From Candidatus Nomurabacteria bacterium (GTDB lineage Bacteria; Patescibacteriota; Minisyncoccia; Phycocordibacterales; UBA9973), in assembly GCA_020851595.1 (NCBI GenBank), contig JADZCK010000051.1:1-36804 (forward strand): a stretch of 36,804 nucleotides of DNA. The letters run 5' to 3'. The notes beneath the pieces were generated by a model, which worked only from the letters and a program-made list of their open reading frames with translations, did no database searches and was not told where the DNA came from. The position numbers and the translations under genes were made by a program. Positions 1 through 36,804 of the stretch are shown here, piece by piece (position 1 is the stretch's first letter; the number at the start of each line of letters is the position of its first letter).

Positions 1-15
1 AACTTATCCCCAAAG

Positions 16-86
16 CTGGGAGGCTTGGATTCGAACCAAGATAGCCTCCTTCAAAGGGAGGAGTCCTACCATTAGACGATCTCCCA
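16..86 (-). tRNA. tRNA-Gln (anticodon TTG)
   Basis: Read on the minus strand this folds as a cloverleaf. It begins TGGGAGA, has an anticodon stem CCTCC/GGAGG around the loop CTTTGAA (anticodon TTG), and a T-arm CTTGG-TTCGAAT-CCAAG. The discriminator base is G, as is usual for tRNA-Gln. The last acceptor pair (7-66) appears to be an A-C mismatch. CCA is not encoded. It lies 14 nt downstream of the HTH gene on the same strand and may be co-transcribed with it. Confidence 0.95.
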
Positions 87-100
87 GCTTTATGGACAAA

Positions 101-796
101 TTATCCCTTTATTACTTTTTCAAAAATCCCCTCCGACCAACCCGCAATCCTTCTTACTAAATCCGAACTTCTTTTGACCTTTATTTTTAACACACCGTTA
201 TATTTTTCCCCTACATTCTTACGATTAGTCTTTATGTTGTTCTTTTTCCAATATACCGTGGAAAAATTATTTACTGGAAAACCAGTAATCTTAGACCAAT
301 ACTGCCTTATTTCTTCCACCCTGTGTTTGTGAGTCTTATGAAGAAATATATTGAAGATTATCATATTTTTATCAATTTTGCACACTTTTTTGAGCCAAAT
401 AAGAAAAATCTGTATCATTTTCGGATCCATATTTGAAAACTGAAGCTGAGATCCGGGGTGATATTCTTTCTCTTTTGCTCCTTCTGCCCAGTACATAATA
501 ACCCCAATTAGAAACAATTCTCTGTCTGAGATGCCTTTTATTTCCAAATTGGCTCGCGAAATTATGCTATCCTGCTTTTCTATCCGTTGCTTTCTCTTTG
601 CTTGTCCGCCACGAAGCGACGCTAGCTTTTTGGCTAGAGTGAATCTTTGTTTTTCTGGGATAGAAAGTTTTGCATCTTTCAACCAAATACCGAGAGTGGA
701 TTTTGCTACGGGAATTGCCCTCAAAATATCAGAGTAGGTTTTGCCTTCTTTTCGAAGAGTAATAGCTTTTTCTTTTTCCGCCGTTTTTCTTATCAT
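101..796 (-). CDS. HTH protein with LAGLIDADG-like (YWAEG) domain
   Basis: A 231-aa protein of unknown role. Residues ~1-50 look like a helix-turn-helix (AITLRKEGKTYSDILRAI, then KSTLGIWLKDAKLS). Residues ~50-85 form a basic linker. Residues ~92-225 contain IGVIMYWAEGAKEK, QFSNMDPKMIQIFLIWLKK and a tryptophan-containing end (IAGWSEG), a pattern I associate with HTH proteins common in CPR bacteria and archaea that resemble degenerate LAGLIDADG folds, as in WhiA. The canonical acidic catalytic motif is not evident, so DNA binding is more likely than cleavage. The start is preceded by an extended -10 box inside an inverted repeat, which suggests autoregulation. Function is inferred only from resemblance. 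Confidence 0.8.
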   Translation of the reverse strand: MIRKTAEKEKAITLRKEGKTYSDILRAIPVAKSTLGIWLKDAKLSIPEKQRFTLAKKLASLRGGQAKRKQRIEKQDSIISRANLEIKGISDRELFLIGVIMYWAEGAKEKEYHPGSQLQFSNMDPKMIQIFLIWLKKVCKIDKNMIIFNIFLHKTHKHRVEEIRQYWSKITGFPVNNFSTVYWKKNNIKTNRKNVGEKYNGVLKIKVKRSSDLVRRIAGWSEGIFEKVIKG

Positions 797-831
797 AGGT
801 AGGACATTATTATTATAACACCTTACCTATG
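794..831 (-). promoter_or_regulatory. promoter with inverted-repeat operator of the HTH gene
   Basis: On the minus strand an extended -10 box TGTTATAAT (TATAAT at 812-817) precedes the gene. It is flanked by inverted-repeat arms: cataggtagg at 794-803, which contains the start codon, and ccttacctatg at 821-831. The repeat brackets the -10 box and the expected transcription start, so a dimeric protein bound there would block transcription. The obvious candidate is the HTH protein encoded immediately downstream. Confidence 0.55.
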
Positions 832-856
832 TACGAAACAAGCAATATTTAAAATA

Positions 857-1024
857 CTAACTCACTTTCTTCCACCTATGCGTCTTTTTGCGGTTGCTGC
901 AATTTGCGCACTTGAAATCATCGGGAACATCTTCCCATTTGGTGCCCGGAGCTATGCCTTTCGGCGGATAGCCTAGCGCTTCGTCATATATCCATCCACA
1001 ATCCGAACAACGATATTTAGCCAT
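857..1024 (-). CDS. rubredoxin
   Basis: A 55-aa ORF too short for the supplied track. The translation starts [18 protein letters not shown], continues with [15 protein letters not shown] and then CANC. These are the two CxxC iron ligands (C6/C9 and C39/C42) and the conserved Y-D, PGT.W and P-D-F core of rubredoxin. The tail is unusual: the typical CPxCG is replaced by CANCSNRKK and a basic end. It starts 2 nt after the dnaX stop and is probably translated by coupling. The family transfers single electrons, often in oxygen or peroxide detoxification of anaerobes; the partner here is not visible. Confidence 0.93.
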
Positions 1025-1026
1025 AT

Positions 1027-2088
1027 TTACTTATCTTGTCCTAAAATTTTAATCAAGGCAAGCTCGAGCGGAAGCTCGGGTATAAATGTGTTGTCCATAT
1101 TTTGGTAAGCTTCGAGGAGTACAGCGAGCGCGCCGGAACGAAGCACCCTGTCTTTATCCTCTTTAATTATTTTTTTCAAAAACTCTAAATCAGAAGCTGA
1201 TAAATCCCCCGCCATTTGTTCTTCCAATTTTGGAGCGTAGTGCAATATTATAGCCATACGGAATTTCTGGATGATGAGTTTGAAATATAATCTGATATCC
1301 AAATTTGATTCTGAGGCAATTTTTACAGTATTAATTCCCTTTTCCAAATCTTTCTCAACGATTGCGGAAATAAAATCATTCACAAGGGTGGTCTTCGGCG
1401 CGCCGGTTATTTTTTCTACCTCTTCTCTGGTTATTTTTATATTCTTTTTACTTTTACCATCTTTGCTCAAGAAATTCAAAACCTTTTGAAGCTCTCCAAG
1501 AGCGTCACGGAAAGAACCATCAGCCAAAACGGCTAGAAGCTCCGCAGAAGGAACATCCAAATCAAATCCTTCTTTTGTAGCTATATCTAAAATTATATTT
1601 TTTAATATTTTTTCTGTTGGCTTTTTGAAAGTAAAAACTTGGCAACGAGAAATAATAGTCTCGGGAACTTTGTGTAGCTCTGTGGTCGCCAAGATAAATA
1701 TGACGTGTTTTGGAGGCTCTTCCAAGGTTTTAAGCAAAGCTCCCCAAGCGTCTTTGGAAAGCATATGTACTTCATCTATAATGTAAACTTTGTATTTTGA
1801 ATCAAAAGGCAATACTCGTACACCGTCTCGCAATTCTTTTATGTCTTCTATTCCTCTATTTGAAGCGGCGTCTATTTCGTAGAGATCGTTTACGGAAACT
1901 CCTATTTCTTTTGCGAAAATGCGAGCTATCGAGGTTTTTCCTGTACCTCTAGAGCCGACAAATAGATAGGCATGCGACACCTTGCTTGTTTTGACAGAGC
2001 TTTCAAGCACATCGGTGATGTGTTCTTGTCCAAAAACTTGAGCCCATTTTTGTGGTCTGTATTTTCGATATAAAGCTAAATCGTGCAT
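1027..2088 (-). CDS. dnaX: DNA polymerase III subunit gamma/tau, zinc-module-less
   Basis: Clamp-loader ATPase subunit, 353 aa. Walker [10 protein letters not shown] is at residues 45-53, Walker B (IIDEVH) near 103-108, sensor 1 ATT near 134 and the arginine-finger SRC motif at 147-149. The family normally has a four-cysteine zinc module between Walker A and the EIDAAS segment. Here AKEIG runs almost directly into [10 protein letters not shown] and that stretch has no cysteine. The tau-specific C-terminal extension is also absent, so the product is gamma-sized. TAGAAT stands 6 nt before the ATG, overlapping the dus stop codon, so the gene may have its own leaderless promoter as well as reading from the upstream operon. 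Confidence 0.95.
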
Positions 2089-2097
2089 AAAGCTATT

Positions 2098-3099
2098 CTA
2101 CTCTATTTCTTTTAAAAAATCATTAACTATTTTTTCTACTTGTTTGGCGTTTTCAGCTTCCATTAATTTCACACGGAGTTCTTTGGCGCCTTCAAAATTA
2201 TTCACATAGGCCTTGTAATGTTTTTTCATAACTGCAAAATTTTTATGTTTAGGCTTCGAAAGTTCTTTTTCAAAAAGTTTTGTATGCTCTACCATAACTT
2301 TCAATTTCTCTTCAAGCGAAATATTAGGTTTTTCTTCTAGTAAAAAGAACCATGGATTTCCAAAAACCCCACGGCCGATCATCACTCCATCGCAACCATA
2401 TTTTATCGCCTTCTCCTCCCCGTCTTTGATACTTACTATGTCTCCGTTGCCGATAAGCGGTATGTCTTTACCACTTTTTTTAATAAGTTCTTTTATTTTT
2501 TTAATATGTTCCCAGTGAGCAGGAACTAGTGACATCTCTTTGACCGTACGCAAATGAATCGTCAAAGCAGAAATATTTTCTTTCAACAATTCTGGTATCC
2601 AATTATCTATATCTTCTTTATTAAAACCAATTCTTGTTTTTACGGATACTGGAATATTTTGCCCGGCTGATTTTATACCATCATGAGCTGCCCGTATTAT
2701 TTTTCTCGCAAGCTCCGGAGTCCTGATCAGTCCTGCTCCTGCTCCTTGGCTTATGACAGATCTATCTGGACAACCCATATTTATATCAATTCCATCAAAA
2801 CCAAGACTAGCGATATATTGGCAAGCCTTCTTCATGTTTTCGGGATTAGCGCCAAAAACTTGGGCCACGATAGGCCTTTCCTTTTCAGAAAATTCCAATA
2901 TGTGTGACAATTTTTTCTTTGCAAGCTTATTACACAAGCCATCAGCTGCCACAAACTCTGTCCAAAAAACAATTCTGTCTTTGTTTTCTCTGTTTTTGCC
3001 GTATTTTGCCAAGATGCTGCGAAAAGCGATATCCGTAACATTCGACATCGGCGCTAAACAGAAAAAGGGTTTTTTTAGTTTTTCCCAGAAATTGTTCAT
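2098..3099 (-). CDS. dus: tRNA-dihydrouridine synthase
   Basis: FMN-dependent enzyme that reduces specific uridines in the tRNA D-loop, 333 aa. The N-terminal LAPMSNVTDIAFR is the flavin-binding barrel start. The NMGCP motif carries the catalytic cysteine (C110), K154 sits in SVKTRIG, and IGNGDI and MIGRGVFGNPW are phosphate-binding strands. The usual IHGRT is changed to IHLRT. The C-terminal ~90 residues are the helical tRNA-binding domain. It starts a few bases after ftsQ and ends 9 nt before dnaX, in an apparent serS-ftsQ-dus-dnaX-rubredoxin run. It resembles the DusB group most, but the subgroup is uncertain. Confidence 0.93.
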   Translation of the reverse strand: MNNFWEKLKKPFFCLAPMSNVTDIAFRSILAKYGKNRENKDRIVFWTEFVAADGLCNKLAKKKLSHILEFSEKERPIVAQVFGANPENMKKACQYIASLGFDGIDINMGCPDRSVISQGAGAGLIRTPELARKIIRAAHDGIKSAGQNIPVSVKTRIGFNKEDIDNWIPELLKENISALTIHLRTVKEMSLVPAHWEHIKKIKELIKKSGKDIPLIGNGDIVSIKDGEEKAIKYGCDGVMIGRGVFGNPWFFLLEEKPNISLEEKLKVMVEHTKLFEKELSKPKHKNFAVMKKHYKAYVNNFEGAKELRVKLMEAENAKQVEKIVNDFLKEIE

Positions 3100-3105
3100 A
3101 ATTTT

Positions 3106-4029
3106 TTATTCAATACTGGGAGAGCTAGGAGCTCCAAATTTATAGTAAACTTTATTTCCAAATCTTAAATCAATATATTGAAGAAGCGCATATTTATTCT
3201 TAAATTCTGTCTTGAATGGGTCAGTATCAAGCGCGGCATCTAAGTTCTCAGCTAGATTTTCAAAATCAGAATCCAATTTAAATCTTATCTGGGGTTCTAA
3301 GGTTGTTTTTGAAGACAAAAAGAAATTGCCTTCACCTTGGTTGGTCAACCAGAAATAATCTGGAGACAATTTCATGGTCTCCAGATTATTTTTAAACTCA
3401 GCAATTTCTACAAATTTATCTTTCAAGAAATATTGCCCCAATGGATTTTCAGTGTTTATCTTTTGGTCACCCTCGACCGTAGCCATTTGAATGAGGCCGT
3501 AGAATTTAAAATAAACCCCAGGCGAAAAGTAAGGCGCTTCATCAAAAATATAACCAACAGAATCCATAAAATAACACTCTGGTTTATTGCTATCACCACG
3601 CAAAGAAGGTACAAGAATGCCACACCAGAGATATTTTGGTTCACGCTCTGTGATAGATATCAGTAATTTTGTCCTATTGTTTTCAATTGAAAAATTTACA
3701 TCTTTAATTCTTTTAAACTTTTCTTGCAAATTTTTCTTTATTTTATTTTGTGGATAGAAAAGAACATTTGTTTTTGGAAAAAGCCAAAAATACTTGCTGG
3801 ATATTTCGTTTTGCACAGAAACTCTAATATCTTCAGTTTTAATTATTTTATTCCCAACGACTTCTACTTCGGCGATATTTATTTCTTTTAAGCCAGAAAG
3901 ATAAGAAAGAACAAAAAATATTAGAGTCAGAACAAAAAAAGAAAAAAATAACCTAATCCAAACGGCTTTCCTTCTTTGTCTTTTTAATTCCGAAAGACGT
4001 GGAGAACTTAAAATATTTCTTTTTTGCAT
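3106..4029 (-). CDS. ftsQ: FtsQ/DivIB-like cell division protein
   Basis: A 307-aa bitopic membrane protein. It has a basic cytoplasmic N-terminus (RLSELKRQRRK), one transmembrane helix at ~22-45 and then a POTRA-like segment (INIAEVEVVGNKIIKTEDI) at ~50-118. The remainder is an extracytoplasmic domain with weak conservation. This topology and the IxxVxVxGN opening fit FtsQ/DivIB, which links divisome assembly to septal wall synthesis. No ftsA or ftsZ is adjacent. The start lies 10 nt after the serS stop. POTRA membership is moderately certain; the FtsQ name rests on architecture. Confidence 0.75.
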   Translation of the reverse strand: MQKRNILSSPRLSELKRQRRKAVWIRLFFSFFVLTLIFFVLSYLSGLKEINIAEVEVVGNKIIKTEDIRVSVQNEISSKYFWLFPKTNVLFYPQNKIKKNLQEKFKRIKDVNFSIENNRTKLLISITEREPKYLWCGILVPSLRGDSNKPECYFMDSVGYIFDEAPYFSPGVYFKFYGLIQMATVEGDQKINTENPLGQYFLKDKFVEIAEFKNNLETMKLSPDYFWLTNQGEGNFFLSSKTTLEPQIRFKLDSDFENLAENLDAALDTDPFKTEFKNKYALLQYIDLRFGNKVYYKFGAPSSPSIE

Positions 4030-4039
4030 ATCAACTTAA

Positions 4040-5350
4040 CTATTTAATAAATTCTTTTCCGCCCATATATTTACGTAAAACTTCCGGAATTTTTATTGAA
4101 CCATCAACTTGTTGATAGTTTTCTATAATAGCAATCAAAATACGTCCAATAGCAACAACTGTAGCATCGTTCATATGTACTGGTTCTATTTTTCCATCAC
4201 TTCTTCGGACTCGAGTATTTAAGCGCCTGGATTGAAATCCACCAGTAGAATCCGAACTATGGGTTTCTCTATATTTATTTTGTCCAGGCATCCAAGTTTC
4301 AATATCTATCTGTCTATTATCTGGGAAACCCATATCTCCAGAACACACTGCTACTACTTGGTAAGGAAGTCCTAATGCTTGAAGCACGTGTTCTTGAATA
4401 GCTACAAGAAAATTTTGTTCTTGCATTGAATTTTCAGGTAAAGAAAAAACCTCCATTTCTAGTTTATCAAATTGATGTTGACGCAAAATTCCATTTGTAT
4501 CCTTCCCTGCTGCCCCAGCCTCTCTACGAAATGCAGTCGAATATCCGGCGTATCGTATAGGCAAATCTTTTTCCTCGAAAATTTTGCCCATATGCATTGA
4601 ACCAAGAGTATGTTCTGCGCTACCGATAAGCATCAAATCATCGTTTGGAAACATATAGTGTTCTTCTGGGGTCATAAATCGAGCCATTTTAACTTGTACA
4701 AGTGGCCGGATAAAAACTGGTGGTATTACAGGTATAAAACTTTTTGGAATTATTGAAATACCGGAATTTGTTGCAATATTTTTGAGTACTTCCTCGTTTG
4801 TTAAAATATCTAAACACATTTGAATAATAGCAAATTGCATTAAAACCAAATCACCTTTCAGATATGCATATCTTGAACCGGAGACTTCAGCTGCTGTTTC
4901 AGTATCAATTATTTTTAGGGCTTTTCCTAATTCATAATGTTCTTTTGGGGTAAAAGAAAACTGTGGTTTTTCTCCCCAACTACGTAACACTTGGTTACCA
5001 CTATCATCGGGCCCTTCTGGTGTGTCTACCGAAGGAATATTTGGAATTTTTAGCATCATTTTTTGCCATTCTTCCACGGTTGCTTTCAACTTTTCTTCTT
5101 TTATTTTTATTTCTTCTTTAACTGTACGCATCTCTTCAATAAGCTGAATGCGTAGCGCGGTATCTTTGCTATTTGCTACATCAATAGAAACACGATTGAT
5201 TTCACTGCGAAGATCTTCGACTTCTTTTAATTCTTTCAAGCGAGTATCGTCGAGAGCAATCAGCTTTTCAATGTCTATATCAACTCTTTTTTTCTTTGCT
5301 CCAGCTTGAACAATGTCTTTATTTTCTCGTATAAATTTTATATCCAACAT
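4040..5350 (-). CDS. serS: seryl-tRNA synthetase
   Basis: Charges tRNA-Ser with serine. The 436-aa length is normal. Residues 1-~105 form the long antiparallel coiled-coil arm that grips the tRNA variable arm (MLDIKFIRENKDIVQAGAKKK start, then alternating charged heptads). The class II core has motif 2 FRREAGAAGKDTNGILRQHQF and motif 3 near the C-terminus (GRILIAIIENYQ). The TAEV sequence of the serine-binding loop is visible as DTETAAEVSG. The start is supported by a TTGTAA/TATAAT promoter whose -10 ends 7 nt before the ATG, so the message is probably leaderless. Confidence 0.97.
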   Translation of the reverse strand: MLDIKFIRENKDIVQAGAKKKRVDIDIEKLIALDDTRLKELKEVEDLRSEINRVSIDVANSKDTALRIQLIEEMRTVKEEIKIKEEKLKATVEEWQKMMLKIPNIPSVDTPEGPDDSGNQVLRSWGEKPQFSFTPKEHYELGKALKIIDTETAAEVSGSRYAYLKGDLVLMQFAIIQMCLDILTNEEVLKNIATNSGISIIPKSFIPVIPPVFIRPLVQVKMARFMTPEEHYMFPNDDLMLIGSAEHTLGSMHMGKIFEEKDLPIRYAGYSTAFRREAGAAGKDTNGILRQHQFDKLEMEVFSLPENSMQEQNFLVAIQEHVLQALGLPYQVVAVCSGDMGFPDNRQIDIETWMPGQNKYRETHSSDSTGGFQSRRLNTRVRRSDGKIEPVHMNDATVVAIGRILIAIIENYQQVDGSIKIPEVLRKYMGGKEFIK

Positions 5351-5352
5351 AT

Positions 5353-5386
5353 TTGTGATTATATACCAGAACGACTATAATTACAA
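5353..5386. promoter_or_regulatory. overlapping divergent promoters of serS and dprA
   Basis: The 39-bp gap between serS and dprA holds two facing sigma70-type promoters. Plus strand (dprA): TTGTGA 5353-5358, 17-bp spacer, TATAAT 5376-5381, ATG 8 nt later. Minus strand (serS): TTGTAA 5386-5381, 17-bp spacer, TATAAT 5363-5358, ATG 7 nt later. Each -10 abuts or overlaps the other promoter's -35, so the two cannot be occupied together. Both imply transcripts starting at or next to the start codon. Confidence 0.75.
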
Positions 5387-5389
5387 AAC

Positions 5390-6256
5390 ATGAAATTTGA
5401 TTTAAGGATTTTAAAAGGTAAAGATATTCCTGCAAATCTTTTAGAAATTCCCCAACCCCCAAAGAAGCTTTATCTTGCTGGTAAGCTTCCAAAAGAAAAT
5501 ACTGTTTATTTGGCAGTAGTCGGCTCAAGGAAAGCTACTACTTACGGAAAAGATGTGGTAAAAAAACTTATCTCTGGCCTCAAAGGATACCCGATAGCAA
5601 TAGTCTCGGGATTGGCTGTAGGTATAGATGCACTTTCTCACGAAGCAGCACTCGATGCCGGCCTCACCGCTGTCGCTTTCCCTGGTTCAGGAATTTCCGA
5701 GGAAGCTTTTTTCCCATCGACCAGTTTAAGGCTAGCAGAAAGAATAGTTAATTCTGGTGGATGTGTTTTATCTGAATTTGAACCGGATTTGAAAGCAGCT
5801 TATTATACTTTTCCAATGCGAAATAGACTTGTAGCTGGACTTTCTAAAGCTGCGCTTATTATAGAAGCACAAGAAAAATCTGGAACATTGATCACGGCTC
5901 GCATGGCGCTAGATTACAATAAAGAAGTCTTGGCAGTACCAGGGCCGATAAGCTCAGAATATTCAAAAGGCACAAACAGATTGATCAGACAAGGAGCGAC
6001 GCCCATAACATGTAGTGACGATATTTTGGAAGCCTTAGGTTTTAAAATAGACGAAGAAAGCAAACAGCAAAATCTTTTTGAAGATGCGCGCCCAGAAGAA
6101 AAAGCTGTTTTAAAATTACTAACAGAACCCGTAGAAAGAGACGAGCTAATCCGCAAAATGAAGCTCTCTACCGGTGAAGCAAATGCGCTTCTTTCAGTGA
6201 TGGAAATAAAAGGATTGATAAAAGAAGAACTCGGCGAAATCCGTGCAAGTTTTTAA
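5390..6256 (+). CDS. dprA: DNA-processing protein DprA
   Basis: Loads RecA onto incoming single-stranded DNA during natural transformation. The 288-aa protein has the DprA Rossmann core: VGSRKATTYG, SGLAVGIDALSHEAAL, PMRNRLVAGLS, SGTLITARMALDYNKEVLAVPG and GTNRLIRQGA. A C-terminal winged helix follows (EKAVLKLLTEPVERDELIRKM...IKGLIKEELGEI). The N-terminal SAM-like domain is reduced to ~40 residues. Its presence suggests DNA uptake ability, known from comEC/pil gene content in many CPR genomes, though no other competence gene is in this window. topA follows 60 nt downstream. Confidence 0.96.
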   Translation: MKFDLRILKGKDIPANLLEIPQPPKKLYLAGKLPKENTVYLAVVGSRKATTYGKDVVKKLISGLKGYPIAIVSGLAVGIDALSHEAALDAGLTAVAFPGSGISEEAFFPSTSLRLAERIVNSGGCVLSEFEPDLKAAYYTFPMRNRLVAGLSKAALIIEAQEKSGTLITARMALDYNKEVLAVPGPISSEYSKGTNRLIRQGATPITCSDDILEALGFKIDEESKQQNLFEDARPEEKAVLKLLTEPVERDELIRKMKLSTGEANALLSVMEIKGLIKEELGEIRASF

Positions 6257-6277
6257 AATAAAATTTTCTCTACAGAT

Positions 6278-6306
6278 TTGCAAAATAATTCTCTTTCATG
6301 TAATAC
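6278..6306 (+). promoter_or_regulatory. candidate topA promoter
   Basis: TTGCAA (6278-6283), a 17-bp spacer, then TAATAC (6301-6306). The GTG start of topA is 10 nt after the -10 box, so the leader would be only a few nucleotides. The -10 is weaker than others in the window. Confidence 0.45.
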
Positions 6307-6316
6307 TTGTTAAATC

Positions 6317-8527
6317 GTGAAATTATTAATCGTAGAATCACCAAGTAAAGCAAAGACTATCGAAAAATATCTCGAAGGCGCTTTTGCTGTGCGAGCATCT
6401 GTCGGACATATTCGTGATTTGCCAAAATCAAATAAAAAAGCGATCGACATCGAAGCTGGTTTTGTACCTCATTATGAAATTTCAAAAGGAAAAGAAAAAG
6501 TAGTTCACGAGTTGCAAACTCTTGCAGAAAAAGCAGAAGAAGTATTGCTCGCGACAGACCCTGACCGCGAAGGAGAAGCTATAGCCTGGCACATAGAAAC
6601 ACTTTTAAATCAAGATAAAAAAATAAAAGCGCCAATTGACCGCGTTACTTTCCACGAGATCACAAAAGAAGCTGTAGAAGAAGCATTAAAGCACCCTCGC
6701 AAAATAGACACAGCTTTACGCAAAGCTCAAGAAGCGCGCAGAGTGCTCGACAGACTCGTAGGGTATGATCTTTCTGGACTTATTTGGAAAAAAGTACGCT
6801 ATGGACTTTCTGCTGGACGTGTCCAATCCCCTGCGCTTCGCATAATAATGGAACGCGAAAGAGAAATTCGCGCTTTTGTGCCAGAAAAATATTGGAAGAT
6901 TTTAGGATTATTTGAAACTGAGAAAAAAGAAAAAATTACTCTAGAATGTTCGGAAGAACCTCGTGACCAAAAATTAGTAGAAAAAATAATGTCTGAGGGC
7001 AAAAAAGGTACTTGGGTTGTAAGTACCGTAAAAGAAAGTGAGCAGAAACGTTCTCCTCGCGCGCCATTTACCACTTCTACACTTCAACAAACGGCAAGCT
7101 CACGCTTAGGCTACTCCCCTTCACGTACAATGCAAATCGCGCAGAAACTTTACGAAGCTGGACATATCACATATATGCGTACAGACAGTACAAACGTTTC
7201 TACCGTAGCCCAAGGACAGATACTTGCTTTTGTAAAAAAAGAATATGGAGCAGAATACGCTGAAGCCCACATATATAAGACAAAATCAAAAAATGCCCAA
7301 GAAGCACACGAGGCTATACGTCCTACCCACATAGATAAATTATATGTAGGCACGGATGAACAAAGTAATCTTTATAAACTTATATGGGAACGCGCAGTAT
7401 CATCTCAGATGACTGACGCAAAATTATTAAAAACAAAAATTACTGCAAAAATTGACGGACACGAAGACTTACCAGAATTCGGGGCTACAGGATCAAGACT
7501 TTTGTTCCCTGGATGGCTCGCCGTAGATACTGGCGCGCGCGGAGATGATGTAGAACTTCCTATATGCAAAGCTGGAGAGAAATTAAAATTGCTTGGTTTG
7601 AGTGATGAAGAAAAATTTACAGAACCACCAAGTAGATACAGCGAAGCGGGACTCATCAAAGAACTTGAAAGTAGAGGCATAGGCCGACCTTCCACTTATG
7701 CTTCTATCATGAAGACTATCGAGGAGCGTGGATATGTAAATAAAGAAAATAAAACATTGTTCCCTACCGATGTCGGCGAAGTAGTGTCTGACTTCTTGGA
7801 AAAACATTTTGCAAATTATATTTCAGATACTTTTACAGCAGAAATGGAAGATGAATTAGACGAAATATCTCGTGGAGAGCGTGAATACGAAAAAACATTA
7901 AAAGATTTCTACGGACCTTTTTTGAAAGAAGTAAAAGCAAAAGATAAATTAGAAAAAGCTACAAATTTAGGTGAAGCTCCAGCAAATATAAAATGTCCGA
8001 AATGCGGAAGTTCCATGATTATCAAACTTTCCCGTGGAGGAAAATTTTATTCTTGTTCCAAATATCCGGATTGTGATGGAGCGCTCATGCTCGATGGAAC
8101 AGAATTAAAAGGTCCAGAAGAAACCGGTGAGATATGCCCAGAATGTGGAGAGAAAAAAGGAGGCAAATTGATCATCCGCCAAAGACGCGATGGCACAGGT
8201 ACATTTATTTCTTGTTCAAGATATCCAAAATGTAAATTTATTAAAAAAGACGAAGCAGAAGAAGCCAGAAAAAGAACTGGCGTTATCTGCCCATTATGTA
8301 AAAAGGGAGACATTTCTGAAAGACGCGGAAGATTTGGAGTTTTCTATTCGTGTTCAAATTATCCGGATTGCAAATTTGCAATAAAAGCAAAACCTACTGG
8401 AAATATTTGCAAGCTTTGCGGAAGCTTAATGATGGAAGGCACAAAAACCATACCTGAACGTTGTTCAAACAAAACTTGTCCAAACCACAACCCTCACAAG
8501 ATATCTAAAATTGATATAAAAAGCTAA
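6317..8527 (+). CDS. topA: DNA topoisomerase I
   Basis: Type IA topoisomerase that relaxes negative supercoils, 736 aa. The start is GTG; the protein opens with the Toprim glutamate (LIVESPSKAKT, E7) and has DPDRE at ~81-85. The nucleophilic tyrosine is Y286 in YMRTDS. The C-terminus (from ~555) carries four zinc ribbons: CPKC...CSKYPDC, CPEC...CSRYPKC, CPLC...CSNYPDC and CKLC...CSNKTC. The last has a longer, divergent spacing. Four ribbons is a full complement, which contrasts with the loss of zinc modules in DnaX here. A TAATAC -10 stands just upstream. Confidence 0.98.
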   Translation: MKLLIVESPSKAKTIEKYLEGAFAVRASVGHIRDLPKSNKKAIDIEAGFVPHYEISKGKEKVVHELQTLAEKAEEVLLATDPDREGEAIAWHIETLLNQDKKIKAPIDRVTFHEITKEAVEEALKHPRKIDTALRKAQEARRVLDRLVGYDLSGLIWKKVRYGLSAGRVQSPALRIIMEREREIRAFVPEKYWKILGLFETEKKEKITLECSEEPRDQKLVEKIMSEGKKGTWVVSTVKESEQKRSPRAPFTTSTLQQTASSRLGYSPSRTMQIAQKLYEAGHITYMRTDSTNVSTVAQGQILAFVKKEYGAEYAEAHIYKTKSKNAQEAHEAIRPTHIDKLYVGTDEQSNLYKLIWERAVSSQMTDAKLLKTKITAKIDGHEDLPEFGATGSRLLFPGWLAVDTGARGDDVELPICKAGEKLKLLGLSDEEKFTEPPSRYSEAGLIKELESRGIGRPSTYASIMKTIEERGYVNKENKTLFPTDVGEVVSDFLEKHFANYISDTFTAEMEDELDEISRGEREYEKTLKDFYGPFLKEVKAKDKLEKATNLGEAPANIKCPKCGSSMIIKLSRGGKFYSCSKYPDCDGALMLDGTELKGPEETGEICPECGEKKGGKLIIRQRRDGTGTFISCSRYPKCKFIKKDEAEEARKRTGVICPLCKKGDISERRGRFGVFYSCSNYPDCKFAIKAKPTGNICKLCGSLMMEGTKTIPERCSNKTCPNHNPHKISKIDIKS

Positions 8528-8548
8528 TATTTCAAAAACCCGCATAAA

Positions 8549-8557
8549 TGCTATAAT
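8549..8557 (+). promoter_or_regulatory. extended -10 promoter of relA/spoT homologue
   Basis: TGCTATAAT, a perfect extended -10, ends exactly 6 nt before the ATG at 8564. Transcription would begin at about the start codon, so a leaderless message is expected. No good -35 is visible at 17 bp, as is usual for extended -10 promoters. Confidence 0.7.
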
Positions 8558-8563
8558 CATTTT

Positions 8564-10033
8564 ATGCCGAATGTTAAACAAATAATTGACCTTATTGAAG
8601 GCGGAGTGGATAAAAAAGAAGAGGAACTTTTAACAAAAGCTTATAATTTTGCCGAAAAAGCGCACGAGGGACAGAAAAGGCTATCCGGAGAACCGTATTT
8701 CTACCATGTTTTTGAAACTGCAAAGAATCTAGCTAAACTCGGTATGGATACTCAGACGATAGCTGCCGGACTGATGCATGATGTCTTGGAAGATACCGCC
8801 ACCCCAGAAGAAGAAATGCGAAAAGAATTCGGCGATGATATTTTATTTTTAGTAAAAGGGGTAACTAAACTCGGAACTTTGAAATATCGCGGACACGAGA
8901 GACACGTAGAATCTTTACGCAAATTTTTCGTCGCTATGGCAAATGACCTGCGTGTGGTTATTATTAAATTTGCAGACAGGCTACACAATTTAAGAACTTT
9001 AGAATTTGTACGTGAAGACAAAAGACGCAGAATCGCTTTAGAATCTCTCGAAGTTTATGCTCCCCTTGCAAACCGACTCAGTATGGGAAAACTCAAAGGT
9101 GAAATAGAAGATGCTGCTTTTCCTTATGTTTATCCAAAAGAATATAAAGAGATAGAGGACATAATAAAAGAGAAAAAAGAACTTTATGAAAAATATTTAA
9201 ATGAAGTAAGAGAAGAATTAAAAAAACAACTTAAGAAAAATAAAATAAAAGTTGTAGAAATAAATTACAGAATTAAACACAAATATTCTCTATACAAGAA
9301 ACTTTTAAAACACGATATGGATATAGAAAAGATATACGATATCGTAGCTTTGCGCGTAGTCGTAGATACAGTGGAAGATTGTTATCGAGTTTTGGGACTC
9401 GTACACGGCATATGGAATCCATTACCGGGAAAGATCAAGGATTATATCGCTGTCCCTAAACCAAACGGATATCGATCTTTGCACACCACAATATTTACAG
9501 GATTAGGAGGTATTGCAGAAATACAGATTAGAACCAAAGAAATGCATGCGGAAGCGGCTTATGGAGTCGCTGCGCACTTTGCTTACAAAGAACAAGGTGA
9601 GAAGAAATTAAAGGATGATAAAAGTAAATTTAAATGGATCGAAGAATTAAAAGATTTAAATTATTCTCCCGATGATCCAAAAAAATTTATAGATCACTTA
9701 AAAACTGATTTCTTTAATGATCGTATTTTTATTTTTACACCCAAAGGAGACGTCATCGATATGCCAGAAGATTCTACTCCGCTTGATTTCGCTTATGCGA
9801 TACATTCTGATATAGGTGACCATACAGCAGGCGCTAAAATAAATGGCAAAATGATGCAGATATTTTCTAAACTGAAAAACGGAGATATTGTAGAGATAAT
9901 AACTAACAAGAATTCAAATCCATCAAATAAATGGCTCGAATATGCAAAAACAGCTCTTGCGAAAAAACACATAAAAGCATATTTAGAAAAACACAGCTTA
10001 TTGTCCAAGCTTAAATCATTTGGTAGATCCTAA
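8564..10033 (+). CDS. RelA/SpoT homologue, (p)ppGpp synthetase/hydrolase
   Basis: Makes and probably degrades the alarmone (p)ppGpp, 489 aa. The HD hydrolase domain occupies ~20-180 with intact ligands: H48 (YFYH), H72-D73 and E76-D77 in MHDVLEDT, and FADRLHNLRT. The synthetase domain at ~225-350 has YDIVALRVVVD and KDYIAVPKPNGYRSLHTTIF. The TGS domain follows (IFIFTPKGDVIDMPEDSTPLDFAYAIH). The protein ends ~40 residues after TGS and so lacks the helical, zinc-finger and ACT regions of full-length Rel (~730 aa) that sense ribosomes. Regulation may therefore be simplified. The stop lies 3 bp from the convergent parB stop. Confidence 0.95.
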   Translation: MPNVKQIIDLIEGGVDKKEEELLTKAYNFAEKAHEGQKRLSGEPYFYHVFETAKNLAKLGMDTQTIAAGLMHDVLEDTATPEEEMRKEFGDDILFLVKGVTKLGTLKYRGHERHVESLRKFFVAMANDLRVVIIKFADRLHNLRTLEFVREDKRRRIALESLEVYAPLANRLSMGKLKGEIEDAAFPYVYPKEYKEIEDIIKEKKELYEKYLNEVREELKKQLKKNKIKVVEINYRIKHKYSLYKKLLKHDMDIEKIYDIVALRVVVDTVEDCYRVLGLVHGIWNPLPGKIKDYIAVPKPNGYRSLHTTIFTGLGGIAEIQIRTKEMHAEAAYGVAAHFAYKEQGEKKLKDDKSKFKWIEELKDLNYSPDDPKKFIDHLKTDFFNDRIFIFTPKGDVIDMPEDSTPLDFAYAIHSDIGDHTAGAKINGKMMQIFSKLKNGDIVEIITNKNSNPSNKWLEYAKTALAKKHIKAYLEKHSLLSKLKSFGRS

Positions 10034-10036
10034 TAT

Positions 10037-11023
10037 CTATAAACTAAAGTTTGAGATATTGTAAAGGTCAGTATCGTCTTCTTTGGCTACTTCTTCTTTA
10101 GGTCTATCGTCAACAGGCACCTCTTCTGCAATTTTAGAGTTATTTTCTGCAATAATATGATTTTCTAGTAAATTTATCGTTTTACCTTCCCCTTCTTTTT
10201 TATTTAGTAATTCCAAAATGGTGCGCAAATCTTCCGTAGAAAAGAAATCAATCTTGATCTGTCCGCCTAATTCTTTACGATCTATCTGCACTCTAGTTCC
10301 TAATTTTTCTTGAAATTCTTCTTCAAGCTCAGAAATTTCTGGATCAATCACAAGATCCTTTTTTCGGATTTTATCAGAAGCTATTTTACGAGCGAGTCTT
10401 TCAGCTTCGCGGACTGTTATTTTTTTATAAACAATTTCTTTAAACAAAACCAATTGTTCCTCTGGGCGATCTGAAAGCATCAAAAGAGGTCTTGTATGCC
10501 CTTCAGACATTTTACCTTCAGACAAAGCATTTAATATTTCTTCTGGCAAAGACAAGATACGCAATGTGTTTGAAACATATTCTCTACTTCTTCCCATTTT
10601 TTTTGCTATATCAGCGTGCGTAAAATTAAATTCATTAGATAATCTTTGAAATGCTCTCGCGCGATCGACAGCATTCAAATCTTCGCGTTGCAAATTTTCT
10701 ATTATTGCAAGCTCGAGCTTCATCATCGATGTATCTCCTTCACGAATAACGACTGGTACCTGAGATACTCTTGCCAATTTAGCGGCCCTCAATCTTCTTT
10801 CACCTGCTATTAATTCGTATTCTGTAACAAGGCCACCTTCATCTTTTTCTACTTCCGTTCTGGAAACAATTAATGGTTGCAAAACACCGTATTGCTTTAT
10901 AGAATCAGCTAAATCTTGTAATTTTGCTTCATCAAAATCACGCCTTGGTTGGTAAGGATTAGGTTTGATCTTGTCTGTGTCGATCCAGAAAATTGAATTT
11001 GAGTATAAATTATTATTGGACAT
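10037..11023 (-). CDS. parB: chromosome-partitioning protein ParB
   Basis: CTP-dependent DNA clamp that loads at parS near the origin and drives segregation, 328 aa. The N-terminal CTPase domain has NPYQPRRDFDEAKLQDLADSI, the C-motif GERRLRAAKLA and the P-motif ENLQREDLNAVDRA. The central HTH is ADIAKKMGRSREYVSNTLRIL followed by EGKMSEGHTRPLL. After the dimerisation region the protein has a ~40-residue acidic tail. No parA is adjacent and I saw no clear parS consensus by eye. An extended -10 lies 6 nt before the ATG. Confidence 0.96.
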   Translation of the reverse strand: MSNNNLYSNSIFWIDTDKIKPNPYQPRRDFDEAKLQDLADSIKQYGVLQPLIVSRTEVEKDEGGLVTEYELIAGERRLRAAKLARVSQVPVVIREGDTSMMKLELAIIENLQREDLNAVDRARAFQRLSNEFNFTHADIAKKMGRSREYVSNTLRILSLPEEILNALSEGKMSEGHTRPLLMLSDRPEEQLVLFKEIVYKKITVREAERLARKIASDKIRKKDLVIDPEISELEEEFQEKLGTRVQIDRKELGGQIKIDFFSTEDLRTILELLNKKEGEGKTINLLENHIIAENNSKIAEEVPVDDRPKEEVAKEDDTDLYNISNFSL

Positions 11024-11029
11024 GAATTG

Positions 11030-11038
11030 ATTTTAGCA
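11030..11038 (-). promoter_or_regulatory. extended -10 promoter of parB
   Basis: Minus-strand TGCTAAAAT ends 6 nt before the parB ATG, the spacing that puts the transcription start on the start codon. It lies about 25 bp from the divergent tRNA-Leu promoter. Confidence 0.65.
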
Positions 11039-11059
11039 CACTAATTTTATTTTAAACAA

Positions 11060-11088
11060 TTGATTTTAGTGTATTTCTTGTGTAGAAT
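11060..11088 (+). promoter_or_regulatory. promoter of tRNA-Leu
   Basis: TTGATT (11060-11065), a 17-bp spacer and TAGAAT (11083-11088). The tRNA begins about 30 nt downstream, leaving a short 5' leader for RNase P to remove. Confidence 0.65.
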
Positions 11089-11117
11089 GTGTGAATTGCA
11101 GTGTATGCAGTTTGTTT

Positions 11118-11201
11118 GCCCAGGTGGCGGAATTGGTAGACGCGATAGACTCAAAATCTATTGATGGCAACATCATGAGAGTTCGATTCTCTCCCTGGGC
11201 A
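11118..11201 (+). tRNA. tRNA-Leu (anticodon CAA)
   Basis: Acceptor GCCCAGG pairs with CCTGGGC (11194-11200), discriminator A. The anticodon stem ATAGA/TCTAT encloses CTCAAAA, anticodon CAA. The long variable arm (TTGATGGCAACATCA) is class II as expected for Leu, and the T-loop is GTTCGATTC. CCA is not encoded. The ORF called across it in the track (11091..11279) is spurious. Confidence 0.97.
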
Positions 11202-11224
11202 CAATTTATAATAAGTTATCCACT

Positions 11225-11252
11225 TTGCATTATCTCATATATGAGATATACT
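11225..11252 (+). promoter_or_regulatory. murA-fusion promoter with 16-bp palindromic operator
   Basis: TTGCAT (11225-11230) and TATACT (11247-11252) are separated by 16 bp. A perfect palindrome ATCTCATATATGAGAT spans 11232-11247, filling the spacer and touching the -10. The ATG at 11260 is 7 nt past the -10, so the transcript is probably leaderless. The palindrome length suits an XRE/Cro-type dimer, and the gene product itself carries an XRE domain, so autorepression is the simplest reading. Confidence 0.65.
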
Positions 11253-11259
11253 TTTAGAC

Positions 11260-12789
11260 ATGAAAAAAACACAAAATAAAAATACGGAAACAGAACAGCA
11301 AAAGATAGGTTATTTTATAAAAGAACTTCGTGAACGGAGAGGAATGACTCAAGAAGAATTTGCTCGCGAACTAGGCACTTCTCAAAGCTCTGTACCAAGA
11401 ATGGAAAAAGGAGAACAAAATTTTACCACTGAACTTTTAGCAAAAATAAGTAATGTATTAGAACACAAAATAGTTTCTATAAAAGATTCTATCGATTTTC
11501 AAGTAAATGGCGGAAAAAAATTAAGTGGAACCATAAAAACAAATTTCTCAAAGAATGGATCTGTCGGGCTTCTTTGCGCTTCCCTTTTAAATAAAGGTAA
11601 AACAACTCTTCACGGCATAGCTCGCATAGAAGAAGTAAATAGAGTAATAGAAATATTGGAAAGTATTGGGGTGGAAGTAAAATGGCTAGACCACAATACC
11701 GTGCAGATAATTCCTCCAAAAGAATTTTCTATGGAAAAGATAAACGTGGAATCCTCTATCAAAACTCGCTCTGTGATAATGCTTATAGGCCCTTTGGCAC
11801 ACATCATGACTTCTTTCTCAATCCCTCATGCTCAAGGCTGCAAACTTGGTAAAAGGACTATCTCGGCTCACACCTACGCGCTTGAAGATTTAGGAATAAA
11901 AATAAAAACCACGAATTCTAGATACGAAATAAAAGTAAATAAATTAAAAGCTAGCGATATAGTAATGTATGAAGCTGGAGACACTGCTTGTGAAAATATT
12001 TTGACTGCTGTAGCCAAAATACAGGGCACTACGACGATAAGTTTTGCAAGCGCGAATTATATGGTGCAAGAGATATGTTTCTTTCTTGAAAAACTAGGGG
12101 TAAAAATAGAAGGTATTGGCACATCTACTTTGGTAGTACACGGAATTAAAGATATAGATACTGACGTCGAATATTGGAACAGCGAAGATCCGATCGAATC
12201 TATGATGTTTATATCTGCTTGCGTTATCACTGATTCCAAACTCACAATCACCAGATGCCCTATTGATTTCCTTTCTTTGGAGCTTGAAAAATTAAAAAGA
12301 ATGAACTTAAAATATAAAATTCTAAAAAGATATTATTCTTACAATGAGCGCACAAGATTAGTAGATATAGAAATACTGCCAAGCAAGCTAAAAGCGTTAG
12401 AAGATAAAATTCACGCACAACCATACCCAGGGATAAATATGGATAATCTACCCTTTTTTGTGCCAATCGCCATAAAAGCTGCGGGTCAAACTATAATCCA
12501 CGACTGGAGTTATGAAAATAGAGCTATTTATTTTGCAGAATTAAATAGACTGGGCGCAAATATTACCTTGGCTGATCCACACAGAGTATACATCCAAGGA
12601 GGAACGACACTCAAACCAGCTCAGATAGTATGCCCACCAGCTCTTCGCCCATCGATGATTATTCTTGTTTCAATGCTTGGAGCTACCGGAACTTCAATTC
12701 TGCGCAATGTATATATGATCAGTCGTGGATATGAAGAAATCGCTGAAAGACTCAACTCTATCGGCGCTGATATCAAGATTTTAAAATAA
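11260..12789 (+). CDS. murA: XRE-HTH / MurA fusion (UDP-GlcNAc enolpyruvyltransferase)
   Basis: A 509-aa two-part protein. Residues ~15-70 are an XRE/Cro helix-turn-helix (IGYFIKELRERRGMTQEEFARELGTSQSS...VPRMEKGEQNF). Residues ~77-509 align with MurA, which transfers enolpyruvate from PEP to UDP-GlcNAc, the first step of peptidoglycan synthesis. Key residues are kept: K98-N99 (SKNGSV), R170, catalytic C194 in GCKLGKR, D395 in NMDN, R463 in LRPS and R489 in SRGYE. The EPSP-synthase fold is therefore probably active. A palindrome sits in its own promoter. miaA follows with no gap. Alternatively it could be a regulator that uses the MurA fold as a UDP-sugar sensor. Confidence 0.92.
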   Translation: MKKTQNKNTETEQQKIGYFIKELRERRGMTQEEFARELGTSQSSVPRMEKGEQNFTTELLAKISNVLEHKIVSIKDSIDFQVNGGKKLSGTIKTNFSKNGSVGLLCASLLNKGKTTLHGIARIEEVNRVIEILESIGVEVKWLDHNTVQIIPPKEFSMEKINVESSIKTRSVIMLIGPLAHIMTSFSIPHAQGCKLGKRTISAHTYALEDLGIKIKTTNSRYEIKVNKLKASDIVMYEAGDTACENILTAVAKIQGTTTISFASANYMVQEICFFLEKLGVKIEGIGTSTLVVHGIKDIDTDVEYWNSEDPIESMMFISACVITDSKLTITRCPIDFLSLELEKLKRMNLKYKILKRYYSYNERTRLVDIEILPSKLKALEDKIHAQPYPGINMDNLPFFVPIAIKAAGQTIIHDWSYENRAIYFAELNRLGANITLADPHRVYIQGGTTLKPAQIVCPPALRPSMIILVSMLGATGTSILRNVYMISRGYEEIAERLNSIGADIKILK

Positions 12790-13659
12790 ATGCAAAAACA
12801 AAAAGTTATTGTAATACTAGGCCAAACTGCCACTGGCAAAAGCGACCTAGCAGTAAGAATAGCTAAGAAAATAAATGGCGAAATTATTTCTGCTGATTCT
12901 AGACAAGTTTACAAAAATCTTGATATTGGCACAGGTAAAATTACTAAAAAAGAAATGGGGGGTGTACCTCATCACCTGCTCGATGTCGCAAGTCCTAAGC
13001 ATAAATTTACAGTATCAGAATATAAAAAATTAGCAGAAGAGAAAATAAAAGAAATAATCTCACATGAAAAAACTCCTATTATCTGTGGAGGCACAGGACT
13101 ATACATCGATGCAATTACAAATGGTGTCATTTTTCCTGAAGTTCCACCAAATAATAAATTGAGAAAAATTTTAGAAAAGAAATCTGAAATAGAACTTTTT
13201 AAAATGTTACAAAAATTGGATTCTGAGAGATCTAGAACTATAGACAAAAATAACAAAGTAAGATTAATCAGAGCGATAGAGATAGCAAAGGCTTTGGGTA
13301 AAGTGCCTAAAATTACACAAGCGAAATCTACATATAAATTTATAAAAATTGGATTATTTTTACCAAAAGATTTATTGAAAAAGAAAGTAGAACTCAGAGT
13401 TAAAAAAATGTTTGATAAAAAAAATAAAGGAGGATTGCTTAATGAAATAAAAAAACTTAAAAAAACTGGTATTTCTAATAAAAGATTAAAAGAATTTGGT
13501 TTTGAATATTTTGAACCGACTTATGAAAAAGTAGTAGTAGAAACTCTCAAATATGCCAAACGCCAGATGACGTGGTTTAAAAGAGACAAAGAAATAAAAT
13601 GGTTTGACGCATCAAAAATTTCAGACAAAGAAATACTGGATTATTTGTATATATTGTGA
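12790..13659 (+). CDS. miaA: tRNA dimethylallyltransferase MiaA
   Basis: Adds the isopentenyl group to A37 of tRNAs reading UNN codons. The 289-aa protein begins with a P-loop GQTATGKSD, followed by ISADSRQVYKNLDIGTGK and GGVPHHLLDVASP, then IICGGTGLYIDAI. The C-terminal end keeps YAKRQMTWFKRDKEIKWFD. The ATG directly follows the murA stop (TAAATG), so translation is likely coupled. It ends with TGA, which shows that UGA is a stop here. In the same window, tRNA-Leu(CAA) and tRNA-Trp(CCA) are natural substrates of this modification. Confidence 0.96.
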   Translation: MQKQKVIVILGQTATGKSDLAVRIAKKINGEIISADSRQVYKNLDIGTGKITKKEMGGVPHHLLDVASPKHKFTVSEYKKLAEEKIKEIISHEKTPIICGGTGLYIDAITNGVIFPEVPPNNKLRKILEKKSEIELFKMLQKLDSERSRTIDKNNKVRLIRAIEIAKALGKVPKITQAKSTYKFIKIGLFLPKDLLKKKVELRVKKMFDKKNKGGLLNEIKKLKKTGISNKRLKEFGFEYFEPTYEKVVVETLKYAKRQMTWFKRDKEIKWFDASKISDKEILDYLYIL

Positions 13660-13687
13660 TATAAATTTTTTAGAAAGGAAACAGGTT

Positions 13688-14143
13688 ATGGAAATAGAAC
13701 TGAGGAAAATCCTTTACTTGCCACGCAAGGAAGAAGCTTTCAATTTCACTGAGATCCTAGGAAGAAAACCCGACATCATCGATCCCCTTTTTCAAAAGTT
13801 CTTTTCATTGATAGGCGACAAGTACACCGCACCTAGATTGGAATACTGGGTGCATACGATCAAGAATGTGTCGAGTGTACTCGATGTACCTCTAATTAGC
13901 CAGAGTGAAGCACACAATCTCTGCGCTGTAATGGCCACACTCGGGCCTAGCGGACTGCTCGTGATCCCTCACCGCTCGGATGAAACGGAAGTCGTTTTTG
14001 GACGCACTATCGTCGACGATACTGAAGTAGTGCTTCTAATCGAACACGAATACAAATATGGACGCGATCAGATCCATTGCCACGCTCGGCCTGCCTGGGA
14101 GTGGCGGAACGACAAATCCACTCTCGTCACCCGGAAAGCCTAA
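13688..14143 (+). CDS. orphan hypothetical protein with strong SD and high GC
   Basis: 151 aa, not recognised. I chose the internal ATG at 13688 over the track start because AAAGGA (13674-13679) lies 8 nt upstream and the track start lies inside miaA. The sequence (MEIELRKILYLPRKEEAFNF...) has no signal peptide, membrane helix or obvious motif. The C-terminal half is rich in His, Asp and Glu (HEYKYGRDQIHCHARP). GC content and codon use (CTC, CTG, CGG, GTC, TCG) are visibly richer than in the neighbours. It ends just before a strong terminator. It may be a lineage-specific or acquired gene; no function can be given. Confidence 0.75.
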   Translation: MEIELRKILYLPRKEEAFNFTEILGRKPDIIDPLFQKFFSLIGDKYTAPRLEYWVHTIKNVSSVLDVPLISQSEAHNLCAVMATLGPSGLLVIPHRSDETEVVFGRTIVDDTEVVLLIEHEYKYGRDQIHCHARPAWEWRNDKSTLVTRKA

Positions 14144-14172
14144 AAAGCTTTCCTTCACAACACAAAATCCAC

Positions 14173-14199
14173 GCCCCGAATATTCGGGGCTTTTTGTTT
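14173..14199 (+). terminator. rho-independent terminator of the 13688 gene
   Basis: Perfect palindrome GCCCCGAATATTCGGGGC (14173-14190) followed by TTTTTGTTT. It terminates the plus-strand orphan gene before the convergent tRNA-Trp. Confidence 0.9.
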
Positions 14200-14210
14200 A
14201 AAAAATCCTG

Positions 14211-14281
14211 CGGGCGATGAGGGAATCGGACCCCCGCCAGCGGTTTTGGAGACCGCTGTTCTACCACTAAACTAATCGCCC
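14211..14281 (-). tRNA. tRNA-Trp (anticodon CCA)
   Basis: Minus-strand cloverleaf. Acceptor GGGCGAT pairs with ATCGCCC, discriminator G. The anticodon stem GCGGT/ACCGC encloses CTCCAAA, anticodon CCA. The T-arm is GGGGG-TCCGATT-CCCTC, with one mismatch. CCA is not encoded. About 100 nt of structured leader lies between it and its likely promoter. Confidence 0.96.
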
Positions 14282-14284
14282 ATA

Positions 14285-14382
14285 CTTCGGCCTTAAGGAC
14301 CGAAGCACGGAAATGTCAGAGAAAAATTATAAATAATATTCTCACATTTCCAGAAAGAACAAGCAACAAAACTTTTTGTTGC
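14285..14382 (-). other. structured leader or ncRNA upstream of tRNA-Trp
   Basis: No gene lies between rpmG and tRNA-Trp, but the minus strand holds three consecutive hairpins. They are GCAACAAAA/TTTTGTTGC (14363-14382), a long stem with arms GGAAATGT...ACATTTCC plus an inner GAGAA/TTCTC (14311-14353), and CTTCGGTCC/GGCCGAAG around TTAA (about 14285-14306). An extended -10, TGATATACT, places a transcription start near 14382, so the hairpins would form the 5' part of a tRNA-Trp precursor or a small RNA. The first hairpin could instead act as the rpmG terminator. Confidence 0.5.
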
Positions 14383-14388
14383 GAACTA

Positions 14389-14397
14389 AGTATATCA
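14389..14397 (-). promoter_or_regulatory. extended -10 promoter upstream of tRNA-Trp leader
   Basis: Minus-strand TGATATACT just downstream of rpmG. No convincing -35 is seen. The predicted start coincides with the first base of the 14363-14382 hairpin. Confidence 0.5.
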
Positions 14398-14418
14398 GAA
14401 CAAATAAAAAACTAGAAA

Positions 14419-14577
14419 TTATTTTTTAACTTCTTTGTGTTTGGTCTGCTTTCGGCACCATTTACAGTACTTTTTAAGCTCGATTTTCTTGGTTACGAGT
14501 TTCTTATTCTTACTGGACCAGTAATTTATACGTTTGCAAGTCCCGCAAGCAAGTTTTATAAGTCTATCTTGTGACAT
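14419..14577 (-). CDS. rpmG: 50S ribosomal protein L33
   Basis: A 52-aa protein below the ORF-track cutoff: MSQDRLIKLACGTCKRINYW, then KNKKLVTKKIELKKYCKWCRKQTKHKEVKK. Two CxxC pairs (C11/C14 and C38/C41) are the zinc ligands of the zinc-binding form of L33. It belongs to the large ribosomal subunit near the E site. The start is supported by TTGCTT-17 bp-TAGTAT whose -10 ends 6 nt before the ATG. Confidence 0.95.
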   Translation of the reverse strand: MSQDRLIKLACGTCKRINYWSSKNKKLVTKKIELKKYCKWCRKQTKHKEVKK

Positions 14578-14583
14578 GTTTCT

Positions 14584-14612
14584 ATACTAATATAAAAGTA
14601 ATCTAAAAGCAA
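14584..14612 (-). promoter_or_regulatory. rpmG promoter, leaderless type
   Basis: Minus-strand TTGCTT (14612-14607), 17-bp spacer, TAGTAT (14589-14584), then 6 nt to the ATG. Confidence 0.65.
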
Positions 14613-14620
14613 CCTGTATT

Positions 14621-15760
14621 TTAAACAATAATTCTGGGTAGCAATGGACTTATTCGCGTGGTTATTTCATAGTTAATAGTCTTAATTTTATCTGCCATAC
14701 TTTCAGCGGTTATTTCTTCTTTGCCCTGATGACCTAAAATTACAACTTCATCCTCTTGTTTTACATTTGATAAATGACTTATGTCTACGACAAACATATT
14801 CATAGAAACTCTGCCCAAAATCTTGCACATAGCTCCACCAATCAACACGAAGCCATTATTTGAAAATCCTCGATCAAATCCATCAGCATAACCTTGTGGA
14901 ATTACAGCGATTTTTGTTTCTTTTTTTGTTTTGAATGTAAGCCCATAGCCGATAGTCCTACCCTTCGTAAGTATTTTGATCTGCGCAATTTTTGTTTTCC
15001 AGGATAAAACTGGCTTTAAATTAAATTTAGAGTTGCTATATTTTGATTTTAGGTGTTCTGATGGCCACATGCCATAAGCGCCGATACCGAGACGGATTAG
15101 TGGATTAATTCCTTTTTTGTTTTCATAAACCAAAAGCCCCGAAGTCGCAGATATGTGTGTTTGTAAATTTTTAAAATCAAATTCTTCTGCAATATTTAAA
15201 GCTTTTTTGTATTCGTCAATTTGCTTTTGTGCGTGAGAGAAATCTGTAGTGTCTTCAATGTTTGCAAAATGCGCATATATGCCAGTAAGTTTTATATATT
15301 TTGATTTTTTTATTTCTTTGAAAATTTCTGGTAAATCATTCAGCAAAAATCCTTCTCTCCCCAAATAAGCATCAATGGATAAATGAACTTCTTGCGCTAC
15401 ATGGCATATTTCAGCTATAGCTGAAATATGCCAAAGCTGTTCTAGAGAGAAAACCGACAAAATACAATTCAGTTGTATAGCCCTCTCCAAATCTTCTTTT
15501 TGCACATATCCCAAAACCAGAGTTTTTTTGTGACTGACTTTACGTAACAATTCAAGTTCTACTACGCTATTTACTTGAAAATAGTCTACATACAGCTCAA
15601 GAATTTGAGCTATTTCGTTTTGTCCATGACCATACGCATTCCCTTTTATTGCCACAGAAAATCTAGTCCCCTTTTTGGCTAAACTTTTAAACATTTTGAT
15701 ATTGTGAATCAAATTCTTTTTTGAAAGTTCGATATAAGAAAGCGGTAAATTATTTCTCAC
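14621..15760 (-). CDS. alr: alanine racemase
   Basis: PLP enzyme making D-alanine for peptidoglycan, 379 aa. The PLP lysine is K39 in AIKGNAYGHG (the family usually has VKANAYGHG, so A to G next to the lysine). The second catalytic element is the tyrosine in IGYGLTF, followed by IAVIPQGYADGFDRGFSN and GRVSMNMFVVDIS. The N-terminal barrel and C-terminal beta domain are both complete. ddl lies 4 nt upstream on the same strand, so the two successive D-Ala enzymes are co-transcribed. Confidence 0.96.
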   Translation of the reverse strand: MRNNLPLSYIELSKKNLIHNIKMFKSLAKKGTRFSVAIKGNAYGHGQNEIAQILELYVDYFQVNSVVELELLRKVSHKKTLVLGYVQKEDLERAIQLNCILSVFSLEQLWHISAIAEICHVAQEVHLSIDAYLGREGFLLNDLPEIFKEIKKSKYIKLTGIYAHFANIEDTTDFSHAQKQIDEYKKALNIAEEFDFKNLQTHISATSGLLVYENKKGINPLIRLGIGAYGMWPSEHLKSKYSNSKFNLKPVLSWKTKIAQIKILTKGRTIGYGLTFKTKKETKIAVIPQGYADGFDRGFSNNGFVLIGGAMCKILGRVSMNMFVVDISHLSNVKQEDEVVILGHQGKEEITAESMADKIKTINYEITTRISPLLPRIIV

Positions 15761-15764
15761 GGTT

Positions 15765-16730
15765 TTATTTTACAGAAGTTTTTAAATTCTTTTCTCTCTC
15801 AAATCGTTCAAAGGCCAATTCTACAAGCCTGTCTAAAAGTTTGGGAACTGGTATGCCACTTGCCTCCCACAATTTTGGATACATGCTTATGTTTGTAAAT
15901 CCGGGGATTGTATTGATCTCATTTACCAAAACTTCCCCATTTTTCTTTAAAAAGAAATCGACGCGACTCAAACCTTCACAATTTAATACTTGAAAAGTTT
16001 TGATAGCTAATTCTTGAATTTTCTTTGAAGTTTTTTTGTCTATTTTTGCTGGAATTTCTGCTACTGAGCCAGTATCAATATATTTTGCATCATAAGAATA
16101 AAAATCTTGATTTGCTATTATTTCTCCCGGGATAGAAGCCATTGACACATCGTTACCAAGGAGCGCGCATTCAATCTCTCGCCCTGCTATATTTTCTTCG
16201 ATGATTACTTTTGTATCGTATTTAAAAGCTTCTACTAACGCTTTTTTAAATTCATTTTCATTTCGGACTTTACTAACCCCAACAGAAGAACCCATATTTG
16301 CTGGTTTAATGAAAAGAGGCAAACCTAATTCTCTTTTAGCTTTTTGAAAATTTATTTCAGAAACTTTTCTGATTGTAATAAATTTTCCGACAGGAATACC
16401 AGCATCACGTAAGATTCTTTTTGTGACATCTTTATCCATACCAACAGCTGAACCAAGCACACTAGGACCAACGAAAGGCATGTTTAAAAGTTTCAATAAA
16501 CCCTGCATGCTTCCGTCTTCGCCAAAAGGTCCATGCATTACCGGAAAAACAACATCTAAACCTTTTGTAACATTTGGATTAAATTTGCCATCTTTATTTA
16601 TTTTTATTGATTTTATTTCGTACTTATTTTTATCTAAACCTGAAATAACATTTTTGGCAGACTGAAGAGAGACTTCATGTTCTGCTGATTTACCTCCAAA
16701 AAGCACCCCTATCTTTATTTTCTTTGTCAT
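15765..16730 (-). CDS. ddl: D-alanine--D-alanine ligase
   Basis: ATP-grasp ligase joining two D-alanines for the wall stem peptide, 321 aa. Visible signatures are GVLFGGKSAEHEVSLQSA at the N-terminus, FPVMHGPFGEDGSMQGLL, FIKPANMGSSVGVSKV in the ATP-grasp core and EVLVNEINTIPGFTNISMYPKLW at the C-terminus. It heads the ddl-alr pair. Minus-strand TGATATACT ends 6 nt before its ATG, indicating a leaderless message. Confidence 0.97.
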   Translation of the reverse strand: MTKKIKIGVLFGGKSAEHEVSLQSAKNVISGLDKNKYEIKSIKINKDGKFNPNVTKGLDVVFPVMHGPFGEDGSMQGLLKLLNMPFVGPSVLGSAVGMDKDVTKRILRDAGIPVGKFITIRKVSEINFQKAKRELGLPLFIKPANMGSSVGVSKVRNENEFKKALVEAFKYDTKVIIEENIAGREIECALLGNDVSMASIPGEIIANQDFYSYDAKYIDTGSVAEIPAKIDKKTSKKIQELAIKTFQVLNCEGLSRVDFFLKKNGEVLVNEINTIPGFTNISMYPKLWEASGIPVPKLLDRLVELAFERFEREKNLKTSVK

Positions 16731-16736
16731 TTGGAG

Positions 16737-16745
16737 AGTATATCA
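16737..16745 (-). promoter_or_regulatory. extended -10 promoter of ddl
   Basis: Minus-strand TGATATACT, with 6 nt between the end of TATACT and the ddl ATG. Confidence 0.65.
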
Positions 16746-16767
16746 CTTTTTAAATTTTTGGTAATTA

Positions 16768-17862
16768 TTAGAACAATTTAGCTACGTCGTGGTAAGTGAT
16801 GAAAACCATAAGCAATATGAGAATTCCAAAACCAATCATATTTGCAGTATTTGCTATGTTTGGATTTATCCTAGAACCTTTTATTTTTTCAATAAGCAAG
16901 AAGAAAAGTCGCCCACCATCAAGAGCTGGGAATGGAAGCAAATTAATAATTGCGAGATTTATGGAAATCAAAGCGGCAAAAGACAAAAGGTACACAAAAC
17001 CGAAATTGTATGCGTCTCCGACAATTCCCACCATTCCCACAGGTCCAGTAACGGTATCAAAGCTACCTTTGCCACTTATAGCCTGCAATACAAGCGTATA
17101 AAGCCCTATAGCAGTGTTTTTGGTCATAAACCAGTCTAAACGTAGACCCTCCCAAATAGCCTTAAAAAAAGGCAATTTAGCCGTACCAATCATATCCATA
17201 GAAATGCCTATAGCAGGATGCCCGCTAGTCTCTACTGGAACTACTTTTGCAATATTTATGTCAGATTCTTGACCACGTTTATAACCAATTTCTATTTCTT
17301 TTCCTTCTCCTCCAACAACTAAAGATTTTATTGTTTCTGGACTTACGTAAGTGGTAAAGTTATTTCCTATCCTGGCATTAATTATTTTATCACCGATTTT
17401 TAACCCCGCTTGTTCTGCTGGAGATTTCGCTAAAACAGAAGTAATAACTAAATTTACATTTTGAAGTTTATAACCAGTAGGCTCACTTCCAGCAGAAGTA
17501 GGAAGTCCAGACATGAACCCGATAGAAAATAGAACCCAAGCCAATAAAAAATTCATTAAGACTCCAGCAAAAAGCACTGTAGCTTGTTGCCATTTTGGTT
17601 TATTTACAAAACTTCTTTCAGAATCTGGACCATTTGTATTCTCTTCATCAGGATTCTCTCCAAATATTTTTACAAAACCTCCGACAGGCAAAAGATTGAA
17701 GGTGTATTCAGTCTCCCCTTTTTTAATACCAAATAATTTTGGCGGAAAACCAAAACCAAATTCATCTACCCTAATTCCAAACTTTTTAGCACTAAAAAAA
17801 TGTCCAAATTCATGAACCAAAACCAACACAAGCAAGATAACAACAAAAATTATTATATTCAA
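16768..17862 (-). CDS. rseP: RseP-type site-2 intramembrane metalloprotease
   Basis: A 364-aa membrane protease that cuts anti-sigma factors or signal-peptide remnants within the membrane. The first helix holds the zinc motif HEFGH at residues 17-21. A single PDZ domain sits at ~120-205 (VTSVLAKSPAEQAGLKIGDKIINAR), and the third zinc ligand is in LPFPALDGGRLFF near the C-terminus. One PDZ domain rather than the two of E. coli RseP fits the Gram-positive RasP/SpoIVFB-like form. It sits immediately downstream of frr on the same strand. Confidence 0.94.
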   Translation of the reverse strand: MNIIIFVVILLVLVLVHEFGHFFSAKKFGIRVDEFGFGFPPKLFGIKKGETEYTFNLLPVGGFVKIFGENPDEENTNGPDSERSFVNKPKWQQATVLFAGVLMNFLLAWVLFSIGFMSGLPTSAGSEPTGYKLQNVNLVITSVLAKSPAEQAGLKIGDKIINARIGNNFTTYVSPETIKSLVVGGEGKEIEIGYKRGQESDINIAKVVPVETSGHPAIGISMDMIGTAKLPFFKAIWEGLRLDWFMTKNTAIGLYTLVLQAISGKGSFDTVTGPVGMVGIVGDAYNFGFVYLLSFAALISINLAIINLLPFPALDGGRLFFLLIEKIKGSRINPNIANTANMIGFGILILLMVFITYHDVAKLF

Positions 17863-17890
17863 TTTGAAATTCTTAATTTATAATCAACCC

Positions 17891-18442
17891 TTAACCCATC
17901 ACTTCTTTTTCTTTTTTTCCAAAAATAGATTCTAAATTATCATTTGTCTCAGTAATTATTTTTTGTAATTCTTCTTTCGCACGAAACATCTCATCTTCGG
18001 TCATTTTACTTTCTTTTTTCTTAGTCTCCATATCATCCATAACACCCTCGCGTTCCTTGCGAACTGTTATCCTACTATCTTCCAACTTTTCTTTAAGAAC
18101 TTTTACGAGTGTTTGTCTTGTTTCTGTGGTAAGTTGGGGAAAAATAACTCGAATACCTTGATCATCAGTAGCGACAGATAAACCCAGGTTTGCTCCTACG
18201 ATAGCCTTTTCGATACTTTTTATCTGGCTTTTATCCCAAGGAGCAATGCGCAAAGTCTTTGGATCTTCTATAGACACAGAAGCGACATTTTTGAGTGGGA
18301 CATATGAACCATAAGATTCTACTGAAACACCGTCCAATATCATTGGTGAAGCTCTTCCTATGTTCAACTGGCTATATTCCTTCCCCAGAAACTCTTCTAC
18401 TTTCTTTAAATTTGTTTTAAAATTTGAAAAATTGTATTGCAT
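17891..18442 (-). CDS. frr: ribosome recycling factor
   Basis: Splits post-termination ribosomes together with EF-G. The 183-aa length matches the family (~185). Typical segments are ELNIGRASP-like (QLNIGRASPMILDGVSVESYG), PLKNVASVSIEDPKTLRIAPWDKS and the long C-terminal helix with TEDEMFRAKEELQKIITE. An extended -10 (TGTTACAAT) ends 6 nt before the ATG, so the frr-rseP pair likely begins with a leaderless transcript. Confidence 0.97.
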   Translation of the reverse strand: MQYNFSNFKTNLKKVEEFLGKEYSQLNIGRASPMILDGVSVESYGSYVPLKNVASVSIEDPKTLRIAPWDKSQIKSIEKAIVGANLGLSVATDDQGIRVIFPQLTTETRQTLVKVLKEKLEDSRITVRKEREGVMDDMETKKKESKMTEDEMFRAKEELQKIITETNDNLESIFGKKEKEVMG

Positions 18443-18448
18443 AGGCTT

Positions 18449-18457
18449 ATTGTAACA
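18449..18457 (-). promoter_or_regulatory. extended -10 promoter of frr
   Basis: Minus-strand TGTTACAAT ends 6 nt before the frr ATG; it lies in the short gap downstream of the holB-like gene. Confidence 0.65.
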
Positions 18458-18465
18458 TGTAAAAA

Positions 18466-19218
18466 TTAATTTGAAAAATTTGGAATAGTTATAGCCACAG
18501 ACTCTAATAAACTCTTAGTAGAACTACCAGGCATTCTCAAAAATTCTCTAGCTTTAAAAATCTGTTGGAAGCAGTTTACTAAAGAATTCTGAATGGGGAA
18601 GGTTCCGGCCGAAGGCTGGAGTAAACCAGAAGAATTTTTTAGAAAACTGGGATGCAATGAACTTTCTAGCGCGTTTAAAAACTTTATGGCCTTTGAGCGA
18701 GTCGAATCTAATGAAAGATTTTCACCTTCTTCGTCCTCATCTTCATCCTCTTTTGCTAACAATTCTTTAATAAAATCTATCCTGTTTTTCAAGGGCATCT
18801 TTATAAACTCTAGCGCTTTCTTTTCTTCCGCTAGGTCTTTCCTAGCGGAGCTGTCTGGCTTTATTAAATAAAACCTAGAAACGAAAGTATCCAATAAAAC
18901 ATTTACATCTGGCAAGATTATAAAAAAATGTGTATCAGATATAGGCTCTTCAAACATTTTTAATAAGCTATTTTGCGCTTCTAGTAGAAAACTATTTACT
19001 GAGATAATGAATATTTTTTTCTTATCTGAATATCCCTTCTCTAATCCATGCAACTTTAAATTTCTAGCATCCTCGATTTTAAATGAGTCTAAATTTATTT
19101 GGATCAATTCCTGTCCTTCGGTAAATTTTAAAAGTTCTGGGATGATTTCTTCCCGCACGCCTTCTATCAAATACGCATGATGTAAATTACCTTTTTCTAA
19201 ATGTTCTAAAATATTCAT
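18466..19218 (-). CDS. holB: DNA polymerase III delta'-like clamp-loader subunit
   Basis: A 250-aa AAA+-related protein. The N-terminus has HHAYLIEGV where the P-loop should be; no GxxGxGK(T/S) is present. This is consistent with delta', which does not hydrolyse ATP. Further on are DARNLKLHGLEKGYSDKKKIFII, LLEAQNSLLKMFEEP and VSRFYLIKP, matching the DnaX/HolB order Walker B, sensor 1 and SRC-like. The C-terminal half is short, with an acidic run (EDEDEDEEG) and two hairpin-forming DNA segments inside the frame. Its ATG overlaps the mreB stop by 1 nt. The delta' call is by resemblance to DnaX/HolB. Confidence 0.8.
   Translation of the reverse strand: MNILEHLEKGNLHHAYLIEGVREEIIPELLKFTEGQELIQINLDSFKIEDARNLKLHGLEKGYSDKKKIFIISVNSFLLEAQNSLLKMFEEPISDTHFFIILPDVNVLLDTFVSRFYLIKPDSSARKDLAEEKKALEFIKMPLKNRIDFIKELLAKEDEDEDEEGENLSLDSTRSKAIKFLNALESSLHPSFLKNSSGLLQPSAGTFPIQNSLVNCFQQIFKAREFLRMPGSSTKSLLESVAITIPNFSN
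18604..18620. repeat. small palindrome inside holB-like gene (TCCGGCC/GGCTGGA)
   Basis: Arms tccggcc and ggctgga around gaa, one G-T pair, within the coding frame (protein segment LQPSAGTF). It is GC-rich compared with the surrounding gene. Confidence 0.5.
18827..18849. repeat. perfect palindrome inside holB-like gene
   Basis: Nine-bp arms TCCGCTAGG and CCTAGCGGA around TCTTT, lying in frame and encoding SSARKDLAE. It looks like an inserted palindromic element rather than conserved protein sequence. Confidence 0.6.
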
Positions 19219-20231
19219 TACTTCTTACTTAAAACTGTCTTTTTGTAAACATCCAAATGGTCCAAGGCAATACCAGTGCCTTTTACCACACAGAAAAGAG
19301 GATCTTCTGCGAGAGTAGCCTTGACCCCTGTTTTCCTGTAAACCAAATCAGTTAAATTGCGAAGCTGAGAAGAACCACCCGTCATAATTATCCCATGATC
19401 GATAATATCAGAAGCGAGTTCTGGTGGAGTTTCCTGCAACACATCTTTGATAGCTTTGATGATTTGCCTAAGCTCACCGTCAATAGCTTTTACTATTTCA
19501 TTTGTTCCTACTTGCGCGCTCCTTGGCAATCCTTGAATAAAATCACGACCTTTGATGGTTACCCTTAGCTCTTCTTCCAGGGACACTGCTGCCCCTATTT
19601 TTATTTTTACCTCTTCTGCTGTTTTATCTCCTATTGCTAAGTTGAAAGTTTTCTTAATATAATCTGCAATCGCAGCATCTATTTTATTCCCGGCACATTT
19701 TACAGAAGTCGAAGCGACAATTCCTCCGAGAGATATCACTGCCACATCAGTAGTCCCTCCTCCTATATCTACTATCATATGACCTTTTGATTCATAAATG
19801 GGAATACCTGCGCCAATCGCTGCCAAGATGGGTTCTTTTACAACATATGCATTTTTTGCGCCTGCGCGTATCGCTGCTTCTATGACCGCGCGTCTTTCTG
19901 TGGAAGTAACACCAGCAGGAACAGAAACCATAACATCTGGTTTAAATAAATTAAATTTACCCATCGCCTTACTAATAAAATAACGAAGCATAGCTTCTGT
20001 TACCCTGTAGTCAGCGATAACTCCGTCTTTCATCGGACAATAAGTAATTATAGAATCTGGAGTTTTCCCAATCATATCTTTCGCCCCAAAACCAATAGCT
20101 AAAATTTTATTATCTTGTTCTGATACGGCCACCACAGACGGCTCGTTCAAAACAATGCCTTTTCCGGGTATAAAAACCAGGGTATTTGCCGTCCCCAGGT
20201 CAATTCCTAATTTTCGTGAAAAAAAACCCAT
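19218..20231 (-). CDS. mreB: rod-shape protein MreB
   Basis: Bacterial actin that organises elongation-phase wall synthesis, 337 aa. The N-terminal phosphate-1 motif is LGIDLGTANTLVF, with MIVDIGGGTTDVAVISLGG as phosphate-2 and IIMTGGSSQLRNL as the adenosine motif. The length is normal. No mreC or mreD is adjacent. An extended -10 TGCTATATT ends 6 nt before its ATG, and the holB-like gene overlaps its stop by 1 nt. Confidence 0.98.
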   Translation of the reverse strand: MGFFSRKLGIDLGTANTLVFIPGKGIVLNEPSVVAVSEQDNKILAIGFGAKDMIGKTPDSIITYCPMKDGVIADYRVTEAMLRYFISKAMGKFNLFKPDVMVSVPAGVTSTERRAVIEAAIRAGAKNAYVVKEPILAAIGAGIPIYESKGHMIVDIGGGTTDVAVISLGGIVASTSVKCAGNKIDAAIADYIKKTFNLAIGDKTAEEVKIKIGAAVSLEEELRVTIKGRDFIQGLPRSAQVGTNEIVKAIDGELRQIIKAIKDVLQETPPELASDIIDHGIIMTGGSSQLRNLTDLVYRKTGVKATLAEDPLFCVVKGTGIALDHLDVYKKTVLSKK

Positions 20232-20237
20232 AGCGCT

Positions 20238-20263
20238 AATATAGCATATTTTTATGCTAGAAT
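20238..20263. promoter_or_regulatory. back-to-back extended -10 promoters of mreB and priA-like gene
   Basis: Minus-strand TGCTATATT (20246-20238) serves mreB, with 6 nt to its ATG. Plus-strand TGCTAGAAT (20255-20263) serves the priA-like gene. The two form an inverted repeat TAGCATA-tttt-TATGCTA (20242-20259). The priA-like message would have a ~30-nt leader with a purine-rich SD (AAAGGAAAAGG), whereas mreB would be leaderless. Confidence 0.65.
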
Positions 20264-20298
20264 GAAATAACCAGAATCAAAGGAAAAGGCCCAAAATT

Positions 20299-22245
20299 AT
20301 GAATATAATATCTGTAATTCCACTTAAAAAGGGCATACTAAAAGGTGATTTGACCTACTTTTCTAATTTAGATATTTCTATTGGTGATATTGTGTCTGTA
20401 CCCATAAGAAACAGAAAAATCATAGCACTCGTAACTTCTGTTAAAAAACTAAAAGAATGGAAAGGAAATATAAAGGAAATGGATTTTAATTTAAAGAAAG
20501 TTATTGAAACAAAGGGTAAATCAATTTTTAGAAAAGAATTTCTCGATGCTGTATCTGATACAACAAAATATTTTGCGCAAAATAAAAATATGACGATAGC
20601 ATCTCTAATACCAAATATTTTTATAGAAGAATACGATAGAATTGCTCTTATATCACCAAAAGAAGAGTATGTTGTGAGTGCAGAAACTACACCAAATATA
20701 AGAACAGAAAAATTATTGTTGCAATGCGGAGAAGAAGACAGAATATCTACATACAAAACACTCGTAAGAGAGTCTTTTGCTAGAGGCAAATCTATTTTCT
20801 TGGTATTACCCACAGAATTTGATATAGAAAAATATACGAATTTATTGTGTAAAGGCATAGAACAGTTTACTTTCTCGCTACACAGCAGTATGAGCATGAA
20901 AAAGAATTTAGTAACTTATGAAAAAATAATCTCTTCTTCGCACCCGATACTAATCATCGCTACCCCACCATTTTTATCCATACCCAAAAAGAATATTGGA
21001 ACAATAATCCTAGAACATGAAAATTCAAATGCATACAGAACAATCAGAAGACCACATGTAGACCTACGAATATTTGCAGAAATTTACGCATCAAAAATAA
21101 ACGCAAAATTTATTTTATCGGATGATGTTTTACGTTTTGAAACAATAGCAAGAAAAGAATTAGACAATTTTAACCCCTTGCATTCTATGTCTTTTAGGGT
21201 TGATTTTGGCGGAGAAATAGAAATAGAAAACCCAAGAACACTGACATTCCAGATGTTTTCAGCAAAAACAAAAGACGAAATAATAAGCGGTTTAGAAAGT
21301 AAAAAAAATATTTTTATATTTTCTTTAAGAAAAGGATTAGCCACAGAAACTCTTTGCAAAGATTGTGGAAGAACAGTAAATTGCAAGAAATGTGGCGCCC
21401 CTTTGGTTTTATACTTATCGCATAAGGGTAAAAAAAGAATATTTGTTTGTAATAGATGCGCAGAAGAAAAAGACGGAGATACTTCTTGTGAATCATGCGG
21501 GAGCTGGAATTTGCTTCCTCTTGGTATAGGTACTGATACTGTATATGAAGAGATAAAAAAGATAATTACAGAAGAAACAACCTTATCTAAAACCAAAGTT
21601 TTTAAGTTAGATAAAGAATCCGCAAAAACACAAAGAGGAGCCCAAAATATAATTAAAGAATTTGAAGAAAATAGGGGTGCAATACTTGTCGGAACAGAAA
21701 TGACATTTTTTTATTTAAAAAACAAAGTACCACTTTCTATTATTGCTTCTTTTGATTCACTTTGGAGTATACCAAATTTCAAAATGAGTGAAAAAATAAT
21801 TCATATAATCTTATCGATAACCAAAAATACTACGAGTAAATTTATTATCCAAACTAAAAATGAAAACGATAAAGCTATAGGAGCTATAGAATCACTAAAT
21901 CTACTATCTTTTATCCGTGAAGAGTTAGAAGACAGAAAAGCTTTAGGTTACCCGCCATTTAAAAGATTTATTAAAATTACTCACTTGGGAGACAAAGAAG
22001 AAACCCGAAAAGCAAGGAAATTACTAGAAGAAGTTTTTAAAGAATATTCTGTAGAAATTTTTAGCGGCTTCGTCACGCAAATGAAAGAAAAATATGTTAC
22101 AAACGCACTTCTAAAATTAGAATTAAAAAATTGGTCTCTCCCCTGTCTTTCCATTGATTCTACAATAGATGAAAAATTATTTACCAAACTTCTTAATCTA
22201 CCACCTTCTTTTGAAATTTTTGTAGATCCAGAAGATTTATTGTAA
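20299..22245 (+). CDS. priA: PriA-like primosomal protein, helicase motifs lost
   Basis: A 648-aa protein related to PriA, which restarts stalled replication forks. The N-terminal DNA-binding domain is recognisable (VIPLKKGI...ISIGDIVSVPIRNR). All eight zinc ligands remain in CKDC...CKKC...CNRC...CESC, followed by LGIGTDTVYEEIKK. The ATPase looks dead: the GVTGSGKTE position reads QCGEEDRISTYK, DEEH is replaced by LEHEN, the GSATP segment is LSDDVL, and the GRAGR motif VI is missing (SITKNTTSKF). GTEM of motif V survives. It may act as a structural fork-recognition factor without unwinding. Its end overlaps the convergent NHL gene by 9 bp. Confidence 0.88.
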   Translation: MNIISVIPLKKGILKGDLTYFSNLDISIGDIVSVPIRNRKIIALVTSVKKLKEWKGNIKEMDFNLKKVIETKGKSIFRKEFLDAVSDTTKYFAQNKNMTIASLIPNIFIEEYDRIALISPKEEYVVSAETTPNIRTEKLLLQCGEEDRISTYKTLVRESFARGKSIFLVLPTEFDIEKYTNLLCKGIEQFTFSLHSSMSMKKNLVTYEKIISSSHPILIIATPPFLSIPKKNIGTIILEHENSNAYRTIRRPHVDLRIFAEIYASKINAKFILSDDVLRFETIARKELDNFNPLHSMSFRVDFGGEIEIENPRTLTFQMFSAKTKDEIISGLESKKNIFIFSLRKGLATETLCKDCGRTVNCKKCGAPLVLYLSHKGKKRIFVCNRCAEEKDGDTSCESCGSWNLLPLGIGTDTVYEEIKKIITEETTLSKTKVFKLDKESAKTQRGAQNIIKEFEENRGAILVGTEMTFFYLKNKVPLSIIASFDSLWSIPNFKMSEKIIHIILSITKNTTSKFIIQTKNENDKAIGAIESLNLLSFIREELEDRKALGYPPFKRFIKITHLGDKEETRKARKLLEEVFKEYSVEIFSGFVTQMKEKYVTNALLKLELKNWSLPCLSIDSTIDEKLFTKLLNLPPSFEIFVDPEDLL

Positions 22246-23991
22246 TTTATTCACCTCCCCCCTCGTCCTCCTCCCCACCACCCCATCAGGAACAAGGTTA
22301 TTATTCTTTTGAAAAGAGATAACGGATTGTTTAGTTACTTTGCCGAAGATACCGTCTTGTGTAAGGTTTAGTTTGGATTGTAAACATTTGACTTCTTCTC
22401 CCTTGTTACCTTGTCTTAATGTTTTAGTGATAGTACAGATAGGTATTGTGGTTATTGGTGTGGGGGTTGGTGTGATTGTGGTTGAAGTAGTAACAGTTGG
22501 AGTAGAAGGTTTAGGTGGTGTATATGATGATCCTCCTCCACTGTTGTAGGAAGAATTGATAGTGAAGGTTACAGAATCTGTGGTTCCTCCTCCTGGGGTT
22601 GGATTAGTTACGGTAATGTTAGCTGTACCGGGAGAAAGGATGTTTGTGGTTGGTACGATAGCTGTTAACTCTGTGCTAGATACGTATGTGGTGGTTAAAG
22701 AAGTTCCATTCCAGTTTATTGTTGAATCAGATACGAAGTTTGTACCTGTGGTGGTTAGAGTGAATTGTGAACTGTTCATGGTTGTGGTGGTGGGAGAGAT
22801 GGAGGTTAAGGTGGGTACAGGATTGTTTATGGTAAAGGTTTGTGGATCACTTGTTCCTCCTCCGGGTGTAGGGTTAAAGACTGTTACGTTTGCTGTACCA
22901 GCTCCTGCTAAGTTCTCTGTTGGTACTGTAGCTGTTAGTTCTGTGTCTGAGACGTATGTGGTGGTTAAGGATGTTCCGTTCCACTTTACTACTGAATCGG
23001 TTACGAAGTTTGTACCTGTGACGGTGAGGGTGAATTGGATGTCGGTGGTTAACTTACTTGTGGGGGTGATATTGGTGGTGGTGGGGAGGGGGTTACCGAT
23101 TTTGGAGACGTTGTTGGAATTATAATTTGAGGCATATATATTCCCCAAACTATCTATTGTTATAAAATAAGGAAAAGAGCCAGTTGTACCAACGATAGTA
23201 GAAACTCCTTCGGGTGTAATTTTGGAAATATCGCTTGAAGTAAGATTTGATGTATATATATTACCATCTGCAACATCTATAGTTATACCAGCAGGACAAG
23301 AACCAGTAGTACCTAAAATAGTAGAAACTCCTTCGGGGGTAATTTTGGAAACGTTGTTGGAACTACAATTAGCTGTATATACATTACCGTTTGAATCCAA
23401 AACTATACCATAAGGACAAGAACCAGTAGTACCTAAAATAGTTGAGACTCCCTCGGGGGTAATTTTGGAAACGTTGTTGGAACTACAATTAGCTGTATAT
23501 ACATTACCGTTTGAATCTACTGTTATTGCCGCTGGATAAGAACCAGTAGTACCTAAAATAGTAGAAACTCCTTCGGGGGTAATTTTGGAAACGTTGTTGG
23601 AGTTATAATTTGGAGTATAAACATTACCAGATTCATCTACTGTTATACCATCAGGACCTGAGCCTGTAGTACCTAAAATAGTAGAAACTCCTTCGGGGGT
23701 AATTTTGGAAACGTTGTTGGAGTTATAATTTGGAGTATAAACATTACCGTCTCCGTCTATAGTTATACCCCAAGGACCTGAGCCTGTAGTACCTAAAATA
23801 GTAGAAACTCCTTCGGGGGTAATTTTGGAAACACTACCTGAATAATTTGCTGTGTATAAATTACCAGATCCGTCTATAGTTATAGCAATAGGACCGTTTC
23901 CGGTAGTGGCAAAAATAATACTGGTTGCAGCAAAAATTACTTGAAAAGATAAAAATACGAAAATGAAACTAAGTAATATTATTTTTTTCAT
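22237..23991 (-). CDS. NHL-propeller / IPT-TIG / peptidoglycan-binding surface protein
   Basis: A 584-aa exported protein. Its modules in order are: signal peptide (~1-22, MKKIILLSFIFVFLSFQ), seven NHL-type blades of about 40 aa (~25-305; core GxxxITIDxxGNVYTxNYxSNNVSKITPEGVSTILG split by repeats), two IPT/TIG immunoglobulin-like domains (~307-480), a Gly/Ser then Pro/Thr-rich linker (~482-525) and a C-terminal PG_binding_1 domain (LRQGNKGEEVKCLQSKL...DGIFGKVTKQSVISFQ). It is probably anchored to the wall by the C-terminus, with the propeller presented outside for binding. Two neighbouring blades share cysteines (NCSSNN/GSCP). A paralogue ends at the right edge of the window. Confidence 0.9.
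   Translation of the reverse strand: MKKIILLSFIFVFLSFQVIFAATSIIFATTGNGPIAITIDGSGNLYTANYSGSVSKITPEGVSTILGTTGSGPWGITIDGDGNVYTPNYNSNNVSKITPEGVSTILGTTGSGPDGITVDESGNVYTPNYNSNNVSKITPEGVSTILGTTGSYPAAITVDSNGNVYTANCSSNNVSKITPEGVSTILGTTGSCPYGIVLDSNGNVYTANCSSNNVSKITPEGVSTILGTTGSCPAGITIDVADGNIYTSNLTSSDISKITPEGVSTIVGTTGSFPYFITIDSLGNIYASNYNSNNVSKIGNPLPTTTNITPTSKLTTDIQFTLTVTGTNFVTDSVVKWNGTSLTTTYVSDTELTATVPTENLAGAGTANVTVFNPTPGGGTSDPQTFTINNPVPTLTSISPTTTTMNSSQFTLTTTGTNFVSDSTINWNGTSLTTTYVSSTELTAIVPTTNILSPGTANITVTNPTPGGGTTDSVTFTINSSYNSGGGSSYTPPKPSTPTVTTSTTITPTPTPITTIPICTITKTLRQGNKGEEVKCLQSKLNLTQDGIFGKVTKQSVISFQKNNNLVPDGVVGRRTRGEVNKLQ
22260..22477. repeat. direct repeat copy 1 (surface-protein C-terminal module)
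   Basis: About 218 bp encoding the PT-rich linker end plus peptidoglycan-binding domain. It is closely similar, by eye roughly 85%, to 36587-36804 in the same orientation. It marks a shared anchoring module of paralogous surface proteins and could recombine to delete or invert nothing but the intervening 14 kb as a direct repeat. Confidence 0.8.
22556..23090. repeat. tandem IPT/TIG domain repeat
   Basis: Two ~280-bp segments encode the successive TIG domains (each ending TPGGGT, each containing WNGTSLTTTYVS). DNA similarity between them is obvious, for example around acgtatgtggtggttaa, implying duplication within the gene. Confidence 0.75.
23110..23930. repeat. 120-bp tandem repeats encoding NHL blades
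   Basis: Units of exactly 120 bp (40 codons) recur so regularly that the motif ccttcgggggt falls at the same line position at 23340, 23460, 23580, 23700 and 23820. Inner units are nearly identical at DNA level and outer ones more diverged. The near-identity points to recent expansion or gene conversion, and blade number may vary between strains. Confidence 0.9.
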
Positions 23992-24002
23992 ACGTAAAAA
24001 AT

Positions 24003-24059
24003 TATTGGTAAAATACCAATACTAATAATACCATATATATATATTGATTAGAAATCAAT
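24003..24059 (-). promoter_or_regulatory. promoter, palindrome and leader hairpin of the NHL gene
   Basis: An extended -10 TGGTATTAT (TATTAT at 24030-24025) lies ~35 nt before the ATG. A palindrome ATTGATT-aga-AATCAAT (24043-24059) covers the -35 zone. The leader holds a perfect 8-bp hairpin TATTGGTA-TTT-TACCAATA (24003-24021) followed by ATTTTTT, which looks like a weak attenuator. No SD is evident. Confidence 0.45.
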
Positions 24060-24078
24060 AGGTGGATAATTTTAGTTT

Positions 24079-24753
24079 TTACGCCACAATTACCACAAAT
24101 TCTCCTCTTTGTTTGTCTTTGTTTGTAAGGAAATATTCTAGAATTTCAGCAGGAGTACCTGTTTTAAATTCTTCGTAGATTTTTGTTATTTCACGAGCGA
24201 TACAGACTTTTTTATCCGGGCAAAATTTTACAAGCGATTCTAATGTTTTTAAAATTCTGTGAGGAGATTCATAAAAAGCAAAAGTTCTTTTGGCAACGCT
24301 TATTTCTTTAAACAAAGTTTCTCTTCCCTTTTTGTGCGGTAAAAAACCAAGAAAAGTAAATTCGTGAATTGGCAAACCAGACACAGAAAGCGCAGATATC
24401 AATGCTGTGGCTCCAGGAACCGGAATCACATTTACACTATCACTGAAATACTTCTTGATCTCTGAAACAAGCATTGCCCCCGGATCAGAAATACCTGGTG
24501 TGCCAGCATCTGAAACTAAAGCAATATTTTTCCCTTCTTCTAACAAAGAAATTATTTTATCTGTTTTAGAAAGCTTACTCTGAGCATGATAGCTCATCGT
24601 AGGTTTATTTATATTATATTTATCTAAAAGTTTTTTTGTGACTCTGGTATCTTCACACAATATCAAATCGACACTTTTAAGTGTCTCAATTGCTCGAAAT
24701 GTAATATCTCCCATATTCCCAATCGACGTCGCAACTATATAAAAATTAGACAT
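24079..24753 (-). CDS. rsmI: 16S rRNA 2'-O-ribose C1402 methyltransferase RsmI
   Basis: SAM-dependent methyltransferase acting on C1402 in the 16S P-site, 224 aa. Clear tetrapyrrole-methylase-fold motifs are present: YIVATSIGNMGDITFRAIETL, LCEDTRVTKKLL, ALVSDAGTPGISDPG, VIPVPGATALISALSVSGLP and FLGFLPHKKGRE. The C-terminal ~50-aa extension of E. coli RsmI is missing. A textbook TTGACT-17 bp-GATACT promoter ends 6 nt before the ATG. Confidence 0.96.
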   Translation of the reverse strand: MSNFYIVATSIGNMGDITFRAIETLKSVDLILCEDTRVTKKLLDKYNINKPTMSYHAQSKLSKTDKIISLLEEGKNIALVSDAGTPGISDPGAMLVSEIKKYFSDSVNVIPVPGATALISALSVSGLPIHEFTFLGFLPHKKGRETLFKEISVAKRTFAFYESPHRILKTLESLVKFCPDKKVCIAREITKIYEEFKTGTPAEILEYFLTNKDKQRGEFVVIVA

Positions 24754-24759
24754 AAATTA

Positions 24760-24788
24760 AGTATCAACTTCGCTCGTAAAATAGTCAA
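24760..24788 (-). promoter_or_regulatory. rsmI promoter, leaderless type
   Basis: Minus-strand TTGACT (24788-24783), 17-bp spacer, GATACT (24765-24760), then 6 nt to the ATG. It begins directly after the terminator of the upstream orphan gene. Confidence 0.75.
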
Positions 24789-24797
24789 GTAATAAAG

Positions 24798-24828
24798 AAG
24801 CCCCGCGCGGTGTGACCGCGCGGGGCTT
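24798..24828 (-). terminator. terminator of the 24833 orphan gene
   Basis: A 13-bp GC-rich stem AAGCCCCGCGCGG/CCGCGCGGGGCTT with a 5-nt loop, followed on the minus strand by CTTTATTACTT. It is the strongest hairpin in the window. Confidence 0.88.
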
Positions 24829-24832
24829 GAGT

Positions 24833-25015
24833 TTATTGATCTGCCTCCCACTTGGGAGGATCAATGATCAGATCGGAAGGTAGTCCTTCGTCGGCTGTCG
24901 AATCCTCAGAATGTCTGGCGTCATGCCAGTGCTTCTGAGAAGAGAAGAGTGAATAATCAGCCAGACGAAGTGGCCGAAACATCTTTGTGCCCCCATGACT
25001 ATCATCCAAGGACAT
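24833..25015 (-). CDS. small orphan hypothetical protein
   Basis: 60 aa, not recognised. I place the start at 25015 (MSLDDSHGGTKMF...) because AAGGAG lies just upstream with good spacing; the longer track start lies in the leader. The product is hydrophilic with many Asp, Ser and His (HWHDARHSEDS) and ends WEADQ. GC is far above the neighbours, as in the 13688 gene. It has its own promoter (TTGACT-17-TATATT), a ~50-nt leader and a strong terminator, so it is a well-defined small transcription unit. A palindrome CCTCCCA-ct-TGGGAGG lies inside its 3' end. Confidence 0.7.
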   Translation of the reverse strand: MSLDDSHGGTKMFRPLRLADYSLFSSQKHWHDARHSEDSTADEGLPSDLIIDPPKWEADQ

Positions 25016-25063
25016 AAAAGAACTCCTTACAAAAAATAAATTTAGCTTAAAAAAGCCAGAAAC

Positions 25064-25092
25064 AATATAGCACATATAACTAAAAAGTCAAT
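25064..25092 (-). promoter_or_regulatory. promoter of the 24833 orphan gene
   Basis: Minus-strand TTGACT (25092-25087), 17-bp spacer ending TGC, TATATT (25069-25064). The -35 box lies within the arm of the atp operon terminator palindrome. The leader is ~50 nt and includes GGCTTTTTTAAGCT before the SD. Confidence 0.7.
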
Positions 25093-25114
25093 GTTTGTAC
25101 ATTGACTTTTTAGT
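25081..25114 (-). terminator. terminator of the atp operon
   Basis: Perfect 14-bp stem CTAAAAAGTCAATG/CATTGACTTTTTAG around a 6-nt loop, 17 nt past the atpC stop. The minus-strand arm ends in TTTTTAG, giving a short U-tract. Confidence 0.75.
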
Positions 25115-25131
25115 GTGATTTGAGGTTTTAT

Positions 25132-25578
25132 TTATTTTCTATATTTTCTAGTTCTCCATTTGTCAGCAATTTTTACTCTAGTCAAAGATCGTTCGAGCTC
25201 TGATTCAAAATGTTCAAAATCTACATGCTCTTTATTCTCCATCAATTTCTTCAATTCTTCTGCGCGAGCTTTAGCTTTTTCTATTTTTTCATCGTGAAGC
25301 TCAGATACATGCTCAGCAAAATCCGCAAGAATAGCTACCTCTGTCTCCCCCTTTAATCCTTTTTTTATTTCAACAAATCCTCCGACGACAGCCATAGGCA
25401 CGTGTTCACCATTTACAAAAGCTACAATATCACCAGAAAGAAGCCCTGTGATCAAAGGAATATGATCTGGCAAAACTGTAATTTCACCCAAAGTGGTAGG
25501 TATGCTGACTTGGTCTACCATCTCTTCCAAGACCAATCTTTCGGGTGTAACTATTTTTAATTTTAATTGCTTTGACAT
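25132..25578 (-). CDS. atpC: ATP synthase F1 subunit epsilon
   Basis: Central-stalk subunit that links rotation to, and can inhibit, F1. 148 aa. The beta-sandwich has LKLKIVTPERLVLEEMVDQVSIPTTLGEITVLPDHIPLITGL, and a C-terminal helical hairpin follows (EKAKARAEELKKLM...). It is the last gene of the operon. AAAGGAG overlapping the atpD stop provides the ribosome binding site. Confidence 0.95.
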   Translation of the reverse strand: MSKQLKLKIVTPERLVLEEMVDQVSIPTTLGEITVLPDHIPLITGLLSGDIVAFVNGEHVPMAVVGGFVEIKKGLKGETEVAILADFAEHVSELHDEKIEKAKARAEELKKLMENKEHVDFEHFESELERSLTRVKIADKWRTRKYRK

Positions 25579-25582
25579 ATTT

Positions 25583-26995
<1,413 letters not shown>

Positions 26996-27931
26996 TTAAC
27001 TAACACTCACCATCCCTGCGCTTATCTCTGATATCTCCCTCGTAATGTTTGCTTGTCTTGCTTTGTTAAACATCAAAGTCAATTCATCTATCATCTCACC
27101 GGAAGCTTCACTTGCATTTTTCATGGCCATCATTCTAGAAGATTGTTCACTCGCATTTGATTCAAGAAGCATCTGGTATATCTGCATTCTAGTAAGTTTT
27201 TCTGCCAGAGAAGATATAAGTTTATCGAAATTTCCTTCAAACAAATAATCTATTTTTTCATTTTCCAATTCTGATAATACTTTTTCTTCTGTGCTGGCTT
27301 CTCTTTCTTCTCCCAGACTTTCTATCAATTCTTCCAAGGCTGTTTTCGAAACTGGGAGAATTTGTTTGATATTTGGTTTTTGTGTAAGCGCAGAAACAAA
27401 ATCTGTATAAGCTATCAAAACTCGATCATAACGAAGTGCGCTGTATTCATCCATAACAAATTTAGTAATAGGCAAAACATCAGAAAGAGAAATATTGTCC
27501 GGCAATTCAGAAAAAGTCGCGACTATATTTCTACCAAGGCGACGCATAGCTACATCTCCTTTTTTGCCGATAGCCATGAATTCAATATTTATACTGCCGT
27601 TTTCAACTTTCAGTAATGAAATAACTTTTTTTATTATTTGAGCATTGTATGCTCCGCAAAGACCTCTGTTTGATGAAATCAAAACTACTAAAACATTTTC
27701 TTTACCTTCTGTTTTTTCATGTTCAGTAAAAAGAGGATGTTTGGATTCACCTAAATTTCTAGCAATAGAAGTAAGAATTTCCCAAGAATATTCAGCATAC
27801 AAACGTGAAGCTAAAGTGCTGGATATTGCACGCTTCATCTTGCTCGCAGCGACAAGCTCCATAGCTTTAGTTATTTTCTTTGTATTTTTTACTGATTTTA
27901 TTCTATTTTTAATTGCCTTACTATTTGCCAT
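26996..27931 (-). CDS. atpG: ATP synthase F1 subunit gamma
   Basis: Rotor shaft of F1, 311 aa. The N-terminal helix KAIKNRIKSVKNTKKITKAMELVAASKMKRA and C-terminal helix SSRMMAMKNASEASGEMIDELTLMFNKARQANITREISEI are the conserved coiled coil. ISSNRGLCGAYNAQI is also typical. The middle domain has an acidic insert around residues 210-235 (EEREASTEEKVLSELENEK). Confidence 0.97.
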   Translation of the reverse strand: MANSKAIKNRIKSVKNTKKITKAMELVAASKMKRAISSTLASRLYAEYSWEILTSIARNLGESKHPLFTEHEKTEGKENVLVVLISSNRGLCGAYNAQIIKKVISLLKVENGSINIEFMAIGKKGDVAMRRLGRNIVATFSELPDNISLSDVLPITKFVMDEYSALRYDRVLIAYTDFVSALTQKPNIKQILPVSKTALEELIESLGEEREASTEEKVLSELENEKIDYLFEGNFDKLISSLAEKLTRMQIYQMLLESNASEQSSRMMAMKNASEASGEMIDELTLMFNKARQANITREISEISAGMVSVS

Positions 27932-27945
27932 AAAATATATACAAA

Positions 27946-29451
27946 CTATGCGCTCAAGAAATCGCCCTTGAAATCAGTTATCACTTTTTTCAATTCTTCT
28001 TCACCTTTTTCATCCCACATTTTCTTTTCTAAAACTTGTTTATAGAAAACTTTTGCATTTCTTTCACTGTAATCTATAAGTCCTTTTTCAAATTCTTTTA
28101 TTTTATCAATAGCCACGTCATCCATATATCCTTTTGTAAGAGCGTAAAGAACAACTACCTGGTGTTCTGTTTTCATCGGAGCGTATTGCAACTGTTTCAA
28201 AACTTCGATAGCTCTCTTACCTCTTTCAAGCTGACGTTTAGTATTATCATCAAGATCAGAACCGAATTGAGCAAACGCTTCGAGCTCTCGGAATTGAGCC
28301 AAGTCGAGTTTGAGTGTTCCTGCGACTTTCTTCATTGCTTTTATTTGAGCAGAAGATCCAACACGAGAAACAGAAAGACCGACGTTTACAGCAGGACGAA
28401 TACCTTTATAGAAAAGATCTGTCTCTAAGAAAATCTGTCCGTCTGTAATAGAAATAACGTTTGTAGGAATATAAGCAGACACGTCCCCAGCTTGTGTCTC
28501 GATGATAGGAAGAGCTGTAATAGATCCACCTCCGTATTTTTCATTTCTTCGGCAAGCGCGTTCAAGCAGACGAGAGTGTAAATAAAAAACGTCTCCAGGG
28601 TAAGCTTCACGGCCTGGTGGACGGCGAAGAAGAAGAGAAATTTCACGATACGCTACTGCATGTTTTGAAAGATCATCGTAAATAATAAGAACATCTTTAC
28701 CTTGATCCATAAAATATTCAGCGATAGAAACTCCGGTGTAAGGAGCAATGTATGAAAGAGACGCTGCTTCAGATGCACCAGCAGAAACTATCACAGTATA
28801 CGCCATAGCTCCACCTTCTTCTAAACGTGTTTCTATTTTTCTTAATTTAGAATCTTTCTGACCAATAGAAACATAAACACAAATCATGTTTTGTCCTTTT
28901 TGATTTAAAATAGTATCTATTGCGATAGCTGTCTTACCTGTCTGTCTGTCACCAATGATAAGCTCACGTTGACCACGACCGATAGGAATAATAGCATCGA
29001 TAACTTTGATACCAGTAGCAACTGGTTGATCCACAGAAAGACGAGTGACCACACCAGGAGCGACTTTTTCGATTGGATAAGTTTTCTCAGATTTTATAGC
29101 GCCCTTGCCATCAATAGGGATACCAGCGGCATTCACGACACGTCCTAAAATATTATTTGAAACAGGAATTTCAAGAATTCTACCAGTAGCTTTTACCTCA
29201 TCCCCTTCTTTAATTTTAGAAAAATCACCAAGAATAATTACTCCGATAGCATCTTCTTCCAAGTTCAAAGCAACACCTATTTCTCCTCCTAGAAATGTAA
29301 CCATTTCAGAAGACTTGATATCAGACAATCCAGATACTTTCGCGATACCATCGAAAACTTCTAAAACCTTTCCGACTTTTTCTGCTTTGACTTGTGAGGA
29401 AAAATTCTCTATTTCCTTTTTTAAATTTTCTACAATTTGATTTGTTATCAT
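27946..29451 (-). CDS. atpA: ATP synthase F1 subunit alpha
   Basis: Non-catalytic nucleotide-binding subunit, 501 aa. The P-loop is [15 protein letters not shown]. Also seen are [47 protein letters not shown] and [18 protein letters not shown]. The N-terminus shows the usual helix before the beta-barrel. It starts 3 nt after atpH. Confidence 0.98.
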
Positions 29452-29454
29452 ATG

Positions 29455-29859
29455 CTACTTTATTAAATATTCTTGTAATTTTCCTATTTTATTCTTGATT
29501 GTAAGATCGATCACTTCATCATCAACCTCTATTTTGAATCCTCCTAGTAACTTTTCATCTAAATTCTCAACCATTTCTATTTCTTTTGCAGAGTATCTAC
29601 GGGCTAAAGTTTCTGCGAGCATTTTGTTTGTTGTATTATCTATTTTTTCCTTACTCGAGATCCTAGCTACCACCTTTCCCTCAGCATGATTTATTATTTT
29701 TTTTAATCGAGAAAGTATATCCGGCGCTTTTGACAATAATTTTCTCTTGATTAGAAAATTAACGATCTTTTTATAAAACAAAGACATCTCCTCGTGCTTA
29801 ACATCTTTTGAAGCCAAATATATTGCATGAGCTATGTCGTTGTTTGATACCATTGCCAT
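29455..29859 (-). CDS. atpH: ATP synthase subunit delta
   Basis: Peripheral-stalk cap joining F1 to subunit b, 134 aa, shorter than the usual ~180 because the N-terminal helical domain is abbreviated. The conserved C-terminal part is present (KVVARISSKEKIDNTTNKMLAETLARRYSAKEIEM...LLGGFKIEVDDEVIDLTIKNKIGKLQEYL). Position between atpF and atpA supports the call. Confidence 0.88.
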   Translation of the reverse strand: MAMVSNNDIAHAIYLASKDVKHEEMSLFYKKIVNFLIKRKLLSKAPDILSRLKKIINHAEGKVVARISSKEKIDNTTNKMLAETLARRYSAKEIEMVENLDEKLLGGFKIEVDDEVIDLTIKNKIGKLQEYLIK

Positions 29860-29864
29860 AAATA

Positions 29865-30356
29865 TTACAAATTATTTAAATCTTTGACTGTTTTATCATT
29901 AAAAGATTTATCTATTTTAGTGCTAATCAATTTTTCTGTAGCCAGCATCGCCAAATTTACAATTTCCTTTTTTGTCTCTTCTAGCATTTTTACTTTTTCA
30001 GCTTCGAGCATTTTCTTTCCATTTTCTATCACAGTTGTTACTTCATTTTTTGCACCCTCAAGCATTTGAGCTTTTTCGGCTAAAGCTTCTTTTTTACTAT
30101 CTTGAAAGATCTTGTTTGCTTCGGTTTTAGCTTTAGAAATAACGTCTTCGTATTCTTTACGAGTCTTTTCCAAAAGCTCTGCATTTATTTTCGCATCATC
30201 TATACCCCTTCCAATCTTCTCACTTCTTTCACTCATCAATTTTGAAAGAGGTTTGAGGGCATACAAATACAAAACGGTAAAAACAACTCCGAAGTTTATA
30301 GCTTGAGCGATGATAATTTTCCAATCTATGTGAAATGTAGAAATAATTGATTCCAT
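29865..30356 (-). CDS. atpF: ATP synthase Fo subunit b
   Basis: Stator stalk, 163 aa. One N-terminal transmembrane helix (~12-33, KIIIAQAINFGVVFTVLYLYALKPL split here by the membrane boundary), then a long charged coiled coil to the C-terminus. A ~106-nt gap containing a hairpin separates it from atpE upstream. Confidence 0.93.
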   Translation of the reverse strand: MESIISTFHIDWKIIIAQAINFGVVFTVLYLYALKPLSKLMSERSEKIGRGIDDAKINAELLEKTRKEYEDVISKAKTEANKIFQDSKKEALAEKAQMLEGAKNEVTTVIENGKKMLEAEKVKMLEETKKEIVNLAMLATEKLISTKIDKSFNDKTVKDLNNL

Positions 30357-30434
30357 TTAATTAAAGATTTTTGAATTTATAAAATCTAATCACAGCTACT
30401 AATTTCTCAGAATTTACGAATAAACACCGAGAAG

Positions 30435-30454
30435 CTAGCAGCCGTAGCTACTAG
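30435..30454 (-). other. intercistronic hairpin after atpE
   Basis: CTAGTAGC-TACG-GCTGCTAG (one G-T pair) begins 9 nt after the atpE stop in the otherwise compact atp operon. It could protect the 3' end of a processed atpB-atpE message or partly terminate transcription. Confidence 0.45.
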
Positions 30455-30462
30455 ATTGCTTA

Positions 30463-30678
<216 letters not shown>

Positions 30679-30718
30679 TTAAATTAATTAATAATAATTT
30701 TGACCTTTAATAATAAAT

Positions 30719-31693
30719 TTATGCTATTTCTTCTATTGCTTCTTTGATTAATCTGTCTTCTTCCTTTCCATGTCTGTTTTCTTCGTGAATCTTATTTACT
30801 TCATGGTGCTCTTCGTGGTGTTCATCATGGTCAGAAGCACCGATAGTAAAATATACAACAAGTAAAATAGAAAATATAAGAGCCTGAACTACTCCTACAA
30901 GTATTTCTAGAAAAAGAAACGGTATTGGAACAATATATGCCATCAATGCTGCCATAGAAGCCAACAACACCTCTCCAGCAAAAACATTACCAAAAAGACG
31001 AAAAGAAAGCGATGCAACTTTTGCAAACTCTCCAACAATTTCTATTAAACCAACAAAGAACTTAATCGGAGAAACTATTATTATTGAAGGATTTTTACGA
31101 AATTCTTTAAAAATATCTCCGATTACCTCCAGATTAACATATTTATTTAAAGTTTTCCAGACACCGATAGACACCACACCAAACACGTTTGCGCCTATTA
31201 CCGCCATTACAGCTAATGCAATTGTTGTATTTATATCAGCTGTAGCGCCACGAAGAAACGGTACGAACAAAAGGCCGTGCTTACCTTCCTCCACTATTCC
31301 AAATCCACCTAGTGGCATTATACCAAGCCAGTTGCTAACTAAAATAAAAAAGAAAGCTGATATCGCTAATGGAAATATTTTTACAGAAAGCGCCCTGTCG
31401 TTTGTAACTTGGTCGCACATACCTAGAGCTCCCTCTACAACCATTTCAAAAACACTTTGGAATTTTCCAGGAACTGCTCGAAGTTTGGAACGCAAAATCA
31501 AAGATATAATTATTATTATAAAAACCGCAAACCAGCTAGTAAGCAAAGAATTTGTAATCGTTAAATTTTTTATATGAACAATGGGCTCAGCAAATAATGT
31601 TATTTCTTGAGAAATTTCTTCTTTTACTGCTTTTGGAGCTTCGTTTATATTTTCTGTTATTAATTGTGTTTCTGTTTGTGCTTGTGTTGACAT
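30719..31693 (-). CDS. atpB: ATP synthase Fo subunit a with His-rich tail
   Basis: Forms the ion half-channels against the c-ring, 324 aa. The essential arginine is in VASLSFRLFGNVFAGEVLLASM. An N-terminal extension of ~50 residues precedes the first membrane helix. The C-terminus has an unusual hydrophilic tail after the last helix, rich in His and Glu (HDEHHEEHHEVNKIHEENRHG). Other helices are typical (FPLAISAFFFILVSNWLGIMPLGG). Confidence 0.96.
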   Translation of the reverse strand: MSTQAQTETQLITENINEAPKAVKEEISQEITLFAEPIVHIKNLTITNSLLTSWFAVFIIIIISLILRSKLRAVPGKFQSVFEMVVEGALGMCDQVTNDRALSVKIFPLAISAFFFILVSNWLGIMPLGGFGIVEEGKHGLLFVPFLRGATADINTTIALAVMAVIGANVFGVVSIGVWKTLNKYVNLEVIGDIFKEFRKNPSIIIVSPIKFFVGLIEIVGEFAKVASLSFRLFGNVFAGEVLLASMAALMAYIVPIPFLFLEILVGVVQALIFSILLVVYFTIGASDHDEHHEEHHEVNKIHEENRHGKEEDRLIKEAIEEIA

Positions 31694-31697
31694 AAAA

Positions 31698-31979
31698 TTA
31701 TTTTTTCAAATTATTTTTCTCTAGATTTTCTGTATCTTTTACTTTTTTTATGTAAATTTTTACAATATTTACTATCTTAAAACAGGAAAATAAAAAAGCA
31801 ACACCGGACAGTACAAGAAAAATAACAGGCTTTGTCCCATAGCGTGCATCTAGCATTTTACCAAAAATAAGAGCTAAAACAATAGGCACCACAATCCAGG
31901 TAGAAATCTCACTAAATATCTGCATTCCAGGTTTCCACCAAGGACCCTTGTTATTCAAATTTTGTTTATTTTCTTCCAT
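31698..31979 (-). CDS. AtpI/AtpZ-like ATP synthase assembly protein
   Basis: 93 aa with two membrane helices (~24-42, WIVVPIVLALIFGKMLDARYG, and ~50-72, PVIFLVLSGVAFLFSCFKIVNIV) and charged termini. It is the first gene of the atp operon, the usual location of AtpI/AtpZ, which assists c-ring assembly. The ATG is only 10 nt after the 3' end of tRNA-Ile, with no SD, so the operon mRNA probably arises by tRNA processing. Confidence 0.85.
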   Translation of the reverse strand: MEENKQNLNNKGPWWKPGMQIFSEISTWIVVPIVLALIFGKMLDARYGTKPVIFLVLSGVAFLFSCFKIVNIVKIYIKKVKDTENLEKNNLKK

Positions 31980-31989
31980 AAAACCAAAG

Positions 31990-32061
31990 TGAGCGTGGAT
32001 GGGATCGAACCATCGACCTCTGTCTTATCAGGACAGCGTTCTACCACTGAACTACACGCTC
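31990..32061 (-). tRNA. tRNA-Ile (anticodon GAT)
   Basis: Minus-strand cloverleaf. Acceptor GAGCGTG/CACGCTC, discriminator A, anticodon stem CTGTC/GACAG around CTGATAA (anticodon GAT), T-arm GATGG-TTCGATC-CCATC. CCA is not encoded. It sits directly upstream of the atp operon. Confidence 0.96.
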
Positions 32062-32096
32062 AAGCTATATTTTTAAACATCATCCCCGTAACGTCC

Positions 32097-32117
32097 TATA
32101 CTGAACTACACGCTTAA
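32097..32117 (-). pseudogene. tRNA-Ile 5'-half remnant
   Basis: Minus-strand AGCGTGTAGTTCAGT-ATAGGACG repeats the first ~25 nt (acceptor strand and D-arm) of the neighbouring tRNA-Ile with small changes. The rest of a cloverleaf is missing. It lies in the predicted leader of the tRNA-Ile/atp transcript. Confidence 0.6.
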
Positions 32118-32139
32118 AAACTTTAAAAACAACATAAGA

Positions 32140-32168
32140 AATATAACAAAAAAAACAAACTTCAGCAA
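32140..32168 (-). promoter_or_regulatory. promoter of tRNA-Ile / atp operon
   Basis: Minus-strand TTGCTG (32168-32163), 17-bp spacer ending TGT, TATATT (32145-32140). It is the only good promoter found upstream of the atp genes. The start near 32133 gives a ~70-nt leader before tRNA-Ile. Confidence 0.6.
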
Positions 32169-32180
32169 ATAAAAACAGAG

Positions 32181-32227
32181 TCGCCCGGCTCGGATAGAGT
32201 CGAAGCAACCCTACCTTGCACGGGCGA
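32181..32227 (-). terminator. long hairpin, candidate terminator of the 32247 gene
   Basis: Arms TCGCCCG/CGGGCGA (7 bp) enclose 33 nt containing GCTTCGACTCTATCC, which recalls a tRNA T-arm but lacks a proper stem. On the minus strand it is followed by CTCTGTTTTTATTT. I read it as a terminator of unusual shape; a decayed tRNA fragment is possible. Confidence 0.45.
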
Positions 32228-32246
32228 TTAGGTTTTGATGTTAAAT

Positions 32247-32648
32247 TTACCTATCTGGAATATGAGCGCCAGGACGCTTCTTCCAGATTTGAAACAAACT
32301 AAGCCAAAAAAACCAAACACCTAGATTAGCTAGGTGAGCAAAATCGTAGGTGGTATCATAAATTCCTGTATACGAAAAGACAAGCCAGCAGGTTACAAAT
32401 AAAGAAAGGACAATTCCATGAATCATCTGGTTCTTTGGCACCATGAAGGTCAAAAACCACACCCAGAAAAACTGCACCACATAAGCTAGCATCCCTAGGT
32501 ACGCCGTCAATAATGACGACTTGAAGGGAAAAGGTACACCTAAAAGACTCGTCAACTCAATCATAAACATAATAATCAAGAAGACAGAGATGGTGATAGA
32601 AGCACCCCACGCACTAGTGATATCTACAAAATTTTGGTTTTCGTTCAT
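32247..32648 (-). CDS. orphan four-helix membrane protein
   Basis: 133 aa, not recognised. Four hydrophobic helices are visible: ~16-35 (TISVFLIIMFMIELTSLLG), ~45-70 (TAYLGMLAYVVQFFWVWFL), ~75-97 (HGIVLSLFVTCWLVFSYTG) and ~108-122 (GVWFFWLSLFQIW). The tail is short and basic. Aromatic residues, especially Trp, are common. A consensus promoter (TTGACA-17-TATTCT) and a very strong SD (AAAGGAGGG) suggest high expression. GC is somewhat above the neighbours. No transporter or enzyme motif is seen. Confidence 0.8.
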   Translation of the reverse strand: MNENQNFVDITSAWGASITISVFLIIMFMIELTSLLGVPFPFKSSLLTAYLGMLAYVVQFFWVWFLTFMVPKNQMIHGIVLSLFVTCWLVFSYTGIYDTTYDFAHLANLGVWFFWLSLFQIWKKRPGAHIPDR

Positions 32649-32685
32649 GACAATCCCTCCTTTTGAAGTACATGATTCTTTGTTT

Positions 32686-32714
32686 AGAATAAAATATTAT
32701 TTTAAATTTGTCAA
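32686..32714 (-). promoter_or_regulatory. promoter of the 32247 membrane protein
   Basis: Minus-strand TTGACA (32714-32709), exact consensus -35, 17-bp spacer, TATTCT (32691-32686). The leader of ~30 nt carries AAAGGAGGG 6 nt before the ATG. Confidence 0.75.
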
Positions 32715-32721
32715 CAAAAAC

Positions 32722-32750
32722 AAAAAACCACTCTTTACGAGTGGTTTTTT
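32722..32750 (-). terminator. terminator of the RRM protein gene
   Basis: Stem AAAAAACCACTC/GAGTGGTTTTTT with a 5-nt loop, followed on the minus strand by GTTTTTGTTG. It lies just after the RRM gene and before the promoter of the next gene. Confidence 0.9.
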
Positions 32751-32763
32751 GACTAAATAAGTT

Positions 32764-33078
32764 TTAGTATTCTCGGCGTCCTCCGCCATTGTATCCACCT
32801 CGGTCTCCACCTGTTCTTGGTGGGCGAGCTTCCATAGGGCGAGCTTCGTTGACAGTAAGCTTACGTCCTTCAAATTCTTGATCATTGAACATAGAGATAG
32901 CCTTTGCAGCCTCATCAGCTGATGACATTTCTACGAATCCAAAACCTTTTGAACGACCGGACATTTTGTCCATGATAATCACAGCAGAAACAACGTTTCC
33001 AGCTTGTGCGAAGAGCTCTTTAAGAGCATCCTCTTGAGTGCTGTAAGGGAGTCCCCCTACATATAGCTTTGTAGCCAT
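32764..33078 (-). CDS. RRM RNA-binding protein, glycine-rich tail
   Basis: 104 aa. One RRM domain at ~1-80 with RNP2 KLYVGGLPY and RNP1 SKGFGFVEM. The C-terminal ~22 residues are an RG/GG-rich tail (RTGGDRGGYNGGGRREY). The family (cyanobacterial Rbp-like) binds U-rich RNA and is often cold-induced; which RNAs it binds here is unknown. It has a ~84-nt structured leader and its own terminator. Autoregulation through the leader is plausible. Confidence 0.95.
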   Translation of the reverse strand: MATKLYVGGLPYSTQEDALKELFAQAGNVVSAVIIMDKMSGRSKGFGFVEMSSADEAAKAISMFNDQEFEGRKLTVNEARPMEARPPRTGGDRGGYNGGGRREY

Positions 33079-33085
33079 ATTTTAA

Positions 33086-33164
33086 CTTTCTCCCGTTTTT
33101 AAAAAATCGGGCAAAAACTAATTATAAACGTAGAAACTTCATTTCGCTAAATGAGACCCTACGT
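33086..33164 (-). promoter_or_regulatory. structured 5' leader of the RRM gene
   Basis: Two hairpins precede the ATG. The first, 33128-33164, has ACGTAG/CTACGT closing arms with an inner CATTT/AAATG stem. The second, 33092-33111, is CCCG...CGGG with an A/T core, and its 3' arm supplies the G's of the SD (CGGGAGAAAG). The second hairpin could hide the ribosome binding site and open by heat, cold or protein binding. Confidence 0.55.
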
Positions 33165-33168
33165 GCAA

Positions 33169-33196
33169 ATAATAACACAACTAAAACAAAAAGCAA
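33169..33196 (-). promoter_or_regulatory. promoter of the RRM gene
   Basis: Minus-strand TTGCTT (33196-33191), 16-bp spacer ending TGT, TATTAT (33174-33169). The expected start near 33162 coincides with the base of the first leader hairpin. Confidence 0.65.
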
Positions 33197-33222
33197 AGTA
33201 AGGAGAAAGAAAAAGTTGTGGT

Positions 33223-34188
33223 TTATTCTTCATCTTCATCCCCTACAGCTCCAGATTCAATATCAGAAATAATACCCCCAATATCTCCTTCTAAAATTTT
33301 AGGCAAATTATGCCAAGATTTTTTGATGCGATGATCTGTAACTCTGTCTTGAGAAAAATTGTAAGTACGAATTTTTTCTGAACGATCTCCTGTACCTATC
33401 TGATTCTTTCTTTCACCTGCATATTTGCTTGCCTCTTTTTCTTCTTCGAGTTGTTGTAATTTTGCAGTCAAAATCATCATCGCCTTTTCGCGGTTTGCGA
33501 GTTGGCTACGTTCATTTGTAGAACGCACATCAAGCCCGGTAGGTTTGTGAATTATACGAACAGCCGTTTCGACTTTGTTGACATTTTGTCCTCCTTTTCC
33601 ACCCGAACGAGAATACTCCATTTCAAAGTCTGCTGGATTAATCTGAAAAGTTACTTTTTTTCTAATAGGCAAAACAGCTACTGACGCAGTAGAAGTATGT
33701 ACTCGTCCATTTTTTTCAGTAGCAGGCACTCTTTGCACTCTATGAACACCCTGTTCATATCGCATTTTTCTATATACATCTTTACCTTTTATCTCGAAAC
33801 TTGCCTCTTTATAACCATTCAAGTCACTTTTTGATTCATAATTTGTTTTCCATTGCCAACCTTCCATTTCGGCAAATTTTTCATACATATGCGCGAGTTC
33901 CCATGCGAAAAGACTGGCCTCGTCTCCGCCAGCTCCAGCTCTTACTTCAAGCACTATTTCATTTGGAAATTCTTCTGCTTCTTTGTCTTTATCTAAAATA
34001 TCTTGTACTTGTTTTTCTATTCTTTCTTTTTCCTCTTGAAGGGTTTTGAGTTCTTTAGCAGCTAGTTCATACAGAGTTTCATCTCCAGCAAGCATCTCCC
34101 GCACCTCAGCTTCTTCACGAGCCAAGCGTTCAAGTTCACCAGCTAAATAACTGGTATTATGATTATTTTTTAATTCGCTTAAGTCCAT
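33223..34188 (-). CDS. prfA: peptide chain release factor 1
   Basis: Terminates translation at UAA and UAG. The codon-recognition tripeptide PAT (155-157, in RVQRVPATE) marks RF1 rather than RF2, and the catalytic GGQ is at 199-201 in SGGKGGQNVNK. At 321 aa it is ~40 shorter than E. coli RF1, mainly in the N-terminal coiled domain, and it has an acidic end (GDEDEE). It starts directly after the rpmE stop, a common rpmE-prfA pairing. Confidence 0.97.
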   Translation of the reverse strand: MDLSELKNNHNTSYLAGELERLAREEAEVREMLAGDETLYELAAKELKTLQEEKERIEKQVQDILDKDKEAEEFPNEIVLEVRAGAGGDEASLFAWELAHMYEKFAEMEGWQWKTNYESKSDLNGYKEASFEIKGKDVYRKMRYEQGVHRVQRVPATEKNGRVHTSTASVAVLPIRKKVTFQINPADFEMEYSRSGGKGGQNVNKVETAVRIIHKPTGLDVRSTNERSQLANREKAMMILTAKLQQLEEEKEASKYAGERKNQIGTGDRSEKIRTYNFSQDRVTDHRIKKSWHNLPKILEGDIGGIISDIESGAVGDEDEE

Positions 34189-34407
34189 TTATTTTTTAGC
34201 TTTAAGAGAGGCAGCAGCGCGCTTTTTGAAACGATCAACACGTCCAGCGGTATCCATTATTTTTTCGTTACCAGTATAAAAAGGATGGCACTCACTACAT
34301 ATTTCCATCTTAATTTCAGGCATTGTAGAACCAACTTCAAAAACAGATCCGCAAGCACAGGTTGCCTTTGTTTTTAAATCATATTTTGGATGTGTATCTT
34401 TTTTCAT
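34189..34407 (-). CDS. rpmE: 50S ribosomal protein L31
   Basis: 72 aa. MKKDTHPKY, then CACG and CSECHPFYTG, giving the zinc-binding cysteine set of the C+ form. A basic Lys/Ala-rich end follows (KKRAAASLKAKK). L31 bridges the subunits at the central protuberance. It is translationally linked to prfA. Confidence 0.97.
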   Translation of the reverse strand: MKKDTHPKYDLKTKATCACGSVFEVGSTMPEIKMEICSECHPFYTGNEKIMDTAGRVDRFKKRAAASLKAKK

Positions 34408-34436
34408 AACTCGTATAGGTTATCACAACTTTACGG

Positions 34437-35789
34437 TTAAAGCAAATCTATATTTGCTTGTATGCCGGCTTTTAATTTCATGACACTTCGACCATAAGAA
34501 CAAGTCGAACCTCCAGAACCATAGTATTTACAAGCTGCTCTCGTCTGAGAACTAGCACTATTACCTGTAGCTCCAAGATCTCCTAAATACATCCCAGAAG
34601 CCATAAATGCATCTCGAGGCGACCAAGGATTAGCAAAATATCCTAAAATATTCTGTAAACGATCTTCGAATATTTTCCAAGTAGAAGGAATAAATTGGGC
34701 TGGACCCATAGCTCCTCCATAACCAGCAACACCAGCAATAGGACAAGACACGGCAGTTTTAAACGCATTAAAACCAAGAGCGTTTGTGATTTCTAAAAAT
34801 GGAGCCACATCTCGTGTTGGCTTCATAACATTTGCAAACGGTGTTCCTGTATTTTTCCCTACCCCTGCACCTGTATCTGGATTTGTAAGATAACATTGAC
34901 CGACATTGGCCCCCAAATTTGATTCTTGAGTAAGAATTGCAAGTAGAAATGCAGGATCAACACCTAATTTATTTTTAACTTCATTTGCATATTGCAAGGC
35001 TGTCCCGAAATCAATTTTAGTAGAAATGCCAGCCAGACTAAACAAAGCGCTACGAATCTTGTCTGCTTGCGCTTTTTTCTGCGCTGCTAATTTTTTATAA
35101 GCATCTTCTTTTTGTTTGGAAATAGCCAGAAGTTCTTTTTTATCAGCTTCAGATTTTGCAACTTTTTTTTGCGCACTTTCGAGCTCAGATTTTGCATCGG
35201 TCTCTGCGTCTTGTTTTTTCTCAAGATCTTGTTTTGCTGCTTCTGTCTGTATTTTAATTCCATTAATATGATCCACAGAAGCTTTCACGGCTTTTTTAAT
35301 AGAATTATAAGACTCCAAATCACTATAGAAATTTGAAATACTGTCATTGGAAAGAATCAGGGTCACTAGATTATCTTCAGCAAATTCATTTGTGTTACGA
35401 AGAAGTTGGGCCAAAGAAGCATGCTCTCTGTTTATTTTTTCTGTAAGAGATTGAATAGCGCTTACTTTTTCCGAAATATTTACTTTTAATTGTGAAATAG
35501 CAAGAGCCCTCGCTTTTATTTTCGCTTTTAATGCTTTGATCTGACTATTCAAATAATCCACGTCACCCTTTATGGTACCTGTTTGTTTTTGTTGTTCTTT
35601 TTGCTTGTTTAGCAATTCATTAAGCTCTGCTTCTACGGAAGCAAGCTGGCTTCTACAATAATCTTTATCAGACTGAGAAGAAGAAGTACTTAATGTAAGA
35701 CAATCGAATTCGGCATATGATTTATGGGCGGTAAATAACGAAACAAGCAACAAACCCAAAAAAATAAAAACTATGGCTTTTCTATCCAT
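34437..35789 (-). CDS. coiled-coil lytic transglycosylase, exported
   Basis: I take the ATG at 35789 (MDRKAIVFIFLG...), giving 450 aa with a signal peptide to ~26 (...AHKSYA). The track start would extend into rplY. Residues ~35-245 form a long coiled coil resembling the N-terminal part of CwlO/PcsB-type hydrolases. Residues ~270-450 are an SLT/MltB-like lysozyme-fold domain: PAFLLAILTQESNLG with the likely catalytic Glu, GAMGPAQFIPSTW, ANPWSPRDAFMASGMYL, and a last part with paired cysteines. It probably cleaves peptidoglycan glycan strands, with the coiled coil controlling it. The start codon lies in a hairpin (CTATGG/CCATAG). Confidence 0.87.
   Translation of the reverse strand: MDRKAIVFIFLGLLLVSLFTAHKSYAEFDCLTLSTSSSQSDKDYCRSQLASVEAELNELLNKQKEQQKQTGTIKGDVDYLNSQIKALKAKIKARALAISQLKVNISEKVSAIQSLTEKINREHASLAQLLRNTNEFAEDNLVTLILSNDSISNFYSDLESYNSIKKAVKASVDHINGIKIQTEAAKQDLEKKQDAETDAKSELESAQKKVAKSEADKKELLAISKQKEDAYKKLAAQKKAQADKIRSALFSLAGISTKIDFGTALQYANEVKNKLGVDPAFLLAILTQESNLGANVGQCYLTNPDTGAGVGKNTGTPFANVMKPTRDVAPFLEITNALGFNAFKTAVSCPIAGVAGYGGAMGPAQFIPSTWKIFEDRLQNILGYFANPWSPRDAFMASGMYLGDLGATGNSASSQTRAACKYYGSGGSTCSYGRSVMKLKAGIQANIDLL
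34440..34459 (-). terminator. palindrome at the 3' end of the transglycosylase gene
   Basis: AAGCAAAT-ATAG-ATTTGCTT at the last codons, directly before the stop. No U-tract follows, so it may stabilise the 3' end rather than terminate. Confidence 0.3.
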
Positions 35790-35835
35790 AGTTTTTATTA
35801 TAACATATTTTTTAAATTTTTTACTAAGAGCTTCT

Positions 35836-36495
35836 TTATTCTTTAGCGGGAGCAGCAGCCTCAGTATTAGCTTCACCTTCCTCCTCTTTCTTGCCTTTCT
35901 TTTCTACTTCAATAGCAGACAAATCGACTGGCACAACTTCTTCTTTTTCTTCAACTTGTTCAACGACAGAAGCTACAACATCAGTAGGATTGTCTATAAC
36001 CACAACACCTTTTGGAAGTTTTATATCAGAAACAAAAACTTGATCATTAAGATTTTCGAGTTTTGAAATATCCACAACTAGATCATGCGGAAGATCTGCA
36101 GGTAATGCTTCTATTTTTACCTCATGTAAAACTTTAACCAAATTACCAATACCACTTTTTACAGCATTAGAAACACCCTCAAACACAAGAGGGACGTCCA
36201 CTTGTATTTTTTTCTTCATGTCGATAGCCAAAAAGTCTACATGTATAGGTTCATCGGTAACGCTGTCTACTTGTACTTCGTGTATCAAAGCATCGATACT
36301 CTCTGTACCAGCTTCTACTTTTACAGCAGAAGACTCTCCAGCATCTCGCCAGATTTTTTTAAATTCAACTATAGGCACGGAGATAGAAGTAGCTTTTTTA
36401 CCTGCTCCATAAAAAACAGCTGGAATTTCTCCCCCTTTTCTTAAAGCATCTACTTTTACGCCCTCATCTCTCTTTTTAGCTTTGATTGAAAACAT
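35836..36495 (-). CDS. rplY: 50S ribosomal protein L25 (TL5/CTC type)
   Basis: 219 aa, binds 5S rRNA. The N-terminal L25 beta-barrel is ~1-90 (IKAKKRDEGVKVDALRKGGEIPAVFYG, ...IHEVQVDSVTDEPIHVDFLAID). The TL5/CTC C-terminal domain (VDVPLVFEGVSNAVKSGIGNL...) follows, and an acidic Glu/Ala tail ends the protein (from ~183). A TTGCTT-16 bp-TATACT promoter ends 6 nt before the ATG. The transglycosylase gene follows in the same direction. Confidence 0.96.
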   Translation of the reverse strand: MFSIKAKKRDEGVKVDALRKGGEIPAVFYGAGKKATSISVPIVEFKKIWRDAGESSAVKVEAGTESIDALIHEVQVDSVTDEPIHVDFLAIDMKKKIQVDVPLVFEGVSNAVKSGIGNLVKVLHEVKIEALPADLPHDLVVDISKLENLNDQVFVSDIKLPKGVVVIDNPTDVVASVVEQVEEKEEVVPVDLSAIEVEKKGKKEEEGEANTEAAAPAKE

Positions 36496-36501
36496 AAAGA
36501 C

Positions 36502-36529
36502 AGTATATATAAAAATTATAAAAAAGCAA
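36502..36529 (-). promoter_or_regulatory. rplY promoter, leaderless type
   Basis: Minus-strand TTGCTT (36529-36524), 16-bp spacer, TATACT (36507-36502), 6 nt to the ATG. Confidence 0.7.
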
Positions 36530-36569
36530 ATCCAAATAAGATAATTCGTCTTTAAATTCCCAAATTTTC

Positions 36570-36804
36570 TTACTCCCCCATCTTAGCCCTCGTCCTCCTC
36601 CCCACCACTCCATCAGGAGTAAGGTTATGATTCTTTTGGAAAGAGATAACGGATTGTTTGGTTAATTTACCGAATAGTCCATCTTGGGTAATGTTTAGTT
36701 TAGATTGCAGACATTTGACTTCTGCTCCTTTACTACCTTGTTTTAAGGTTTTAGTGATAGTACAGGTAGGTATTGTGGTTATTGGGGTTGGAGTTGGGGT
36801 GATT
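36570..36804 (-). CDS. C-terminal fragment of a paralogous surface protein (cut by window edge)
   Basis: Only the last ~77 codons are inside the window; the gene continues beyond 36804. The visible part reads ITPTPTPITTIPTCTITKTL, then KQGSKGAEVKCLQSKL, DGLFGKLTKQSVISFQKNHN and ends RRTRAKMGE. This is the Pro/Thr linker and PG_binding_1 domain of the 22237-23991 protein with a different last few residues. It is expected to be another wall-anchored surface protein whose N-terminal modules are unknown. Confidence 0.88.
   Translation of the reverse strand, partial: ITPTPTPITTIPTCTITKTLKQGSKGAEVKCLQSKLNITQDGLFGKLTKQSVISFQKNHNLTPDGVVGRRTRAKMGE

Follow-up and report, generated by a model that had tools for sequence, protein, structure and literature searches.

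The window analysed here, a stretch of 36,804 nucleotides, comes from a Nomurabacteria-like member of the Candidate Phyla Radiation (CPR; Patescibacteria), with a source genome of 725,713 bases in 57 contigs and an estimated contamination of 3.11%. On its plus strand lies a relA/spoT family gene (8564-10033; NCBIfam TIGR00691, 609 bits) that we predict to be transcribed without a leader. A TATAAT hexamer at 8552-8557, extended by an upstream TGn, ends exactly 6 nt before the ATG at 8564. The initial annotation had singled out this gene as the clearest example of a recurring layout, in which a TATAAT-like box stands about 6 nt ahead of the start codon, and had named 12 genes in all. Each of the 12 has its box, and in nine of them the number of nucleotides between box end and ATG (d) is 6. 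Besides relA/spoT, these nine include four minus-strand genes with extended boxes, namely parB (TAAAAT, 11030-11035; match to the ParB family profile TIGR00180), ddl (TATACT, 16737-16742; D-Ala-D-Ala ligase profile match), frr (TACAAT, 18449-18454; TIGR00496) and mreB (TATATT, 20238-20243; supported by a profile match). Also on the minus strand are the boxes of rplY, encoding bL25 (TATACT, 36502-36507; TIGR00731), and of the putative dnaX (TAGAAT, 2095-2100), together with weak boxes matching TATAAT at four of six positions before rsmI (GATACT, 24760-24765; TIGR00096) and before the putative rpmG (TAGTAT, 14584-14589; ORF 14419-14577). The names dnaX and rpmG are those of the initial annotation.

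The remaining three genes have the slightly wider spacing of 7-8 nt that had been described for them: murA (TATACT, 11247-11252, plus strand; d=7; UDP-GlcNAc carboxyvinyltransferase profile match), serS (TATAAT, 5358-5363, minus strand; d=7; TIGR00414) and dprA (TATAAT, 5376-5381, plus strand; d=8; TIGR00732). serS and dprA are divergent. Both -10 boxes lie in the 39-bp gap between them (5351-5389), which is too short for two promoters that neither overlap nor extend into the genes. The murA reading frame (11260-12789) carries a helix-turn-helix-like N-terminal region ahead of its UDP-GlcNAc carboxyvinyltransferase part. The statement that several boxes are extended -10 elements is borne out at five of the 12 genes (relA/spoT, parB, ddl, frr and mreB), and the upstream sequences of the named genes are free of SD motifs, as had been noted. 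A -35 element at 16-17 bp had also been proposed; gene by gene it is weak, with only rsmI reaching a five-of-six match (TTGACT, 17 bp upstream) and the others three or four of six, but it emerges when sites are pooled.

Does this layout extend beyond the window? We took the window and 20 further stretches of the same genome, 191,678 bases in total, assigned starts by a mechanical rule, taking the first ATG at the 5' end of every ORF that reached 100 aa, and defined a box as a TATAAT-like hexamer of the pattern TA...T with at least five of six matches. The histogram of box-to-start distances, which the initial annotation had put forward as a check, peaks at d=6-7 and rises above shuffled sequence. 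A box stands at d=6 in 21 and at d=7 in 10 of 155 genes, with about 0-5 genes at other distances. Boxes at d=6-7 precede 31 of 150 genes, compared with a mean of 3.8 and a maximum of 9 in 300 shuffles (z 14.3). The peak is absent from internal in-frame ATGs, of which 783 yielded four boxes at d=6 and seven at d=7. Moreover, when a weight matrix built solely from other genomes of the genus was applied to ours, its best match (score of at least 5) fell at d=6 for 17 genes, at d=7 for 10 and at any other single distance for three or fewer. The hallmark of TA-led genes, a -10-like signal preceding start codons by about 10 bp, exceeds background here, and the box-to-start observation is confirmed genome-wide.

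The boxes have the anatomy of sigma-70-type promoters, with a TATAAT-like -10 carrying TGn and a preferred -35 at 17 bp. Across the genus, 74 of 136 sites have an upstream TG separated from the hexamer by a single base; when the TG is sought at shifted positions, 2-7 sites have it. Hexamers resembling a -35 element (at least four of six matches) peak at a spacer of 17 (24 of 136 sites), and TTG is found at spacer 17 in 16 sites, at spacer 16 in 11 and at the remaining spacers in 0-8. TATAAT is the top upstream 6-mer of the genus (87 occurrences vs 11.4). Gene context was counted over our genome, G004, G010 and four more stretches of the genus, summed, leaving out genes at stretch edges. A strict five-of-six box at d=5-9 precedes 54 of 101 genes with an upstream gap of 15-59 nt, 49 of 136 divergent genes and 38 of 168 genes with gaps of at least 60 nt; where the gap is below 15 nt, the count drops to 29 of 198. 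The box thus marks genes at which a transcript can start, as opposed to those packed tightly within operons. Because it is scarce at the shortest gaps, most operon-internal genes must start in another way. In our genome the box is also rare at same-strand genes with gaps of at least 60 nt (2 of 40 genes in one count, 4 of 39 in another), and therefore some genes may have leaders. The earlier suggestion that leaderless initiation is a main mode in this organism consequently holds for the first genes of transcription units and fails for most genes inside operons.

Among relatives, the boxes of relA and mreB are kept while the sequences flanking them have diverged. In 19 of 23 same-genus loci the relA box lies at d=6-7; in two of the exceptions it lies at d=9 (L186) and d=11 (L184), and two others (L187 and L191) have none nearby. 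For mreB the count is 21 of 23, with one locus at d=8 (L221) and one lacking a box (L214). The signal is weaker in the order outside the genus, where a box precedes relA in 2 of 7 loci and mreB in 2 of 7 loci, and 23 of 232 genes have a box at d=6-7. Leaderless mRNAs are the best reading of these boxes. Taken together, the peak in distance, the TGn extension, the preferred 17-bp spacing of the -35, the conservation and the restriction to transcript-starting genes argue that transcription begins with the A of the AUG, in agreement with the initial proposal that +1 is the start codon; the 5' ends themselves are predicted from promoter geometry.

Could the boxes be something other than promoters of leaderless genes? 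Bacteroidetes leaders carry an A/U-rich, Kozak-like element, and a TA-rich box might likewise act as a translation signal within a longer leader, with no promoter involved. Upstream regions in our genome are generally A/U-rich, and even genes that lack a box show enrichment of A at -6/-5 and of T at -1. A translation signal of this kind would not, however, account for a hexamer-specific pattern joined to TGn at over half of the genus sites and to a -35 preference at 17 bp, nor for the concentration of boxes at genes that start transcripts and their scarcity in packed operons, and we regard it as very unlikely. Real promoters could also give rise to short leaders if translation began further downstream than we have called it, a concern raised by our mechanical choice of the 5'-most ATG. 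That is less probable still, as relA and mreB align at Met1 with no offset in most members of the genus, and internal ATGs show no peak. Leaderless transcription of first genes therefore stays our preferred reading.

Most bacteria find their start codons through the anti-SD, which is among the most conserved of bacterial sequences. A search of our genome returned a single 16S match. Its helix 45 is intact, with both stem and GGAA loop (GGGTAGC-GGAA-GCTGCTC), but the sequence that follows is TGGAATAATTCAATTTG in place of TGGATCACCTCCTT. This is the configuration of organisms lacking an anti-SD, a recognisable helix 45 followed by a tail without CCUCCU. The CCUCC that defines canonical SD-led organisms is absent, and the anti-SD sequence is not retained as it is in bacteria of the Bacteroidetes type. 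The same holds throughout the order. Among 25 genomes with a 16S match, ours included, 22 had readable tails and none of the 22 contained CCTCC; with two further sets of eight and seven genomes, CCTCC is absent from 37 of 37 genomes with a readable tail, drawn from many families. The tail sequence is common to nearly all of the genus, with L035 differing.

Loss of the anti-SD is widespread in the class and rare outside it. From 285 genomes of the class, 162 matched the tail pattern. Among the 147 of these that were listed, 51 have CCTCC, 19 have CTCC, 12 keep only TCC-type remnants and 65 keep nothing, a graded series from CTCC down to no remnant. CCTCC is thus missing from 96 of the 147 listed genomes, and in 48 of 63 families none of the listed members has it. 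In a sample of 286 genomes of the phylum, 158 matched the pattern. A strict canonical tail is present in 115 of them, and 26 more have CCTCC with the three preceding bases altered. An initial figure of 43 genomes without an anti-SD was discarded once the tails were read, since 26 of the 43 keep CCTCC. The remaining 17 of 158 lack the anti-SD, 13 of them in the class of our genome; outside the class the count is only 4 of 142 genomes.

SD motifs show no enrichment in the other genomes of the genus. Strict SD 5-mers, counted 4-16 nt before starts and compared with background, precede 29 of 320 genes in controls that keep the anti-SD (background 3.0), where the top upstream 5-mer is AGGAG and the top 6-mer AAGGAG. 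Within the genus, no SD k-mer is among the top upstream k-mers, and the strict counts are 2 in G004 (background 3.5), 0 in G010 (2.0) and 0 in four other genomes pooled (1.0). Our genome has 4 in 159 genes vs 0.5 expected, and other families of the order have 15 in 232 vs 2.5. The residual cases stand mostly before short uncharacterised ORFs, and at least two are look-alike ORFs apparently inside rRNA.

The strict motifs of our own genome stand before short proteins, one in the window (32247-32648, minus strand) and others at L008:3683-3959, L010:524-869 and L014 (minus strand). A Pfam search of three of them, all but the one in L010, gave no match over cut-off. They could possibly be recent transfers, or their motifs could serve another use. 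A gene for a small RRM RNA-binding protein, found in two genomes of the genus (window 32764-33078, minus strand; also L255), has an upstream region containing GGAGA, and a genuine leader, perhaps autoregulatory, may exist here. In the same class, L110 (genome G129) has a degraded anti-SD tail, TGGATCACTTCTTATC, and eight SD-like matches among 15 genes, several of them before uncharacterised genes.

Two further explanations concern the ribosome. The leaderless layout might be of no ribosomal consequence, with SD-like initiation continuing through pairing to the different 16S tail. Strong conservation of the tail within the genus would fit such a role, as would the SD-like motifs kept at a few genes. 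However, upstream of genes without a box there is no excess of 6-mers able to pair with the tail: they occur at 34 of 470 such genes, compared with 26-37 in shifted windows and a mean of 54.8 for shuffled tails. We therefore discarded the idea that the new tail serves as a new anti-SD, and consider such pairing extremely unlikely. Alternatively, the tail itself might be an artefact of mis-assembly, contamination, an intron before the tail or a second, undetected rRNA operon that has CCUCC. Our assembly is fragmented and has some estimated contamination, and one member of the order, G225, does have an extra copy of the 16S with a canonical tail on another contig, which we take to be contamination. 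We rate this as the least probable of the four alternatives, since independent genomes from many families of the order agree without exception, one and the same tail is found in nearly all of the genus, L035 being different, and same-genus genomes likewise lack SD motifs; the search of our own genome also found just one 16S. Nor was CACCTCC or ACCTCCT found within 2 kb downstream of the 16S in 18 of 19 loci, and an intron displacing the anti-SD was discarded on this ground; the sole displaced match, in L098, is isolated and lies 1308 nt downstream. The second, canonical-type tails that we encountered (G225:C6:263 and G379:C118:3602, one of them E. coli-like) are probably on contaminant contigs. 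A 16S that has truly lost its anti-SD remains the reading that we favor.

The site of the lost anti-SD carries an inverted repeat, TTCAA-T-TTGAA (L001:3030-3063 and other tails of the order). Other families of the order have altered, paired versions of it (TTCCA...TGGAA), and relatives that keep the anti-SD have CTCC...GGAG at the same spot. Tested sequence by sequence, the repeat does not exceed what shuffles give (mean fraction 0.48). It is possibly a pre-16S processing hairpin that has been retained with a new sequence.

Era, bS21 and bS1 were also surveyed. Era binds the GAUCACCUCC tail and is reported absent from most CPR in the available text of a review (PMC10582724). An Era profile search of 21 genomes gave no match over cut-off, and the weaker matches were confined to the first 173 of the 270 positions of the profile. 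The part of the review available to us makes no mention of a lost tail sequence in CPR (PMC10582724). The bS21 profile gave weak, below-cut-off matches in 19 of 41 genomes. For bS1, an S1-domain protein was present in 13 of 13 genomes but below the rpsA cut-off, a threshold that just 2 of 14 controls passed.

How might these changes fit together? The absence of an anti-SD from the 16S, which the initial annotation had not noted, removes the usual alternative, SD-led initiation. We propose the following sequence. A -10 hexamer ending 6-7 nt upstream, often extended, would direct the polymerase to start at the A of the start codon, and the first genes of transcription units would be transcribed as leaderless mRNAs. 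With the anti-SD lost from the 16S tail, canonical SD pairing could not recruit the 30S subunit. First genes would instead be read by leaderless initiation, presumably by the 5'-AUG route known from other bacteria, and closely packed downstream genes by termination-reinitiation or coupling. Leaderless first genes and coupled downstream genes would together make SD pairing dispensable. Loss of Era may then have lifted another constraint on the tail, allowing it to erode, and the anti-SD would have eroded repeatedly in the class and completely in the order.

The timing of these events is suggested by relatives elsewhere in the phylum. Controls that keep CCUCC also show a leaderless peak, at 32 of 285 genes (z 13.3), and hence the leaderless layout looks older than the loss of the anti-SD. 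A rise in the leaderless rate with anti-SD loss is unsupported, given this figure in the controls and the weaker signal in the rest of the order. Leaderless initiation, we infer, probably came before the anti-SD was lost and made it dispensable. We consider it highly likely that housekeeping promoters in this organism produce leaderless first genes, that its anti-SD is lost, and that the layout is the older of the two, the anti-SD having eroded afterwards. The broader proposition is likely, though we hold it less firmly: that the order gave up SD recognition and most sampled members of the class are losing or have lost it, with an older, phylum-wide leaderless layout and coupled operon genes taking its place, while a pre-16S 3' hairpin may have been kept with a new sequence at the old anti-SD site.

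Neither leaderless genes nor loss of the anti-SD is new in itself. Actinobacteria and Deinococcus-Thermus retain a canonical anti-SD and rely on SD at many of their genes; our organism, by contrast, has lost the anti-SD, and its same-genus relatives show no enrichment of SD. Bacteroidetes resemble our organism in that many of their genes are translated with little recourse to SD. Their initiation is SD-independent, their anti-SD is mostly kept but hidden by ribosomal proteins, and their promoters use other hexamers, whereas our organism lacks the anti-SD sequence as such and has TATAAT promoters. The available text of Zheng et al. 2011 (PMC3160421) describes leaderless 'TA-led' genes as widespread in genomes of Actinobacteria and Deinococcus-Thermus, with a TA-like signal that, as in our organism, precedes the start codon by about 10 bp. 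Bacteria without an anti-SD, among them Chryseobacterium, Elizabethkingia, Riemerella, Blattabacterium, Mycoplasma and Carsonella, were described by Amin et al. 2018 (PMC6107228), whose accessible sections count 128 taxids without the motif (Bacteroidetes, Tenericutes and others) vs more than 20,000 with it. Our genomes share with those taxa a tail without CCUCC and a general absence of matching SD motifs. They differ in that the loss covers most listed genomes of one class, that leaderless promoters offer a visible alternative, and that no CPR member is named in those sections. Our literature search, which covered few subscription papers or preprints, found no published account of Nomurabacteria, Parcubacteria or Patescibacteria that describes either leaderless initiation or the loss of the anti-SD. 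Within the reach of that search, it is new to see the two combined across an entire order and the greater part of a class.

A clade without the anti-SD, standing beside sisters with kept or half-eroded versions, offers a test of how start recognition changes. The order in which leaderless promoters, SD decay, Era loss and anti-SD decay arose is testable, as is what ribosomes do without an anti-SD. There are practical consequences as well. Gene finders that expect an SD may mis-call starts in these genomes, and SD-based expression constructs should fail in these bacteria. Finally, the distance from -10 box to start codon is usable for calling starts and transcription units in uncultured CPR.
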